From: Pseudomonadota bacterium
GTDB taxonomy: Bacteria; Pseudomonadota; Alphaproteobacteria; Rhizobiales; MH13
Length of the DNA stretch: 64,000 nt
Direction of reading: 5' to 3'
NCBI GenBank assembly: GCA_039024915.1
Contig: JBCCPK010000002.1
Span: forward strand, 310,001-374,000
Below are positions 1 through 64,000 of the stretch, one piece after another. How positions within the stretch are numbered: the first letter of the stretch is position 1; each line of letters starts with the position of its first letter. The position numbers were made by a program, and so were the translations under genes. The notes beneath the pieces were generated by a model. The model did not search any database and had not been told where the DNA came from. It worked only from the letters and a program-made list of their open reading frames with translations.

Positions 1-195
1 GGTGCTCTCCACCCGTGGGAGCCAATGCTTGAGTTTGACACCACCCACAACCGCTTCCGTGACGAGCTACTGACCGAACCGCTGGACGTACACAGACAAG
101 TCGCGCGCCATTCAGGACGCGTTTCCATACCTCAGGGAGCCGGTCTAGGGGTAGAACCCGACCTGGCGTTTATTGAGCGGTTTCGCATCGCTTGA
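1..195 (+). CDS. C-terminal fragment of an enolase-superfamily (mandelate racemase/muconate lactonizing) sugar-acid dehydratase
   Basis: Reading frame 1 is open from the first base of the window to a TGA at 193-195 and gives 64 residues with no start codon, so the gene begins outside the window. The tail contains the segment IPQGAGLGVEPD followed by a short aromatic and basic end. This is the usual C-terminus of mandelate racemase/muconate lactonizing enzymes and related acid-sugar dehydratases. Enzymes of this group abstract an alpha proton from a sugar acid and eliminate water to give a 2-keto-3-deoxy acid. The catalytic barrel lies outside the window, so the substrate cannot be read. It converges on the LacI-type regulator and probably belongs to the same sugar-acid regulon, which is inference from position. 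Confidence 0.8.
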   Translation, partial: GALHPWEPMLEFDTTHNRFRDELLTEPLDVHRQVARHSGRVSIPQGAGLGVEPDLAFIERFRIA

Positions 196-222
196 GCAAC
201 GCAAACGCACCTGCGCCCACGA

Positions 223-1251
223 TCAGCGAATGCGGAACGGAGCCGAGCCACCAACGGATATTGTCGTTGGCACGCGTAAGAAGGTCTTTCGTGTGGCCTT
301 GCCAGGATCACCGTCCAAGATATCAAGGATCAGTCTCGCCGAAAGGCGGCCAATCTCGCGCGGTCGCACATCTACCGTGGTTAAAGTGGGAACACTCACA
401 CTTGCAATATCGTAGGCACCAAAACCAGCGATCGCTATGTCCTCCGGCACGGAAACGCCGCGGCGTTGACACTCGGTAAGCGCTCCGAAGGCCGCCAGAT
501 CTGATACACCGATAACAGCGTCTGAATCAGGATAGTCGGAGAGAATTTTCGACATCGCGTCGGCGCCGGTCTGCATGGACGCTGGCGGTGAGCCAACGCC
601 GACAAGGCGATCCGCTAAAAGGTTTCTGGATGACATGGCTGCAATAAAGCCACTGCGCCGATCCGCGCCGCGATTATCGTCTCCAGCATCGCCTCCAATG
701 AAGGCTATCTTGGTTCTGCCGTGCGAGACCAGGTGTTCAACAAGCGCCTCCATTGTCTCGGCGTTCGAAAAACCGACAACATGGTCCACCGGATCCTCGG
801 GAAGGTCCCAGGTTTCTATGATCGGGATGCCCGCAGCAACAAGGCGCTGTCGCGCACGCTCTGAGTGACGTCCACCGGTCAGGACTATCGCGTCCGGCCT
901 CCGCTGGAGAAGCTGATCGATAAGCTGCTCTTCTCGCTTCAGGCTATAATTGGAATTACCGAGCAGTATCTGGCGCCCGCTTGCTTCAATCTCATCTGAC
1001 AGCCCTCTTAAAGTCGCAGCGAAGTTCGCGTTATTGACAGAGGGAATGATGACCGCAACGAAATTCGAGCGTTGCGTCCGCAGGTTCGACGCCATCGTGT
1101 CGAAAACATAGCCCATTTCATCGGCTGTCTTGTGAATGAGCTCGCGGGTCTTACGCCTGACCGAGGCATCATCCTTGAAAGCACGACTGACCGTCATGAC
1201 GGATACGCCTGCCGCTTGGGCGACGTCTTTCATTGTCGGTGTTCTTGGCAT
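223..1251 (-). CDS. LacI/GntR-type transcriptional repressor of the sugar-acid regulon
   Basis: The protein has 342 residues, the standard LacI-family length. Residues 7-30 form the helix-turn-helix (MKDVAQAAGVSVMTVSRAF) and a hinge helix region follows near residue 50. The rest is a periplasmic-binding-protein-like effector domain (FVAVIIPSVNN, AFIGGDAGDDNRGADRRSGF, AIAGFGAYDIAS). The family binds palindromic operators and is released by a sugar or sugar acid. Three copies of GTTATCGATAAC stand before the neighbouring transcription units and are the obvious candidate operators. The resemblance to GntR/IdnR-type gluconate and idonate regulators fits the enzymes nearby. No full copy of the palindrome is visible directly upstream of this gene, so autoregulation is not supported. 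Confidence 0.9.
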   Translation of the reverse strand: MPRTPTMKDVAQAAGVSVMTVSRAFKDDASVRRKTRELIHKTADEMGYVFDTMASNLRTQRSNFVAVIIPSVNNANFAATLRGLSDEIEASGRQILLGNSNYSLKREEQLIDQLLQRRPDAIVLTGGRHSERARQRLVAAGIPIIETWDLPEDPVDHVVGFSNAETMEALVEHLVSHGRTKIAFIGGDAGDDNRGADRRSGFIAAMSSRNLLADRLVGVGSPPASMQTGADAMSKILSDYPDSDAVIGVSDLAAFGALTECQRRGVSVPEDIAIAGFGAYDIASVSVPTLTTVDVRPREIGRLSARLILDILDGDPGKATRKTFLRVPTTISVGGSAPFRIR

Positions 1252-1403
1252 CCCAGCCCGTTTCCAAATCCACCCGCCTCTTTTGGGATGGTATCGATGA
1301 GAAGGCGCGCCACCGTCTAACCTAAGCAGCTATGCATCGCGCAGTACTAAACGAAAGTCGATCCTAACGTCTTAGGGCATGCCCACGCTTCCACCGATAA
1401 GCG

Positions 1404-1435
1404 AGAGGCCGGAGATTCGGAAACCCCCGGCCTCT
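1404..1435 (-). terminator. Perfect 9-bp hairpin downstream of the sugar-acid ABC operon
   Basis: AGAGGCCGG at 1404-1412 pairs with CCGGCCTCT at 1427-1435 around a 14-base loop. It lies 33 bases past the stop codon of the binding-protein gene. There is no run of T on the leftward strand, so it may be a Rho-assisted terminator or a stabilising 3' stem rather than a strong intrinsic terminator. Confidence 0.5.
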
Positions 1436-1467
1436 GAAAGTCGTCTCCCAGGGAGGATAGTGACGAC

Positions 1468-2616
1468 TTAGCGCTCGAGAGCGCCGACACCGGAGAAGCG
1501 GAAGGCTTCTTCTTGCAGAGCCGTAAGCTCTTCGTCGCTCATCTCGTCATGCGCAACCGTTATCCGACCGAGGAAAACGAAAGGCAGTTCGTCTGCTCGC
1601 CCTTCGAGGTGTGCTTTGATGGCCTCGGCGGTCGCCGCGCCGACATCGTCACCCATACGCATAGGTGTCGCATCAAGTTCACCGCGGCGGATTGCATCAA
1701 GCTCAAGGCCTGTACCGCCCCAGCCGGTGGAGAAAACTTCACCAGCCTTGTCAACGGCAAGCTGGGCCTCCACCGACCCCATGGACATGGCCGTATTCGC
1801 GTTATGAATCACCGTCGCTTCAGGATAGGCCTGCAGGATGAGCTGCGTGCCTTCGAAACCACCTTCACGGGTGTATTCTCCGTAGTGTTCATAAGCGAGG
1901 GTCCAGCCGCCTTTCTCTTCGACACACGAGGCCCAATCACCAGAACGCTGGTTGTCGGTGATTCCTGGAATACCGCGGTTCATGGCATAGGTGATGTCGG
2001 TGCCGAGGCGCTCGAGCATATAGTTACAGATCTCAATCGCACCTGCTGCAGACGAAAAATCGAACCAGTTGGCGGGTTGATTTTCTAGATATTGCAGCGG
2101 TGTGTGAAATGCCCAGACGAACGTGACCAAACCGTCGTTAGCAGCAAGCTTGTCGATGTTATCGGCCTGCGTTGCCAGCTCAGAGGGGCCGAAGATCACA
2201 AAATCATAAAGGTCGGCATCCTGTTCGACTTGCGATGCGTAGGTCGACTGCAACGAGTGCTCGATTTGGCGGCTGGCAAATTCGGTCGTCTCGTACGCGA
2301 TGCCCAGCTGGTCGAGCCGCTTGGTCAGGGCGAGGTAATTACGCGCCCAGAAGTCGGATGTATCGGCCGAGGGGTAGATAAGGGCTATTTGCAACGGGTT
2401 ATCCAAAGTGCCCGAGAACGGCACCGCTTCGGAGCCAACAACCTCCTGTAGCGCTTCCAACGTGCCCTCAGCGTTCACCTGAGAAGGGACCCAATACTCG
2501 CGGTCACCATCATCAGGCAATTCGACCAGCGGCAGGTCTTGGGCCATCACCAGCCCGGCACCGAGTGCCACCGTGGACGCCAAAGTTGCGAAGGTCTTCA
2601 GATAAGTCTTCGTCAT
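1468..2616 (-). CDS. Periplasmic sugar-binding protein of a ribose-type ABC importer
   Basis: I start the protein at the ATG at 2616, where GGGAG stands 7-8 bases upstream and the N-terminus is a clear signal peptide (basic MTKTYLKTF, hydrophobic core, cleavage near AQDLP). This gives 382 residues. The frame is open further upstream, but that would overlap the permease gene and hide the signal peptide. The mature part has the periplasmic-binding-protein type I fold of ribose/xylose binders (IALIYPSADTSDFWARNYL, VIFGPSELATQ, VIHNANTAMSMGS). It is the last gene of the leftward ATPase-permease-binding-protein operon, 40 bases after the permease. The likely ligand is a sugar or sugar acid handled by the dehydrogenases next door, which is inferred from context. 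Confidence 0.88.
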   Translation of the reverse strand: MTKTYLKTFATLASTVALGAGLVMAQDLPLVELPDDGDREYWVPSQVNAEGTLEALQEVVGSEAVPFSGTLDNPLQIALIYPSADTSDFWARNYLALTKRLDQLGIAYETTEFASRQIEHSLQSTYASQVEQDADLYDFVIFGPSELATQADNIDKLAANDGLVTFVWAFHTPLQYLENQPANWFDFSSAAGAIEICNYMLERLGTDITYAMNRGIPGITDNQRSGDWASCVEEKGGWTLAYEHYGEYTREGGFEGTQLILQAYPEATVIHNANTAMSMGSVEAQLAVDKAGEVFSTGWGGTGLELDAIRRGELDATPMRMGDDVGAATAEAIKAHLEGRADELPFVFLGRITVAHDEMSDEELTALQEEAFRFSGVGALER

Positions 2617-2656
2617 GGACGTTCTCCCTTTCGTTGAACGTTTGTTGGGCAAGCTG

Positions 2657-3778
2657 TTAGCCGCTTGCTTCCGGGTTGGTCGCCAAGCCGGCGCCGAGCG
2701 CCCCGAGAAGGGCAATAACCGCGATAAGAAACGCGGTAAGGCGGATGATTTTCTGTGCATCAGGGTTGGCCAGCGCCGCCTTGAATGAAGACGCACCGTC
2801 GCGGTCCTTTTTCTGCAGCCACGCATAAGCTGCAACAGAGACAATGATTACGACGCCTGAGGCAACTGACTGCCAAAAGAACTCGATCCGTAAAGTCACC
2901 AGCGCGTTGATCATCATGGACAACAGCAAAACGCCGGCAAAAGAGCCGACCATCGAGGGGCGTCCGCCGAACAGCGACGTGCCGCCGACGACCACTGCCG
3001 CAATGACATGTAAGTTGAAATAAGGCGCCGATGTCGCCTGGATGGCGTTGAGTTTACCCATCAGCATAATGCCTGCGAGCGCAGCCATCGCGCCCATCAG
3101 CACATAGGCATAAATTTTGTGCCGGTCGACGGAAACACCTGTCATCTCGGAAGCTTCTGGGTTTGAGCCGATAGCAATCGTGTAGCGACCGAAGTGCGTA
3201 TTGCGGAGCAGGAAATAGCCAACAACCATCGTAATCATGCCAATGATCACCGGCGTAGGAAGGAATATGAAAGCTTGGCCGCGTCCGATCTCTGTAACGA
3301 TGTCGGGAAAGCGCGCCAGAACGAGGCCCTTTGCAAGCACAAGTGCAAAGCCGCGATAGACAAGGTCCATGGCGAGTGTGCCAATCAGATCGGGTACCTT
3401 TAGGCGTGTGATCACAAGGCCATTGATCAGCCCCATCACCGCGCCAAGCGCGAGTGCAATGGCACCTGCGACCCACGCGTTGAAACCGTACTGCTTGATG
3501 AGAAACGCCATAATGATTGCGGTCAATGCCGCGACCGAACCGATCGACAGATCAATCCCACGCTGCGTAATGACAAAGGTCATAGCCATCGCCATTGGCA
3601 TGTACAGCGCCGCATCCAACAAAATCTGGTTCATATTGGACAAGCGGAAGTAACGCGCCGGCTCAAACACGCCCATGAAGGCAGCAATGAGAACGATCAT
3701 CACCATCGGCCCAAGCACACCAATATAGGGCTCCAGCCTTTGAAGAGGCCCGCGAGAAACGGTGTCAGACATCGCCAT
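2657..3778 (-). CDS. ABC sugar transporter permease (RbsC family)
   Basis: The 373-residue membrane protein has about ten hydrophobic segments and the branched-chain/ribose permease signature (ITQRGIDLSIGSVAALTAII near residues 65-85, GLINGLVITRLKVPDLIGTLAM, VVGGTSLFGGRPSMVGSFAG). It forms the inner-membrane channel together with the single-domain ATPase encoded 13 bases upstream. It is slightly longer than typical RbsC (about 320 residues) because of an extra C-terminal hydrophobic tail after a charged linker (QKKDRDGASSF). The tail looks like one additional membrane segment. Binding protein, permease and ATPase form a complete Frc/Rbs-like importer. Confidence 0.9.
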   Translation of the reverse strand: MAMSDTVSRGPLQRLEPYIGVLGPMVMIVLIAAFMGVFEPARYFRLSNMNQILLDAALYMPMAMAMTFVITQRGIDLSIGSVAALTAIIMAFLIKQYGFNAWVAGAIALALGAVMGLINGLVITRLKVPDLIGTLAMDLVYRGFALVLAKGLVLARFPDIVTEIGRGQAFIFLPTPVIIGMITMVVGYFLLRNTHFGRYTIAIGSNPEASEMTGVSVDRHKIYAYVLMGAMAALAGIMLMGKLNAIQATSAPYFNLHVIAAVVVGGTSLFGGRPSMVGSFAGVLLLSMMINALVTLRIEFFWQSVASGVVIIVSVAAYAWLQKKDRDGASSFKAALANPDAQKIIRLTAFLIAVIALLGALGAGLATNPEASG

Positions 3779-3791
3779 GATCGTTTACCCT

Positions 3792-4553
3792 TTATGCCGC
3801 GGTTTTAATGCCGGTGATCAGGCCAAGAACATCTTCGTGCGTGACATCCTTTGTCCGCACAACGCCCTCACATGTTCCACGTCTTTGGACGTGGATCCGG
3901 TCCGATATTTCGAACACATCATCGAGCGAGTGGGAGATAACGATGACCGCCAGACCTTGGTTGCGTAGCGTCTTAATGAGCTCAAGCGTACGCGCTGTTT
4001 CCTGCGGCCCTAACGCCGCGGTTGGCTCGTCCATGACAAGTACCCGGAGATCAGAGTGCCTGACCGCTCGCGCGATGGCGACGGCCTGCCGCTGACCGCC
4101 TGAAAGGCTCTCGGTCGAGGCATTCATGTCACCAAGTCGGACCCCGAGCCGATCCTGCAAAACCTCGACGGCTTCTTTATTCATCGTTGCATTATCGAGA
4201 AGAGGAACACCCATCACCTTGCGGGTAAGCTCTGAACCCAGAAACAGATTTTGGGCAGGCGTAAGGTGATCAGCGAGCGCAAGATTCTGGTAGACCGCAT
4301 CTATGCCATTAGCGATCGCATCGGAATGATCGGCCATCGCGAACGGTTTGCCGTCAAGCTCGATATGGCCAGTGGTCGGCTGGTAAACCCCGGTCAAGAT
4401 TTTGATTAACGTCGACTTGCCCGCACCATTGTCGCCGACAATGGCCAAGACCTCGCCCGCATAGGCGTCCAAATCCACACCCTTGAGAGCTTCGACGCCA
4501 CCAAAACGCTTGGTGATTCCGCGCATCGATACGGTCGGCTGCTTCTGAGCCAC
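3792..4553 (-). CDS. Single-domain ABC transporter ATP-binding protein (FrcA/RbsA-like)
   Basis: The start is taken as the GTG at 4553 because GGGAGG lies eight bases upstream. The frame is open 14 codons further but has no better start. The product is 253 residues with Walker A GDNGAGKST at 40-48, the signature LSGGQRQ, Walker B VLVMDEP and the switch histidine (ISHS). Only one nucleotide-binding domain is present, as in fructose FrcA, unlike the tandem RbsA/XylG. It is the first gene of the importer operon. A GTTATCGATAAC-containing palindrome at 4603-4616, about 50 bases upstream, is the likely operator. Confidence 0.9.
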   Translation of the reverse strand: MAQKQPTVSMRGITKRFGGVEALKGVDLDAYAGEVLAIVGDNGAGKSTLIKILTGVYQPTTGHIELDGKPFAMADHSDAIANGIDAVYQNLALADHLTPAQNLFLGSELTRKVMGVPLLDNATMNKEAVEVLQDRLGVRLGDMNASTESLSGGQRQAVAIARAVRHSDLRVLVMDEPTAALGPQETARTLELIKTLRNQGLAVIVISHSLDDVFEISDRIHVQRRGTCEGVVRTKDVTHEDVLGLITGIKTAA

Positions 4554-4602
4554 AGCATATTCCTCCCGTTCCCCGTTGTTTCGGGTCTTTGTCAACAGAC
4601 TA

Positions 4603-4616
4603 TGTTATCGATAACA
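4603..4616. promoter_or_regulatory. Operator-like palindrome TGTTATCGATAACA upstream of the importer operon
   Basis: This is a perfect 14-bp palindrome about 50 bases upstream of the ATPase start. Its 12-bp core recurs at 5602-5613 and 8947-8958, each in front of a gene of the same pathway. The size and even symmetry fit a LacI-family operator. Confidence 0.75.
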
Positions 4617-4790
4617 AATGTCAACAGGCATTGGACATTTTTGCTTGCTGCGTCCTTTTCCATGCCCAAGGCCTTTGCTCTGCCCCGCCAGCGCCTGATC
4701 ACAAAGGGTTAGAGACTTCAGAGGGATAGACCCGTCGCGGTCTAAGCAAAAGGCGAATGTGCAAGCGTTTGCGGAAGGTTTGGGTGCTTC

Positions 4791-5558
4791 TCACAATGAA
4801 GCGGTAATGCCGCCATCCACGAAGACTGTTGTGCCATTGACGAAAGATGACGCCGCCGATGACAAAAAGATGCAAGTTCCGACCAGCTCTTCGACCTCGC
4901 CCCATCTGCCCGCAGGCGTTCTATTGGCAAGCCATGATGAAAAGTCCGGATCATCCACCAGCGCTTTATTGAGCGGTGTATCGAAGTAACCCGGAGCCAG
5001 GCCGTTGCATTGAAGTCCATGTTTTGCCCAGTCGGTCGCCATGCCCTTCGTGAGGTTAGCCACTGCACCTTTGGTGGCTGTGTAGGGCGCAATACCCGGA
5101 CGCGCTAATGCGGTTTGCACGGAGCAGATGTTGACAATCTTGCCAGCGCCGCGACCGATCATGTGGCGCGCGCAGGCTTGCCCAACATGGAAGACGCTCG
5201 CAATGTTGGTCTGTAGTAGGCGCTCGAACGCCTCTGGGGGGAAATCCTCTAGCGTCGTGCGATGCTGCATACCGGCGTTGTTGATCAGGATCGTAATCGG
5301 CCCTTTATCGGCTTCATAAGCATCGATCGCCGCGCGCACCGCAGTATGATCGGTTACGTCGAATGGCAACTCGTCAACTTCCGCGCCCCCATCGCGAAGC
5401 TGGTTCGCGGCGGTAGCCAATTTTTTCTCGTTCCGACCGTTGAGGACAATACGCGCCCCAGCATCCGCAAGGCCTTTCGCCAAGGCCAATCCAATTCCCT
5501 GGGAGGAGCCGGTTACGAGGGCGCGCTGCCCGTTGAGATCGAACAGTGACAGGCTCAT
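4791..5558 (-). CDS. Short-chain dehydrogenase, gluconate 5-dehydrogenase (IdnO)-like
   Basis: This is a classical SDR of 255 residues. The NAD(P)-binding TGSSQGIG is at 16-23, NNAG at 93-96, and the catalytic triad is S146, Y159, K163 (YTATK). The close of the protein (TTVFVDGGITASL) is typical. Family members such as IdnO reduce 5-ketogluconate to gluconate. The presence of an L-idonate 5-dehydrogenase-like gene 1 kb away supports that reading, but SDR substrate assignment from sequence alone is weak. It is transcribed leftward from the intergenic region holding the operator at 5600-5613, divergent to the 2-hydroxyacid dehydrogenase. Confidence 0.82.
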   Translation of the reverse strand: MSLSLFDLNGQRALVTGSSQGIGLALAKGLADAGARIVLNGRNEKKLATAANQLRDGGAEVDELPFDVTDHTAVRAAIDAYEADKGPITILINNAGMQHRTTLEDFPPEAFERLLQTNIASVFHVGQACARHMIGRGAGKIVNICSVQTALARPGIAPYTATKGAVANLTKGMATDWAKHGLQCNGLAPGYFDTPLNKALVDDPDFSSWLANRTPAGRWGEVEELVGTCIFLSSAASSFVNGTTVFVDGGITASL

Positions 5559-5599
5559 GGTTCAGACTTTCCCCTCGACAAGCGCTTTGAACGCGCTTA

Positions 5600-5613
5600 T
5601 GTTATCGATAACA
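5600..5613. promoter_or_regulatory. Operator-like palindrome TGTTATCGATAACA between divergent dehydrogenase genes
   Basis: This is an identical copy of the palindrome at 4603-4616. It lies in the 80-bp gap between the SDR (start 5558) and the 2-hydroxyacid dehydrogenase (start 5639), so a single bound repressor could control both divergent promoters. Confidence 0.78.
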
Positions 5614-5638
5614 AGACTTGTCAATAAGCGAGCGAACA

Positions 5639-6586
5639 ATGGCGAAACCTGACGTGCTCCAGGTCGGTGCCTATCCAGAATGGGATCAGGTCCCGTTGGA
5701 TAACGCCTTTACAATGCACAAGTTTTTCGAGGCAGTTGATAGAGATGCCTTCCTTGACGAAATAGGGGGAAAGGTACGCGGCATCGCCACTCGTGGCGAA
5801 CTGGGAGCAGATCGCTCCATGATTGGCGCCTGCCCCAATCTTGAGGTCATTTCTGTTTACGGTGTCGGCTACGATGCAGTTGATTTGGAGGCCTGTCGAG
5901 AGCGCGGAATACAAGTAACCAACACGCCAGACGTGCTGACCAAGGATGTTGCCGACCTTGGTGTGGCTATGCTGTTGGCGCAGTCTCGAGCCGTAATAGA
6001 TGCCGAAGCTTGGGTCCGTAGTGGGGACTGGGCAAGCAAAGGGCTTTTCCCCCTTCAGTCACGCGTTTGGGGCAAGCGTGTTGGCATTCTTGGCCTTGGT
6101 CGCATTGGTTATGAGGTCGCTAAACGCGTAGCCCCCTTCGATATGGACATAGCGTATTCCGATCTGTCCCCTCATGACTTCGCCTCGGGCTGGACCTTCA
6201 TCGAGGATCCGGTGGAACTGGCTGAGCGGTCCGACTTTCTCTTCGTGACTTTGGCCGCCTCCGCAGAAACCCGCCATATTGTCGGGCCGGAGGTTATCAA
6301 AGCGGTTGGTCCGAACGGAATGATCATCAACATCTCACGTGCTTCTAACATTGACGAAGGGGCACTGCTGGATGCTCTGGAAACCGGCAAACTGGGCTCT
6401 GCGGCGCTCGATGTTTTTGAGGGGGAGCCGCAGCTCAATCCGCGCTTTATCGAGCTACCAAACGTTCTGCTGCAGCCGCATCACGCTTCTGGGACCGTAG
6501 AGACCCGCAAGGCAATGGGCCAGCTAGTGCGCGATAATCTCTCGGCGCATTTTGCCGGTGAGCCTCTGCTCAGCCCCGTTCTTTAA
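5639..6586 (+). CDS. D-isomer-specific 2-hydroxyacid dehydrogenase (hydroxypyruvate/2-ketogluconate reductase type)
   Basis: The protein has 315 residues from the ATG at 5639. A TTG seven codons upstream is in frame but lies against the operator and has no ribosome site. It has an N-terminal catalytic half, a Rossmann motif GILGLGRIG near residue 155, and the family active-site Arg (NISRAS), Glu (FEGEPQ) and His (QPHHASG). These enzymes reduce 2-keto acids such as glyoxylate, hydroxypyruvate or 2-ketogluconate with NAD(P)H. Context favours a 2-keto sugar acid. It is followed after 14 bases by the idonate dehydrogenase-like gene, so the two are probably co-transcribed. Confidence 0.88.
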   Translation: MAKPDVLQVGAYPEWDQVPLDNAFTMHKFFEAVDRDAFLDEIGGKVRGIATRGELGADRSMIGACPNLEVISVYGVGYDAVDLEACRERGIQVTNTPDVLTKDVADLGVAMLLAQSRAVIDAEAWVRSGDWASKGLFPLQSRVWGKRVGILGLGRIGYEVAKRVAPFDMDIAYSDLSPHDFASGWTFIEDPVELAERSDFLFVTLAASAETRHIVGPEVIKAVGPNGMIINISRASNIDEGALLDALETGKLGSAALDVFEGEPQLNPRFIELPNVLLQPHHASGTVETRKAMGQLVRDNLSAHFAGEPLLSPVL

Positions 6587-6600
6587 CCGAACGCACTTCA

Positions 6601-7632
6601 ATGAAATCAATCGTAATCCACGGTCCAAAAGATCTGAGAGTCGAAGACAGTTCGCCGGAAACGCCTTGTCCGGGGCAAGTTCAAATCGCAATCGAATCTG
6701 GCGGTATTTGTGGCTCTGACCTCCACTACTTCAATCATGGCGGCTTCGGGACGGTACGCCTGCGTGAGCCAATGATCCTTGGCCACGAGGTGTCGGGTCG
6801 GGTCACCGCCCTCGGTGATGGCGTCGACACTCTAGCTGTCGGCCAGCTTGTCGCCATCTCACCCTCAAGACCCTGTTACAACTGTGTTTATTGCCGCGAA
6901 GCAAAATACAACCATTGCCTCAATATGCGGTTCTACGGCTCGGCTATGCCGTTTCCGCATATCCAAGGTGCGTTTCGGCAAAGCCTCGTCGCAGACGCCA
7001 TACAATGCGCTCCGGCGGATGGGTTGAGCCCCGGGGAAGCAGCTATGGCCGAGCCGTTAGCGGTTTGCTTACATGCTGTGAAACGCGCTGGGCCCTTGGT
7101 CGGAAAGTCGGTTCTGATTACCGGCGCAGGCCCAATTGGAGTGCTATGTATACTGGCTGCGCGCCGAGCTGGCGCAGGCCATATCGTGGTCACAGACCTC
7201 AGCGACTTTACCTTGCAAATCGCCCGCAGTGCTGGTGCAGATCAGACCATAAATGTCTCAAACACCCCAGACGCACTGAACCAATTCAACGCCGACAAGG
7301 GCCATTTCGACGTGCTGTTCGAATGCACCGGGGTAGCGCATGCGCTTGCTGGGGCGCTTCCTGCGCTCCGACCGCAGGGCAAAATAGTTCAGCTCGGACT
7401 GGGCGGTGATATGACCCTGCCGGTTCAAGCTATGACTGCGAAGGAGCTAAGCCTCGAAGGCTCATTCCGTTTTCATGAAGAGTTTCACACCGGTGTCAAT
7501 TTGATGAGGAAGGGCCTCATCAATGTGAAGCCGCTCATCACGCACACGTTTGATCTTGGCAATGCCATTGAAGCCTTTGTTACCGCGGGCGATAGACGGC
7601 GCGCGATGAAGGCCCAGATTGCATTTGCTTAG
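6601..7632 (+). CDS. idnD: Zinc-dependent alcohol dehydrogenase, L-idonate 5-dehydrogenase-like
   Basis: This is a medium-chain dehydrogenase of 343 residues. The catalytic zinc region is GGICGSDLHYFNHGG (residues 36-50) with GHEVSG near 62-67. The four structural-zinc cysteines sit in CYNCVYCREAKYNHC near 92-106, and the NAD-binding GAGPIGVL is near 176. The N-terminal half, including the FGTVRLREPMILGHE stretch, resembles IdnD, which oxidises L-idonate to 5-ketogluconate. Paired with the SDR upstream this would feed gluconate metabolism. The gene ends 4 bases inside the convergent beta-hydroxyacid dehydrogenase gene. Confidence 0.85.
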   Translation: MKSIVIHGPKDLRVEDSSPETPCPGQVQIAIESGGICGSDLHYFNHGGFGTVRLREPMILGHEVSGRVTALGDGVDTLAVGQLVAISPSRPCYNCVYCREAKYNHCLNMRFYGSAMPFPHIQGAFRQSLVADAIQCAPADGLSPGEAAMAEPLAVCLHAVKRAGPLVGKSVLITGAGPIGVLCILAARRAGAGHIVVTDLSDFTLQIARSAGADQTINVSNTPDALNQFNADKGHFDVLFECTGVAHALAGALPALRPQGKIVQLGLGGDMTLPVQAMTAKELSLEGSFRFHEEFHTGVNLMRKGLINVKPLITHTFDLGNAIEAFVTAGDRRRAMKAQIAFA

Positions 7633-8501
7633 CCCGGCGATCGATCTTTGACCTTCAGCCACCAGTGGTAGGCCGCATGATCAAGGTCCGCTCCGTCGTG
7701 AGACTCAACCAAATCGCGAAAAGCCTCTTTAACCGTCTGTCCGACCGGCAGACTGAGATCATATTCCGACGCAGCTTCGAGAGCATTATTGATGTCCTTT
7801 AACTGCGCCGCACTACGGCCGCCAGGTGAAAAATTCCCATCAACCATCCGCTGGCCGTGCAATTCAAGGATTCGGCTGTCAGCAAAACCGCCCATAAGAG
7901 CTTGCCGGACGCTCGCTGGATCACAACCTCCCCGTTCTGCGAGTAGCAATGCTTCAGCAACCGCACCGATAGTGCCAGCCACAATGAGTTGGTTGGCAAG
8001 CTTGGTGAGCTGCCCGGCGCCAACAGGCCCTAAATGTGTTGGTCTACCGAACGCCTTGAACACTGGCTCTGTGCGTTCATAGGCACGTCGGTCACCGCCG
8101 ACAAATATGGACAGCGTTCCAGCTTCTGCGCCGACCACGCCCCCAGAAACGGGCGCATCAAGGAGGGAACATCCACGTTCGGAGCAGAGCTTGGCAAGGT
8201 GCCTGTCTGTTGGCGGGTCAACTGAACCCATGTCCACAACCACGCATCCCGGCTCAAGTGCGTCTAGAACGCCTTGATTGACAAGCACCTGCTGAGTGAT
8301 GGGTCCATCGAGCAGCATGCTGATGACGATATCGGCACCATTTGCAACGGATGACGGTTCCTCCACCGCTTCTGAGCAATCTGACAATGCTCTGGCCTTG
8401 TCCGGCGATCGGTTCCACACAGTCACGCTGTGCCCCGCAGCCGACAGTCGCCTCACCATGGGCGCGCCCATAAGACCAGCTCCAAGAAACCCAATTCTCA
8501 T
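7629..8501 (-). CDS. Beta-hydroxyacid dehydrogenase (HIBADH / 2-hydroxy-3-oxopropionate reductase family)
   Basis: The 290-residue protein begins with the NAD-binding GFLGAGLMGAPM at residues 4-15. It carries the substrate-binding motif DAPVSGGVVGAEAGTLSIFVGG near 115-136 and the GAGQLTKLANQ segment with the catalytic lysine near 165. The family reduces tartronate semialdehyde or oxidises 3-hydroxyisobutyrate-type acids. In this neighbourhood a role in disposing of a C3 aldehyde acid or oxidising a sugar acid is plausible but not shown. Its ATG overlaps the TGA of the upstream GlcG-like gene (8498-8501), so the two are translationally coupled. Confidence 0.87.
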   Translation of the reverse strand: MRIGFLGAGLMGAPMVRRLSAAGHSVTVWNRSPDKARALSDCSEAVEEPSSVANGADIVISMLLDGPITQQVLVNQGVLDALEPGCVVVDMGSVDPPTDRHLAKLCSERGCSLLDAPVSGGVVGAEAGTLSIFVGGDRRAYERTEPVFKAFGRPTHLGPVGAGQLTKLANQLIVAGTIGAVAEALLLAERGGCDPASVRQALMGGFADSRILELHGQRMVDGNFSPGGRSAAQLKDINNALEAASEYDLSLPVGQTVKEAFRDLVESHDGADLDHAAYHWWLKVKDRSPG

Positions 8502-8914
8502 ATGTCAGCTCCCACCGCGTCGAGCGCGGCCCGAGCCACGTCTATATCTTGCTCACCTGACCCCGAACCAACTCCGATACCCCCAACCAATGTACCGCCA
8601 AACTTGATAGTCAAACCGCCTGGCAACCCGGTAACAGCTCCTTGGGTAGCAAGCCCAATCAGCGGGCGCACACTATCGGGAATCGTGTTGCTAGGCTCAC
8701 CAATTGAGGCAGCAGTCAGCGCCTTCGAAAGGGCACTCTTGCGACTGAGAAACTTCGCTCCCGTCATTCGCAACTCGGCAATCAACTCACCAGAGGCATC
8801 TACGATGACGATACACTGTGGTTGGCCGATCTCTTCGGCCCTAGCCGCAGCAGCTTGCAGCATTGCCAAAGCACCGGCATGGGTGAGGATACGGGTTTCT
8901 GCGACGTAGGCCAT
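8498..8914 (-). CDS. GlcG/HbpS family protein (DUF336)
   Basis: The 138-residue protein is a full-length member of the GlcG/HbpS family, seen in the central segment (IVIVDASGELIAELRMTGA) and the glycine-rich end (GGLTIKFGGTLVGGIGVGSGSGEQD). Members are small alpha/beta proteins, some haem-binding, often found beside glycolate, diol or sugar-acid oxidation genes. Their biochemical role is usually unproven. It is the first gene of a two-gene leftward unit with the HIBADH-type gene, 32 bases downstream of the third palindrome. Confidence 0.82.
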   Translation of the reverse strand: MAYVAETRILTHAGALAMLQAAAARAEEIGQPQCIVIVDASGELIAELRMTGAKFLSRKSALSKALTAASIGEPSNTIPDSVRPLIGLATQGAVTGLPGGLTIKFGGTLVGGIGVGSGSGEQDIDVARAALDAVGADI

Positions 8915-8945
8915 AGCGCTGTCCGGTTGGTTGTAAGAGCTAAAG

Positions 8946-8959
8946 TGTTATCGATAACT
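8946..8959. promoter_or_regulatory. Operator-like palindrome (core GTTATCGATAAC)
   Basis: The 12-bp core at 8947-8958 is identical to the cores at 4604-4615 and 5601-5612, though the outermost base pair differs here (T/T). It lies about 32 bases upstream of the GlcG-like start. This brings the GlcG/HIBADH pair into the same regulon. Confidence 0.72.
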
Positions 8960-9158
8960 CAAGTCCATTTCGAGCGGCTTGCATAGGTGCGCCACGATCA
9001 TTTTTTGATGTCTTGCGCCCAAGGTTTACGACCTAAGCACTCGTCGACGGAGCCGGAAGAAAATTGGCGATTGGGGCTGAGTGGGACAAAGATCCAGGTC
9101 ACGCGCGAAGGCTTGAGAAGCTTCGGGAAGATCTAGAATTGCTCAAGGTCTGATGCAG

Positions 9159-10055
9159 CTAGATTGAGCCACAGACGAAGTCGGGTACGATGCCGCTGCG
9201 TGCGATGAAGCCAGCACTATCAAGACCGGCAAACAGTCCGTGGTCGCGCACGAGTACGGTTCTGGCACCGGCCGCCTTCCCGCCCAAGATGTCGGTGTGC
9301 AGCGTGTCGCCAACCATTGCAATACGGTCGGGCTCTATCCCGTCCAGACGCGCCATGGCGTCCGTGAATGCGTCCGTGAAGGGTTTGCCAAAGAAAACGG
9401 TGTCGCAGCCAAGGACGTCAGCGACTTCGTGCGCGTACAGTCCGGGTTCCTTGCTCAGACCGTTTTCGCGCGGCGCCACTAAATCCGGGTTTCCAACAAT
9501 GAGCGGGCGGGTTTTCTGCTCGAGGGCCTTTTTCAACGCTTCCAGTTTCTCGCTGTTGAGAGAAGCACTCGAAAGGAACAGGAAGCCGTCCACCTCTTGT
9601 CCATGCCAATGCTCGATCCGGGCGTTGAAGTCCTGAAAGCGATCATCGGGGGCCGCAATCGCACCCCAGCGGCCGCCAGGCAAGATTGATTGAAGACGCC
9701 GGGCAGCAACGTCGCGGCTTGAGATGACCTCCTCCGGCTGAAAATCAAACCCTAGCCGGTGGTAGCGTTGCACCGCTGTCTCGAGCGTGTAACTCGCGGC
9801 ATTGGTGAGAACGATCAGTCTCTTACCTGACGCTTTGAGGGCAGAAAGACAGTCCACCGCGCCGTTAATTGCTGTCTCCCCGACATTCAGAACGCCGAAA
9901 CTATCGAGCAGGAAAGCATCGAAATGGTCGGCGATCTGCATAAGCCCGGAGCATTCCTGTGTCGCAGCCGGAAAAGCGGCCCTGGGAAGCCGATGTCGCA
10001 CCTGTTCGTAGCGGTCAAAGGCCGCTTCAGCCGAAAGCGTCTGGGTGTAGGCCAT
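9159..10055 (-). CDS. HAD-superfamily class IIA hydrolase (NagD-like phosphatase)
   Basis: The 298-residue protein carries HAD motif I as LLDSFGVL (nucleophile D51), motif II VLTNAAS, a motif III lysine in GKPFTDAF and motif IV MVGDTLHTD, with a class IIA cap between. The second Asp of the classical DxD is Phe here. A non-Asp residue at this position occurs in one HAD-IIA subfamily, so the enzyme may be active with altered chemistry. It is the last gene of the leftward operon that starts with the MalK-like ATPase, after a 124-base gap. It could dephosphorylate a pathway intermediate such as a glycerol- or polyol-phosphate. Confidence 0.82.
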   Translation of the reverse strand: MAYTQTLSAEAAFDRYEQVRHRLPRAAFPAATQECSGLMQIADHFDAFLLDSFGVLNVGETAINGAVDCLSALKASGKRLIVLTNAASYTLETAVQRYHRLGFDFQPEEVISSRDVAARRLQSILPGGRWGAIAAPDDRFQDFNARIEHWHGQEVDGFLFLSSASLNSEKLEALKKALEQKTRPLIVGNPDLVAPRENGLSKEPGLYAHEVADVLGCDTVFFGKPFTDAFTDAMARLDGIEPDRIAMVGDTLHTDILGGKAAGARTVLVRDHGLFAGLDSAGFIARSGIVPDFVCGSI

Positions 10056-10179
10056 CAGATATGACGATACCGTTCCGTATTACCCGGTGAAAACGGCAGC
10101 TTCCCGTTTAGGATCTCGTCCCCGCCGCACTCCACACCACCTGACGCGGTCCCCATGAATGTGTATACGCCAAAGACTC

Positions 10180-10932
10180 TCATACGCTTGAATAGCCCCC
10201 TTCAATCATCATCAGAGCACCATTGACGAGGTCAGACGCGGGTGAAGCGAGGTAAAGTGCCATGTCAGCGATCTCGACGGGTTCGCCAAACCGCCCGAGC
10301 GGCGTTGCCGCAATCATGGGCCCTGATTTCTCCGGCGGGCTCCAAACCTGTTTGCCCATCTCGGTCATCACGACCGTCGGGCAGATTGCGTTGACCTGAA
10401 TATTGTACGGCGCCAATTCCGTCATGAGCGACTTCGTCAGCGCATTCAGCCCGCCTTTTGAGGAAGCATAAGCCGCGTGATCGGCGAGGGCGATGACCCC
10501 GGTCTGGGACGAGATATTGATGATCTTGCCGGCTTTCCTGGCGATCATCCCAGGCGCAAGACCTTGGGCAAGCAGAAAGGGCGCACGGAGATTGACCGCC
10601 ATGGTACGGTCCCAGTCTTCAACTGAAAGCTCCATCGCATCTCCGATAAGAGCAACACCAGCAGAGTTCACCAGAATGTTGATGGTTGGATAAATGGCCA
10701 AGGCATCTTCAACCAACGTGCGGCAACCCCCCACCGTCGATATGTCGGCGACGACTGTATCACAGCCAGTCGTCTGCCGAAGATGAGACAACCGTTCGGC
10801 TGACTGACCGGTTGCAATAACGCGCGCGCCCGCTTCGGCAAAGACGGCTGCGATCTCGGCTCCGATCCCTGACGAGGCGCCGGTAACAAGCGCTGTCTTT
10901 CCGCTGATGGAGAACCGATCCTCCCACCCCAC
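10180..10932 (-). CDS. Short-chain dehydrogenase/reductase
   Basis: The start is the GTG at 10932, with GGAG seven bases upstream and the stop of the SIS gene just before it. The longer open frame runs back through the SIS gene and is not coding. The product is a 250-residue classical SDR: TGASSGIG at 17-24, S142, Y155 and K159 as catalytic residues, and a C-terminal IEGGYSSV. It probably oxidises or reduces a polyol or ketose in the pathway encoded by this operon. The exact substrate cannot be read. Confidence 0.87.
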   Translation of the reverse strand: MGWEDRFSISGKTALVTGASSGIGAEIAAVFAEAGARVIATGQSAERLSHLRQTTGCDTVVADISTVGGCRTLVEDALAIYPTINILVNSAGVALIGDAMELSVEDWDRTMAVNLRAPFLLAQGLAPGMIARKAGKIINISSQTGVIALADHAAYASSKGGLNALTKSLMTELAPYNIQVNAICPTVVMTEMGKQVWSPPEKSGPMIAATPLGRFGEPVEIADMALYLASPASDLVNGALMMIEGGYSSV

Positions 10933-10936
10933 GGTG

Positions 10937-11494
10937 TTACTCCAGGTTTGTATGGTTGGCGCGCATGCTATCCGGTGAGACGCCCAGATGATCACGCAAG
11001 TGAAGCACCACCAGCTCGAAAAAGACAAACTGGGTCGCTTCGAAAAGGGAACCCATAGGAAGGATGGAACTGGGCGCACCCTGATCCTTGGCCATGGTCT
11101 GTGCCGGTAGATGGATCAAGTGGTCTGCGCTTTGTGGTGCGGCTCCATCGGGCTCTGCAGTCACGCACATCGTCGCCGCGCCCGCGTTTTTGGCCACCGA
11201 TAACAGGCCCGATACGGTCGCGAAATCGCCGGGCCCCGCGCTCACGATGAGCAGGTCGCCAGCGCCGAGCGGCGGCGTTGTCATGTCTCCGACCACATGG
11301 GCGTCCAGCCCGAGATGGAAAAGCCGCATGGCGAGAGACTTCATCATCAGCCCCTCCCGACCAACACCGTACAGTGCAATCCGCCGGGCTGTCGCGATGG
11401 GCTGGGCCATGGCGTGTAATTGACTTGGCAGTGCAGCGTTCAGCACCTCACTAATCTCTGAAAGGGCGCGCTGCGCGGTTTGCGGTCCAATCAT
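10937..11494 (-). CDS. SIS-domain sugar isomerase, 6-phospho-3-hexuloisomerase-like
   Basis: The protein has 185 residues, the length of single-SIS-domain PHI/HxlB proteins. It has the phosphosugar-binding core [21 protein letters not shown] (residues 38-58) and the serine-rich [14 protein letters not shown] near 81-94. PHI enzymes interconvert 3-hexulose and fructose 6-phosphates. Here, beside an FGGY kinase and a phosphopolyol dehydrogenase-like enzyme, it could isomerise a related ketose phosphate. Its ATG lies inside the last codons of the preceding dehydrogenase gene (overlap 11491-11494). Confidence 0.82.
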
Positions 11495-12864
11495 TCCGCT
11501 GCCTGCTGTGCGCCATAGGCCAGCTTGGGCAGAACCTGCGTAAGCGCTGGTTCGGTCAAGCCAACGTCATGGAGAAAATCAAATATGGTGTAGCGCCGAC
11601 GAATGAAACTTGCGGCGCGAAGCGTGCGCATCAGATGATCGCTATCCACGCCAATTTGGGCCGCGGAAACCGGCGCGCCGGCCCGGCTGAGCATCGCCGA
11701 CATCTCGTCTGCGCGCAGCAAATGATCGCGCAGATGCTGGCGCAGTGCAGGCCAATGGCTCTTGATCGTATTGAGCCGATATTCGTGTTCCTGTGGAGTG
11801 GGGTGCTTGGCCGCCACTTCTTCCTGCGCCTTCTGCGCGATGTGGGCGTCCGGGATATTATGCGCGACAGCGGTCTGCTTGTCGGCGAGAGTGGGCGCAA
11901 CCGCGAGGACGCTCGCGGTATCCAGAGTACTCAGATCCTGTTCGATCAGCCAATCGAACAGAGCGAGCACGGCAATGCAGCCCACCGACACCGCAGCCCC
12001 ATGGCTTACCTTCCGGCCCGCATGTTTGTGACCTTCCATTTCCCACAGATGCGCAATCTGGTGGTCGGCACCCGATGCTGGCCGAGAGGAGCCATGGAAC
12101 TCCATTGCAAACCCAACCGCGGTCAGGCCAACAAACAGCCGCGCAACGCTATCAGGGTCTCCTGTCGCAATACCCTCGGGGTTGGACAGCCAGAAGCGCA
12201 AATTGTCCTGAACGAGGGGCCATGCACTGTCATCGATGCCTTCAACGCCGAGCGCATCGGCCAGCATCCAATCACCCCCGGCCGGCATCTTCCCCGCGAG
12301 GTCCCCATAACCCCAGCCATTCATTTCAGCGGGTGCGGCGGCAATCACATCGAGATCGGCGACCATCGCGACAGGGGCACGGGTTGGAATCGTCACCTTA
12401 AACCCATCTCGGGCAAGCGGTGCCCCGGCGCTGGTGTAACCGTCCATTGAGGCGGCGGTCGCAACGGTTACATAAGACCGGCCCGTTTCCTTGGCGGCCC
12501 ATTTCACGAGGTCATTGATCACGCCGGAACCGACGGACACAGGGAACAGCTGTGGGTCTGCGGCCAATGCTGCGCGGAACGGTTCGGCCTCTTCAACTGC
12601 CGCTACGGGCAACGGATCGCAGGGCAGAACAATCGTCTCGACGGTAAAACCAGATGCTTGAAGGCTGTCGATCACGCCAGAACCCGCGGCGTCAAAGCCT
12701 TCTTCGTCCGCCATGACCAGGACGCGTGATGTTTCGGCAAACCGCTTTACGACGCGGCCAACTTCACCAAGGACACCTTTGCCTATCCGAACGTCTTTGG
12801 TCACGGTTGACCGTGCCACCGCGGGCGCAATCAGTGTGTCCAATTGAGAAGACCAGCTTGTCAC
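11491..12864 (-). CDS. sn-glycerol-1-phosphate dehydrogenase family protein (iron-containing alcohol dehydrogenase superfamily)
   Basis: The 457-residue protein fits the AraM/EgsA-type branch. Residues about 110-150 hold the NAD-contacting [13 protein letters not shown] and [17 protein letters not shown], followed by the metal-binding region with [15 protein letters not shown] and paired histidines ([28 protein letters not shown]). AraM reduces dihydroxyacetone phosphate to glycerol-1-phosphate. Bacterial homologues in catabolic operons often act on other phosphopolyols. Here the operon context (kinase, SIS, SDR, HAD) suggests a phosphorylated sugar alcohol. It overlaps the SIS gene by 4 bases and lies 16 bases after the ABC ATPase gene. 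Confidence 0.85.
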
Positions 12865-12880
12865 GGCAACTGAATCCCCC

Positions 12881-13888
12881 TCATAGAGCCTGACCGTCCG
12901 CTGCGAAGCGGTGGAGGCGCTCGGCTGGGAAGGCGAGTTGCACGGTCTCGCCTGGATTGACGGTATCTTCGCCGTCCGTCTTGATTACGATCTGGTCGCC
13001 ATCATCGGCGCGTGCATAAAGGTAGCTTTCGCCGCCAAGCTGTTCCTTGACTTGAACCGTGACGGGTAGTCCGGCGTCTGCCAGCCGCACATGCTCGGGG
13101 CGAATTCCAATCCGCGCGGCCCCGGCTGAGCCGACGGTTTCTCCCAACTTGCTCTCAGCGGCTAGAATGTTCATGGCCGGGGAGCCTATAAAGCCAGCGA
13201 CGAATTCGCTTGCGGGCTTGTTGTACAAATCCAGCGGTGGCCCAACCTGCTCGACGTTGCCGCCATTGAGCACGACAATCTGGTCTGCCATTGTCATGGC
13301 CTCGACCTGATCGTGGGTCACATAAATCATGGTCGCGCCAAGTTCGGTGTGCAACGATTCCAATTCGATGCGCATCTGGACCCGCAGCTTGGCGTCGAGG
13401 TTGGAAAGCGGCTCGTCGAACAGGAACACCTTTGGATGTTTGACGATTGACCTGCCGATCGCCACGCGCTGGCGCTGCCCGCCCGAAAGCTGACCGGGCT
13501 TTCGATCCAGCAGCTCCGATAGTTGAAGAATTCGTGCGGCCTCGTTGACCCGCTTCTCTCGCTCCTGAGGCGGGATCCCATTTACCTTCATCCCGAACTC
13601 GATATTCGCGCGCACCGTCATGTGCGGGTAAAGCGCGTAGGACTGAAAGACCATGGAAAGGTCTCGGTCAGCGGGTTCAAGATCGGTCACATCCCGTCCG
13701 TCGATCTCAATCCGGCCCGCATCGACGCCCTCAAGGCCCGCAATACAGCGCAGCAATGTCGATTTTCCGCAGCCCGACGGCCCAACGAAAACGACAAAAT
13801 TGCCGTCCCTGATGTCGAGGGTAACGCCAGATAACGCCTTCAGAGAACCGTAAAATTTGTCGATCCCTTCGAGATGAACTGTCGCCAC
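12881..13888 (-). CDS. MalK/UgpC-type ABC transporter ATP-binding protein
   Basis: The 335-residue ATPase has Walker A GPSGCGKST at 36-44, Q-loop FQSYALYP, signature LSGGQRQ, Walker B FLFDEP and the H-loop THDQ. A C-terminal TOBE-like regulatory domain starts near residue 240 (IGIRPEHVRL). It should energise the binding protein and two permeases encoded by the divergent operon at 14.0-17.1 kb. The importer is therefore split across both sides of one promoter region, with the ATPase leading the catabolic operon. Confidence 0.92.
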   Translation of the reverse strand: MATVHLEGIDKFYGSLKALSGVTLDIRDGNFVVFVGPSGCGKSTLLRCIAGLEGVDAGRIEIDGRDVTDLEPADRDLSMVFQSYALYPHMTVRANIEFGMKVNGIPPQEREKRVNEAARILQLSELLDRKPGQLSGGQRQRVAIGRSIVKHPKVFLFDEPLSNLDAKLRVQMRIELESLHTELGATMIYVTHDQVEAMTMADQIVVLNGGNVEQVGPPLDLYNKPASEFVAGFIGSPAMNILAAESKLGETVGSAGAARIGIRPEHVRLADAGLPVTVQVKEQLGGESYLYARADDGDQIVIKTDGEDTVNPGETVQLAFPAERLHRFAADGQAL

Positions 13889-13947
13889 GAACCCCTAACT
13901 CCCTCGCTTCTCCGGCCAGGCCAATATCCAGCGTGATACATTTTTAT

Positions 13948-13979
13948 GTTGACACATACAACTGTTTTTACATTTGTAT
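13948..13979. promoter_or_regulatory. Divergent promoter/operator region with nested inverted repeats (putative SorC-family site)
   Basis: In the AT-rich 144-base gap between the divergent operons, ATACAA at 13956-13961 mirrors TTGTAT at 13974-13979, and GTTG at 13948-13951 mirrors CAAC at 13959-13962. A TTGACA at 13949-13954 is a good -35 for the rightward operon, though no perfect -10 follows at ideal spacing. The location between the two operons and the SorC gene in one of them make this the likely operator. The pairing with SorC is inference. Confidence 0.45.
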
Positions 13980-14032
13980 AAAGCGAGCGACACAAGATCG
14001 CCAATACGTTTCACCATGGGAGGAAACATCAG

Positions 14033-15370
14033 ATGAAGTTACACCATATGCTCGCCACCACCGCGCTGTGCGCGACCCTTGCGAGCCCCGCCGTCGCCCA
14101 GGCCTGGAGCCTGGAAGAGGCAGCCGCGCCATACGCCGGCACCACGGTTGACGTCGTGTTCTTACTGCGTCCTGGCTACGATGCTATCGAGGCTATGCTG
14201 CCTGCGTTCGAAGATGCGACGGGTATCGACATCAACATCATTCGCCATCCTTATGAGAATGCCCTTGGTGAGCAGGTTCGTGATTTCGTCGCCGGCGGCG
14301 ATCTCGACATCGCGCTCATCGACTTGGTCTGGATCGGTAATTTCGCGGAGAATGAATGGATCGTGCCGGTCGACCAGATTATGGCGGACTACCCGGACAT
14401 CATCGACCCTGAACTGAACATCGACGACTTTTTCCCGCTTGTGCTCAACGCCTTTGGCGGTTGGAATGACACGATTTATGGTCTGCCGTTCGATAACTAT
14501 TCCGGCCTGATGTTTTATAACCGCTGCATGCTAGAAGAGGCCGGTTTCGACGGCCCTCCGGAAACATGGCAGCAGTTGATGGACGAGTACGGTCCGGCTC
14601 TTACAACCGGTGACCAGTACGCATACGCGCTCCAGTCCAAGCGCAACGAAACGCAGTCTGCTGACAGCTTCGCGCGGATGCTGTGGCCGTTCGGCGGTTC
14701 CTTCCTTGACGCAGACTTCCGCTCCAACCTTCTGAGCGAGGAAAGCCAGGCAGGGCTGAACTTCCGGCAGGAGCTGATGCAATATATGCCCGATGGCATC
14801 GTCGCCTTCGACCACGCTGAAACCGTCAACGCGTTTGCGCAAGGCGAAGTGGCCATGATCACGGAATGGTCCGCGTTCTACTCGACCGTGGTCGATCCGG
14901 ACACGTCGCGGGTTGCCGATTGCGTAGAGATCGCGCCCGAGCCGACGGGGCCGGCGGGCCGTAAGCCGGCGCTTGGCGGATTTTCATTGGCTGTTGCGTC
15001 GCAAGCTGATGACGATGAAAAGGCGGCCGCTTGGCTCTTCATCCAGTGGGCAACGTCGGCCGCTAACGCTGTTGAGTATCTGGAGCGTGGTGGCGTCCCC
15101 GCGCGCCAATCAGCCTACGCTGATCCGGCGTTGGCGGAAACCTACACCTTTATCCCGGCACTTGTTGAAAGTTGGCAGGAAGGCGTTCCCGAGTTCCGTC
15201 CGCGGTTCGCTGAGTGGCCAGAAATCTCCGAAGTGGTCCAGGAATGGGGCACACGCATGATGCTTGGTGAGGTCACCGTCGAAGAAGGTGCTGCCGAGAT
15301 CGGGACCCGGATGGAAGACATCCTCGAATCGGCTGGGTACTACAGCGGCGACAAACCGCTCGCCCAGTAG
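14033..15370 (+). CDS. Extracellular solute-binding protein (family 1) of a sugar/polyol ABC importer
   Basis: The 445-residue protein begins with a signal peptide (MKLHHMLATTALCATLASPAVAQ, cleavage near AQA-W), preceded by GGGAGGAAAC. The mature part has family 1 binding-protein features: an N-terminal lobe (TTVDVVFLLRPGYDAIEAML), the GLPFDNYSGLMFYNRCML segment near residue 155, and a conserved GGFSLAVAS loop. Such proteins bind sugars or polyols such as sorbitol, mannitol or glycerol 3-phosphate in the periplasm. It leads the rightward operon with two permeases, a SorC regulator and an FGGY kinase. Confidence 0.9.
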   Translation: MKLHHMLATTALCATLASPAVAQAWSLEEAAAPYAGTTVDVVFLLRPGYDAIEAMLPAFEDATGIDINIIRHPYENALGEQVRDFVAGGDLDIALIDLVWIGNFAENEWIVPVDQIMADYPDIIDPELNIDDFFPLVLNAFGGWNDTIYGLPFDNYSGLMFYNRCMLEEAGFDGPPETWQQLMDEYGPALTTGDQYAYALQSKRNETQSADSFARMLWPFGGSFLDADFRSNLLSEESQAGLNFRQELMQYMPDGIVAFDHAETVNAFAQGEVAMITEWSAFYSTVVDPDTSRVADCVEIAPEPTGPAGRKPALGGFSLAVASQADDDEKAAAWLFIQWATSAANAVEYLERGGVPARQSAYADPALAETYTFIPALVESWQEGVPEFRPRFAEWPEISEVVQEWGTRMMLGEVTVEEGAAEIGTRMEDILESAGYYSGDKPLAQ

Positions 15371-15388
15371 GTTTGCCTTTCGCTTGAA

Positions 15389-15415
15389 GTCAGGGCGGCT
15401 TGCTGCTGCCCTGAC
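15389..15415 (+). terminator. Intercistronic hairpin after the binding-protein gene
   Basis: GTCAGGGC at 15389-15396 pairs perfectly with GCCCTGAC at 15408-15415. It sits between the binding-protein stop (15370) and the first permease (15452), with no T tract. Stems at this position commonly stabilise the upstream message so that binding protein exceeds permease. That role is inferred. Confidence 0.5.
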
Positions 15416-15451
15416 GCTTATTTGCCTGGCCCATCCAAGGAAACAGCACGC

Positions 15452-16318
15452 ATGCGTGGCAAGGCTTCTCGCAGGACGATCTTTGGCTTCGTCGGCCCAG
15501 CGGTCATTGCGTTGGCTGTTATTGGTATCGGCCCCCTGCTTTATGCGGCATGGACGTCGCTCCACTTCTTCAACCTGACGCGCCTGCGGCAACTACGTTT
15601 CATCGGTCTCGAAAACTACGGAACGGTTCTGACCGACCCTGTTTTCTGGCAGTCGATGGGCCGTACCTTCTTTCTTCTGATCACCTCGCTTCCCCTCCAG
15701 ATTGCCTTAGGTCTCGGTATCGCACTGGTGCTTCACCAGCCGGGCCTTAGCCTCGTTAAAACGTTGTGTCGCCTGAGCCTCGTGCTACCCATGGCCACAA
15801 CATACGCTGTCGTGGGACTTCTCGGTCAGGTTATGTTCAATCAGCGCTTCGGCGTTGTGAACCAGCTCATGGGCGGCGCCGACGTTAACTGGATTGGTGA
15901 CCCGACAAACGCCTTCATCATGATCGTCTTTTGGGATGTCTGGCAGTGGACACCTTTCGTTGCGCTGGTCTTGCTCGCCGGCCTGGCGATGGTGCCCGGT
16001 GAGATCGAGGAAGCGGCGAAACTCGAGACGAAGAAGTGGCACATCGTCTTACGCTATGTGCAGCTCCCCTTTCTGATACCTGGACTGGTAGCGGTGTTGA
16101 TCCTGCGCACCGCCGACACGCTGAAGTTGTTCGATATGGTCTTCACGTTGACGCGCGGCGGCCCGGGAGCATCAACCGAATTCATATCGCTGATGATCCA
16201 GAGGGTCGGGTTCCGCGCCTTCGATCAAGGCCTGGCGTCCGCACAAGCGATAATCCTGCTGATCATCACGATCATTCTCGCGCAGATCTACATCCGCGTG
16301 TTCTACAAGGAGGTCTGA
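15452..16318 (+). CDS. ABC transporter permease (MalF/UgpA type)
   Basis: The start is the ATG at 15452, with AAGGAA about eight bases upstream. A TTG ten codons earlier is in frame but lacks a ribosome site. The 288-residue protein has six predicted membrane segments and the inner-membrane permease EAA loop (EIEEAAKLETKKWHIVLRY near residues 190-208) that contacts the ATPase. It pairs with the second permease, which begins four bases after this gene ends. Confidence 0.9.
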   Translation: MRGKASRRTIFGFVGPAVIALAVIGIGPLLYAAWTSLHFFNLTRLRQLRFIGLENYGTVLTDPVFWQSMGRTFFLLITSLPLQIALGLGIALVLHQPGLSLVKTLCRLSLVLPMATTYAVVGLLGQVMFNQRFGVVNQLMGGADVNWIGDPTNAFIMIVFWDVWQWTPFVALVLLAGLAMVPGEIEEAAKLETKKWHIVLRYVQLPFLIPGLVAVLILRTADTLKLFDMVFTLTRGGPGASTEFISLMIQRVGFRAFDQGLASAQAIILLIITIILAQIYIRVFYKEV

Positions 16319-16322
16319 GATC

Positions 16323-17144
16323 GTGACGTCCTCTCAGCGCTCTGTTCTCATCCAGCTTGTCTTGCTGTTTGCCATCATCCTTGTGTGCGTGTTTCCATTC
16401 TATTGGATGGTGACGACCTCGCTGAAAACGCAAGTCGTTGCCCTCGAAGCGCCCCCGGTTTGGCTCTTCGAGCCAACACTGAGCAACTACCGCGAGGCCT
16501 TGTTCGAAGACGGTGTCTTACAGACACTGATCAACTCGCTGATCATTGCGATCTGTACGACAGCGTTGGCCCTTGTTTTGGGCATCCCGGCAGCCTTTGC
16601 GCTCGCGCGGTTCGAGTTTCGCGGCAAGAAGGACCTGTGGTTCTGGTTCATCACCAATCGGATGATTTCGCCGATTGTTCTGGCGCTGCCCTTTTTCCTT
16701 ATCGCGCGGAGCCTAAACCTGCTCGATCAGCACATCACGCTGATCCTTATTTATCTCACCTTCAACCTGCCGATCGTCATCTGGATCGTGACCGACCAGT
16801 TTAGGGGTATCCCGGTTGAACTGGACGAAGCGGCCCGAATGGAAGGGGCGTCGCAGTTCACGATCATGAGAAAGATCTGTTTGCCGCTCGCCATGCCCGG
16901 CGTTGCGGTATCGGCGATCTTCTCATTTATCTTCTCTTGGAACGAGTTGATGTTTGGTCTCGTGCTGACGCGGACCAACGCCAAGACGGCGCCAGCAATG
17001 GCAGTTTCGTTCATGGAGGGCTACAACCTGCCCTACGGCAAGATCATGGCGACATCCACGCTCATTGTGATCCCGGTTTTGATCTTCGCCCTTATCGCTT
17101 CAAAACAGCTTGTTCGCGGGCTGACTATGGGCGCAGTCAAATAG
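16323..17144 (+). CDS. ABC transporter permease (MalG/UgpE type)
   Basis: The gene uses a GTG start at 16323. The ribosome site AAGGAGG lies inside the end of the preceding permease gene, so the two are translationally coupled. The 273-residue product has six membrane segments and the EAA loop ELDEAARMEGASQFTIMRKI near residue 165. It is the second half of the permease heterodimer. Confidence 0.91.
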   Translation: MTSSQRSVLIQLVLLFAIILVCVFPFYWMVTTSLKTQVVALEAPPVWLFEPTLSNYREALFEDGVLQTLINSLIIAICTTALALVLGIPAAFALARFEFRGKKDLWFWFITNRMISPIVLALPFFLIARSLNLLDQHITLILIYLTFNLPIVIWIVTDQFRGIPVELDEAARMEGASQFTIMRKICLPLAMPGVAVSAIFSFIFSWNELMFGLVLTRTNAKTAPAMAVSFMEGYNLPYGKIMATSTLIVIPVLIFALIASKQLVRGLTMGAVK

Positions 17145-17153
17145 GGCCCTGGC

Positions 17154-18122
17154 GTGTCTCGACAGCCGAAAACTGAGATACTCGACGCTGAAGAGCAACT
17201 TCTCGTTCGGCTTGCGTACGCGTGCGAAGTCCAGGGTATGACCCAAGGCCAGGCGGCCGAAACATTTGGGATCACCCGGTTACGGGTCAACAAGGCGCTG
17301 GCTGAGGCACGAGAGCGGGGCCTGGTGCGGGTCTCGATCAATTCTCCACTGGGAGCCTGCGTTGAGCTCGAGGCCGCGTTACGCGAAGTGTTTAGCCTCG
17401 ACACAGTTACGGTTGCACCGGTCGCTGGCGAGGACTTCAAACTTCACACTATTCTCGGCTCGGCATTAGGGCAGTTTCTGACCCGCTTTCTCGCACAAAG
17501 CGATGTCCGACTGTTCGGCATGTCGTGGGGCAACACACTAAACATGGCCACGCGATTTATCGAGCCGCTCAACCGCCCAGAACTCGAGATAACGTCGGTG
17601 ATGGGCGGCTTGGCGAAGGGGTCGGACGTCAACAGCTACGAGATCACCACGCGGCTTGCCGATCTGTGCAACGCAGCGCACAGCTATTTCACCGCGCCGG
17701 TTTATACCTCGAGCCTCGAAAGCCGAAACATTTTGCGTGACCAGCAGGAGTTCAAGCGCTCCATCGAGAAGATACGGACGGCCGACGGTCTTGCGCTGGC
17801 CGCGGGCGATATGGCGAACTCGTTGCTTCTGGCCGATGGCCTGCCAGATGATATCACCATTCCCGAGCTTGTTGCTGCGGGCGCGGTTGGGGACATTATG
17901 GGATATTTTCTCAACAAGGACGGGGACCTGGTTGATCATGAGATAAACCACCGGATCCTTGGCATCAGTTTGGACGACCTCAGCGATCTGCCTAACGTCA
18001 TTGTCGCGGCCGGTGGTATAAGCAAGGTTCCCATCATTCGAGCCATACTCAACCGCGGCTGCGTGAACCACTTGGTCATCGACGAACGCGCCGCCCAATG
18101 CCTTATGGAGCTTGCGCGGTGA
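17154..18122 (+). CDS. SorC/DeoR-family sugar-binding transcriptional regulator
   Basis: The 322-residue protein starts with GTG at 17154. Residues 12-60 contain a helix-turn-helix (MTQGQAAETFGITRLRVNKALAEA), followed by a sugar-phosphate-binding domain of the SorC type (LFGMSWGNTLNMATRFI, VAAGAVGDIMGYFLNKDGDLVDHEINHR). Members sense phosphorylated sugars made by the kinase of their own operon, which here overlaps this gene by 4 bases. The inverted repeats at 13948-13979 are its likely target. Confidence 0.9.
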   Translation: MSRQPKTEILDAEEQLLVRLAYACEVQGMTQGQAAETFGITRLRVNKALAEARERGLVRVSINSPLGACVELEAALREVFSLDTVTVAPVAGEDFKLHTILGSALGQFLTRFLAQSDVRLFGMSWGNTLNMATRFIEPLNRPELEITSVMGGLAKGSDVNSYEITTRLADLCNAAHSYFTAPVYTSSLESRNILRDQQEFKRSIEKIRTADGLALAAGDMANSLLLADGLPDDITIPELVAAGAVGDIMGYFLNKDGDLVDHEINHRILGISLDDLSDLPNVIVAAGGISKVPIIRAILNRGCVNHLVIDERAAQCLMELAR

Positions 18123-19573
18123 TCGTTGCAGGCATTGACCTGGGTACATCGGGTATCAAGGTCGCCCTTGTTGATGAACAAGGCAGCTGTATCGCCAGCG
18201 CCAGCCGTCCATCGCCAGTGGATGTGCCTTTTCCGGGATGGAGCCAGCAGGACCCTGATCAGTGGTCACGGCTCACATTCGAGATTTTTGACGAGCTGAG
18301 TGCGGGCTTTCCAGATCTGATGGCACGCGTCGCAGCGATCTCCCTGTCGGGTCACATGCTGGGACAGGTGCTCCTTGATGAGACCAATACCCCAACCACA
18401 CCCTGCATCCTGTGGAACGATCAGCGATCGGTTGCCGAATGCGACGAGCTGCTGGAGAGAGTGCCGGACATTGGCTGGCGCACTAACGGTTATCCCGATC
18501 CCGGTCTGACAGCGCCAAAGCTCCTTTGGCTGCGGAAGCACAGGCCGGACGCGCTGGACAGCGCCGACACGCTGATGCTGCCCAAGGACTATGTACGGCT
18601 ACACCTGACCGGTGAGCGGGCGACGGACGTGTCCGACGCATCCGGAACGATGCTGCTCGATTGTGCGTCCAGCCAATGGGATGATGAACTGCTGCAGGCG
18701 GTCGGTTGGCGTCGAGACCGCCTACCCCCCCTCCTGAAGTCCTGCGATCCGGCAGGTCAGCTGCGCACCGAGCTCTGCCAGCGTTGGGGCACACCCCAGA
18801 CGGTGATCGTTGCGGCGGGAAGCGGCGACAATTATGCTGGCGCTCTTGGCGTGGGGGCGGCCGTGCCGGGAAGAGCAGCTTTGAGCATTGGAACGTCCGG
18901 CGTCCTGAGCGCCGTTGACTCGCAGTTTCACCCGGCTCCGGACAAGGCCATCCTGACAACGCCGCACGCCGCAGAGGGTACATATCTGTCGATGGGTGTT
19001 GTGATGGCCGCCACGCAAGCGCTTGATTGGCTCGCCCGGCTGACGGGCACACCAGCAGCGGATCTGGCAGCTCTCGCGGGAAATCTGTCGCCGGCAGACA
19101 TCGCCAACTGTCCCGTGTCGCGGCCATCAATAACAGGTGTCCGCACGCCGGATAATCGGCCGGATGCATCAGGCTTCATAGGCGGCCTGACCGGGGGCCA
19201 CGACAAGGCGGAGGTCGCCTACAGCGTCCTGGAGGGTGTCGCGATGCAGTTTTACGCGGCCTACCAGGCGCAGATCGACTCCGGCGTGCCCATAAATGCC
19301 ATCCAAGCGGTGGGAGGCGGCACCCGATCGCACTTCTGGACCTCCTTGATCGCCACGTTGCTTGGCAAGCACCTAGCCGTGCCGCGACAGGGCGACATTG
19401 CAGCATGTCTCGGCGCAGCTCGCATGGCATCAGCTGCCCTCGATCCGGCCAACATGAAAAACATCTTGGCTGCTCAGAGCACCGCGGCTGCAACTATCGA
19501 ACCAGTACCAGCGCTTCATGACGTACTTGTTAGCCGCTTTGAAAAACATCGCCGGCTGCCGTTTGCGGCGTGA
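18119..19573 (+). CDS. FGGY-family carbohydrate kinase (xylulokinase-like)
   Basis: The start is GTG at 18119, which overlaps the TGA of the regulator gene and has GGAG eight bases upstream. The 484-residue kinase has the N-terminal phosphate-binding GIDLGTSGIKVALVD at 5-19, substrate-region GHMLGQVLLD and WNDQR near 80-105, and the C-terminal adenosine-binding GGGTRSHFWTSLIATLLG near 405-422. The sequence is closest in style to xylulokinases, but FGGY substrates are hard to infer. It probably phosphorylates the imported polyol or ketose and so generates the SorC effector and the substrate of the phosphopolyol dehydrogenase-like enzyme. Confidence 0.88.
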   Translation: MIVAGIDLGTSGIKVALVDEQGSCIASASRPSPVDVPFPGWSQQDPDQWSRLTFEIFDELSAGFPDLMARVAAISLSGHMLGQVLLDETNTPTTPCILWNDQRSVAECDELLERVPDIGWRTNGYPDPGLTAPKLLWLRKHRPDALDSADTLMLPKDYVRLHLTGERATDVSDASGTMLLDCASSQWDDELLQAVGWRRDRLPPLLKSCDPAGQLRTELCQRWGTPQTVIVAAGSGDNYAGALGVGAAVPGRAALSIGTSGVLSAVDSQFHPAPDKAILTTPHAAEGTYLSMGVVMAATQALDWLARLTGTPAADLAALAGNLSPADIANCPVSRPSITGVRTPDNRPDASGFIGGLTGGHDKAEVAYSVLEGVAMQFYAAYQAQIDSGVPINAIQAVGGGTRSHFWTSLIATLLGKHLAVPRQGDIAACLGAARMASAALDPANMKNILAAQSTAAATIEPVPALHDVLVSRFEKHRRLPFAA

Positions 19574-19808
19574 GGAACAGCTTGAGCGCGGATAAAGCCG
19601 CGTCATGCCCGAGTACCACTGGAGCACAGCTGCACATGTCAATAGTTGCATGTGACGCCAACCGGTTATCGGTCGTACCGCGCAGAAATGGTCGCCTCGG
19701 GGGACTGAGACACTCAGCTTGCGAACCATCGCTCGGCATCAACACATCAAGATGTTTGCCCAAGTTCGGGGGAACGCCGCCGTCCAACAACTTCGCAGAC
19801 CCAACGCT

Positions 19809-21374
19809 TCACTGCAGCACGCGCTCAAGGGCCTTTTGAAAGGCGGCATTTTTGTCCGCATCCCTGAGTTCGAACAGCTTTTGGAACTGTTTAACCGTGA
19901 AGCCAGCATAAGCTGTGCTGACGTCCTGCAGCGTTCGGCGAGCTTTGGCCTCATGGCCGTAATGCGCATATATTGAAGCGGCGACGGCGCGGGCGAAGAC
20001 GTGTGGGTTGATCGCGCTAAGTGATTGGTCAGCATATAGGATCGCCCGCCGTTCGTCATCGGACACGAAGCCTGCGAGAGCACGCGCACTTAGGAAGGAA
20101 GCCATATTTGGATCGAGTGGGCTCAGGGTCGCAGCTGACGCCGCAAATTCATCGGCCGCCTGGCCATCGCAAGCGATGCCTTTCAGCTTCCCTAGATTGT
20201 AGTGGCCAAAAGCGTAATTGGGGTTAAGCGCGACGGAACGGTCAGTCAGCGCGAGGGACTCACCGAAATCGCCAGCTGCCCATTTCGCACGACCGAATAT
20301 TAGATTGCAAAACGGGTCATACGGATCGAGATCCATGGCCTTGCTCGCCAGATCGAAGCAACGCTGCCGAAGCCCTTGCTCGTTTTCGTTGCTGTACAGA
20401 TCGCTATCTTGTTGGATGAATGAGAGGCTCGCATGGGCACGCGCGAAGCTGGGGTCAAGCGCGATAGCCTGTTCAAAGTGATGGCACGCACGCGCATGCT
20501 CTTTAGCGGTAAATCGCCCAAGAAGCCGCACCCCGAGGTGATAGTGACCCCAAGCATTCAGGTTTTCAGTCGGCACCCATTGTAAGCGCTCCGCTTCGTT
20601 GATCGGAATGCGCACATCAACCGCCATACAAACGTCATGCACCATGGATTGGCGCAGCTCGAATATATCGCGGAGAGCCCCTTTGTAACGCTCGCTCCAT
20701 AGAACCCGGTGGGAACGCGCGTCCGACAGTTCGGCGGAAATGATCAATTGCGAACCGATCAATTCTACCGATCCTGAGGCGACGTGGTTTGCACCAAGCC
20801 GCTCATGGATTGCATCAAAGTCTGGCGTCTCGGAGCCAAATTGAAAAGTTGATGCTCGCGCGATCACGCGCACGCCACCGATGCGGGAAAGCGCTGCGAT
20901 CAGCTCAGTTGGAATCGCATCGGCAATAGCCTTTTGTTCGTCTTCGCTACGGACCAGTGCGAAAGGCAACACAGCGACCACCGGAGCCACTCCAAACTCA
21001 TCGTCTGATGCCTCCAATGGTACTGCTTGCGGTGCGGCTGGGACGGCCAAAGGTCCTTTCTCACGCGAGACCGCTGCGACGAACCGAAAGCCTTTGCCGC
21101 GAAGGGTTTTGACGAAGCGTTGATTATCACCATCGTCACCGAGGGCGCGCCGAATCTGTTTGATTGCCGCCGAGATTGATCCATCCGAGAGGAAGAGTCC
21201 CGGCCAGATCTTCTCAAAAATCTCGTCTTTGCCGATTACCCGATCGTTATTCTCAACCAGCAGCTTTAGCAGGTCATAGGCCTTTGGCTCCAGCAGAACT
21301 GGCGCACCGTGCGTGCTCAGTTCAACCCGATCGGTATCCAAGCTGAATTCGTCAAATCGGTAGAGCATGCGCAC
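19809..21374 (-). CDS. CadC-like winged-helix regulator with TPR domain
   Basis: The 521-residue protein has three parts. Residues 1-100 are an OmpR/CadC-type winged helix (LLVENNDRVIGKDEIFEKIWPG, RRALGDDGDNQRFVKTLRGKGFRF). Residues about 135-270 form a TolB/adenylate-cyclase-associated region (VAVLPFALVRSEDEQKAIADAI, GSVELIGSQLIISAEL). The remainder is a run of tetratricopeptide-like helices. There is no membrane segment, so unlike CadC it is cytoplasmic. Its targets are unknown. It stands alone, reading toward the kinase gene. Confidence 0.85.
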   Translation of the reverse strand: MRMLYRFDEFSLDTDRVELSTHGAPVLLEPKAYDLLKLLVENNDRVIGKDEIFEKIWPGLFLSDGSISAAIKQIRRALGDDGDNQRFVKTLRGKGFRFVAAVSREKGPLAVPAAPQAVPLEASDDEFGVAPVVAVLPFALVRSEDEQKAIADAIPTELIAALSRIGGVRVIARASTFQFGSETPDFDAIHERLGANHVASGSVELIGSQLIISAELSDARSHRVLWSERYKGALRDIFELRQSMVHDVCMAVDVRIPINEAERLQWVPTENLNAWGHYHLGVRLLGRFTAKEHARACHHFEQAIALDPSFARAHASLSFIQQDSDLYSNENEQGLRQRCFDLASKAMDLDPYDPFCNLIFGRAKWAAGDFGESLALTDRSVALNPNYAFGHYNLGKLKGIACDGQAADEFAASAATLSPLDPNMASFLSARALAGFVSDDERRAILYADQSLSAINPHVFARAVAASIYAHYGHEAKARRTLQDVSTAYAGFTVKQFQKLFELRDADKNAAFQKALERVLQ

Positions 21375-21571
21375 TGCTTACCAGCCCAACGCGCAGGCGA
21401 GAAGCCAGACCCATCCGATACTCGTCCGTTCCCTTAGCCCAAGCGAACGCGCTGATTCATCCAGAAACCTTCATCTACGCATCAAGCATGAACCTCGGCG
21501 ATCTGAGACACGTTCCCTCACCGCGCTGGTCACCAGTGCGAACAATCCACAATCACGAGAAAGGACACATC

Positions 21572-21739
21572 ATGAATTTTCTTCGCGCTCTCTTGAAACG
21601 CTGGGAGCCTTCTCCGGAGGAACGCCTTGAGATGATGACGGAGCACCTGTGCGACCGATTGCGTGCAGACGTCGGCCTGCCCCCACGCCAAAAGGAGTAC
21701 ACTTTGGACAATCATACTCCCAACTGCATCAACCGGTAA
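21572..21739 (+). CDS. Small hypothetical protein (55 aa)
   Basis: The ATG at 21572 follows GAGAAAGGACACATC, a good ribosome site, and opens a 55-residue frame beginning MNFLRALLKRWEPSPEERLEMM. The charged, amphipathic N-terminus recalls short DUF1127-like proteins, but I do not recognise the family. It is divergent from the CadC/TPR regulator and could be its target. Confidence 0.5.
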   Translation: MNFLRALLKRWEPSPEERLEMMTEHLCDRLRADVGLPPRQKEYTLDNHTPNCINR

Positions 21740-22263
21740 TCACCGGACTTGCGACTTATGGAAAGCGGCTTGGCGCTGGCGTTATCGAGCGACAGTGTCC
21801 ACCGCTTTTCTCGCCTCTGGGCCGACCACGCGTCAGGCCCATTACCGTTTCATCATCCTCACCATTAGCAGGGGGCGGCGGCCTCAGATTCGCTGGTCAG
21901 ACCGTTTGCGGCGCAATCTGGCCGAGGCCATTTAGGCTCGGTCACCCGTAAGCATCTGCCTGCTCTTGTGTCTCGGCATCCCGCATTGCGTAGCTCTCAA
22001 CATGTATGGTGCCCGTGCGATTGCGTGGGGCTCCAGTGGCGCGCGAGACCTCGTCAGCAGCCAGCAGACACCCAACAACCTTCAAGCAATCCTCAGGCAA
22101 CCATCAAGCGCGCCAGCCGCGGCGCCCCTAAGCGTTCGATCAGCGCCGGGATGGTCCCGGCCGAAATTGATCGCTGGCCCCAGTCGCCACCGCCCAACCA
22201 ATTGCGGCGCCCTTTCAAGACGGTGCGAAGCGATCGCAGCACACACTTGGAAAGGAATTGATT
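21740..22263. other. Intergenic region with no recognisable gene
   Basis: There are 524 bases between the small protein and the RTX gene. I see no convincing coding frame, RNA gene or strong terminator. It presumably holds the promoter of the RTX gene, and an AAGGAAT ribosome site stands at its right end. Confidence 0.6.
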
Positions 22264-24924
22264 ATGTCCACCACACCGGAAGTCTGGAAGGAAAAAGTCT
22301 TCTCAATGGGCACCACTGGCGCCCAAGAGGTTGAGGTCGTTGCGCTAACCGATGGCTATTCGGCCGTTCTTTACTCTGCCAACGGAAGCGATGGCCAAGA
22401 CCTTCGCATGATGATCGTCAACGAGATGGGTCAAACTGCCTATCCGGTTGTCCTTGTGGACCTCCCCGGAAAGAACATCTCGAACATCGACGCCGTTTCT
22501 GACGGCAAGGGCGGCATGATCGTCGCGTACGAAGTACAGGATGTGTTCTCCAAATCGATCATTGCGCAACGTGTCGACTACGTGCTCGGCGCTGAAGATG
22601 TCTTTCCGGTCGTCGGTGCTCCGGTGACGATTGCGACGCAGTCGGGCTCTTCGAACCCCTCAAGTCCGACGCTGACTTATCACCAGCCCAGCGACAGCTA
22701 TCTGGTTGGCTACCAGGCCCTCGAGGCGTTCAACGTTGTATCTTACACAACGATGGTCGGTTCTGACGATACCACCAGTTCGCCTAAGGTCGTAAGCTTC
22801 GTTCCACATAATGCCGGCACTGACTATTCCGATGACACGCAAATGGCGTCCGCGACCTTGTCGAATGGCAATGTCGTCATGGTCACCAATGTCGAAGAGC
22901 ATGGCCAACTGGCTGAGGACGGCCTTCTGTTCAGGATCATGGGGCCCGATGGGGACGCGGTTGTCACATCGCAATCAGTTTATTTCACCACGCAAACCCC
23001 AGATTTCGATGATCAGCCGGCCGTCGCCGGCCTGAAAGATGGTGGCTTTGTCGTCGCCTGGCGCGAAGAGGCAGGATCGGACACGGACATCGTCATCGCT
23101 GGCTACGACAGTCTGGGCAACCCCACCCTGTCGCCCCAGGTGCTGACGCTTGGACTTTCAAGCGATGAGGCCGAAACTCCAGATATCGTGGCGCTTGATG
23201 ACGGTGGGTTCGTCGTCACTTGGGTCGAAAACGTCGTCAATGCGCGCTCGGTGATCGCGCAGCGCTTCGATGAAGACGGGAACAAGGTCGGCAATCGCTT
23301 CGCCTACGATATCGATGCAAGCGGCGACACCGATCCCTCCATTGACGTCCTGTCGGACGGCCGGATTATCATTTCGCACGTTCTGTCGAATGGTGAGGGA
23401 ACGATGCCCATGACGCAGATCTTCGATCCGCGCGGGGACGTGATCGATGGCAGCAACGGCGTTGATGATATCCTGACAGCTGGCGCCGGCGAGACAACCG
23501 TCCGAGGCGATGGCTTCTTCGGTGATCTAGGCAATGGCGGAAACGACACGCTATACGCCTATGGCGAGGGCGACCAACTCTTCGGTCAGAACGGCGATGA
23601 TCTGCTCGTCGCTGGCGAAGGCAAGGATACCCTCAACGGCGGCGACGGAAACGATACGGCATCGTTCCACTTGTTCGTTTCAGGTCCAGTCGCAGCGTCT
23701 CTGGTGTTTGATGACACGCTCATCGACAACGAATTTCACGACGTACTCGTTGACATTGAGAACCTTGTTGGGACGTACCACGGTGACCGGCTTGTTGGTG
23801 ATGAAGAGGCGAATGTTCTTGACGGTTGGGATGGTGATGACCTGATCGAAGGCAAGGCGGGCAATGACCATGTTATCGGCGGTCGCGGCGACGACCAGCT
23901 TTTCGGCGGGTCTGGCGCTGACACCATTGAGGGCGGCTCCGGTATGGACACCCTTGAAGGTGGTTCGGGCGATGATCAGCTCAGCGGTGGCGAAGGTGAC
24001 GACACCCTGTCTGGCGATGGTGGGCTCGACACCTTGTGGGGCGGGACCGGCGAAGACACCTTGAGCGGTGGCGGAGGTCGCGACACCCTTGATGGCGGTG
24101 CCGATAACGATGATCTGTATGGCAATGCCGGCAACGACACGCTCAACGGTGGCGAGGGGGATGACAAGCTCTACGGCGGCGCAGACTTCGATACGCTGAA
24201 CGGCCAGTTGGGCAATGATTTCCTCGATGGCGGAGCGTCCAATGACACCCTCACAGGCGGTGCAGGCGACGATGCCCTGGTCGGTGGCGATGGTAATGAT
24301 AACCTGGACGGAGGCGGCGGGGTCGATGTCCTGTCCGGCAACGCCGGCAACGACGTCATGGCCGGGGGTGCCGATAACGACACCTTGAACGGTGGCGGCG
24401 GCAATGATCGGCTGTTCGGGGGCGCTGGCGACGACATCTCACGCGGTCATGCGGGGAACGACTTCATATCGTCAGGCTCCGGCAATGATACCCTCGAAGG
24501 CGGCAATGACAATGACAGCCTCTTCGGCGGCAGTGGACATGACACGCTGCTGGGCGGAGCGGGAGATGATTTCCTCCAGGCCGGCGGGAACGATGACGTC
24601 CTGTTTGGCGGCTCCGGCAACGACACCTTGGAGGGGCGTGAGGGCGCTGACCTTCTCAATGGTGGCGCTGGTTCGGACGACCTTACGGGCGGCGCGTATG
24701 CCGATACCTTCGTTTTTGCACCGGGCTTCGGCAACGATAGGGTCACCGACTTTGAGGACAACCTCGATCAGCTCGACCTGACCGGCTTCGGCTTCAACAG
24801 CGTCGAGGAGGCCCTGTCGTTTGCAAGCACCGTCGCAGGGGATGTGGTCTTCACCTTCGGTGCCGACACCTTCACCATTGAGAACGCGACGCAATCACAC
24901 CTGTCCGATGATATCTTGATCTAA
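22264..24924 (+). CDS. RTX-type calcium-binding repeat protein, probably type I secreted
   Basis: The 886-residue protein starts at the ATG at 22264, preceded by AAGGAATT. A TTG two codons earlier is less likely. Residues about 1-400 contain repeated beta-rich units (DGGFVVAWREE, DGGFVVTWVEN) that suggest a beta-propeller. Residues about 400-830 are a long run of glycine/aspartate nonapeptides of the GGxGxDxLx kind that form calcium-loaded beta rolls. The C-terminus (ADTFVFAPGFGNDRVTDF and the final 60 residues) has the usual uncleaved type I secretion signal character. There is no N-terminal signal peptide. No ABC/MFP secretion genes are adjacent, so export must rely on genes elsewhere. The biological role (surface layer, adhesin or enzyme) is unknown. 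Confidence 0.9.
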   Translation: MSTTPEVWKEKVFSMGTTGAQEVEVVALTDGYSAVLYSANGSDGQDLRMMIVNEMGQTAYPVVLVDLPGKNISNIDAVSDGKGGMIVAYEVQDVFSKSIIAQRVDYVLGAEDVFPVVGAPVTIATQSGSSNPSSPTLTYHQPSDSYLVGYQALEAFNVVSYTTMVGSDDTTSSPKVVSFVPHNAGTDYSDDTQMASATLSNGNVVMVTNVEEHGQLAEDGLLFRIMGPDGDAVVTSQSVYFTTQTPDFDDQPAVAGLKDGGFVVAWREEAGSDTDIVIAGYDSLGNPTLSPQVLTLGLSSDEAETPDIVALDDGGFVVTWVENVVNARSVIAQRFDEDGNKVGNRFAYDIDASGDTDPSIDVLSDGRIIISHVLSNGEGTMPMTQIFDPRGDVIDGSNGVDDILTAGAGETTVRGDGFFGDLGNGGNDTLYAYGEGDQLFGQNGDDLLVAGEGKDTLNGGDGNDTASFHLFVSGPVAASLVFDDTLIDNEFHDVLVDIENLVGTYHGDRLVGDEEANVLDGWDGDDLIEGKAGNDHVIGGRGDDQLFGGSGADTIEGGSGMDTLEGGSGDDQLSGGEGDDTLSGDGGLDTLWGGTGEDTLSGGGGRDTLDGGADNDDLYGNAGNDTLNGGEGDDKLYGGADFDTLNGQLGNDFLDGGASNDTLTGGAGDDALVGGDGNDNLDGGGGVDVLSGNAGNDVMAGGADNDTLNGGGGNDRLFGGAGDDISRGHAGNDFISSGSGNDTLEGGNDNDSLFGGSGHDTLLGGAGDDFLQAGGNDDVLFGGSGNDTLEGREGADLLNGGAGSDDLTGGAYADTFVFAPGFGNDRVTDFEDNLDQLDLTGFGFNSVEEALSFASTVAGDVVFTFGADTFTIENATQSHLSDDILI

Positions 24925-25215
24925 AGATCATCTTGGAAACCAGCCTCAACGTAGCGGGCGGCCACGATATGGCCGTCCGATTGCAGGGAGTTACCCTCAG
25001 TCCGGACGCGGCCCCAAAACAAGCGCACCGAATACGGCGAGAGACGAACCAAGCAGAAAATTTGACCAGTCGACCGGGTCCTAGGCCAGAGCGTCCACAG
25101 TGCATTATAAGGGGCATTCCGCTTTTGCGCACAACTTCGCTCGGCCCATTGTACACGGCGACCTATGGCCTAAGCTAGCAAGTCAATTAGGCCAGCTGCC
25201 CATGGAGACTGTTTG

Positions 25216-26919
25216 GTGAAAAGCATACTCAGCGCACTATTCACAGGGTTACTTGGCCTGTTGGTGCTTGCAGTGTTTCCATTGGTTGAACCAGCCGCAC
25301 AAAATAATAATGATGAGGCCGCTGCTAATGCCGCTGCCATTGTCGAACGTGCGCGAAACACAATCGCTATTCTCGAACCGTTGCTTGAGGTTGAAGCGGA
25401 CCTTGAAGACCAAATCGCCACAGCGAACGATCTGCTTCCAGGCGATGATGAGGAGGCTGCCGCAGCCGAGCTTGAGCGCCTTCGCAATGAGCTGGCCGAA
25501 GTTAAAGAAGAGATATCTGTCGTCATTGCCGGGGTATCAGAGCGCAGCTATCAGTCACTCGGTCAGACGGCGTTCAACCTTAACACTGAGGTCCAGAACC
25601 TCGTTGAACCGTTTGTGCTCCTGTTGAACGAAGCCACCAGCGATGCGCGCGAGCTTGAACGCGCACGGCGCGGACTTGATATCGCAGCTCGGCGTCTGGA
25701 CGACTCCACGCTGGCTATTGCCAACATTGAAGCAACCCTCGCACAGGTAACCGAACCGGAGATTGCAACGCGCCTCGAAACCGATCTGAACCGGTGGCAG
25801 GAGCGTCAAACCATTCATCAGACGCGCGTAGAAGCACTGACACAACGCATCGCCGATCTTCAATCGAACCGCCGCACGGTGGGCGGCGATGTTAGCTCTG
25901 CCTTTCAGGTGTTCTTCCAGGATCGGGCCATGAGCCTTGCGCTGGGGATCGCCGTATTCATCGGTGTTATGGCGGCTTGTCGGCTGATCTTGTATATCGC
26001 ACAGCGCCTGTTTGACCGTTCCAATCGACCACGTTCTTTCGCAGTCCGGCTGATCGGTGTGATTTTCGCCATCTTTTCAGTACTGGCGAGCTTCGGCGCG
26101 ATGCTTGTGGTCTTCAACATGCGCAATGACTGGCTTCTTCTGGGTCTTGCACTTCTTTTGATCCTTGCGGCGCTCTGGATCGCTTTGCGGATGCTACCGA
26201 ACTTGATTGAACAGCTATCGGTGCTCCTCAACCTCGGCGCCGTTCAGGAAAACGAGCGCGTTTTGTTTAACGGCGTGCCATTCAAGGTCGATAAGCTCAG
26301 CTTCTTCACAAGTCTTGTAAACCCTGCATTGGATGGAGGCCAGTTCTCTTTGCCAGTTCGAGAGTTGATTGGGATGCATTCGCGACCCGCAGCTGAAGAT
26401 GAAGCTTGGTTTCCCTCAGAAAAAGGTGATTGGGTGCGTCTTTCTGATGGCAATGCCGGACAGGTGATCGCGCAAACGCCAGAGATGGTCGTTGTGGAGC
26501 TTCTTGGCGGCGCTCGGATTACCTATCAGACCGCAGATTACTTAGCGGCCACCCCGGAGAATCTCTCCCACGGTTATCGCGCGGAGGTCGTCTTCGGAAT
26601 CGGCTACGCCCATCAAGCCCAATCGACCACTGACATCATCGACGTGATGCGTCGGGGCGTCCACGACTATTTTAGCGCGATCCTCGAACCCTCAGAGATC
26701 CAGGCGGTCGATGTCGAGTTCTTTCGCGCTGGCGCCTCGTCTCTCGACTACGAGGTAGAGATTGATGTTGCGGGCAGCTCGGCACACCGCTTTGATGAGA
26801 TTGAACGGGCGCTCGCCAGGTGCTTGGTCGACTTGGCCAACACCCATGGCTGGGAAATACCGTTTCAGCAGATCGTGGTGCACGGTCCACAAGACGGCAG
26901 GACACCTACCCTCGCTTAG
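25216..26919 (+). CDS. MscS-like mechanosensitive channel protein with long periplasmic coiled coil
   Basis: The start is GTG at 25216, eight bases after GGAG. A TTG one codon earlier is also possible. The 567-residue protein has a signal peptide or anchor at 1-25, then an Ala/Glu/Leu-rich helical region to about residue 215 likely to form coiled coils. Three membrane segments follow near 235-260, 278-300 and 302-325. A cytoplasmic MscS-type beta and C-terminal domain comes last (GDWVRLSDGNAGQVI, YRAEVVFGIGYAH, NTHGWEIPFQQIVVHGP). It resembles the larger MscK/YbdG-like channels that open on osmotic down-shift. Confidence 0.8.
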   Translation: MKSILSALFTGLLGLLVLAVFPLVEPAAQNNNDEAAANAAAIVERARNTIAILEPLLEVEADLEDQIATANDLLPGDDEEAAAAELERLRNELAEVKEEISVVIAGVSERSYQSLGQTAFNLNTEVQNLVEPFVLLLNEATSDARELERARRGLDIAARRLDDSTLAIANIEATLAQVTEPEIATRLETDLNRWQERQTIHQTRVEALTQRIADLQSNRRTVGGDVSSAFQVFFQDRAMSLALGIAVFIGVMAACRLILYIAQRLFDRSNRPRSFAVRLIGVIFAIFSVLASFGAMLVVFNMRNDWLLLGLALLLILAALWIALRMLPNLIEQLSVLLNLGAVQENERVLFNGVPFKVDKLSFFTSLVNPALDGGQFSLPVRELIGMHSRPAAEDEAWFPSEKGDWVRLSDGNAGQVIAQTPEMVVVELLGGARITYQTADYLAATPENLSHGYRAEVVFGIGYAHQAQSTTDIIDVMRRGVHDYFSAILEPSEIQAVDVEFFRAGASSLDYEVEIDVAGSSAHRFDEIERALARCLVDLANTHGWEIPFQQIVVHGPQDGRTPTLA

Positions 26920-27233
26920 TGTGCCGCTGTTTTCAGGGGCAATCGTCAGATGCCTGACATCTTTGTTGCAACCAAAGACGGCGCTTACCGGGCGCTTAAA
27001 TGCTGACATAGACCAAGCTACGTCGGCGACTAGCGTGATCACATAGTAGTCCCACCCATCGGATGTCAGGATCAGCTTTCTGCCCGATGACACATGACCA
27101 ATATGACGAATTCGACTCCAGCAGAAACAGGGCAGCACATTGACCTGATACAATCGTGATCCTTGGTGAAGCCTGACGTGGGCCGGGACCTGCTACGCTT
27201 TGTTTTAGGTCAACGAGAACCAGGTACGCTCCC
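26920..27233. other. Intergenic region with no recognisable gene
   Basis: There are 314 bases between the MscS-like gene and the DUF3179 gene. No coding frame with a credible ribosome site and no clear terminator hairpin is visible. Confidence 0.5.
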
Positions 27234-28721
27234 ATGACGACAATGCTTGCCGATCAGTCCGGAATCACTGGCATAGCTCCGCAAGAGGCAGTTACGCGTT
27301 CCACCCGCAACCCCTTTCTGGATCGCATGAAAGACGTGTTGCTAGCGCTATTAACGGTTGCAGTTTTATCGTTCGGCGCGACAACAGCAGCCGCGCAAAG
27401 CGGCTCCACCGATGCCACTGCAGAACACGGATTGCCCCCGCACGTTGTCGAGCGCTTTGGGACACCTCCAGCCATCCCCGAGGGTCCAATCTCAGAAGAG
27501 CTTGACGCAGCGCTGCGCACCACTTTCATCAATCTCTTCGAGGCCCGCCGTTGGGGTATGGAACAGCAGGTAGCACTTGAAGCCATAGTACAATCAGGCG
27601 ACCCACGCACGGTTTGGGTGATGACGGATTTGATGCGGTTTTCTTCGAACCAGTCGTTTGATCTTAGCCTGGCTGTGGCGGCGTCGCGCCTTCTCAACGT
27701 TGATATTCAGTCCCTCAACCATTGGAGCGAACTGACCGACTACATGATCGCGTGGGATCTGCCGGCATTTCCGGGTTATCTCGAATTCAAGCGAGCCATC
27801 TTCACAGGCTTCGTGCCTGGCTGGGATGCGCTCATGGTTGAAGGTGACATCGATTGGCGCCTGGTTTCATGGGGCGGCGTCCTGATTGATGCCCGACCAT
27901 TCGATACGACAGACGAGCGATGCAACTGCATCCCAGCGGCGGATAACCCCGAGGTGCTGACAGTCGCGGAAGCGGACGAAGCCGGATTCCCCGCTGATGA
28001 CGATGTTGTATTCGGCATCGAGATCAACGGCGAGTACCGCGCGTATCCTCGACAGATCATGGAGGTACGGGAGATGGTCAATGATACGCTCGGCGGTCGC
28101 GACCTCGGCATTCCGTACTGTACGCTTTGTGGAGCCGCACAAGCCTACTTCACCGATAGGATGCCCGATGGCGTAGACCGACCGGTCCTTAGAACCTCAG
28201 GCATGTTGATCCGCTCGAACAAGGTCATGTACGACGTCGTGACAAACTCTATCTTCGACACATTCCGTGGCGATGCCGTGACTGGACCCCTGTCAGGGAT
28301 CGGGCTCGTGCTCGACCAGGCGACCGTGATCACCACAACATGGTCGCAGTGGAAGGAAGCGCATCCGCAAACCACTGTTCTGCACGAGCGATATGCTCTC
28401 GGACGCAATCCCGACTTCCGCAACGGGCGCGATGCTGACGGACCGATCTTTCCGGTTGGTGACGTCGATCCACGCTTACCCGTCCATGAAGATATCATCG
28501 GTGTAATCGCCCCTAATGGATCGCCTTGGGCTTTCAGCCGCGCGTCCGCCATGGCTGCCTTGTTGTCTGGCGAGGAAGTTGTCGCGGAAAGCGTCCGCTT
28601 GGAGCTAGAGGGCGGTGGTATTCGCGCCGTCGATACGAGCGGGGAAGACCTCAGCAGCCATGAAGCTTTCTGGTTCGCTTGGTCGCAATTTTACCCCGGC
28701 ACCAACCTCTGGAACGAGTAG
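27234..28721 (+). CDS. DUF3179 domain-containing exported protein
   Basis: The protein has 495 residues from the ATG at 27234. An internal ATG at 27327 would begin directly at a hydrophobic signal-like stretch (MKDVLLALLTVAVLSFGATTAAAQ), so the true start may be there, giving an exported protein of about 464 residues. The second half matches DUF3179: GIEINGEYRAYPRQIM, IPYCTLCGAAQAYFTDR with its CxxC pair, a TSGMLIRSNKVMYDVVTNS block and a GPLSGIGL block. The function of the family is not established. The cysteine pair and export suggest an envelope redox or metal role, which is speculation. Confidence 0.82.
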   Translation: MTTMLADQSGITGIAPQEAVTRSTRNPFLDRMKDVLLALLTVAVLSFGATTAAAQSGSTDATAEHGLPPHVVERFGTPPAIPEGPISEELDAALRTTFINLFEARRWGMEQQVALEAIVQSGDPRTVWVMTDLMRFSSNQSFDLSLAVAASRLLNVDIQSLNHWSELTDYMIAWDLPAFPGYLEFKRAIFTGFVPGWDALMVEGDIDWRLVSWGGVLIDARPFDTTDERCNCIPAADNPEVLTVAEADEAGFPADDDVVFGIEINGEYRAYPRQIMEVREMVNDTLGGRDLGIPYCTLCGAAQAYFTDRMPDGVDRPVLRTSGMLIRSNKVMYDVVTNSIFDTFRGDAVTGPLSGIGLVLDQATVITTTWSQWKEAHPQTTVLHERYALGRNPDFRNGRDADGPIFPVGDVDPRLPVHEDIIGVIAPNGSPWAFSRASAMAALLSGEEVVAESVRLELEGGGIRAVDTSGEDLSSHEAFWFAWSQFYPGTNLWNE

Positions 28722-29148
28722 TCTATAACGGCATTGGAAGGGGTTAGGGTCGTTGGGCAGGAAGGGAAGACAGCTTGGCCAAATCTGGCGCGAGAGAGCC
28801 GGCCTTATGAGGGACCGCGCGTAACTGACCGGCGGCCATCTCATGGCAGGATGGGCTGTTACACATGGAGCAGTTTGTCAGCGCGTAAGCGGACCAGAGT
28901 GCCTAAATGACTGCTATCATCGCCCTTGGCTGGGTGGAATCCGGGAAAACGAAGCGAAGCCCCTTCTACTCAAGGTGCGCTCAAAGTCTTTCGGCATACG
29001 CCACATCAGCTACGCTCCCCAACGTCCAGTTCGATCGAACATGTATCACGGACCACTTGATAAGCCTGACGAACAAGCCCCTGGAATATATTTAGATTTT
29101 TGCATTCAGCCCCGTCAACGCCCTTAGCTCAATTGCAGCCCGACCGCA
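28722..29148. other. Intergenic region with no recognisable gene
   Basis: There are 427 bases between convergent genes (DUF3179 and the AlkB homologue). Short open frames exist on the plus strand, but they lack ribosome sites and natural composition. No strong terminator is seen. Confidence 0.5.
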
Positions 29149-29721
29149 CTACTCCACCTCGACTGTCCGGAAGGTTAGCGAGAGCCGGCGTGATCGCGTC
29201 AGTCGTTGACCATAGACAGGGTCAGACTTGCGAGCCGGTATTTCATGGGTCCAGTCAAGGCGTGCCGGACCAGAAAGTAAAAGCGCAGACCGAGGCTCGA
29301 GCACGGCCACCCGCCTGTCATCAGTTCTCCGCTCCTTGAAGACCATCTGGCACGTGGAAATCAGGCTGATCGAAACGATCCCGTCGCCAAAGCAGGGCAC
29401 ACAATCGACGTGCGCCGAGATGCCTTGCCCGGGCAGGTATTCGTTGACGATCAGTTGATCCGGCGACCGTTCGAACCAACCCCTACCATGCAGCCTGTCC
29501 GACAGATCGATGGACCAGTCCGGCAAGGGTCCGAGGTAAGCATCGGGCGTAACGGTTCGGGCCCGATAGTCGTATCGGTAGCCATAGTGTTGAACGCGGC
29601 GCTTGAAATCCTCGATCCAAGGTCGCTCGTCAATAGCTTCGATCAGGGCATCATGCGCAGGCGGGTCAATGAACTCGGCCACATAGCGCGCGCCCGGCGG
29701 CAACCGGAACTCTTCAGTCAT
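29149..29721 (-). CDS. AlkB-family 2-oxoglutarate/Fe(II) dioxygenase
   Basis: The 190-residue protein from the ATG at 29721 has the AlkB fold signatures. The nucleotide-lid region reads YGYRYDYRARTVTP, NEYLPGQGISAHVDCVPCFGDGI holds the iron-binding HxD, and a second His lies in LDWTHEIP. The 2-oxoglutarate-binding arginines are in RSRRLSLTFR at the end. Family members demethylate alkylated DNA or RNA bases. A TTG eight codons upstream is a possible alternative start. It stands alone without a visible Ada partner. Confidence 0.87.
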   Translation of the reverse strand: MTEEFRLPPGARYVAEFIDPPAHDALIEAIDERPWIEDFKRRVQHYGYRYDYRARTVTPDAYLGPLPDWSIDLSDRLHGRGWFERSPDQLIVNEYLPGQGISAHVDCVPCFGDGIVSISLISTCQMVFKERRTDDRRVAVLEPRSALLLSGPARLDWTHEIPARKSDPVYGQRLTRSRRLSLTFRTVEVE

Positions 29722-29962
29722 CACGTTCGCCAGCGATGAAAACAACCGGCGCGACCCTACCTGTCAAAGACATAGGTTTGAAGCTTGTCCTCTTTGACGA
29801 GCGCACTGTCATTCTGGTCTTGCGTGTTTGAATGTATCTAGCCTGGATGGTCCCCCATTCGAAAAGGGTAAATCCGCGGCGGAGACAGTCCAGCCCACGT
29901 GGCAGCCCTCGCGCATGCTAAAGGTACCATCATAGTGTGGGCTATCAAGGGAAGGTTGGATA

Positions 29963-30304
29963 ATGTGCCGGAAAGGTAATCTCTTTGCCACGGTCCCGGA
30001 GCACGTCGCAACGCAGAAGCCCGTGCGCGTTCCCGAAGCTCGTAAGCTCTTCTGGGCTATGTTCAAGGAACTATCCAATGCACCTTCTGATGGGCGGATG
30101 CGCCCAAATTCCATCCAGTTCTGCGAGACGGAGGCTTGGGCAAGACTGAAGCGCTGGCCACTAAAGCCCCATCGCGTCGATCTGATCATTGCCCTGGACG
30201 CGGCATGGCTTGAGGCGGTCAATTCGAGGGGCGGCGATAAACCCCTGCCAGACGCGGCACCAGAAGCGCTCGATGCGATGTTTGAGGCAGCCGGTTGGTA
30301 CTGA
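29963..30304 (+). CDS. Hypothetical protein (113 aa), possibly phage-related
   Basis: The ATG at 29963 follows GGAAGGTTGGATA, an acceptable ribosome site. The 113-residue product (CETEAWARLKRWPLKPHRVDLIIALDAAWLEA) resembles small tail-assembly proteins of prophages in composition and in the WPL...DLIIALDAAWL pattern, but I cannot name the family. The opposite strand has a longer open frame with arginine/serine-rich, unnatural composition, which I regard as a shadow. Confidence 0.55.
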   Translation: MCRKGNLFATVPEHVATQKPVRVPEARKLFWAMFKELSNAPSDGRMRPNSIQFCETEAWARLKRWPLKPHRVDLIIALDAAWLEAVNSRGGDKPLPDAAPEALDAMFEAAGWY

Positions 30305-30359
30305 AGGGCTGCCATATCCGCAGGGTAGGTGAGACGATCCGGGAAGCGGCGGTTCGATC

Positions 30360-30587
30360 GTGAACGACCAGAAAGGGCAGGACGACCAGAGCTACGCTTT
30401 TCTTGCCGTCGAGCGACTGACTGAATTGGCCGAGGAGGAAGGCTTGTGCGGTCAGCCAAGCGGCGATGATTATTACGAGCCGGGCTTGCCTTCTAAAGAA
30501 AGCTTCCGTGTGCGCATTAGTGCTTGCTTAGAGCGTTTGAGCGCAGAGCTTCGTGCGCATTCGCATACAGATCGCCAAGGGAATTGA
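30360..30587 (+). CDS. Small hypothetical protein (75 aa)
   Basis: This is a GTG-initiated frame 56 bases after the previous gene. It is acidic, with a plausible protein-like composition (YAFLAVERLTELAEEEGLC). Its ribosome site is weak. Its last 71 bases overlap the end of the interrupted gene on the other strand. I do not recognise it. Confidence 0.35.
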   Translation: MNDQKGQDDQSYAFLAVERLTELAEEEGLCGQPSGDDYYEPGLPSKESFRVRISACLERLSAELRAHSHTDRQGN

Positions 30588-31071
30588 CGATCTGCGCAAC
30601 CTCGACTGACAGGTCTTCGACCTGCTTTGGGCGCATTAACTTGTCCATGAGCTTGTACTCACCGTCACTGGTGTAGAGGTCCTTGTTGCGAGGAATTAAG
30701 CCGATCACCGGATCGACCTAGCCTTCTATCTGCACCGTTACGCCAACGCCGTGGGCAACGTTGTTTCTGCGGGCCGCAAGCTTATCCAGCCGACCATCAA
30801 TGCGGCGCCACTCCTGTTGTAAGTTTGGCAGCGTGGCAAGACGATCCGGTATCCCAACCCTCGCCATGTCGAGCTTCGTTCGAAAGTTTGTACTGGACCA
30901 ATTAATCCGAAGCCCGACCCGCGGGTTGTGTGGGGTGGCGCAAATCGAAAACACCATGCCAAGCCAAGCCTCAGCTTGGTTCCAGCGATCAACAACCAGT
31001 CCGGTTGCTTTGTAGATCCGGTCACCTTCATCAGCGTCGAGGGACCTGATCGTTACTTGTAGACTGCTCAC
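30517..31071 (-). pseudogene. Hypothetical gene interrupted by an in-frame amber codon
   Basis: A leftward frame starts at the ATG at 31071, reaches TAG at 30718-30720 after 117 codons, and stays open in the same frame to 30517, giving about 67 more residues of natural composition. The first part ends in an RRNNVAHG motif seen in HEPN-like and other small alpha-helical bacterial proteins (DKLAARRNNVAHG). The second part (NKDLYTSDGEYKLMDKLMRPKQVEDL) reads like the expected continuation. A single nonsense change in an otherwise intact gene of about 184 codons is the simplest explanation. Two separate genes are less likely because no ribosome site precedes the second part. Confidence 0.6.
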
Positions 31072-31255
31072 CGCAATAATTAGGCCCCACGCTGTCCGAC
31101 GAAGCGTAGATCATGTCGCTTTTATGTCGCGTCGGCTAGCCGAGTGCCAGTGAAAACCGTTGAAAATCAGTGCGTGCCAGTCGCAACATGAATGCGACAA
31201 GAGCGACTAGATTGGATCGGCTTCGAGTAAAGTAAGCCATTCAAATCATTAGATT

Positions 31256-31306
31256 AAAAATGGTAGCGGAGGAGGGACTTGAACCCCCGACACGCGGATT
31301 ATGATT
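31256..31306 (-). repeat. Distal attachment-site repeat: displaced 3' fragment of tRNA-Met
   Basis: These 51 bases are identical to 54070-54120, covering five A residues and the 46 bases of tRNA-Met from the CCA end to the anticodon loop (on the minus strand). Identity stops abruptly at 31307. The fragment lacks the D-arm and the 5' acceptor strand, so it is not a working tRNA. It marks the far end of the island. Confidence 0.92.
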
Positions 31307-31472
31307 GAGGCTGGGACACCAAGCACCCTGCCCCACCGTTATTCAAACCAACCCACGGACTGATTGCCATCGTTTGGGAAATGGTCCCCAAGCCATCTCA
31401 GACGACTACGGCACGGCCCAAACAAGCGCACCGATTTTGACTCCCATGTGAAACCCAGCGTGCAAGGTTAAA

Positions 31473-31709
31473 TTGGCATTCTCGAATACTGAGCGGGATA
31501 GACGAGCACCGAAAGCGCAAGCCAAAGATGCAGCCTCACTAGCTCGCCTGTATTGCATAAAAATTGCCGCCCGGCTTCGCAGGCAAGAGCAGCAGGACAC
31601 CGAAGAACTTTCTCGATTACTTCGCGAAGGTCCATCCTTCGCGTTCCAAGTACGCACTTTGCTGAGCGAGCGACGGAAGCCGTTTGATGAACCTCCGCTG
31701 CGCGATTGA
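31473..31709 (+). CDS. Possible small hypothetical protein (78 aa)
   Basis: This is a TTG-initiated frame with AAGG six bases upstream, encoding a basic helical protein (AKDAASLARLYCIKIAARLRRQEQQDTEELSRLL). A longer frame on the opposite strand has less natural composition. It is the first possible gene inside the left island boundary. The call is uncertain. Confidence 0.3.
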   Translation: MAFSNTERDRRAPKAQAKDAASLARLYCIKIAARLRRQEQQDTEELSRLLREGPSFAFQVRTLLSERRKPFDEPPLRD

Positions 31710-31754
31710 GAGGCAAGGCACACTACAAGGATCTGAATAACCCACTTGGAAAAG

Positions 31755-33068
31755 TCACAGATGAATGTCGAAGAAGGCTTCTTTTGAAAAGTGCGCAGAT
31801 GCATGCGGAAACCCCTCAATTTTGTCTTCTACCAGCTTCTTAACCTTCTGCATGTGCTCACGGTCTGCCCTAAATGTGGAGCCGTCCGAAGTGAACCACA
31901 ACTTGAACGGCCTGTTGGAATCGACGTGCGGCGTTCGTATTGACGCCGGACCGACCCTCGCGTCGAGCAGTTCTCTGACCACTCTTCGGTCTGGATTGTG
32001 GTGCCCACCATTGCCACAGAACAGGTAGTGATCCGCTGTTACCTTCTGAGCAAAGCCGAGCGAGAAATTGTTCTCGCTACCATGGTGCTGCACTTTCAGC
32101 AGATCGACATGAACATGATCGTCACCGTCGGTGAAACCGGTCGCCATGAGATCTTCGTGAATGTGATCATCACGAGCATCACCTGTGAACAGAACGCGCT
32201 TACCATCCTCTTCAACAATCATCACGATCGATGAGACGTTTTGAACCGTCACGTCATCTCGGTCGCCGACTTCCGGCCCGAGCCCCGACAGCCCCAGAAG
32301 AGCGCGAACGCCCTCCCTCAAGAGCAGCTGCTCGTCGCGTTCTGCGTCGCGCCGGACGTCCCTAATCTGGTGTCTGGTATCGCTTGATGTCAGCCATTTG
32401 TTCCACTTCTCTCTCAGCTCAGTCAGCCGCTCTGTGGTCGGCCCGAGAACCGTCAGTGTCAGGTCGCCAAGCTCGATCGGCACTGACCGAGAATGACGGC
32501 GGACCAACTTACCGCCAAATTCCTCGTTCAGCGGAATATCGAGCTGTTTTGCACCGATGCGACGCGACACTTGCGCCGCCTCCTTTAGGCTATTGGCAAG
32601 CTGGCTATAAAGGTCGCGGCCGTGGCTTAGCGGACCGCCTCCACTCGCCAGAGCATTCGAGGCCGCCGAGAGAAGTGCCACTTCTAGGTCGCCCCGGTTC
32701 TGTCCGACCTGTTCTTGAAACGCGTTGTGCCAGATGCCGTCGATCTCAGGCGCTCTCAGCCCTTCTGGCTCCGCTGGGTTAAGGTTCTGTGCTACCTGGT
32801 GGTCGTGCACACGCCAGTCAAACTCGTCGTTCAACATTGCGAGAATGCCACCTATGTGATCCTGGTCCACATGGCTGACGCAAATCAGATCAAGTCTCTC
32901 ACCCTGGTCCCTCATCTTTGCGAGTTCAGGCGCAACGTTGAATTGGTAGCTCAGGACTGTCCCGAACTGCCGCTTCACAAGACCGCCGTCGACCAGAATA
33001 TTCTTGCCACTCGTGCTCGTCAGAAGCACGGAGTCGCCGGAATTGCCTTCGAATGCTCTGACCCTCAT
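31755..33068 (-). CDS. ComEC-like metallo-beta-lactamase-fold hydrolase
   Basis: The start is ATG at 33068, overlapping the protease stop codon by four bases. The longer open frame runs back through the protease gene. The 437-residue product opens with GNSGDSVLLTSTSGKNILVDGG and carries the metal site SHVDQDHIGG (H66, D68, D70, H71), a later VLFTGDAR aspartate and KVQHHGSENN histidines. This is the layout of the ComEC/Rec2-type MBL family, here without ComEC membrane domains. Such free-standing enzymes occur in defence and conflict operons and are presumed to cleave nucleic acids or nucleotides. It is the last gene of a four-gene operon and is translationally coupled to the protease. Confidence 0.85.
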   Translation of the reverse strand: MRVRAFEGNSGDSVLLTSTSGKNILVDGGLVKRQFGTVLSYQFNVAPELAKMRDQGERLDLICVSHVDQDHIGGILAMLNDEFDWRVHDHQVAQNLNPAEPEGLRAPEIDGIWHNAFQEQVGQNRGDLEVALLSAASNALASGGGPLSHGRDLYSQLANSLKEAAQVSRRIGAKQLDIPLNEEFGGKLVRRHSRSVPIELGDLTLTVLGPTTERLTELREKWNKWLTSSDTRHQIRDVRRDAERDEQLLLREGVRALLGLSGLGPEVGDRDDVTVQNVSSIVMIVEEDGKRVLFTGDARDDHIHEDLMATGFTDGDDHVHVDLLKVQHHGSENNFSLGFAQKVTADHYLFCGNGGHHNPDRRVVRELLDARVGPASIRTPHVDSNRPFKLWFTSDGSTFRADREHMQKVKKLVEDKIEGFPHASAHFSKEAFFDIHL

Positions 33069-35083
33069 GGCTCGATCTTCGTTCTTGCGTGCATACGCGC
33101 GGCTTCCTCGACGCAGGCCCGAGCGTTGAGAACGCCATAGCCGGCATCGGTCGCCCAGTCGAAGGTTGCGCCTGAGAGCGGTTGCGACGTTCTCTGGATG
33201 ATCCCATTTACTTGTGCCGAGGTTAGTCGCGGCTCGGCCTCCAGCATGAGCCCTATCACCCCAGCCACATATGGACTGGCCATACTCGTCCCGGTCATCG
33301 CGATCCACGGTTCATCGCCGTCACCGAAAAAGCCATTGGCGGCCACGATGTCCGTTCCCGGCGCTGCGACGTCCGGTTTGTGACGATTGTCGCGCGTCGG
33401 ACCTTGGCTAGAACTGATATTAATCTTGTCGTTCGCCATATCGAGGTTGGCTACAGAGATGATCCGATGCCCGCAAGCCAGCGAACTAACCGAATTCGAA
33501 TCAACATTTGACGAAGTCGCAAAGAAGGAGGGGAAATTCCAGTAATTTTGGTCGCCAACAACGCCACGTGGTCGGGGGTCATCGCGCTCTATCCAGCCGT
33601 TGTAACGACCGTCTCTGACTTCGATACCATGGAGCCGCACACGCCATTTGCCAGGCGGCACCCCGACCACGGGGTTGTCTGGCTTCAGGAACGGACTGAG
33701 ATAAATGGCAATGTAGTTTGCACCATTAGCTGGATGATAGAGCTCATTGTAGATGCTGAGCATACTGCCGCCTGGCAGCTTGTGATTCTGTACATATTCT
33801 CCCGGCCGAATTGGACCAATTGTCGCCATGCCCGGTGGCGTGACCGAGACTGCAAATCGGTCGGCTCCGCTGTACCACAATTCCAGTTCATTTTCTGAGA
33901 CATCGGCAATACCATTCCCCACCACGATCCAATCGACATCACGCGTTAACTCGCGTGCGGCGATTCGACCTGAGGTGTGGATACGACCGAGCGCAAAGCC
34001 GATGTCGCCAGGCCCAGCCGGTGCCTGCTGTCCTGCGTTACCTGCCGCGACACACACCGCGCGCCCCGGCGTCGCGAGTTCATGGTCAATCCAGCGGCTC
34101 GCGGCATTTGATGCGTCGTGTGCACCGCTGTTGGTACCTAGACTCACGTTTATCGACACCGGGCGGTTCATATCAGCTGCCAACCGGCACAAATAACTGA
34201 CGGCCTCAGCGACACGCGTCGAATCGTAGAATGAATTGCGCCGGTCCATTGCGAACTCGTCTGGCAAATCAATCAAAACGCCGGCGACCAGTGCATTTCT
34301 ACATACACCGCGGTTTCCAGCAGCGATACTGGCGACATGCGTACCATGCGACTCGGGCACCATCTGCGACTGAGGCTCCAGTGCCCAAGCTGGCAACGAC
34401 ACCTCTGAGTTTAGTGCCGCCTCCATATGTTCTTGACGGATCTCCGAGCCGTAGCCAAAGCCCGGCGGCGCTGGCCGCAAGCCGCCACGCTGATCCCAAA
34501 TCCTCACCCACCGGGTCTTGGTCCGCTGTCCGTCTGTCCGCGTGAAGTCGGGATGGGAGAAATCGAACCCGCCTACATCGATGATCCCAATAAGGACATC
34601 GCGGCCGCCGCTGTCGCGTCCTGGGATGTTTCTTCCATTCAATGACGGCGGCGAGACCGAGCCAGTTGAGACCATTGAGTCCGGGTGCTTTAGCGGCTCC
34701 CCCAATTCGATAAAGGCCACATCATCATTGTCTGCAAGATTACGCAGCTCGTTCAGCTTTATCTTCTTCGCCGCCATTCGACGTTCAGGCGCGTGTTCGC
34801 CGTCGCCGAAATAGGTAACAAACGTATTCACTTCGACGCTGTCGCTCACCTCTTTGATTTTCGGCGTCTTCAGCTTCGTCTTAGGCAACTCACCAGCAAC
34901 TCGTTGTTCGAACGGGTGGAGCCCGGCTTCCGTCTCGGCCTTTATGGTTGGCGCAACCATTGCGGCGCATTGTTCTGATCGGCGAAAATTCACATTGTCC
35001 AAGGCTTTGGCCACCATGCGCAGCTTTGGATGGATTTTGCGAAACGCGGCTCCCATAAGCCGTTCGTCACGAGTTGTTGGCAC
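33065..35083 (-). CDS. Subtilisin-like (S8) serine protease, apparently cytosolic
   Basis: The 672-residue protein has an S8 catalytic triad: D169 in GIIDVGGFDFSHPDF, H246 in ESHGTHVASIAAG and S600 in GTSMASPYVAG. The oxyanion Asn is in VAAGNAGQQAP. Residues about 80-135 (EVNTFVTYFGDGEHAPERRM onwards) look like an I9-type propeptide that would keep it inactive until triggered. There is no signal peptide or membrane segment, so it should act inside the cell. An insert of about 150 residues separates the Asn and Ser regions. It sits between an exported protein and the MBL hydrolase in one operon on the island, which points to defence rather than nutrition, by inference. Confidence 0.88.
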   Translation of the reverse strand: MPTTRDERLMGAAFRKIHPKLRMVAKALDNVNFRRSEQCAAMVAPTIKAETEAGLHPFEQRVAGELPKTKLKTPKIKEVSDSVEVNTFVTYFGDGEHAPERRMAAKKIKLNELRNLADNDDVAFIELGEPLKHPDSMVSTGSVSPPSLNGRNIPGRDSGGRDVLIGIIDVGGFDFSHPDFTRTDGQRTKTRWVRIWDQRGGLRPAPPGFGYGSEIRQEHMEAALNSEVSLPAWALEPQSQMVPESHGTHVASIAAGNRGVCRNALVAGVLIDLPDEFAMDRRNSFYDSTRVAEAVSYLCRLAADMNRPVSINVSLGTNSGAHDASNAASRWIDHELATPGRAVCVAAGNAGQQAPAGPGDIGFALGRIHTSGRIAARELTRDVDWIVVGNGIADVSENELELWYSGADRFAVSVTPPGMATIGPIRPGEYVQNHKLPGGSMLSIYNELYHPANGANYIAIYLSPFLKPDNPVVGVPPGKWRVRLHGIEVRDGRYNGWIERDDPRPRGVVGDQNYWNFPSFFATSSNVDSNSVSSLACGHRIISVANLDMANDKINISSSQGPTRDNRHKPDVAAPGTDIVAANGFFGDGDEPWIAMTGTSMASPYVAGVIGLMLEAEPRLTSAQVNGIIQRTSQPLSGATFDWATDAGYGVLNARACVEEAARMHARTKIEP

Positions 35084-35141
35084 GGCCTCCTCCCATGAAA
35101 ATGAAACGTCGGCAGACCAGTTTCAAGCTGACACCCATCGC

Positions 35142-35678
35142 TTAGCGTCCACGGATCCAGCTGCGCAGGGCGAGCGCACTCAGATCAAAGTCTGAGAATG
35201 ACCTCTCGGTGGTCCATGCTGACAGTGTCGCCAGCTGACCATCATGCCTCACAAGTGCGCCTCGAAGCGACAGATGACGAGCGTCTCGGTTCGGACGAAT
35301 TCTGATGTTGTTCGGGATATCGTCACCCAGGAAGCTCGTGTTTTCTAGCTCTACCACCTGATCACGTGCGGTTAACCCAGTTGGCAGCGGCTCTGTCAGA
35401 GGGCGGCGCGTCGGTGGAAATTCTTCATCATAATTATCGAGCCCATCAAATGTTATCGAATAGATCCGCGTGACATGCACATCGATGTCTACTGGCACGC
35501 CGCCATTGATGTAGCGAAAGGTCAAAAGCCCCGAAACCGCATCGAGAGATATGAGCTTGCCAGGCCATCTTATATCCCTTTCCCCATAATAAGACCCGGT
35601 TTCAAAATAGAAGATATCCGCTTTCGCCGGAGCACTGACGAGTAAGGCGCTCAAAAAGAACAAGAGCAGTGCTTTCAT
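35142..35678 (-). CDS. Exported hypothetical protein (178 aa)
   Basis: The N-terminus MKALLLFFLSALLVSAPAKA is a signal peptide with cleavage after AKA. The mature 158 residues are beta-rich (IFYFETGSYYGERDIRWPGKLISLDAVSG, ARHLSLRGALVRHDGQLATLSAW) and match no family I know. Its ATG overlaps the stop of the membrane-protein gene (35675-35678), and the protease gene begins 58 bases downstream. It may work with the membrane protein as an envelope sensor for the cytosolic protease and MBL enzyme, but that is speculation. Confidence 0.7.
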   Translation of the reverse strand: MKALLLFFLSALLVSAPAKADIFYFETGSYYGERDIRWPGKLISLDAVSGLLTFRYINGGVPVDIDVHVTRIYSITFDGLDNYDEEFPPTRRPLTEPLPTGLTARDQVVELENTSFLGDDIPNNIRIRPNRDARHLSLRGALVRHDGQLATLSAWTTERSFSDFDLSALALRSWIRGR

Positions 35679-36337
35679 GGCAGTATCACCTCATAAGTTG
35701 GCAGATTCTCCTTCAAAAGAGAATGGATCTGTCGAAGGGAAGTTCTCTCAGCCGTCGGCTGCAAGACAAACAAATGGCTGCCGCTATCATGCAGCAGACG
35801 GTAACTGCCATCGTCGAGATCGAGGCCATCTACTCTGGCTGCCTTGATCACCGGTAGGGGATTATCGCCGCTTCGCAAAAATGCCGTATCTGCAGCTGAG
35901 CGACCCTGGACGGCGCCTGTGACGACGCAAAATAGGAAAAGCAAACAAAATGTTCCTATCACAAGCGCCAATCCGGCCCACAGTCTGAGCGCGAAGCGGG
36001 CCAGAACGTAAGCATAGCTCAAGACCGCCACGCTGAACAGAAGCCCGAGGCCCGACCAAAAAAGGCCGATAGCTTCTTGTAGATAAAGCTGTGCCGTAGC
36101 AATGACGCTATCAGTCGACAGGATCGCAAGACGCAGTTCATCGTTATACGCTTCTGCATAGGCCACACCCCCAGCATAAAGGCAAAGGCCAAAGTAGCCC
36201 ATGAAGACCAGCAAATCGCCGAGCTGAACTGTTACATCACCTTTAGCCGCCAAAACACGGGCGTTCAGTAGGCCAACCGGTCTGCGCCCGCTGGTCGCAG
36301 CATCACCTCGATGCGGACCTTTGTCACCTCGTGTCAT
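35675..36337 (-). CDS. Integral membrane hypothetical protein (220 aa)
   Basis: This is the first gene of the leftward four-gene operon. After a basic N-terminus it has membrane segments near residues 38-60 (LLVFMGYFGLCLYAGGVAYA), 85-112 (IGLFWSGLGLLFSVAVLSYAYVLA) and 116-142 (WAGLALVIGTFCLLFLFCVV), then a soluble C-terminal domain of about 75 residues (SYRLLHDSGSHLFVLQPTAERTSL). I do not recognise the family. The IS3-family element lies about 105 bases upstream of its start and may have separated it from its original promoter. Confidence 0.68.
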   Translation of the reverse strand: MTRGDKGPHRGDAATSGRRPVGLLNARVLAAKGDVTVQLGDLLVFMGYFGLCLYAGGVAYAEAYNDELRLAILSTDSVIATAQLYLQEAIGLFWSGLGLLFSVAVLSYAYVLARFALRLWAGLALVIGTFCLLFLFCVVTGAVQGRSAADTAFLRSGDNPLPVIKAARVDGLDLDDGSYRLLHDSGSHLFVLQPTAERTSLRQIHSLLKENLPTYEVILP

Positions 36338-36523
36338 GCCGACCTCGCTCGATAAGAGACTTAGTAAAGGCTACCAACCAGAGAACAATAGGCTCAATTG
36401 TGGCTTCTACTTGTAATGAACGTGGGCTCGAAGTTGTTTCTCTTGACCCTCCCCCTAAGAACTGGACCATTTGAAGCGGGAATTTTCCATTAATGATCCC
36501 GTTTTTGGGAGAAGGAGGATTCT

Positions 36524-36790
36524 ATTAAGCGTTCGAAGTTCAAGGATGCGCAGATCGCATTTGTGTTGAAGCAGGCCGAAGAAGGGACTTCGGTTGCCAA
36601 AGTTTGTCGCAAGGCGGGGATTGCCGAAGCGACATTCTCCAACTGGCGCAAGAAGTATGCAGGGTTGATGCCGTCTGAGATGAGGCGGTTGAAGCAGCTT
36701 GAGGAAGAGAACGGCAAGCTCAAGCGGCTAGTTGCCGATCTGTCTTTGGACAAAGTGATGCTGCAGGACGTCATTAAGCGAAAGCTTTGA
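36524..36790 (+). CDS. IS3-family transposase OrfA
   Basis: The helix-turn-helix protein runs from an ATT start at 36524 (AAGGAGG five bases upstream, product IKRSKFKDAQIAFVLKQAEE), giving 88 residues. ATG is absent, and a GTG 13 codons later would remove the first helix. The HTH region (EGTSVAKVCRKAGIAEATFSNW) and a leucine-zipper-like segment (LKQLEEENGKLKRLVADLSLDKVML) are typical. OrfB is in the -1 frame and overlaps by four bases, allowing an OrfAB fusion by frameshifting. Confidence 0.85.
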   Translation: MKRSKFKDAQIAFVLKQAEEGTSVAKVCRKAGIAEATFSNWRKKYAGLMPSEMRRLKQLEEENGKLKRLVADLSLDKVMLQDVIKRKL

Positions 36791-37623
36791 GGCCTGCTCT
36801 CCGTCGTGAACTTGTCGATGATCTCAGATCGATCTGGGGCGTTTCGGTCCGCCGCGCCTGCCTTGTGCTGATGGCGCAGCGATCCAGTTATCATTATCGA
36901 CCGCATGGCGAAGACCAGGCCGACCTTAAGAAGCGCATCAAGGAGGTTGCACAGACGCGGGTGCGCTATGGATATCGGCGCATTCATGTCCTGCTGCGGC
37001 GCGAGGGATGGCAGGTCAATCCGAAGCGGACTTATCGGCTCTACAAGGAGATGGGGCTGCAACTGCGCAACAAGACGCCAAAGCGAAGGGTCAAAGCCAA
37101 GCTGAGGGATGATCGGTCCGAGGCGACTGTGAGCAATGAGACCTGGGCGATGGACTTCGTCCATGACCAACTCGTCACAGGTCGCAAGATCCGTATCCTG
37201 ACTATCGTTGATACGTTCTCACGCTTCTCACCAGCAACCGATCCTCGGTTTAGCTATCGAGGCGAGGATGTGGTGCAGACACTTGAGCGCGTGTGTCGAC
37301 GGCATGGATATCCCAAGACCATTCGAGTCGATCAAGGTTCGGAGTTCGTCTCCCGTAATCTTGATCTGTGGGCGTATCAGAAAGGCGTCGTGCTCGACTT
37401 CTCGCGGCCCGGAAAGCCGACCGATAACGCGTATATCGAAAGCTTCAACGGAAAGTTCCGTGCCGACTGCCTGAACACGCATTGGTTCATGAGCCTTGAC
37501 GATGCTCGGTCGAAACTGAAGGAATGGCGCAGAGACTACAACGAAGTGCGACCACACAGCGCCATCGGCAACAAGCCGCCGATATCGCTGATCAACGGTT
37601 CGATAGCGGCATTGCCGCCCTGA
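36787..37623 (+). CDS. IS3-family transposase OrfB (DDE integrase core)
   Basis: The 278-residue catalytic subunit has an HTH_21-like N-terminal region, then the rve integrase core with the DDE residues in WAMDFVHDQL, RVDQGSEFVS and YIESFNGKFRADCLN. The C-terminal EVRPHSAIGNKPP is typical of the IS407 group. It appears intact and reads in the -1 frame relative to OrfA. Confidence 0.92.
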   Translation: MRPALRRELVDDLRSIWGVSVRRACLVLMAQRSSYHYRPHGEDQADLKKRIKEVAQTRVRYGYRRIHVLLRREGWQVNPKRTYRLYKEMGLQLRNKTPKRRVKAKLRDDRSEATVSNETWAMDFVHDQLVTGRKIRILTIVDTFSRFSPATDPRFSYRGEDVVQTLERVCRRHGYPKTIRVDQGSEFVSRNLDLWAYQKGVVLDFSRPGKPTDNAYIESFNGKFRADCLNTHWFMSLDDARSKLKEWRRDYNEVRPHSAIGNKPPISLINGSIAALPP

Positions 37624-37677
37624 GCCATAACCCCGGAAAATCTCCTGCCGGGTGGTCCAAAAGCCGGTAGCAGCTCA

Positions 37678-38019
37678 GGCCGGTCATGCAATAACAATCA
37701 ACTCGCACCACTCGGTGGGGGCATGCCAATCTTCAGCGCGCCGCAATTTTCCAGTTCGAGCCCAAAGCTGTACCGCATCAATCCATCTCGTAATTCGGTA
37801 AGTGCAATCACCGCGAACGCCTATCCTGCAGCTTGGAATCGTAAACTAGGAACGGTAATTATAATTTAGCCGTATAGCGCTGCCCAGAATTGTGGGTGTT
37901 CCGACGAAATACAATGTATGTAAATTCACGATAACGCCATACACTATGTAGACTCACTGCCCTATGATTTCGCACTTTTTTATTTTGACATTTAGGAACA
38001 ATTCCTTGCTATTAAGCTA
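37678..38019. other. AT-rich intergenic region upstream of the phosphatase/SIR2/kinase operon
   Basis: These 342 bases carry no coding frame I can support. Composition drops to AT-rich from about 37.8 kb. It must hold the promoter of the PP2C-SIR2-kinase operon. I see no clear repeat or RNA structure. Confidence 0.5.
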
Positions 38020-38712
38020 GTGACTGTCGAATTTTTTTCAGAATGTGGGCGACATAGGGCAGCGAACCAGGACGCCATCGCTACTTGGTCCTCAAGTGAG
38101 AACCTCCGCGATGGATTTGTCGCTGTTATCGCCGATGGCGTGGGGTCAATGCTTTTGGGGCATGAAGCCGCAAGCTTAGCTGTCGAGACCTCTCTCGCTT
38201 TTCTAAAGTCAAATATGAAAGTTTTCCGGAATCCAAGCGAAGTCTCATCCGCAATCTGTCGCGCACTCGGCGCCTCAAACCAAGCCATCAAAGAACTCTC
38301 GTTGGAACGCGTTGGTGATCCTTATAAATCCGGCGCATGTGCACTGTGTATGGTGTGCCATGGACAAGAAATTACTATCGGTGGAGTGGGAGATTGCGCT
38401 GCATTTAAGGTGGGCGAGGATGGTGTTTCTGATTATTTTGTCGCCGAGCCATCAGCAGGCGGGTCGCTTGTCACCAATACTCTTGGAGCGAAAGGCGATC
38501 AATTCCCACGGTTAGTTCAATGGACTGTGCCACATAAAACCCGGATCGGAATTGCGACAGATGGCTTTCTCGACTATTTCCCCAAGGCGAAATTACTTGA
38601 TAATATTGGGAATTGGGCCAATGACATCACAAGCGTCACAAAATCTATCCGAAGAGAAACACTGCTTGCAGATCCGCACGATAATTTCACAATGATGATC
38701 GCGGAGTACTAG
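38020..38712 (+). CDS. PP2C-family Ser/Thr protein phosphatase
   Basis: The 230-residue protein is a minimal PP2C domain with all metal-binding positions present: NQD (D18), IADGVGS (D39-G40), GVGDCAAF (G124-D125), ATDGFLDYF (D181-G182) and DPHDNFTMM (D221-N222). The start is a GTG at 38020. The ribosome site is poor, so the true start could differ slightly. It removes phosphate from Ser/Thr and is the natural antagonist of the kinase two genes downstream. The stop codon directly abuts the ATG of the SIR2 gene, so the three genes form one operon. Confidence 0.88.
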   Translation: MTVEFFSECGRHRAANQDAIATWSSSENLRDGFVAVIADGVGSMLLGHEAASLAVETSLAFLKSNMKVFRNPSEVSSAICRALGASNQAIKELSLERVGDPYKSGACALCMVCHGQEITIGGVGDCAAFKVGEDGVSDYFVAEPSAGGSLVTNTLGAKGDQFPRLVQWTVPHKTRIGIATDGFLDYFPKAKLLDNIGNWANDITSVTKSIRRETLLADPHDNFTMMIAEY

Positions 38713-39576
38713 ATGCGATATCCATCTCGCTTAGTGGAAGCAACGTCACTAAAGAAAATGGTCCCATTCATAGGAGCGGGTGTATCAAAATTCGCAGCCC
38801 CTAACCTCTTCCCCACGTGGGCAGAATTCATATCAAATTTCCTTGCGAAAGCAAAAGCTGATGGGCACCTACCGGATCATGATTTCAGGGACCTGAGCCG
38901 GCTCGCTGCCGCTGGAAAAAGCCTTACAGTTGCGGAGCACCTAAAGGAAGTGCTCCCCAGCGACTACTACATAGATGTACTCATCGAGACATTCGACATC
39001 ATACTCGATGAAGAAGCAGATCTCTCCATCTATGAAATTTTATTCGAAATGAATCCCCCAATAATGATCACAACTAACTATGATCGATTGATAGAGGACT
39101 CATATGCGCGTCTTAAAAGAAGAAACATGGACGTTAAGACCCATCAGGAATCTGTGGGTGTAATAAAAGCACTTCAGCGAACACGTAATAATGGTTATCA
39201 AACACTATTTAAAATTCACGGGGACGTAAGAACGCCCTCCAACGTAGTTCTCTCGGAGAAGGACTATCGAAATGTAATGTACGATTTGTCCGATTACCGA
39301 ATGGCAATGGATTCGATATTCTCACTTTATACTGTGTTATTTATTGGGTTTTCGATGGGAGACAAAGAGATGATTTCAACCATCGAAAATCTTCGACACA
39401 CATTCCGTTATCTAGAAAGTCCACACTATATTCTACTTAGAGAAGGTGAAACGAGCCACGTAGAACGTCGCCGTTGGAGGGAAGATTTTGGACTCGAGGT
39501 AATTGAGTATACTCGAGGCGATGACCATCGCGGACTATTGCACTGGTTTAGAGACTTTTCGGCAGAATCCGGTTAA
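38713..39576 (+). CDS. SIR2-like (SIR2_2) NAD-processing domain protein
   Basis: The 287-residue protein has the SIR2 Rossmann signature FIGAGVS at 19-25, TTNYD at 120-124, the catalytic-type histidine in KIHGD at 167-171 (H169), SEKDY at 181-185 and IGFSMGD at 211-217. There is no zinc-binding cysteine module, so it belongs with the SIR2-like NADases of bacterial immunity (Thoeris ThsA, DSR, SIR2-HerA) rather than with deacetylase sirtuins. The likely activity is NAD+ hydrolysis that stops the infected cell. It has no extra sensor domain, which suggests control by its neighbours: the phosphatase ends at its ATG and the kinase starts four bases after its stop. Confidence 0.88.
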   Translation: MRYPSRLVEATSLKKMVPFIGAGVSKFAAPNLFPTWAEFISNFLAKAKADGHLPDHDFRDLSRLAAAGKSLTVAEHLKEVLPSDYYIDVLIETFDIILDEEADLSIYEILFEMNPPIMITTNYDRLIEDSYARLKRRNMDVKTHQESVGVIKALQRTRNNGYQTLFKIHGDVRTPSNVVLSEKDYRNVMYDLSDYRMAMDSIFSLYTVLFIGFSMGDKEMISTIENLRHTFRYLESPHYILLREGETSHVERRRWREDFGLEVIEYTRGDDHRGLLHWFRDFSAESG

Positions 39577-39580
39577 AAAT

Positions 39581-41407
39581 ATGCCTTCGTCACTTTTTAA
39601 AAAGCATGACTTCATTGATGTCGTGCAATGCCAGCTTATTGACTACATCAGTGCAGGTACCCAGGCTGAAGTATGGAAAGCTTCGACCCCGCTCAAGACC
39701 GAAGATGGCATCTTTGCTGTGAGGATAAACTATATCGCATCAGGTGAGAAGGGAACAGCGAACTGGATAGAGTGGAAGGGTCGCTTAGAAAAGGAGACCG
39801 CAATCTGGAGAGAGTTTGAGGCAAATCCTTTTGTCGTGAACCTTCGTGATTCTAGTTTCGTGCCATCACACGAGACAGAGCATGGCAAGTTTGATTTGTT
39901 CATTCAATCAATGGAATATCTTCCGTACGGAAGTTTAGATGAGTACCTAACAACAGAGCAACGAAAACACCTGTTTGAGCTCATTGGCCAAGACCAAAAG
40001 ATTCCCGCATTCCTTCGACTACTAGTGTCTGCTGTAAAAGAAGGACACGAGGCGGGCAGAATTCACGGCGACATCAAGCCATCAAACATTCTGCTAAATG
40101 TCTCTGCAGGCAACTACCCGTCTCCAAAACTCATGGATTTTGGACTTTCGATGGACGCCAGCCTCGGTTTTTCTGGCGGATTTATTGGCACACCCGAATA
40201 TTCACCAATCGCTTTTCTAACTGGTGATATTGGTGCGACGACAAAAACAGATATTTATGCACTCGGCGCAGTATTTTATGAGTTCCTCACCGGGAAAAAA
40301 TTCGTAGAGGGCACTGATAACCTAAAGCCAGATGAGCGTAAGAACGCAGTAGTTGGTGCATTGCGAGCGCGACGCGAATTCGACATCTCAGAGATCGATC
40401 AAGATGTGACGCTGTCTCAAAGACGTCGCGATCAGTTGGTCACGCTGACAAATCTGATGCTCGAAAGTACTTCACCTAAAGGTGATGGTTCCATGACTTT
40501 AGCGTTTGTCGTGCAAAACTTGGCCCATTGTGAGACTCAAGACACGCAGGAACCTAAAAACACGGTCCGACCACGAACGTATCGTTGGGCCAAATCTGTA
40601 CACGAGGCCTTAGATGAGACGCCAGTGTATTTTGTTGTAAAATCTGAACAACCATATGATGATGAAGAAGTAATCAGAAAAAACCTAGCTATGTCGGGCA
40701 TTAGAGGTTACTCTCTATACCGACTTGTGGGAACGCATGACTTTATGCTTCGCATTTGGCGCTCTAATCGAAATGAACGATTAATTGATCGCGCAATTGA
40801 TAAGTATATACATCCAAATAGATTCTCCGCCAGAGTATCCAAAATTGATATTCGAAAGTATGTAACATTTAGTGACAAAAAAACGGAATTTGCAAAAACT
40901 AAACAGCAAGTTCTCTTAGAGGTTGCTCAATCTAGAGATCGTGATAGCCAGGTTGAGTTCTCTCGGCTGAAACGGTTGGGACTGGTCAACTCGCGGATTG
41001 CCGACGATCGTAGCGGGAAAACCGCGATCCGCGTATTCCTATTTGTTCTCACAAACCGCGAAAACTTATCAGACGAAGCCTGGGATACATTCCACGAAAA
41101 GTGCGATCATATAGTCAAAGGTCATGCAAGTCTAAGGGATAGCGCGATTAAGAATGTAAGCAGCTATCAGTGTAAAGTAACTGACTTAGGTGACCAAGAC
41201 ACGCAAATCGGAGTCATGTATCGGATGATTGTCAATGATTATCATAGATACACAGATCTTCTAAAAAAGATATCAGATGGGAAGCACATTCTTGAACAGC
41301 ACGCAAAACGCCAAATTCTAACTACTTCTTTATTCGAATTGGACAAAAAGGGGATGATAGAATCTGATGACGGTGAAATTTTGTTCCAAGCAGAACAATT
41401 TGGTTAA
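39581..41407 (+). CDS. Ser/Thr protein kinase with large C-terminal sensor-like region
   Basis: The start is ATG at 39581, four bases after the SIR2 stop. The open frame extends upstream into the SIR2 gene but is not needed. The 608-residue protein has a Hanks-type kinase domain at about 20-330: degenerate glycine loop ISAGTQAEVWK, catalytic loop IHGDIKPSNILL (D164, K166, N169), DFG at 186-188, GTPEYSPIAFL and TKTDIYALGAVFYEFLTGK. The position of the usual VAIK lysine reads Arg (FAVRIN). Residues about 360-600 contain two alpha/beta stretches (FVVKSEQ to GTHDFMLRIW, and FVLTNREN to GVMYRMIVNDYH) that look like Lrp/RAM-type ligand folds. There is no membrane segment. It probably phosphorylates the SIR2 protein or itself. 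Confidence 0.85.
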   Translation: MPSSLFKKHDFIDVVQCQLIDYISAGTQAEVWKASTPLKTEDGIFAVRINYIASGEKGTANWIEWKGRLEKETAIWREFEANPFVVNLRDSSFVPSHETEHGKFDLFIQSMEYLPYGSLDEYLTTEQRKHLFELIGQDQKIPAFLRLLVSAVKEGHEAGRIHGDIKPSNILLNVSAGNYPSPKLMDFGLSMDASLGFSGGFIGTPEYSPIAFLTGDIGATTKTDIYALGAVFYEFLTGKKFVEGTDNLKPDERKNAVVGALRARREFDISEIDQDVTLSQRRRDQLVTLTNLMLESTSPKGDGSMTLAFVVQNLAHCETQDTQEPKNTVRPRTYRWAKSVHEALDETPVYFVVKSEQPYDDEEVIRKNLAMSGIRGYSLYRLVGTHDFMLRIWRSNRNERLIDRAIDKYIHPNRFSARVSKIDIRKYVTFSDKKTEFAKTKQQVLLEVAQSRDRDSQVEFSRLKRLGLVNSRIADDRSGKTAIRVFLFVLTNRENLSDEAWDTFHEKCDHIVKGHASLRDSAIKNVSSYQCKVTDLGDQDTQIGVMYRMIVNDYHRYTDLLKKISDGKHILEQHAKRQILTTSLFELDKKGMIESDDGEILFQAEQFG

Positions 41408-41778
41408 GCGCTTTCGGCTAGTTCATTAACCACAACTATTCTGCGCTTTACTTTATCAGGCCTTACGTCATCGCCAGATAATTCTTGAAGGTCCTCTCCA
41501 AGCCAAGCAACTCTCCAGTCAAAATAGATATTATCTATGCAAGATTGACCTTTAGCTTGTCCTGACGACCTTATTTCTTGAACTATGCGATCACGTACAC
41601 CTTCGTCAACGGCATACAACGATACTGGATATTCAACAGAAACCGGAGTCATTTCCAAGTTTTTGATAAACCGTAGATCGGGAGAAGCCATAGGAAACCG
41701 CCATTTTTCAAAATTATAACATGCTTGCTTCAATGGGTCAATTTTGTTTGTTATCAATAAGTTAAACGACGATTTCAA
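41404..41778 (-). CDS. Hypothetical protein (124 aa) convergent with the kinase
   Basis: This AT-rich frame of natural composition ends four bases inside the end of the kinase gene on the opposite strand. The product (RFIKNLEMTPVSVEYPVSLYAVDEG, CIDNIYFDWRVAWLGEDLQELSGDDV) has no family I recognise. Shared base composition and tight packing suggest it arrived with the phosphatase/SIR2/kinase genes. An ATG at 41691 (MASPDLRF) is an alternative start. Confidence 0.55.
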   Translation of the reverse strand: MKSSFNLLITNKIDPLKQACYNFEKWRFPMASPDLRFIKNLEMTPVSVEYPVSLYAVDEGVRDRIVQEIRSSGQAKGQSCIDNIYFDWRVAWLGEDLQELSGDDVRPDKVKRRIVVVNELAESA

Positions 41779-42174
41779 ATCTAAATGCGCATAGCTATTT
41801 TACTCCAAACTGCTTGTACTTTAAATTTCAGAATAACTACAACATATCTACCCTTAATATTCTGTTAATATCCCCACTGGATCGAGTATAAGATCCTATT
41901 AAACACAATAAGTTCGCGTTTATATTGATGAGTGCGCCGATCTTCGGTCATCGTCACATGGGTAACACAGAATTGCTAGACCCCAGCGCTGTGAGGTTTG
42001 ACTTGAAAGCCGACGTCGGCCTTCGATAGGCGAATACTTCAAACGTGTTTCCGGCTTGTGAATGAGTTGCTGTAGAGGTCGGCCTCTTTTTCGGGCCTTC
42101 ATAAGTGCCGCCATTGTCATCGTGCCCCAAACCATACCCTGACACGCGGATGTTTGGTGTCTTACGGTGTGGGC
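41779..42174. other. Intergenic region before the integrase, with an 11-bp tRNA-like match
   Basis: This is a 396-base gap that changes from AT-rich to GC-rich near 41.95 kb. GACACGCGGAT at 42141-42151 matches part of the tRNA-Met repeat and lies 24 bases before the integrase start. It may be a degenerate internal attachment site or chance. Confidence 0.4.
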
Positions 42175-43404
42175 ATGAAACGCAAGCTCACCACCAAGCT
42201 GATCGAAAGCCTGCCACCAGCGACGGGCAAGCGCTACGAGGCTCGCGATACCCTGATCCCCGGCCTGCACCTGCGTGTGTCAGCCACAGGTGGGAAGGTC
42301 TGGAATCTCTCTACGCGTGTTGATCGTCGCAACCGGCGCATCAAGCTTGGCAGCTACCCGGCCCTTTCGCTCTCAGACGCGCGTGAGCGTGCTCGGGACG
42401 TTTTGCGCGACATCGACATCGGTACGTTCGAAAAAAGCGATGCTGGCTCACCTGAGGCTCCGGTACCTACCCTTGGCGAGGTCATCCCTCAATTCATCGA
42501 ACTGCACGCGAAGCCGCGCAATCGCGATTGGAAGGGCACCGAGAGCATCCTAACCAAGTTCGCAGCAATGAACTCAACGCCCATGGATCAGATCAAGCGC
42601 GCCGACGTTCACCGCGTGCTCGATACGATCATTGCTGATGGCGCACCGACACGGGCGAACCGGGCGCTGGCTGCGATCAAGAAGCTCATGAACTGGTGCA
42701 TCGATCGCGGCATCATCGAAACATCACCTGTGGCTGCTCTGAAGCCTCCCACAAAGGAGGTCGCCCGCGAGCGTGTGCTGACGGACACCGAACTAGCGGC
42801 GTGTTTGAATGCTGCGACCGACGAAGGCTTTCCGTTCGAGGCGTTCCTTCAGCTGCTCATCCTGACCGGCCAACGCCGTGGCGAGGTCGCAGGCATGCGA
42901 TGGGCCGAGCTTGATCTCGACAAAGGCCTTTGGACGCTTCCAGCCAAGCGCACCAAGAACGCCTCCTCGCACATCGTGCCCTTGGCACCCTTGGCGATCG
43001 ACATCCTCAAGTCTGTGCCTCGGTTTCTGGACAGCGATCTTGTCTTTACAACCAACGGCAAAACGCCGATTTCGGGCTTCGGTCGATTGAAGGAGCGCCT
43101 TGATCTGGCTGTTGGCTTGGACGCCGAGGATTGGCGCTTCCACGATCTGCGCCGAACCATGGCAACCAACATGGCTATGATGCGCGTTCAGCCGCACATT
43201 ATCGAAGCTATCCTCAACCATAAGACGGGGATCGTCTCCGGCGTCGCCGCCGTCTACAATCGTCATGCCTATCTGGATGAAAAACGCGAGGCGCTGGAGT
43301 TGTGGGCCGAAAGGGTTGGAACTCTAACCACTGCGGGATTGAGTCATGGGAACGCGACTGACGACCCGACAGCTTCGAAGAGTTTCAGCATCGCTGTCGC
43401 CTAA
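42175..43404 (+). CDS. Tyrosine integrase, P4-type
   Basis: The 409-residue protein from the ATG at 42175 (an upstream TTG and GTG are in frame) has the DUF4102 N-terminal domain of P4-like integrases (LHLRVSATGGKVWNLSTRVDRRNRRIKLGSYPALSLSDARERA). It also has an SAM-like core-binding domain and the catalytic residues: first Arg in LTGQRRGEVAG, HDLRRT near 323-328, LNHKTG near 345, and the tyrosine nucleophile in YNRHAYLDEKREALELW. It is the expected enzyme for integration into the tRNA-Met 3' end, although it lies in the middle of the island. Confidence 0.93.
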   Translation: MKRKLTTKLIESLPPATGKRYEARDTLIPGLHLRVSATGGKVWNLSTRVDRRNRRIKLGSYPALSLSDARERARDVLRDIDIGTFEKSDAGSPEAPVPTLGEVIPQFIELHAKPRNRDWKGTESILTKFAAMNSTPMDQIKRADVHRVLDTIIADGAPTRANRALAAIKKLMNWCIDRGIIETSPVAALKPPTKEVARERVLTDTELAACLNAATDEGFPFEAFLQLLILTGQRRGEVAGMRWAELDLDKGLWTLPAKRTKNASSHIVPLAPLAIDILKSVPRFLDSDLVFTTNGKTPISGFGRLKERLDLAVGLDAEDWRFHDLRRTMATNMAMMRVQPHIIEAILNHKTGIVSGVAAVYNRHAYLDEKREALELWAERVGTLTTAGLSHGNATDDPTASKSFSIAVA

Positions 43405-44071
43405 CCCTTACAATCTCTATTCGACCCAAGATGTCATCGACATCGGTAAGGCCATTGGTGTGTCTCAATCACGTGAGCTTGTGACACTGCGCCGACGGCT
43501 GAGAGACGCTGCGTCCAGTTGCATCCGATATCGCAGCGAATTTGCGCGAGACGAGTACCCATCATCAAGGGCGGACTCGTTGCTTAAAGATATCCAGGTG
43601 CCAACACACGCCTTGCTTCAGTCGATTCATAGGCTTGAGAATCCGAAAAATGGCTACCTTCAAGACTTGCAACAACTGCTCCCACAATCCGAAAGCGTTG
43701 GCGCCACACGTCTCTTCCTCAAAGACCTCGAAAGCAGACTGCTGAAACTAGAACGTTTGGCGTCAGCGGGAATTCAGGAGTTGGAGCTGGTCGAGCAAAA
43801 GCTTCCTAAACCAAAGTATCTGCTCCATGTCGTGGAGCGATTATCGAAGGTGTATCTGACCTACAAAGCTCCAACCACCGTTGGATTGAATAAACGGTAC
43901 CCGGAAAACAGCCCTTATATGCAGTTCATTAGACAGTCGGCTGAGCCCATCATCGGAAAAAAGCACGGCCTGATGGATCAGATGAAGGAATTTCGGGATT
44001 CTCTAAGGAGTTCTGCGGTGGCAGAACGGCCCGTTGAAAACCAGAGAAAACAACCACCCACGACCAATTAG
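43346..44071 (+). CDS. Hypothetical protein (241 aa) overlapping the integrase gene
   Basis: The ATG at 43346 lies 59 bases before the integrase stop, in another frame. The 241-residue product is helical and charged, with coiled-coil-like segments (LFLKDLESRLLKLERLASAGIQELELVEQ). I recognise no domain. Coupling with the integrase suggests a role in excision, transfer or control of the island, which is inference. Confidence 0.6.
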   Translation: MGTRLTTRQLRRVSASLSPNPYNLYSTQDVIDIGKAIGVSQSRELVTLRRRLRDAASSCIRYRSEFARDEYPSSRADSLLKDIQVPTHALLQSIHRLENPKNGYLQDLQQLLPQSESVGATRLFLKDLESRLLKLERLASAGIQELELVEQKLPKPKYLLHVVERLSKVYLTYKAPTTVGLNKRYPENSPYMQFIRQSAEPIIGKKHGLMDQMKEFRDSLRSSAVAERPVENQRKQPPTTN

Positions 44072-44116
44072 ATTCATGCCCAACTGTCTCCAGGCGTTTC
44101 AAAACAGGAGACATCA

Positions 44117-44347
44117 ATGCCCGGCCAATCAATCCAAACCCAACCAGTATTTCTAACCCGGAAAGACCTCAAAGATCTTGGCATCAAGGTCTCAGCGAGC
44201 ACGCTGATCCGGTGGGAGATAGCGGGGCGCTTCCCCAAACGGGCTCGCCTTGGCGGCACGACCGTCGCCTGGCCACGAGACCTCATCCTTCAGTGGTGTG
44301 AGGATCGCATCAGCGAGCGCGACAAATTCGTTTACGCCGAATTCTAG
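44117..44347 (+). CDS. AlpA-like helix-turn-helix regulator/excisionase
   Basis: The 76-residue protein contains the AlpA/MerR-like DNA-binding pattern: FLTRKDLKDLGIKVSASTLIRWEIAGRFPKRARLGGTTVAW in two helices and a wing, then DLILQWCEDRI. Members activate integrase or act as excisionase in P4-like elements. AGGAGA about ten bases upstream of the ATG is the likely ribosome site. Confidence 0.82.
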   Translation: MPGQSIQTQPVFLTRKDLKDLGIKVSASTLIRWEIAGRFPKRARLGGTTVAWPRDLILQWCEDRISERDKFVYAEF

Positions 44348-44396
44348 TCGCGTCCTCTGACCCCATTTCAAAACCTATCTTACAAGGAGTTTCCTC

Positions 44397-45095
44397 ATGG
44401 AAACCATGCGTTCCACGCAACCTTCCGTGCTGCTTTCCGAAACCGAATACAAGGTAAAATCAGGCGGATATGGTTACAGAAAGTCAGTCCACAAAGGGTG
44501 GATTCAACATTACTACCACCAGCACCTTAAGCCGGAAGGCTGGTCCGTTGACGCAGAAATCTTCCTTCAGAAGGTTGGTGAATGCGACAGCAATAACCGT
44601 GTTCGTGTGCGTGCCGTGAACCCCAAGGGCGGGATCGAAGCCGAGCGGTTTTTGAACCCAGTCAAGGACATGGCCATCGCGAATGTACTGTACGACTGGG
44701 CCATCGACTCCGGGTACAACATCATGTTCGATCCTGTGCCTTGGAAGAAAGGCAAGCGGTCGAAGCGGACACGGCTAGCTTTTCGGACCATCGTTGGTGA
44801 ACACCCGTTCGACTACCTCCCCAGCCCAACAATATTCTGGGCGATCGGTGTTTCAGCCTATCAGTTTCTTGCTTCAATGCCTCACCCCATGAAGGTGCAG
44901 GACATGATCGAGCTTATGGACAACGCCGGTCTGTCTCGAGCCCACAGGCTCCAGCAGCCCGGTGATGAACTGCTCTATGTGCCCGGCTCATTGATTCACC
45001 GACCCGGCCTTCCACCATACACCGCCGAAGTGTTGTTCGACGCGTTTTCGGAGGTGGACGTCGTAGGCGGCGACTGGCTTTGGACGCAGTACTGA
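44397..45095 (+). CDS. Hypothetical protein (232 aa)
   Basis: The ATG at 44397 follows AAGGAGTTTCCTC, a strong ribosome site. The product has no recognised domain. Notable stretches are SGGYGYRKSVHKGWIQHYYHQHL near 25-47 and DYLPSPTIFWAIGVSAYQFL near 138-157. It lies between the AlpA-like gene and the primase, so a role in element replication or maintenance is likely. Confidence 0.62.
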   Translation: METMRSTQPSVLLSETEYKVKSGGYGYRKSVHKGWIQHYYHQHLKPEGWSVDAEIFLQKVGECDSNNRVRVRAVNPKGGIEAERFLNPVKDMAIANVLYDWAIDSGYNIMFDPVPWKKGKRSKRTRLAFRTIVGEHPFDYLPSPTIFWAIGVSAYQFLASMPHPMKVQDMIELMDNAGLSRAHRLQQPGDELLYVPGSLIHRPGLPPYTAEVLFDAFSEVDVVGGDWLWTQY

Positions 45096-45149
45096 AACTT
45101 AGAGCGGCCTAACCGCCGCTCATTTCCCACAAAAAATTGGAGACCAACG

Positions 45150-46928
45150 ATGACGAACACCGTTCGCATCGACGGGGATCTTGCGTCCTCGTCAAAAACA
45201 AAAGCGGCCTGCGCATGGATCGATGCGGGAGCGCACGTGTTGGCCCTGCACGGTATCAATGAGAATGGCCATTGCACATGCGGCAACAAGCAATGCAAGT
45301 CGCCGGGCAAGCATCCTATTGCCGCCGAGTTCCCTCGCGGTCAGCACAGCGCAACGCGATCAAAGACCAAAATTAAGCGTGTGCTGAAGTCCTATCCTGA
45401 CTCCAACCTTGGCGTCGTACTTCCTGACGACATTGTGGCCCTTGATGTCGATGGCCCAGCGGGAAGGAAAACATACGAACAGCTAAACCTTCCAAAAACG
45501 GCCACAGTGCAAACCGGGAGGGGGACGCACCGCTATTTTCGGACGGGTAAGCCGCTCCCCGAGAAGCGCCAAAGCCTAGACGGGATCGACATCAAAGATA
45601 GCAGAGCTGGCTACATCGTTGCCCCACCGAGCAAGCACCATTCTGGCAAACGCTACAGGGTTAGGTCCGGCTCGACGGCGAAGATGGCGCTGTTGCCCAA
45701 CAGATTCATTAACGGTTTGAGGCCAAAGCGGTCCGCAACGGTCAATCTCGATCAGTCCGGTGTCGTCACCAAGGGCGGCCGCAACAGTGCGCTTGCAAGC
45801 TATGCCGGGTACTTCCGGCATAAGGGCCTTGGTGGAATGGGGCTCGAGCGGGTCCTCGGCACGCTCAACCAACAGATATGCAGCCCTCCATTAGATGGGG
45901 CTGAAGTCAGTCAGATTGTGCAGAGCATCGGCAACTACCAAGCTGGGTTTGAAGATGCTTTCGGCAGCCTCGTCGATGTCGAAGAGGAAGAGGTTCAGTA
46001 CCTCGCCGACCCCTACGTTGTGAAAGGGACAACCACCGTGCTCGACGGCAATATGGGCCAAGGAAAGTCGACCTTTACTGCAGCACTTGCAGCAGCCGTG
46101 ACGACGGGTAAGCCACCGCCATTTTTGGAGAGCATTGAGCAAGGCGGCGTTCTTTTCCTATCCGCAGAGGACGACCCAGCGAGGGTCTTAAAACCGCGTC
46201 TGGTGGAAAACGGTGCTGACGTTTCGAAGGTCCGCTACCAAGAAAAGGCCTTCACCCTGGATGCCAACGGCATGATGATGCTGCGTCAGGAGATCGAAGC
46301 GCATCGGCCTGTGCTGGTCGTTATTGATCCGATTATCGCCTACATGGATGCTGGCATCGATGGGAACAAAGCCAACGACACGATGCGTTTTATGGTCGAG
46401 CTGGACCTCATCGCCCGCGAATATGATGTCTCTATTCTGATTGTTAGGCATCTGCGCAAAGCCCGCGCGGACAACGCAATGCACCAGGGCATTGGCTCAA
46501 TTGCCATCTCCGCACGGGTCCGGTCTGGCCTCATCCTGGGCATACACCCGTATGATCCATCGAAACGAGCCATCGCGCATGCAAAAGCCAACTATTCGGA
46601 AGAAGGTCCAACAATCGTCTTCGAACTGCATAGTCAGAAAAAAGGGCGCCCACCCGTCGTGAAGTGGCACGAGGTCGACCCGGACATCACCAAAGATGAC
46701 CTTCTGTTTAAACAGCCGGGAACAGTCGGCAGACCAAGTGAGGAACGTGACTTTGCCAAGGAGTTCTTGCGCGAAGCCTTGTCCAAAGGCCCAGTTGAAA
46801 AGCGCAAACTCCTCCAGGCGGCAGAGGCTAGATCAATATCATCGGAAACCTTGAGGCGTGCAGCTGATGATATGAACATCATCAAACGCCGCGCAGAAAA
46901 GGGACGATCTGTATGGTCGCTGCCGTAA
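45150..46928 (+). CDS. Fused primase-polymerase and RepA/DnaB-like AAA ATPase replication protein
   Basis: The 592-residue protein has an N-terminal bifunctional primase/polymerase (Prim-Pol) domain at about 20-190: a Cys/His cluster CTCGNKQCKSPGKHP near 42-56, acidic metal site VALDVDG near 96-102, and GRGTHRYF near 123-130. The second half is a RecA-like ATPase of the AAA_25/RepA type with Walker A GNMGQGKST at 300-308 and Walker B VLVVIDPIIAY. The combined architecture is typical of satellite phages and integrative elements that replicate after excision. A strong terminator follows. Confidence 0.9.
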   Translation: MTNTVRIDGDLASSSKTKAACAWIDAGAHVLALHGINENGHCTCGNKQCKSPGKHPIAAEFPRGQHSATRSKTKIKRVLKSYPDSNLGVVLPDDIVALDVDGPAGRKTYEQLNLPKTATVQTGRGTHRYFRTGKPLPEKRQSLDGIDIKDSRAGYIVAPPSKHHSGKRYRVRSGSTAKMALLPNRFINGLRPKRSATVNLDQSGVVTKGGRNSALASYAGYFRHKGLGGMGLERVLGTLNQQICSPPLDGAEVSQIVQSIGNYQAGFEDAFGSLVDVEEEEVQYLADPYVVKGTTTVLDGNMGQGKSTFTAALAAAVTTGKPPPFLESIEQGGVLFLSAEDDPARVLKPRLVENGADVSKVRYQEKAFTLDANGMMMLRQEIEAHRPVLVVIDPIIAYMDAGIDGNKANDTMRFMVELDLIAREYDVSILIVRHLRKARADNAMHQGIGSIAISARVRSGLILGIHPYDPSKRAIAHAKANYSEEGPTIVFELHSQKKGRPPVVKWHEVDPDITKDDLLFKQPGTVGRPSEERDFAKEFLREALSKGPVEKRKLLQAAEARSISSETLRRAADDMNIIKRRAEKGRSVWSLP

Positions 46929-46950
46929 CCCTGGAAAACCAACTGCATTA

Positions 46951-46980
46951 GCGCCCGTCACCTTAGGCGGGCGTTTTTTT
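46951..46980 (+). terminator. Intrinsic terminator after the replication gene
   Basis: CGCCCG at 46952-46957 pairs with CGGGCG at 46968-46973 and is followed by TTTTTTT (46974-46980), a textbook Rho-independent terminator 23 bases after the stop codon. Confidence 0.9.
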
Positions 46981-47614
46981 GTGCCCACTTGTTCAGAACT
47001 CGGTCATGCGCATCCCTTTTGAACAAGTGAGCGCTCCAGCCGATGAGGCACATGCAGTCTCTCAAAAATGTGCATGAAGGATCATTGTGAACAACCACAA
47101 TCGGCTACAGGTCCAAAACCTTAGCAGTCGATATGCCTGCTTGTCCGCGCCTAGGGAGGTCGCGATTAAAAAAACGCCCTCCCCCATCCCCCTGTGGTTG
47201 ATCACATCCAGCGCTCTCAGGTGAGCAGGTCATGACCATCAAGACCGACACGCTGACTAATGATCAGCCTATCGAAATCGAGGGCACCGCGAATTAGGCA
47301 ACCCGATCAATAGGTCCGGTCTGGCCATCACCTGGGGCTACCTGTCCTGGGTGTCGGTTGGGTAGCAAAATGGGTATTTTGGGATGCATCCGGCGTCGGT
47401 CGAGTCCGTCCAGCGCCCATGGACGCGAGCCGACAGCGCCACAGAGGAGCAACGTCCATTTTCATCCCAGGAGGCGCGCTAAGGCGCTCGCCGGTAGGTG
47501 AACCTCGGAAATCAGTGCGAATGGCGCTACTGGCTCTCCTGCTCGCCGAAAAGAGCCTACGCAACGCTGCCGCACGCGCCTAAGCCCGTCTCCCGGCTGG
47601 ATTGGTTACAGACG
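46981..47614. other. Non-coding region with inverted repeats; candidate origin of replication of the element
   Basis: These 634 bases lie downstream of the primase/ATPase gene. CACTTGTTCA at 46986-46995 mirrors TGAACAAGTG at 47020-47029, and ATTGTG at 47084-47089 mirrors CACAAT at 47096-47101. A 21-codon frame at 47232-47297 (MTIKTDTLTNDQPIEIEGTAN) may be a gene remnant. Otherwise I see no gene. Placement beside a Prim-Pol replication gene suggests an origin, but no iteron array is obvious. Confidence 0.4.
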
Positions 47615-47914
47615 CTATTCCCACTCGCCAGCTTCATACCTGCGCCATAGCTCACGGCGAACACGTCGCCAGATGCCTTGCTTCAGCGCCTCGCTCCGAC
47701 GCCATGCGCGATCTTCCTCCATCATCGCTACATCCTCAGCGCGTTCGCCATGCTCGGCGATCAATGCATCGACCATGCGATCGATATCGGCCTTCGGGAT
47801 GAAGAGGGGTTTGAGGCGAAAGCGCCAGAGCTGCCAGAGACCCACCAGCCCAAAAACGCCAGCAACCAAGACGACCATTGGATGCGAACTGACGAACTCG
47901 AATAGCACAAGCAT
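47615..47914 (-). CDS. Small single-span membrane protein (99 aa)
   Basis: The 99-residue protein has one membrane segment at about 12-30 (MVVLVAGVFGLVGLWQLW) followed by a charged cytoplasmic tail (AEHGERAEDVAMMEEDRAWRRSEALKQG). It is divergent from the Xre-type regulator, with the operator-like repeats between. The family is not recognised. It may be controlled by that regulator. Confidence 0.65.
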   Translation of the reverse strand: MLVLFEFVSSHPMVVLVAGVFGLVGLWQLWRFRLKPLFIPKADIDRMVDALIAEHGERAEDVAMMEEDRAWRRSEALKQGIWRRVRRELWRRYEAGEWE

Positions 47915-47932
47915 CTGGTAGCCACAGGATTT

Positions 47933-47995
47933 GTTCTGGTTAGACAGAACGTATCCTACATGGACGCAGTCAGGCCGTCAGGAACATTTTGTTCC
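47933..47995. promoter_or_regulatory. Two operator-like inverted repeats between the divergent membrane-protein and Xre genes
   Basis: GTTCTG at 47933-47938 mirrors CAGAAC at 47945-47950, and GGAACA at 47981-47986 mirrors TGTTCC at 47990-47995. Both share GTTC/GAAC half-sites. The second ends two bases before the regulator start codon, a typical position for autorepression. Confidence 0.55.
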
Positions 47996-47997
47996 GC

Positions 47998-48330
47998 ATG
48001 GAGATATTCGCGAACAACCTGAAACGTCGGGCGCAAGAGCTTGGGCTATCGAACGCGGAGGTAGCGCGTCGTGCTGGGTTGAGCGAACGCCGATACGCGC
48101 ACTACGCAAGTGGCCGAAATGAGCCAGATTTGGCCATGCTGCTAAAAATCGCTGAAGTGCTGCAGTCGACGCCGAACGATCTTCTAAGCCTTGCCGATCA
48201 CACGCAGGCCAAAGGCGCAAGAGAAACGCTGTTGGAGCGACTACAGGCCGTTGCCCATGTGATGAACGAAGATGACCTGAAGGCAGCTATTGCGCAGGCC
48301 GAGGCCGTCGTCTCAATGAGACGTCGATAA
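47998..48330 (+). CDS. Xre/Cro-family helix-turn-helix regulator
   Basis: The 110-residue protein (ATG at 47998) has an HTH_3 domain at about 5-60 (NNLKRRAQELGLSNAEVARRAGLSERRYAHYASGRNEPDLAMLLKIAEVL) and a short C-terminal helix pair. It probably represses its own gene and the divergent membrane-protein gene through the GTTC/GAAC repeats. Confidence 0.85.
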   Translation: MEIFANNLKRRAQELGLSNAEVARRAGLSERRYAHYASGRNEPDLAMLLKIAEVLQSTPNDLLSLADHTQAKGARETLLERLQAVAHVMNEDDLKAAIAQAEAVVSMRRR

Positions 48331-48364
48331 TCTAACCAGCATGCTCGCTAGCGAGTGGCACTGA

Positions 48365-48901
48365 TCAGCCGAAAGGTTTCCTGTCTTTCGATGCAACAGG
48401 AAAAATGCCCGACAACGACGAATGAACGATCGGCAACAAATCGAAGCCGTAGAACGCGTCGAGTTTTGTGGCGTCCGCCAGCCAAATCTCGTCAAAGCCT
48501 GCGTCGTCTGGCTCATCGGTGTCAGTCGTATGCACGAATGACTCGATCGGAACGTCTTCTAGCACGATCACCAGGATTTTTCGATCGCACCCCGACCATG
48601 ACTTAGCTGCTAATTTGCGGCTTTTCGTATCGATCAACCGCAGCAATTCCCAAAAGACGTCTTCGTCATCGGCCCATTCTTCTCCTTCGATGATACGCCG
48701 GTGGCTCATATCTCGAGGATCAAACTTTAGCCTCGTCAACTCGATCCCAACTCGCCTGCCCCTGGTGTCTCTGCCAATGAAATCAGGAGTTTCGTTGTCT
48801 ATGATGTCGAATACTTCCTCTGCCGTTACCTGCCGGAATGCCCACAAAAAGTGATTGAGGTGCACTCGCTCAGTTTCTTTTTTCTGTTGCTCTGAGTTCA
48901 T
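48365..48901 (-). CDS. Putative PD-(D/E)xK nuclease-like hypothetical protein (178 aa)
   Basis: The start is ATG at 48901, with GGGAGAG upstream. The longer frame would cross the opposite-strand gene at 48990. The protein contains DNETPDFIGRDTRGRRVGIELTRL near residues 30-55. The pattern E-x-PDF followed about a dozen residues later by E-L-T resembles the metal-binding core of restriction-endonuclease-like folds. The rest is acidic. Function is not established. It lies within the defence-rich part of the island. Confidence 0.6.
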   Translation of the reverse strand: MNSEQQKKETERVHLNHFLWAFRQVTAEEVFDIIDNETPDFIGRDTRGRRVGIELTRLKFDPRDMSHRRIIEGEEWADDEDVFWELLRLIDTKSRKLAAKSWSGCDRKILVIVLEDVPIESFVHTTDTDEPDDAGFDEIWLADATKLDAFYGFDLLPIVHSSLSGIFPVASKDRKPFG

Positions 48902-48989
48902 CACTCGCTCTCCCAACGGGCTTTTCCCTGACAAGGCTTCCGAGGTCATCTTATCAGAATGATCGTCCAACCAACCAAGGAGACGATCA

Positions 48990-49196
48990 ATGGCTGACAT
49001 CATCACCCTCAAGCAGCTCTGCACCGAACTGAAGCTTGACCCCAGGGAGGCCCGTGAACGCCTACGTGCTGCTGCCCGTGAACCGAAAAAGCACCCCGAA
49101 CTGGCGAAGCTGCACAAACCGCGTGCCCCGTGGAGCTGGGTCAAAGGATCGGCTGGGGAGAAGGAAGCGCGTGCGCTGTTCGCTGCCAAGGCCTAA
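48990..49196 (+). CDS. Small hypothetical protein (68 aa)
   Basis: The ATG at 48990 follows AGGAGACGATCA, a strong ribosome site. The 68-residue basic product (ITLKQLCTELKLDPREARERLRAAAREP) starts with a helix-turn-helix-like segment and ends in an AKA-rich tail. It looks like a small DNA-binding protein of mobile elements. The target is unknown. Confidence 0.65.
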   Translation: MADIITLKQLCTELKLDPREARERLRAAAREPKKHPELAKLHKPRAPWSWVKGSAGEKEARALFAAKA

Positions 49197-49523
49197 CAAC
49201 CCAGCCGCCGTCACTGCCTGCCGCGCTTAAGCAGTGTGCGGCAGGTGAGCGCTCAGATGCACGACAGGACGGCGCATTCAACTTGAACATCGACGACTAG
49301 ATCCACGAGCGTTGTCCGACGACAAACGGTAGAGTTTATCCATCACCCTTCTGACGGCCTATCCGTCTTTTCACCCGGACATCCGGCGCGCGTAATCTTC
49401 CGGGTGCTTCGGCTTCGCTTGTTGTTCTGCAGCAAATGTCCCAGCAAGCCCGATTGAGCGTAAGACGGTGATTTCCAGCGGATCAATCAAGCTGCCTCTC
49501 GGACACATTCAACCGAGCTTCTT
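49197..49523. other. Intergenic region with a hairpin
   Basis: CCTGCCGC at 49217-49224 pairs with GCGGCAGG at 49238-49245, a possible terminator for the small gene upstream, without a T tract. The remaining 270 bases hold no gene I can support. Confidence 0.45.
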
Positions 49524-50318
49524 TTACCGAATGCGTTCAAGAAAGCACAAGACGATCCGATAGGCAGGTTCGTAGCAGGCCAAGACCTGTTCGTCTGGAT
49601 CGACTTCGCCGTGAAGTAGGGCGTTCCGCATGGCGTAAAGCGTTTCGACCAGCCCAGCCAAAAGGTCTTCAGCTGTACACTGAAACTGCATGGTCGACAT
49701 ATCCAGAGCCGGACCACTACCTTGAACAAGGTCCATCATTGGGCGCGGGTTGCAAGCGTCGTAGAACTGGCGAAGGGTGGTGCGCTGTGGTTCCGACAAA
49801 GCGTCATTGAACGCAGGCAGTGCGTAAATCTCGTTTGGGTCGTAGCTTGGCTGCGTGTGTTGCAGTTTCACGTGCCCGGTGCGGATCGACACAACAGTGA
49901 TTTCATACTGTCCGCCAGCTTTACGCGCGGTGTATCTCTGCCCGCTACGTTCCGTCTCATCACTGCGCCAGCCGACAAGCGGATTGATGCAAACTTGCCT
50001 AAGCGACACCCGCTCTCGACGACCCTTGGGAGTGACTTCGAAGTGGATGGCATCAAGCATCTGTTGCAGGTCGCAGACAGCCAGCTTAAGCCGTTCCGCT
50101 TCGGCCGTTCCGTTGCCGTTATCAAGCAAAGGCAGGACCCGGCGGCGTAGTCGGCTGTTGTGGTGGCGCACCGCAAAGTTGAGCATCGCGCGTTCCGTGG
50201 TCTCGCCGCTGTCGTGCCGATACCATGCATTGAATGCGGCCCATGCTTTAACAAACGGACCGATGTAGTCGATTTCGGCCCGGTTCATCCATTCTTGAGC
50301 GTGGGGAGGAAGCGCCAT
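49524..50318 (-). CDS. HEPN-like protein encoded with the restriction-modification genes
   Basis: The 264-residue protein has an N-terminal helical region (YIGPFVKAWAAFNAWYRHDSG near 18-38) and a C-terminal helix with YAMRNALLHGEVDPDEQVL near 230-248. That Rx4H-type motif is typical of HEPN ribonuclease or RNA-binding folds. Its ATG overlaps the last base of the hsdS gene, so it is the third gene of the methylase-S operon. A role as an accessory or abortive toxin is possible. HEPN assignment from one motif is tentative. Confidence 0.6.
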   Translation of the reverse strand: MALPPHAQEWMNRAEIDYIGPFVKAWAAFNAWYRHDSGETTERAMLNFAVRHHNSRLRRRVLPLLDNGNGTAEAERLKLAVCDLQQMLDAIHFEVTPKGRRERVSLRQVCINPLVGWRSDETERSGQRYTARKAGGQYEITVVSIRTGHVKLQHTQPSYDPNEIYALPAFNDALSEPQRTTLRQFYDACNPRPMMDLVQGSGPALDMSTMQFQCTAEDLLAGLVETLYAMRNALLHGEVDPDEQVLACYEPAYRIVLCFLERIR

Positions 50319-51748
50319 TACTCTGCCCCCTCTGCTTCGTCGAGGAAGGCCATCGCCGCGTCTTCGCCTTCTTCAATGGCGATCTCGACGGCGCGCTTTG
50401 CGGCTTCGAGAAGTTGACGGGCCTTGTGGCGCGCGGCGAAGCCGTCCTGCACGATGGTTGTGATCTGGTCAGAGACACCGGCCACCGCGTCCGGCACGGG
50501 GATCGACAGCAAATCCCGTTCGCTGAAACGTGGGTGCTGTGAGCCGTCCTGACACCATTTCAAGATGGTCTGCGCCGGGGTCGCACGCAGGAACACCATG
50601 AGGGTTTCAGGGGAGATATTGGCCTGTCCCGTCTTGGGACGCAGCACGATGAACTCGGACGAGCCGACCGAGGGTATGTCGTCACCCGTGCGCACCACGG
50701 CCACTTCCCGCAGGTATGCCCGCAGCCGGGATATCGCGACATCGCCATCCTTGAAGCTCTTCTTGACGCTGCCGATCTCGCCTGCGGCCTGCGGTTCCTT
50801 CTCGGCGTCCAGCAACGGCACCAGAGCATTGGTTACGTCGTAGTTACGGACCAGCTTCTCACGTGGCGCACGGTCGGGCACGAACATGTCGCGGATGCTG
50901 TCCACGCGGTCGCCAAGCGCCTGCCCCGGAAGCGCCGCGAGCGATTGCCGAACCTGCTCCTTGGTGGGCATGAAATACTGCGCATCCAAGCGCCCGGCGG
51001 CGAAGGCGTTACTGGCGCGGGCGGAGTAGCTGAGCGGTTCCGGTGGCGTCCAGTCCGCCAGCCCAAGCGCCTCAAGCAGAGTTTCTTCGGCCTGAGTGAA
51101 GAACTGCCCGACAGCTTCGTTCCGATCATAGGCATCCTTCGCTAGCGCCCCCACCTTTTCCTCAAGGGCCGTTGAAAAGCGGGGAACACTGATGCGCTCG
51201 ATCATCCATAGGAAAATATGCTGCTGAACGCTGCCTACCGGCAGGCGGTCGACCTGTGTTTGACCGAATGATGAAGACAAGAAAGCGGCCAGATAGAAGG
51301 GGCAAACGCTGGCCGGAATGATCTTCGCGATATCCTGATTGGAGTTGACGGGATATTCCCAAGTATCGAGCGCGACTGCCACGCTTCCCACACTCCCTGA
51401 CATGGACAGAAGGACCATACCGGGGGTCACTTCTGACTTATGCAATAGAGTGTGGGCCTCCGGCGATATGCGAAGCACATCGGCGAAGTTGATAAAATCA
51501 CCAGCAAAATTTGTTCCCCGCAGGAACGGGATGCCCTCATCCTGATATTCGAACTCGTTTGTAAGCGCATACGCGCCGAAGCTACGCACGTCGGAAGCGA
51601 TGTCGTTGACCTTCTCTGGGTTCCGGCTCGCGATCAGAGCATCCGCCGCAAGCGCGTCACGAGAGAAGTAGGGGCTATCGATGCGGATATCGCGATTGTC
51701 CGACTTCACTTCCGAGAAGGGTAGTACTGAGGCTTCCAGCCCCTCCAA
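50318..51748 (-). CDS. hsdS: Type I restriction-modification specificity subunit (HsdS)
   Basis: The 476-residue protein carries two target-recognition domains separated by a helical spacer, as in HsdS. The first is about 30-220 (FLRGTNFAGDFINFADVLRIS, MVLLSMSGSVGSVAVAL, LPVGSVQQHIFLWMIERISVP). The second is about 290-430 (VKKSFKDGDVAISRLRAYLREVAVV, SSEFIVLRPK, RFSERDLLSIPVPD). Each TRD reads half of a bipartite DNA target. It starts eight bases after the methylase stop. The acidic C-terminal tail is unusual. Confidence 0.88.
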   Translation of the reverse strand: MEGLEASVLPFSEVKSDNRDIRIDSPYFSRDALAADALIASRNPEKVNDIASDVRSFGAYALTNEFEYQDEGIPFLRGTNFAGDFINFADVLRISPEAHTLLHKSEVTPGMVLLSMSGSVGSVAVALDTWEYPVNSNQDIAKIIPASVCPFYLAAFLSSSFGQTQVDRLPVGSVQQHIFLWMIERISVPRFSTALEEKVGALAKDAYDRNEAVGQFFTQAEETLLEALGLADWTPPEPLSYSARASNAFAAGRLDAQYFMPTKEQVRQSLAALPGQALGDRVDSIRDMFVPDRAPREKLVRNYDVTNALVPLLDAEKEPQAAGEIGSVKKSFKDGDVAISRLRAYLREVAVVRTGDDIPSVGSSEFIVLRPKTGQANISPETLMVFLRATPAQTILKWCQDGSQHPRFSERDLLSIPVPDAVAGVSDQITTIVQDGFAARHKARQLLEAAKRAVEIAIEEGEDAAMAFLDEAEGAE

Positions 51749-51756
51749 CAGTGTGC

Positions 51757-53781
51757 TTAGGCGGCCGCTGTCGAAGGGGCGTGGCGAAAAAAACTGAACT
51801 GCTCCTGCGCGGCGAACTCTTGGAAGGCTTCGGCTATGCCGTCCTGCGTCAGCCCTTCGTGATTGTAGAGGTCATGGGCGACGATGAAGTGCCCATGCGT
51901 GTCGCGCATCAGTGTGCCGTCATCTCGGCGCACATAGACCTTCTCGCCCGAGTTGTTGACGCTTTCCACCTGCTGCGTGGCGAAGAAGATGTTGTAGTCC
52001 CCCGCCCTTTGGCAAAGCGGCCCCACTGAAGGATCGTCGTTCCATTTCTGCACGAAAAGAACGCTCGTCTTTGTGCCGGTGTGCGGTTTGAAGGTGTTGG
52101 GGTGCAAACCTACCACGGCGAGGATGCGGCAGCGTTCCATTATGAACTCGCGCACCCGCTGGTCTGATGAGTTGTTGAAGCGTCCTTGAGGTAGCACGAC
52201 GGCCATGCGCCCGCCCGGTTTTAGGAAGTCCAGATTGCGTTCGATGAACAACAAGTCTCGGCCCACTGAGCGTTCCAATTTGCCCGTCTTCTTGTGGGCC
52301 AGGTCGAACGGGGAAAGCATGTCCGACTGCTTGATATCACCAGCGAAGGGTGGATTGGCCATCACGATATCGAAGTTGAAGTCGCGATAGTCACCCTTAG
52401 CTTTGCTGTTGCGCTGTCGCCGTAGCCCCTTCCAGCCATCGTTGTAGGCGTCTCGCCAGTCTTCCTGCTGAACGGTCTCGTCCCACTTCGTCCAGTCAAG
52501 TGTGTTCAAGTGCAGGACGTTGGTCTGGCCATCCCCTGCAATAAGGTTGAGGCACCGGGAAACGCGTACACTTTTCTCATCGAAGTCGATGGCGAAAGCA
52601 TTCTTCCGCACGTAATCGATTGCGCGCGGTTCTTTTTCCTCCATTGTGAAGAGGTCAGTTTCGGGCAAACCCATGTCTGCATAGATCTGCCGCCATACAT
52701 GGAACATGGTGTGCACGGTGAACCCGGCGGAACCACAAGCAGTGTCGATGACAGTTTCTTGCTCTTGCGGATTGAGCATCTTCACACACATGTCGATAAC
52801 CCAACGAGGAGTGAAATACTGGCCCTTCTCTCCCTTGGAAGACTTACCCACGAGGTATTCGAACGCGTCGTCGATGATATCAAGGTTCGAGTTGAAAAGT
52901 TTCCATTCCTCCAATGATCCGACGCAGACTTGCAGATGATCAGGTGAAAGACGGATGCGTTCATCATCAAGGAACACACCCTGCCATTCCTGCTTTGCCT
53001 CGTTGAACAGACCCTGGATCTTCTCCTTGAGTTGGGCCGCAGTATTGGTGTTTCGAAAACGGAGTGGCACCCTTTTACGGTGTGATGTCATCTCATCGTG
53101 CAGCTTGGTGAAGATGAGCTTGAACACTTCTTCGAAGACATCGACGCCAGCATTGGCCAGCACTTCGTTCTCCATGTCCACGATCAATTCGCGCAGTGAT
53201 CGAGCTTTGGACCCTTCGCGCTCCCGCTCGTTCTCTTTGTCGATGAGGGTTTGAATGGTCCAGGGTTGATCGACGATATCTTCAATCGTCTGCGCCGCCT
53301 GTGGCAGGTGATGTATGGGAACGAAGTAGTTGGGGTTCTTGCGATGCCAGACTTCGGCCAGAATGCCGTTACTCCATACCGCTAAAGGCGCGCCTGTAGC
53401 GTGGGTGTAAGAGCGCAGTTGTTCTTTGCCGTCTCGTAGTTTGGAAGCCTTCACTTCGATGATAATGTAGGGGACGGTTGGGCGGTCTGCATCAAAGACC
53501 ACGATATCCGCGCGCTTCGAGCTGTCGCGCCCAAATGTGATGGGATACTCGACTTGAATACGAGATGCCGCATAGCCGTATTGGTCAATCAATCGAGCCA
53601 ACCAAAGTTGGCGGGTCCGCTCTTCGGGCTTTAGCTGAACAGCCTTGTTTCGGACGAGGCAGTTCACATAAGTGGTCGGCTTACCTCTTACCTCACGGGT
53701 CTCACTCCGGTGATCAAGTGCGTTGTTTTCGTCCTCTGAGAAAAGGACAAACTCGCTATACTCATTTCTTGCGTTATCCAT
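51757..53781 (-). CDS. N6-adenine DNA methyltransferase with N-terminal HsdR-type nuclease domain
   Basis: The 674-residue protein starts with an HSDR_N-like PD-(D/E)xK domain at about 60-170 (VEYPITFGRDSSKRADIVVF, then PYIIIEVKAS: D92, E109, K111). It continues into a type I HsdM methylase: AdoMet motif DTACGSAGFTVHTMF, catalytic NPPF near residue 470, and a C-terminal part with LKPGGRMAVVLPQGRF. A recognisable helicase/translocase (HsdR) is absent here and nearby. The combination of nuclease and methylase in one chain with a separate S subunit resembles type IIG/IIL-like organisation built from type I parts. A partial HsdR or simple modification function cannot be ruled out. Confidence 0.88.
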   Translation of the reverse strand: MDNARNEYSEFVLFSEDENNALDHRSETREVRGKPTTYVNCLVRNKAVQLKPEERTRQLWLARLIDQYGYAASRIQVEYPITFGRDSSKRADIVVFDADRPTVPYIIIEVKASKLRDGKEQLRSYTHATGAPLAVWSNGILAEVWHRKNPNYFVPIHHLPQAAQTIEDIVDQPWTIQTLIDKENEREREGSKARSLRELIVDMENEVLANAGVDVFEEVFKLIFTKLHDEMTSHRKRVPLRFRNTNTAAQLKEKIQGLFNEAKQEWQGVFLDDERIRLSPDHLQVCVGSLEEWKLFNSNLDIIDDAFEYLVGKSSKGEKGQYFTPRWVIDMCVKMLNPQEQETVIDTACGSAGFTVHTMFHVWRQIYADMGLPETDLFTMEEKEPRAIDYVRKNAFAIDFDEKSVRVSRCLNLIAGDGQTNVLHLNTLDWTKWDETVQQEDWRDAYNDGWKGLRRQRNSKAKGDYRDFNFDIVMANPPFAGDIKQSDMLSPFDLAHKKTGKLERSVGRDLLFIERNLDFLKPGGRMAVVLPQGRFNNSSDQRVREFIMERCRILAVVGLHPNTFKPHTGTKTSVLFVQKWNDDPSVGPLCQRAGDYNIFFATQQVESVNNSGEKVYVRRDDGTLMRDTHGHFIVAHDLYNHEGLTQDGIAEAFQEFAAQEQFSFFRHAPSTAAA

Positions 53782-54069
53782 TGATGCCCACTCGGCTACT
53801 TGGTGGCGCTGTGTCCACTGTTGTTCTCAGTCTTCTGTAGCCGGGCCGCCCCGTCCAACAAAGGGCGATTGCAGGATTTTGTGGCAGTCTTCAGTGTTGG
53901 CCCTGCAAGTACTCGTGCCAAGAAGTGACGCCCTGCCGCAACCTTGGCCAGCAACTTGCAAACCATCGCATCCAAGCGCACGCTTCTGAAACCCAGAATG
54001 CAACCCCGGACGCTCCACGCGCGAATGCGCCCGCAGGGGACAACATCTAACCATCTGCAATATATAAGA

Positions 54070-54120
54070 AAAAATGGTAGCGGAGGAGGGACTTGAACCC
54101 CCGACACGCGGATTATGATT
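54070..54120 (-). repeat. Proximal attachment-site repeat within tRNA-Met
   Basis: This is the right copy of the 51-bp direct repeat (other copy 31256-31306). It covers the 3' part of the intact tRNA-Met gene and five A residues beyond the CCA end. Confidence 0.92.
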
Positions 54121-54151
54121 CCGCTGCTCTAACCTGCTGAGCTACTCCGCC
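54075..54151 (-). tRNA. tRNA-Met (CAT anticodon, elongator type)
   Basis: The 77-base cloverleaf on the minus strand has acceptor GGCGGAG/CTCCGCT, D-arm GCTCAG...GAGC, anticodon stem GCGGA/TCCGC around loop ATCATAA (anticodon CAT), T-loop GGTTCAAGTCC and an encoded CCA. The acceptor with a G-U first pair indicates an elongator rather than an initiator tRNA. A CAT-anticodon tRNA-Ile cannot be wholly excluded. Its 3' part is the island attachment site. Confidence 0.93.
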
Positions 54152-54241
54152 ACGCATAAGCATGTAACAACACGCCCTATGTACGAACAGCGCGTATATG
54201 GATCGCCACCCGCTGCGTCAACCTCAACTTGCCCGCATACG

Positions 54242-55390
54242 TTAGGCCGCCGCCGCCCGCTCGAAGCAAGCCACTGTCTTGTCTATAAAGCCGCCGCCTA
54301 ACACCTGCGCACCAGGCTGATCGTCAGCATATAAGACGCACGCCTGTCCGGGAGAAACACCTATTTCGCCGTCAGCAAGATCGACGACAGCCACTCCATC
54401 CTCGATCCGCAAAGTGGCAGGTTGAGGTGGCCGAGAGGACCGCACCCGGGCAACAAGCTGCCGCTGTATTTGCGCAGTTTGCCCACCAATCCAGTTGAAG
54501 TCTCTCAACAGTATGCGCGTCACACCAAGTGAAGCTTTGGGCCCGACAACGACCGTCCGACGCGGAGCATCAATTTTCACAACATAAAGGGGTTCGCCAG
54601 CTGCAACCTTCAGCCCGCGGCGCTGACCAACAGTGTAATGAATGATGCCATCGTGACGCCCAAGCTCCCGCCCATCCACATGAACAATCGGACCCGGCTC
54701 TGCAGCCTCCGGCCGCAGCTTGGCGATGATATCAGCGTATGACCCGTTCGGGACGAAACAGATGTCCTGGCTGTCCGGCTTGTTGGCGACGTCCAGTTCC
54801 ATTTCCATTGCGATCTGGCGCGTTTCATCTTTGGTCAGATCGCCAAGAGGAAAGCGGACGTAATCCAGCTGCTCCTGTGTCGTCGCAAAAAGAAAGTAGC
54901 TTTGATCACGCGCCAGATCGGCGGGGCGATACATCGCCATATGCCCGCTCGCGGCATCCGGACGGGTAACTGCATAGTGCCCGGTTACAAGGGCAGCCGC
55001 TCCCAGTTCATGCGCAGTCGCAAGCAGGTCTGAGAATTTGACGGTCTGATTACACGAAACGCAGGGGATCGGTGTTTCGCCTGTCATGTACGCATCGGCG
55101 AAGGTGTCGATTACCTGCTCTTTGAAACGACTTTCATAGTCGAGCACATAGTGCGGAATTCCGAGCCGGTCAGCGGCGTTTCGTGCATCGTGGATGTCCT
55201 GCCCCGCGCAGCAAGCGCCCTTTTTCTTGAGCGCCTGCCCATGATCGTAGAGCTGTAGGGTGATTCCGACCGTGTCGTAGCCCGCCCGCCGAACGAGCCC
55301 TGCGGCAACGGAGGAATCGACACCGCCAGACATGGCCACCACGACACGCGTGGCAGCCGGATCCGGGTTTCCAGGCAAATGAAGCTTCAT
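54242..55390 (-). CDS. mnmA: tRNA-specific 2-thiouridylase
   Basis: The 382-residue MnmA catalyses 2-thiolation of the wobble uridine in tRNA Glu, Gln and Lys. Sequence features are the PP-loop SGGVDSSV at 21-28, catalytic cysteines in [14 protein letters not shown] near 108-111 and [10 protein letters not shown] near 205, and [10 protein letters not shown]. It is a core chromosomal gene marking the right flank of the island. Confidence 0.96.
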
Positions 55391-55566
55391 GAGCGCGCTG
55401 TGCTCGCTATCAAGATCGGTACAATAAAGGCGTATCTAGCCAACTATCGCACTTGGGGCAAACGGTGGGAGGCAGATTTGTCCCAGCGCTAGGCAATGCC
55501 TGCCGAGAAGCAGGTGGTTGAGGTCCAGGGATTACCGTAGTGACCTGATTTCACGAAGGAAAGATC

Positions 55567-57123
55567 TTGGCACGGCAATTGAAAGCTGACGCGTACGTTG
55601 CGCTTTTGAGGGCCTCTGATTTGTCTGCTCCATCCCCATTACCGACATTGCTGCAGGTTCCGGCTGGACCCAAGGACTTCTCTTCCGGCGGCCAGCGCTC
55701 GGCCGAAAACGGCGTCAGTGGCGATCCACCACATCAACGAGCTTTTGACGAGAGCCTTCAACAAGAAATCAAAATCAACGACGCACCATCTTTACCCGAG
55801 CAAGTGGAGAGCACGGCGATAGAGGAGCCAATGTTGCGCATTGAGCCGGTTGTTCCGCTTGAACAACTATCCATCGATGAAACACAGACCGAGCAGCAAA
55901 TTGATGGTGCCGAAGCGGTAGAGGAAGGCCTCGCAGAACCCGTAGCCCCCGCAGAGGAACGCGTCTCAGCATGGACTTTGGAGCGCCAAACAACCGAGGT
56001 TGACGAGCTCACGATGGTAGAAGAGTTGCCGGCGATACCGGTAACCAGTGGCTCACTTGGGCAAACAACGGTGGCAAGCCTTGACGTCAGTCCAGGCAAC
56101 CTGTCCGGTTCCGGAGCACTCGCCGATCTGTACGCAAAGCTTGCGCCAGTTGAACGCCGGTCGCCGGTAACGGATTGGCAGAACGCATTCCTGCCAGGAA
56201 ATCTAACCGGCCAAACCCAACCTCTTGAGCGCGCCCAAGCTAGAACTCCACTTTCCGGCGCCCAACTGACGCAAGTGGAAGGCAGCGAAGCACCGGTCTC
56301 CGTGACAAGTACCGGTGCGTCAGGCAACCTGATTGCTGGGGAGCCGAAAGCGCCCGTGCAACCCGAACCCAACTCCAACTCTCAAGCCAGTCGACAGATG
56401 TTTGCAGAGGTTACCGGTTGGTCCGCAGCCAACTCCAACTCTCAAACCAGTCGACAGACGTCTGCCGAGGTTACCAGTTGGTCCGCAGCCAACTCCGATA
56501 CCTTTGACGGTATGGAGCTCTTGAACCCTTCAAACCAGACCAATCTCACCAACCAAAATGACGGGCCGCAGCTACTTCAGATTCTCCAGACCCAACAACC
56601 TACCCAACAAGGGCTAGGACTATCATCGTTGCCCGGAGCACCGTCGACACTGGCGGGGAACGCCGTTCCTATGAATGCGCTCGCGGTAGAGATTGTCCGG
56701 CAGGCCGCGCAGGGCCGCACTCAGTTCGATATCCGACTTGATCCGCCAGAGCTCGGAGCGCTGACCGTAAGGCTTCAAGTTGATGGAGCAGGCAAGGCCA
56801 GAGCGCATTTGATCGTTGAGCGCGTTGAGACGCTGGAAATGCTGACAACAGATGCGCGCGGTTTGGAACGCGCACTGCAACAGGCTGGGCTTAAGACGGA
56901 ACCAGGGGCGGTTAGCTTTCAGCTAGCGGGAGAACAGAGCGGCGGACATGAACAAGGTTTCAACGGCACCTTTGATCGCGAAGCAAATGCGCAGGATCAG
57001 GAAGGGGCAGAAGAGGCCACATCGAGCGTGCTTGATGCCAACGAGGAGCCGGTCGACTCAGATCCCGGTGAAGTGGCAAACCTCCACATCAGCGTTAGAG
57101 GCCATGTGGATGTATGGGTCTGA
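55567..57123 (+). CDS. fliK: Flagellar hook-length control protein FliK
   Basis: The protein is initiated by TTG at 55567 with AAGGAAAG just upstream, and has 518 residues. The N-terminal 370 residues are acidic, Thr/Ser/Gln-rich and poorly conserved. The C-terminal Flg_hook domain at about 375-475 contains QAAQGRTQFDIRLDPPELGALTVRLQVDG and LERALQQAGL, the FliK signature. FliK measures hook length and switches the export apparatus to filament substrates. A 20-residue tandem repeat lies at residues about 269-308. It precedes flgD by 40 bases. Confidence 0.88.
   Translation: MARQLKADAYVALLRASDLSAPSPLPTLLQVPAGPKDFSSGGQRSAENGVSGDPPHQRAFDESLQQEIKINDAPSLPEQVESTAIEEPMLRIEPVVPLEQLSIDETQTEQQIDGAEAVEEGLAEPVAPAEERVSAWTLERQTTEVDELTMVEELPAIPVTSGSLGQTTVASLDVSPGNLSGSGALADLYAKLAPVERRSPVTDWQNAFLPGNLTGQTQPLERAQARTPLSGAQLTQVEGSEAPVSVTSTGASGNLIAGEPKAPVQPEPNSNSQASRQMFAEVTGWSAANSNSQTSRQTSAEVTSWSAANSDTFDGMELLNPSNQTNLTNQNDGPQLLQILQTQQPTQQGLGLSSLPGAPSTLAGNAVPMNALAVEIVRQAAQGRTQFDIRLDPPELGALTVRLQVDGAGKARAHLIVERVETLEMLTTDARGLERALQQAGLKTEPGAVSFQLAGEQSGGHEQGFNGTFDREANAQDQEGAEEATSSVLDANEEPVDSDPGEVANLHISVRGHVDVWV
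56371..56490 (+). repeat. 60-bp tandem duplication inside fliK
   Basis: Two 60-base units (56371-56430, 56431-56490) encode near-identical 20-residue blocks of the form NSNSQxSRQxxAEVTxWSAA. A third copy starts (AACTCC) and decays. It is in frame, so the protein length changes by 20 residues per unit. Confidence 0.92.
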
Positions 57124-57162
57124 GTTCAGCAGGGTTTAGATGATTTCGAAGGAGAAACGGTT

Positions 57163-57837
57163 GTGAGCACTCTTGAGCAACTGGCCAGCAGTAGCGCTGC
57201 GCAAGTCGCCGTCGCCAACTCTGAGCGCGACAGTCAGATGCTGGCGGACGATTTTGATACATTTTTGCAGTTGCTGACCACGCAATTGCGGAACCAGGAT
57301 CCGCTTGAGCCGATGGACACCAATGAGTTCACCAATCAGTTGGTGCAGTTCTCGTCGGTCGAACAGCAAATCCAATCAAACTCGTATCTTGAGCAGTTGA
57401 TCACATCGTCGCAAGCGCAGGCAGTGAATGCGGTCGTCGGCTATTTGGGAGCGACGGTGACGGCGGAGGGCGTCGCCGCAAACCTCTCGGAAGGAACCGC
57501 AACGTGGTCGCTCAATTCAGATCGGCGCGCAGAAGGCTCGCAAGTCCGTATTTTTGATGCCAGCGGTCAGCAGGTCTTCACCACACCCCTTTCGGTCGAT
57601 CCTGGGACGTCAGAGTTCAAGTGGGACGGCATAATGGACACAGGCAACCCTGCGCCGGAGGGCGTCTACACGATCCAGGTTGTCGGAGAGACTGCCAATG
57701 GTTCACCTGTTGACGTCAACACAGCAGTCACAGGCACGGTTACCAGTATCAATGTTACCGGTGCTGAACCTATTCTGAGCATAGGCGATGTGGACGTCCG
57801 ACTATCATCCATCCAGAGCGTTGACACCGGCGGCTAA
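57163..57837 (+). CDS. flgD: Flagellar hook-capping protein FlgD
   Basis: The gene starts with GTG at 57163 after AAGGAGAAACGGTT. The 224-residue protein has the FlgD N-terminal motif DDFDTFLQLLTTQLRNQDPLEPMDTNEFTNQLVQFSSVEQQI near 26-70, which targets it to the export machinery, and C-terminal Ig/tudor-like FlgD domains (FKWDGIMDTGNPAPEGVYTIQV). It caps the growing hook. It is in an operon with fliK. Confidence 0.93.
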   Translation: MSTLEQLASSSAAQVAVANSERDSQMLADDFDTFLQLLTTQLRNQDPLEPMDTNEFTNQLVQFSSVEQQIQSNSYLEQLITSSQAQAVNAVVGYLGATVTAEGVAANLSEGTATWSLNSDRRAEGSQVRIFDASGQQVFTTPLSVDPGTSEFKWDGIMDTGNPAPEGVYTIQVVGETANGSPVDVNTAVTGTVTSINVTGAEPILSIGDVDVRLSSIQSVDTGG

Positions 57838-57985
57838 GGACTTTGGGCGTGGTGAAACAATCGTTCCAGATACCTTGGCGAGGTCACAAAAGTTCCTAAC
57901 AATTCGTGACTGTGCCCTTAGGGCCTCCTTAAGCTCCGTCCTCTATGCTCGCACTTGAGTTATCGAGTGTTTGAGTGAGAGTACG

Positions 57986-58261
57986 ATGACCGAATTCAAG
58001 CGTCCCCGCGTGAAATATGTCATTGGGCCCGATGGTAGCCCGCTGACGATCGCGGACCTCCCGCCAACTTCGACCCGTCGTTGGGTCATTCGCAGGAAGG
58101 CGGAAGTTGTTGCGGCTGTACGCGGCGGCCTGTTGTCGTTGGAAGAAGCGTGTGAGCGGTACCGGCTGACGGTGGAAGAGTTCCTGTCCTGGCAGATGTC
58201 CATCGACCGGCATGGTCTGGCTGGCTTACGGACTACGCGAATCCAACAGTACCGCAGCTAA
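57986..58261 (+). CDS. sciP: CtrA inhibitor SciP (DUF1153 family)
   Basis: The 91-residue protein from the ATG at 57986 is a full-length DUF1153/SciP: KRPRVKYVIGPDGSPLTIADLPPTSTRRWVIRRKAEVVAAV, then the helix-turn-helix GLLSLEEACERYRLTVEEFLSWQ. In Caulobacter SciP binds CtrA-regulated promoters and blocks CtrA activation after division. Its place next to fliF, a classical CtrA target, supports a cell-cycle link to flagellum assembly. A strong terminator follows. Confidence 0.9.
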   Translation: MTEFKRPRVKYVIGPDGSPLTIADLPPTSTRRWVIRRKAEVVAAVRGGLLSLEEACERYRLTVEEFLSWQMSIDRHGLAGLRTTRIQQYRS

Positions 58262-58285
58262 ACTAAGCCCATACGCAAGCGTTTT

Positions 58286-58310
58286 AGCCGGCCCTTTGGC
58301 CGGCTTTTAT
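58286..58310 (+). terminator. Intrinsic terminator after sciP
   Basis: AGCCGGCC at 58286-58293 pairs with GGCCGGCT at 58298-58305 around a four-base loop, followed by TTTAT. It is 24 bases downstream of the sciP stop. Confidence 0.88.
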
Positions 58311-58370
58311 GCGTTTGCCTAAGACTTTTCTGAACGGCCGATCCGAATTCTTGCATCGTACGGCGTCCGA

Positions 58371-58385
58371 TTAACGGCCTGTTTA
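58371..58385 (+). promoter_or_regulatory. CtrA-like binding site upstream of fliF
   Basis: TTAA at 58371-58374, seven bases, then TTTA at 58382-58385. This is one mismatch from the CtrA consensus TTAA-N7-TTAA, about 77 bases before the fliF start. In Caulobacter the fliF operon is directly CtrA-controlled, and a SciP gene is adjacent here. Confidence 0.6.
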
Positions 58386-58461
58386 CCATGCGGTGGGCAA
58401 TTCTTGCCTAATGGATCACGCCGCCGGCTCTCGGTGGCTGGTGGGGTTGTGACACGCGTCA

Positions 58462-60102
58462 ATGTTGGCATTTTTTCAGAATCTTGGGCCTGCGCGGCTC
58501 GGCGCCATGGGCGTCGTGGCGGCATTGCTGATCGCCTTCTTCATTTTTATCACAATGCGGGTGACCGCTCCGGTCTTGGTGCCGCTTTTCACTGATTTGA
58601 GTTTTGAGGACTCATCAGAGGTGATCCGCCAACTCGAAACGCAGAACATTCCGTTTGAACTGCGGAATGACGGAACAACCATACTGGTACCGCAAGAGGG
58701 GGTTCTGCGGCTCAGGATGGGTCTCGCTGAGCAGGGCTTACCGACCGGCGGTACCGTTGGATATGAGATTTTTGACGAGTCATCGACGCTCGGGGCGACC
58801 AGCTTCGTCCAAAATGTCAATCAGCTTCGAGCACTCGAGGGCGAACTGGCTCGGACCATTTCGTCGATCAACCAAGTTGCAGCCGCTCGCGTCCATCTTG
58901 TGCTGCCGGAGCGAGAGCTTTTTCAGCGTGATCAACGCGAGGCGACGGCTTCAATCGTCCTACGCGTACGAGGACGGCTCGACCCCGGCCAAATTCGAGC
59001 AATTCAACACCTCGCAGCATCAGCCGTCGACGGCCTGAGCGCATCGAGGGTCTCTATCGTCGATGAGACCGGTGCTTTGCTTGCGTCCGGTGCAGGCGAG
59101 AACGAAGAAGCCATGATGGCCGCGTCCCTTGATGAACGCGCTATCGCCATGGAGAACAGGGTCCGGACGCAGGTTGAAAACATTCTCAGCGAGGTCGTCG
59201 GACCCGGTCGGGCGCGTGTGAGTGTCGCGGTTGAACTCAATCATAACCGCATCTCCGAAACCTCGGAGGTGTTTGACCCCGATGGGCAGGTTGTTCGCTC
59301 CACACAGAGCCGAGAAGAGACCGGGTCAACCAGTGACACGACTGCGGGCGAAGTCACGGTTGGCAATGAACTTCCAGGCGCAGACCCCGCTTCCGGGCAA
59401 GGCGGAATCCAGGAAGCACGCGAAACCGCAGAGGAGATCGTAAACTTCGAAATCTCGTCTACGAGCCGGACTGAGATTGTAGAGGCGGGAAGCTTGCAAA
59501 GACTGTCCGTTGCGGTCTTGGTTGATGGAACCTACGCACAAAGCGAGGAAGGCGCACCAACCTATGCGCCGCGCCCCGACGAAGAGCTCGAGCAGATCGC
59601 AGCACTGGTGCGTTCCGCGGTCGGCTTTGACCAGACCCGTGGCGATGTTGTGGAGGTGGTCAACCTTCAATTTGCCGCTCGACCGGACTTGTCGCTTCCC
59701 GACGATCAAGGCTTATTTAATTTCACGCAGGACGACATCATGCGCGCCGTCGAGCTCGCAGTCATCGCAGTGCTCACTCTGATCGTTCTGTTCTTTGTCG
59801 TACGACCGCTGCTTGGTCGCGTTTTTGAAGCTGATGAACCTGCGGAAGCTCTTCTTGCCGGTGGGCCGAACGCGGAAGGCGTGGTCATAGGGCCCAATGG
59901 CGAGGTCATTGAGTCACCTATGCCCAACGTCCCGGAAATTGCGTTGGAGAACACCACGACCAAAGCGCTCGAGAACGCGTTGGCGCTTGGTGCGGTCCAA
60001 AAGCACTCGCTCGACCAAGTCGGCGACCTGATTAAAGAACGACCACAAGACGCGTTAGGTGTGCTCCGCGCTTGGATGTCCACGCCGGCGCAGCAAAACT
60101 AG
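58462..60102 (+). CDS. fliF: Flagellar MS-ring protein FliF
   Basis: The 546-residue protein has membrane segments near 18-38 and 425-447 (AVELAVIAVLTLIVLFFVVRPLLG) flanking the periplasmic ring domains: YscJ/FliF part with LVPLFTDLSFEDSSEVIRQLE, and FliF_C with FEISSTSRTEIVEAGSLQRLSVAVLVDGTY. The C-terminal tail that binds FliG is present (KALENALALGAVQKHSLDQVGDLIKERPQDALGVLRAWM). It forms the inner-membrane base ring of the motor. It leads the fliF-fliG-fliH-fliN-flbD operon. Confidence 0.95.
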   Translation: MLAFFQNLGPARLGAMGVVAALLIAFFIFITMRVTAPVLVPLFTDLSFEDSSEVIRQLETQNIPFELRNDGTTILVPQEGVLRLRMGLAEQGLPTGGTVGYEIFDESSTLGATSFVQNVNQLRALEGELARTISSINQVAAARVHLVLPERELFQRDQREATASIVLRVRGRLDPGQIRAIQHLAASAVDGLSASRVSIVDETGALLASGAGENEEAMMAASLDERAIAMENRVRTQVENILSEVVGPGRARVSVAVELNHNRISETSEVFDPDGQVVRSTQSREETGSTSDTTAGEVTVGNELPGADPASGQGGIQEARETAEEIVNFEISSTSRTEIVEAGSLQRLSVAVLVDGTYAQSEEGAPTYAPRPDEELEQIAALVRSAVGFDQTRGDVVEVVNLQFAARPDLSLPDDQGLFNFTQDDIMRAVELAVIAVLTLIVLFFVVRPLLGRVFEADEPAEALLAGGPNAEGVVIGPNGEVIESPMPNVPEIALENTTTKALENALALGAVQKHSLDQVGDLIKERPQDALGVLRAWMSTPAQQN

Positions 60103-60117
60103 AGGGATAGCAAGCAC

Positions 60118-61191
60118 ATGAGCACTGCCCTCGCCCCCGCACAGCAAACAGCCGCACAGCGGACCGCTGGTGGAGATCAGTCACAGGTTACCATCGAGCA
60201 GCTTTCGGGCACCGAGAAAGTAGCTGTACTTCTGCTAGCCCTTGGGGACACACATGGCGCCCCGCTTTGGCAGGGGCTGGACGATCTAGAACTGCGCGAA
60301 ATTTCCCAATCAATGGCTGTGGTTGGGCGCCTGTCGACCGACGTCATCGAAGCGGTTCTTATTGAGTTCATCGACAACGTCACCACCAACAAATCGATCT
60401 CTGGTGGTTATGATGCGACCGAACGCCTGCTTCAATCGTTCATGGACCCCGACAAAGTCGCCGCGATCATGGAAGAGATCCGCGGCCCGGCTGGCCGTAA
60501 CATGTGGGAGAAACTCTCAAACGTCCAAGAGAACGTTCTGGCCTCGTATCTGAAAAATGAATACCCGCAGACGACCGCCGTTGTCCTCTCCAAGATCAGG
60601 CCCGACCACGCTGCAAAAGTGCTGTCCCTTTTACCGGAAGAATTGGCCCTGGAGGTCATTCAGCGCATGCTGCGCATGCAGTCTGTCCAAAAGGAGATTC
60701 TCGATAAAGTCGAAGAGACCCTGCGGACGGAATTTATGTCCAACCTGTCCCACACCCGCCGGCGTGACAGCCATGAAACTATGGCGGAGATCTTCAATAA
60801 CTTCGACCGCCAAACCGAGGCAAAGTTCCTCGCAACCCTTGAAGAAGACAACCGCGAATCCGCCGAAAAGATCAAGGCGCTAATGTTTACCTTTGAGGAT
60901 CTCGGCAAGGTGGACAGCGCGTCGATCCAAGTCCTTCTACGCAACGCCGACCTCACGCAGCTGCCAATTGCCTTCAAGGGCGCAAACGAAACACTTCGCG
61001 ACTACTTCCTGTCAAATATGTCTACCCGCCAAGCGCAGACAATTCGAGAGGAAATGGAGATTCTTGGACCTGTGCGTCTGCGCGAGGTGGACGAGGCTCA
61101 AATGGCCCTGGTCAACATTGCGAAGGATCTGGCCGCCAAAGGCGAGATGGTCATCGCCAAAAACTCGGGCGACGACGAGGTGGTTTACTGA
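60118..61191 (+). CDS. fliG: Flagellar motor switch protein FliG
   Basis: The 357-residue FliG has its three domains: N-terminal FliF-binding ([29 protein letters not shown]), middle ([32 protein letters not shown]) and C-terminal torque domain with charged helix ([53 protein letters not shown]). It transmits torque from the stators and binds FliM. It starts 15 bases after fliF, and its stop overlaps fliH by one base. Confidence 0.96.
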
Positions 61192-61889
61192 TGAACCCGA
61201 CCACATCCCCCGCCGCGCGTTACCTGTTTGATCTGGATTTCGACGCCGAAGCGCGAAAGCGAGATGAGCAGGAAGCGGAGCCGACTATCAGCCTTTACGA
61301 GCACGAAGCGCACATGGCAGCGCTGGAGCGGAAGGTTCGTCAAGAAGCACATGATGCCGGGCGGGAAGAAGCGCTCGCAGAAGGTTCTCGAGCTGTGGCG
61401 GAAGAAACCCAGCGGCTTACGGGCATCGTCTCAACACTGCTGACACGATTGGACGCCGAGATCGCCGAGCGAGAAGCGCGAGCGGTCACCCTAGCATTGG
61501 CCGCAGCGAAAAAACTCGCACGCAGGCTGATGGAAAAAGAACCGGTCGGAGAAGTCGAAGAGCTTTTTAGGGCCTGCCTGGCCCCCATGTTTGATGCGTC
61601 TCACCTCGTTATACGGATGCCCGAAGCGCACCTCGAAACGGTTCGTGAGAGGTTGGAAGCAGCCGCCCAGGTCCAGGGGTTTGAAGGCCGCTTGGTTTAT
61701 ATCGGAGATGAAGACATGGCGCCCGGCGACGCTCAAATTGAGTGGGCGGATGGTGGCCTTGCGCGAAGTCAGCGTGAGCTCGAAGCCGCTATCGATCAAT
61801 TGGTGACCGACTACTTCGATCGAAACGTCAACCAGTCGCAAGCTATGCCGTCCGACGCGCCATCGCGGCAACACGGAGATGACCTATGA
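61191..61889 (+). CDS. fliH: Flagellar assembly protein FliH
   Basis: The 232-residue protein is the expected FliH, the regulator of the export ATPase FliI. It has an N-terminal charged part, then a long Ala/Glu-rich coiled region (EHEAHMAALERKVRQEAHDAGREEALAEGSRAVAEE) and a C-terminal alpha/beta domain (MPGDAQIEWADGG-like segment at 175-190, SQRELEAAIDQLV). FliH sequences are divergent. Identification rests on this pattern and on the position between fliG and fliN. Confidence 0.82.
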   Translation: MNPTTSPAARYLFDLDFDAEARKRDEQEAEPTISLYEHEAHMAALERKVRQEAHDAGREEALAEGSRAVAEETQRLTGIVSTLLTRLDAEIAEREARAVTLALAAAKKLARRLMEKEPVGEVEELFRACLAPMFDASHLVIRMPEAHLETVRERLEAAAQVQGFEGRLVYIGDEDMAPGDAQIEWADGGLARSQRELEAAIDQLVTDYFDRNVNQSQAMPSDAPSRQHGDDL

Positions 61890-62236
61890 GCGATGAAACA
61901 GATGACGTCGCAAGCAAGCAGAACCTGGAACTCGACCAACTTGAGGGTCCAGAAGCAAACAGTTCCGACGACGGCGCTCATGGCCCAAAAGATGCGAGCG
62001 ATCTTGAGGCCGTTTTCGATGTACCGGTGAGAGTGTCGGCAATTTTGGGCCGGTCGAACATGCGGGTCTCTGACCTGCTCGACCTTGGGCCCGGGACCGT
62101 CGTCGAACTCGACCGAAGGGTCGGGGAAGCGATCGACATATTCGTCAACGAGCGCTTGGTTGCGCGTGGAGAGGTTGTCTTGGTCGAAGACAAGCTTGGC
62201 GTGACCATGACCGAAATCATTAAAAGCGACAAATAA
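61886..62236 (+). CDS. fliN: Flagellar motor switch protein FliN
   Basis: The 116-residue protein has an acidic, variable first 40 residues and a SpoA/FliN domain: [69 protein letters not shown]. FliN forms the lower C-ring with FliM. Its ATG overlaps the fliH stop by four bases. Confidence 0.95.
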
Positions 62237-62256
62237 CGCAGGTCAGGACGACAGCA

Positions 62257-63636
62257 ATGCGGCTACTTATCTTTGGGAACCTCGGTGGACAGATGGCATC
62301 GGCGACGCGCATGGCGATGGAACGCGGCGCGAAGGTGATGCATGCGGATGATCAGGCGGCAGCACTGGACGTTTTGCGAGGCGGGCAAGGTGTGGACCTG
62401 CTGATGGTCGATGTTGCCGAAAACATTCGTGACCTTATTCGCGCAATGGAGCGAGAGCATATCTCCGCCCCGGTCGTCGCCTGCGGCGTCAAAAACGACG
62501 CCGACGCGGCTGTGCGCGCAATCAAGGCTGGCGCACGGGAATACATACCGCTACCGCCAGATCCCGCGTTGATTGCTGCCGTACTCGCAGCCGTTACCGC
62601 AGAGGAACTGGACCTGATATTCCACGATCCTGCGATGGCGCGCGTGGTGAAGCTTGCTGAGCAAATTGCCCCGTCGGACGCCTCCATCATGATAACCGGC
62701 GAGTCAGGGACCGGCAAAGAAGTAATGGCGCGCCATGTTCACGCAAAATCAAGCCGATCGGGAATGCCGTTCGTGTCGGTCAACTGCGCAGCGATACCAG
62801 AGAATCTTTTGGAATCTGAGCTATTTGGACATGAGAAAGGAGCCTTCACGGGTGCCTTGGCCAGACGAATTGGCAAATTCGAGGAGGCGTCGGGTGGCAC
62901 TCTCTTGCTCGATGAAATCTCCGAGATGGACGTACGCCTACAGGCCAAGCTCTTGCGGGCTCTGCAGGAACGCGTGATCGACCGGGTGGGTGGCAACAAA
63001 CCCGTACCCGTCGATCTTCGGATCATCGCAACGTCCAACCGTTCGCTGACGGAAGAAGTCAAGAAAGGGACTTTTCGGGAGGACCTTCTGTTCCGTTTAA
63101 ACGTCGTCAACCTCGCTCTACCGGCGCTGCGCGAACGACCGGCTGACATTCTCAAACTGGCAGATCATTTCGCCCGCAAATACGCCAAAGCCAACGGCTT
63201 TCCTCTGCGGCCGCTATCTGAAACCGCTGAAGCCCAACTTATGGCGGTACAGTGGCCGGGGAACGTTCGCGAGCTGGAAAACACCATTCACAGGGCGGTC
63301 CTGTTGGCTTCTGGATCGGAAATCGGTGCCGAGGCGCTTATCGCACCCGATGGTGCCGATTTCGTCGTGCGGCAACCGGCAGCATCATCTGCTGCTGTTC
63401 AAAAGGCTGCGATGACTGCAGAGGCGGTGACCCGCGCTCTGGTGGGAAGGACCGTTGCAGAAGTGGAACAGGATTTGATCCTCGATACACTCGACCATTG
63501 CCTCGGCAACCGCACCCATGCGGCCAACATCCTTGGGATTTCCATCCGAACGTTGCGAAACAAGCTTAATGAGTACACAGCGCAAGGCTTAGATGTTCCC
63601 CAGCCGGGCCAGGCACGCACCCAAATCGCCGGCTGA
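62257..63636 (+). CDS. flbD: Sigma-54-dependent flagellar transcription activator FlbD
   Basis: The 459-residue protein has a degenerate receiver-like domain (1-115), a sigma-54 AAA+ domain (Walker A GESGTGKE near 148-155, the GAFTGA loop in [13 protein letters not shown], Walker [14 protein letters not shown]) and a C-terminal Fis-type HTH ([22 protein letters not shown]). In Caulobacter FlbD activates late flagellar genes with sigma-54 and represses fliF, and is controlled by FliX rather than a kinase. The degenerate receiver fits. It closes the fliF operon. Confidence 0.93.
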
Positions 63637-63638
63637 CA

Positions 63639-64000
63639 TTAGGCTAGGTCCGCCCTTGGGATGCGCAAGATCTGACCCGGGAAAATGACGTTGGGGTCTG
63701 ATATGACGTCCTGATTAGCCTGAAAGATCGGCTGGAAGTTACCACTTCCATACTGGTTCTGGGCAATGCTTGTAAGTGTGTCGCCGCTCTGCACCGTGTA
63801 GGGTTGCCATCCATCATAGCCGGGCAGAATCTTCGGCCCAAACAGAATTGGGATCACCACCGAAGGTCCGTCCGCCGTCGCGGTATCATCTGCCAAGGTC
63901 AGGAAGAGGCGGGTCAGCTGAAAGCTGTTGGTTTCGGGTATATCAATTGATCCTTGAAATTGTCGCAGCCCCAATGCGCCAACTTGGGTAAAGCTACTGA
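63639..64000 (-). CDS. LysM-domain protein, 5' part outside the window
   Basis: The leftward frame is open from the window edge to TAG at 63639-63641, so the start lies beyond 64000. The visible 120 residues end in a LysM domain (YTVQSGDTLTSIAQNQYGSGNFQPIFQANQDVISDPNVIFPGQILRIP), which binds peptidoglycan. The segment before it (GSIDIPETNSFQLTRLFLTLADD) looks like a beta-sandwich module. It is convergent with flbD, with two bases between them. Confidence 0.82.
   Translation of the reverse strand, partial: SSFTQVGALGLRQFQGSIDIPETNSFQLTRLFLTLADDTATADGPSVVIPILFGPKILPGYDGWQPYTVQSGDTLTSIAQNQYGSGNFQPIFQANQDVISDPNVIFPGQILRIPRADLA

Follow-up and report, generated by a model that had tools for sequence, protein, structure and literature searches.

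A PP2C phosphatase, a stand-alone SIR2 protein and a kinase-like protein encoded together on a tRNA-Met island: an unusual combination found once

In the 64,000-nucleotide stretch of alphaproteobacterial DNA analysed here (the window), a PP2C-type phosphatase, a SIR2-like protein and a Hanks-type kinase-like protein are encoded by three adjacent genes. SIR2 NADases are common immune effectors, and they are known to be triggered by signal nucleotides, by direct binding of phage proteins or by guide-loaded Argonaute (PMC12948488, PMC10952713 and partly general knowledge). Phosphorylation gating does not figure among the known inputs to SIR2 effectors. If it is true here, reversible protein phosphorylation would join the known triggers. 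The question is whether the trio represents a new defence system. Gene content, order, spacing, base composition, active-site residues and island setting are established directly from the DNA, and the trio is a real, unusual combination with n = 1. It is regarded as a variant of SIR2-NADase defence, and not as an established new system.

The three genes are located on one strand in the order phosphatase, SIR2 and kinase (Table 1). The SIR2 start codon directly follows the phosphatase stop codon (gap of 0 bp), and the second gap is 4 bp. The earlier note on this DNA described three genes packed in this way in an AT-rich block on a tRNA-integrated island. The ORF coordinates confirm the two gaps, and the block and the island were also found as described. 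The third-position GC content (GC3) of the trio is 0.42–0.46, against 0.54–0.71 in the other island genes measured; the range is 0.33–0.46 when the convergent small ORF is included. An IS3 element borders the AT-rich block on the left side. The same note placed the locus start at 37678, whereas the phosphatase coding region begins at the GTG codon 38020. The region 37678–38019 is IS3 edge and intergenic sequence, has in-frame stops and is noncoding in the phosphatase frame. The AT-rich block (the trio and the small ORF) is probably a recent acquisition within the island. The tight gaps, the position of SIR2 between the phosphatase and the kinase, and the common low GC3 fit a unit that moved together, and the three genes may be co-transcribed.

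Table 1. Coordinates of the features discussed. Positions are those of the window, except in the last row, which gives separate loci
Feature	Position	Strand	Evidence or remark
Island end, 51-bp exact repeat of the 3' half of tRNA-Met	31256..31306		blastn within the window
PP2C-type Ser/Thr phosphatase, 230 aa, GTG start	38020..38712	+	PF13672 (PP2C_2) 6.8e-17; D18, D39, D181, D221
Stand-alone SIR2_2 protein, predicted NADase effector, 287 aa	38713..39576	+	PF13289 3e-27; N122, D124, H169
Hanks-type kinase with C-terminal tail, 608 aa	39581..41407	+	PF00069 1.7e-19; homologue in a Hyphomicrobiales MAG, collinear over the full length
Codon AGG, Arg48 at the kinase VAIK lysine position	39722..39724	+	Alignment, three other kinases with Lys
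Kinase tail, two predicted beta-alpha-beta-beta-alpha-beta (ferredoxin-like) units	40619..41341	+	AlphaFold2, pLDDT 48.6
Convergent small ORF, 124 aa, or 95 aa from ATG 41691	41404..41778	-	Same AT-rich block
Island tyrosine integrase	42154..43404	+	PF00589 4.7e-19, PF13356 2.2e-13
tRNA-Met, other island end	54075..54151	-	ARAGORN, blastn
Bacteroidota PAPS-reductase/DUF262/SIR2 clusters	L031:4474-9947, L032:4463-10062, L004:590-9290		DUF4007 also in L004

The island is an element of about 22.9 kb (31256–54151) between the tRNA-Met and its 51-bp copy. The integrase is located in the middle, about 11 kb from either island end and not beside the tRNA. The other cargo consists of an AlpA-like protein, a primase-polymerase/AAA protein, HsdM-like and HsdS-like proteins, an MBL-fold protein (LmuA/Avs1a-like) and a subtilase. 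Defence-like cargo is present at both ends of the island. The MBL-fold protein adjoins the subtilase (31755–35083, minus strand), and the two are a possible second defence unit. In a genome of the same genus (G405), the tRNA half recurs at three sites, which may reflect islands arranged in tandem. One sister island there, at the same tRNA, has an integrase 74% identical to that of the window near a 1,780-aa SIR2_2 protein, and the sister islands carry differing cargo. In the 1,780-aa protein (L044:4994-10336), the SIR2_2 domain lies near residues 302–379, and a possible GNAT-toxin/antitoxin pair was seen downstream by eye. The convergent small ORF beside the kinase gave no family match, no plasmid match and no relatives in the searches. 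A good sigma-70-like match (TTGACC-17-TATAAT) is located just upstream of its inner ATG. Whether this ORF is part of the module is uncertain.

The phosphatase scores 62.1 bits against the PP2C family cut-off of 24, and the four acids of its metal site are located. The SIR2 protein scores 95.9 bits against the SIR2_2 cut-off of 24.5, and the catalytic Asn122 and His169 are present together with Asp124. Judged from these residues, both proteins look complete, and the intact active sites of PP2C and of the stand-alone, predicted SIR2-like NADase in the prior description are upheld. The sequence relatives of the SIR2 protein with solved structures are FAM118B, ThsA, DSR2 and KomC. The best match in this set is human FAM118B (E 1.6e-12), above ThsA and DSR2. 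The closest relatives (29–30% identity over the full length) are members of PAPS-reductase/DUF262/SIR2 clusters. According to the SIR2 tree, SIR2s that occur with DUF262, ParA-like or TIR genes form one group per partner type, and the window SIR2 stands alone on a long branch outside any supported group. It is thus not assigned to a clade by partner. At other loci, stand-alone SIR2s of this size lie close behind a partner gene, which is DUF262 (near PAPS-reductase genes) or ParA-like, and further SIR2s belong to Thoeris-like SIR2 and TIR sets. As each partner type has its own SIR2 group, an effector with a partner appears to be a usual arrangement.

The kinase matches the protein kinase family with 70.7 bits, and a tail of 278 residues (331–608) follows the kinase domain. 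These two parts of the earlier reading, a Hanks-type kinase with a C-terminal tail, stand. In a MAFFT alignment, the VAIK lysine present in three other kinases is replaced by Arg48. The alphaC Glu72, the HxD Asp164, Asn169 and the DFG Asp186 are retained. The window kinase is thus not catalytically complete by motif and may not be active, and the proposal in which sensing by an active kinase comes first is weakened. No Pfam family matched the tail. AlphaFold2, run with two sequences and read for secondary structure at its low confidence, predicted ferredoxin-like units at residues 347–425 and 483–587 joined by a helical linker. The full-length kinase model (pLDDT 33) was set aside. A Foldseek search with the tail model returned many ferredoxin-fold repeats with marginal scores, including the double-ACT-type protein 1u8s. 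The model gives a hint that the tail is a tandem ferredoxin-like region of the ligand-binding type.

PADLOC-DB and NCBIfam gave matches to SIR2, PP2C and kinase models of a generic kind only, none near an equivalog cut-off, and the literature searched held no system of SIR2, PP2C and kinase. Within these sources, the statement that no named system has the make-up of the trio is correct. Several described systems share one part of it. In Kongming (KomA-KomB-KomC), KomC is a 264-aa stand-alone SIR2 NADase run by a separate partner, and it matches the window SIR2 in sequence. KomC is activated through KomB by dITP, a nucleotide made with KomA (PMC12948488), whereas the window SIR2 has PP2C and kinase neighbours in place of KomA and KomB. 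In Thoeris, the SIR2 NADase domain of ThsA is related in sequence to the window SIR2. ThsA is a SIR2-SLOG protein next to the TIR protein ThsB, whereas the 287-aa window protein is SIR2 only, with no SLOG extension, and the neighbouring proteins gave no TIR match. SIR2s of the ThsA type also form a separate tree group. The nearest SIR2s are those of the DUF262–SIR2 pairs beside DUF4007/PAPS-reductase genes, but their partners are DUF262 and the PAPS-reductase set, none of which is found at the locus of the trio. DSR1/DSR2, SIR2-HerA and SPARSA are likewise SIR2 NADase effectors, of abortive infection. To our knowledge, none of them has a kinase or a PP2C. Their SIR2 is fused to or paired with other domains (PMC10952713 and partly general knowledge). 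A set of PP2C, kinase and VWA proteins accompanies GAP1-N2 GTPases, and SIR2 is absent from its description (PMC7159879).

A recurrent defence system should show the same trio in several unrelated genomes. For the candidate system of the earlier note, recurrence of the triad was not borne out by the neighbourhood search, since no second trio was found in any genome, plasmid, phage or viral-contig set searched. Genome samples were taken from the same class, order and phylum (1,983 genome look-ups in total). They cover a small fraction of the genomes known, the motif scan applies strict patterns, and the searches may have passed over a diverged trio. Among 385 same-class genomes, the SIR2 protein matched its own genome and, weakly, two longer proteins only. 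Among 150 same-order genomes, the kinase had one further full-length match, in the Hyphomicrobiales MAG BM303 (G398). The kinase-tail profile found none beyond BM303 in 399 same-phylum and 398 same-order genomes, and the phosphatase matched its own genome only among the family's five genomes. Pfam SIR2_2 was positive in 106 of 298 order genomes and 99 of 339 phylum genomes. At 91 distinct other SIR2_2 loci (51 read with flanks of about 1.5 kb and 60 up to 8.5 kb, 40 of the latter additional), no kinase or PP2C motif was detected nearby; the motif script recovers the window trio and the BM303 kinase–PP2C pair as the positive control. No plasmid record covered 80% of the kinase, and no plasmid matched the phosphatase. 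The plasmid kinases H2, H3, H7 and H24 were rejected as relatives; they are unrelated Hanks kinases that match in the catalytic core only. In phages, the kinase matched in its core alone and the SIR2 matches were partial, and exact 8-mer scans of viral contigs with SIR2 or kinase alone gave no relative. A two-motif scan of 84,980 species gave four true relatives, three SIR2 loci and the BM303 kinase, and no trio. The two-motif pattern was chosen from alignments with artificial rows, which kept the two motifs and were used for this choice alone, and tblastn against the actual window sequence confirmed its matches. Two of the three SIR2 loci were read and are of the DUF262 type, and the Sinorhizobium locus is of this type according to a plasmid relative. 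An alignment scan with real SIR2 rows gave only distant SIR2s among the matches listed.

The BM303 kinase is collinear with the window kinase over the entire length including the tail (26% identity), and a PP2C gene adjoins it (L034/L012). The two PP2Cs are remotely alike (BLASTP E 1e-4). Unlike the window trio, the BM303 pair has no SIR2 within 12 kb, its gene order is reversed, the VAIK lysine is intact, and its chromosomal neighbours are not defence-like, whereas the trio is located on a defence-rich island.

According to these results, we tentatively propose, as a reading that falls somewhat short of probable, that the trio was acquired horizontally as a defence-island module, that its kinase tail and PP2C form a control unit gating an NADase effector, and that the module is probably anti-phage. 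The stand-alone SIR2 would be the effector and would hydrolyse NAD+ once released or assembled. The kinase-like protein would act as a sensor or gate through its two predicted ferredoxin-like domains, and PP2C would be the opposing or resetting enzyme. On infection, SIR2 or a shared complex would change state, with depletion of NAD+ as the result (abortive infection). The effector role is suggested by the Asn/His pair of SIR2 and by its matches to the solved NADases ThsA, DSR2 and KomC, and the control unit by the pairing of the same kinase architecture with a PP2C in BM303. The defence role is suggested by the HsdM/HsdS-like, MBL and subtilase genes of the island and by the giant SIR2_2 protein of the sister island, and the action as one unit by the contiguous genes with matched low GC3. 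The lack of a second trio, Arg48, the distant PP2Cs and the low-confidence tail models count against the proposal. Its narrower form, a phosphorylation-gated NADase immune unit in which the kinase with tandem ferredoxin-like sensors and PP2C set SIR2 activity, is considered unlikely.

Arg48 makes a pseudokinase version of the module a serious rival, although it is still on the unlikely side. The kinase-like protein would then bind and restrain SIR2 as a sensor or scaffold, and PP2C would act on another phosphoprotein of the host or phage. As the BM303 homologue keeps the lysine, the change to Arg48 probably arose on the window lineage, in line with this version. However, the retention of Glu72, Asp164, Asn169 and Asp186 is unusual for an old pseudokinase, and AGG is one base from AAG, so that a recent origin of Arg48 or some remaining enzyme activity is possible. 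A kinase/PP2C regulator and a SIR2 effector may instead have been brought together by cargo turnover at a site flanked by IS3, with no mechanism in common. The single occurrence of the trio, the separate occurrence of its two halves elsewhere, the abutting IS3 element and the differing cargo of the sister islands favour such an accidental or short-lived assembly. It does not readily account for the low GC3 common to the three genes or for the place of SIR2 between the other two, at 0 and 4 bp from them, and we judge it improbable. The TerY-P triad consists of TerY, an STY kinase and a PP2C, and SIR2 is absent from its description (PMC4978471). It shares with the window a kinase and PP2C pair in a defence-like cluster. 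A TerY-P-like phosphorylation triad in which SIR2 replaces the VWA protein would explain why both components are present, but no VWA match was found among the proteins scanned in 36.5–46.9 kb, and this explanation is very improbable.

The window locus also illustrates that stand-alone SIR2s recur with varied partner genes (DUF262, ParA-like and TIR). A cluster of PAPS-reductase, DUF262 and SIR2 genes recurs in Bacteroidota together with a large convergent gene that looks GHKL-ATPase-like by eye, and it is possibly a phosphorothioation-linked SIR2 system.
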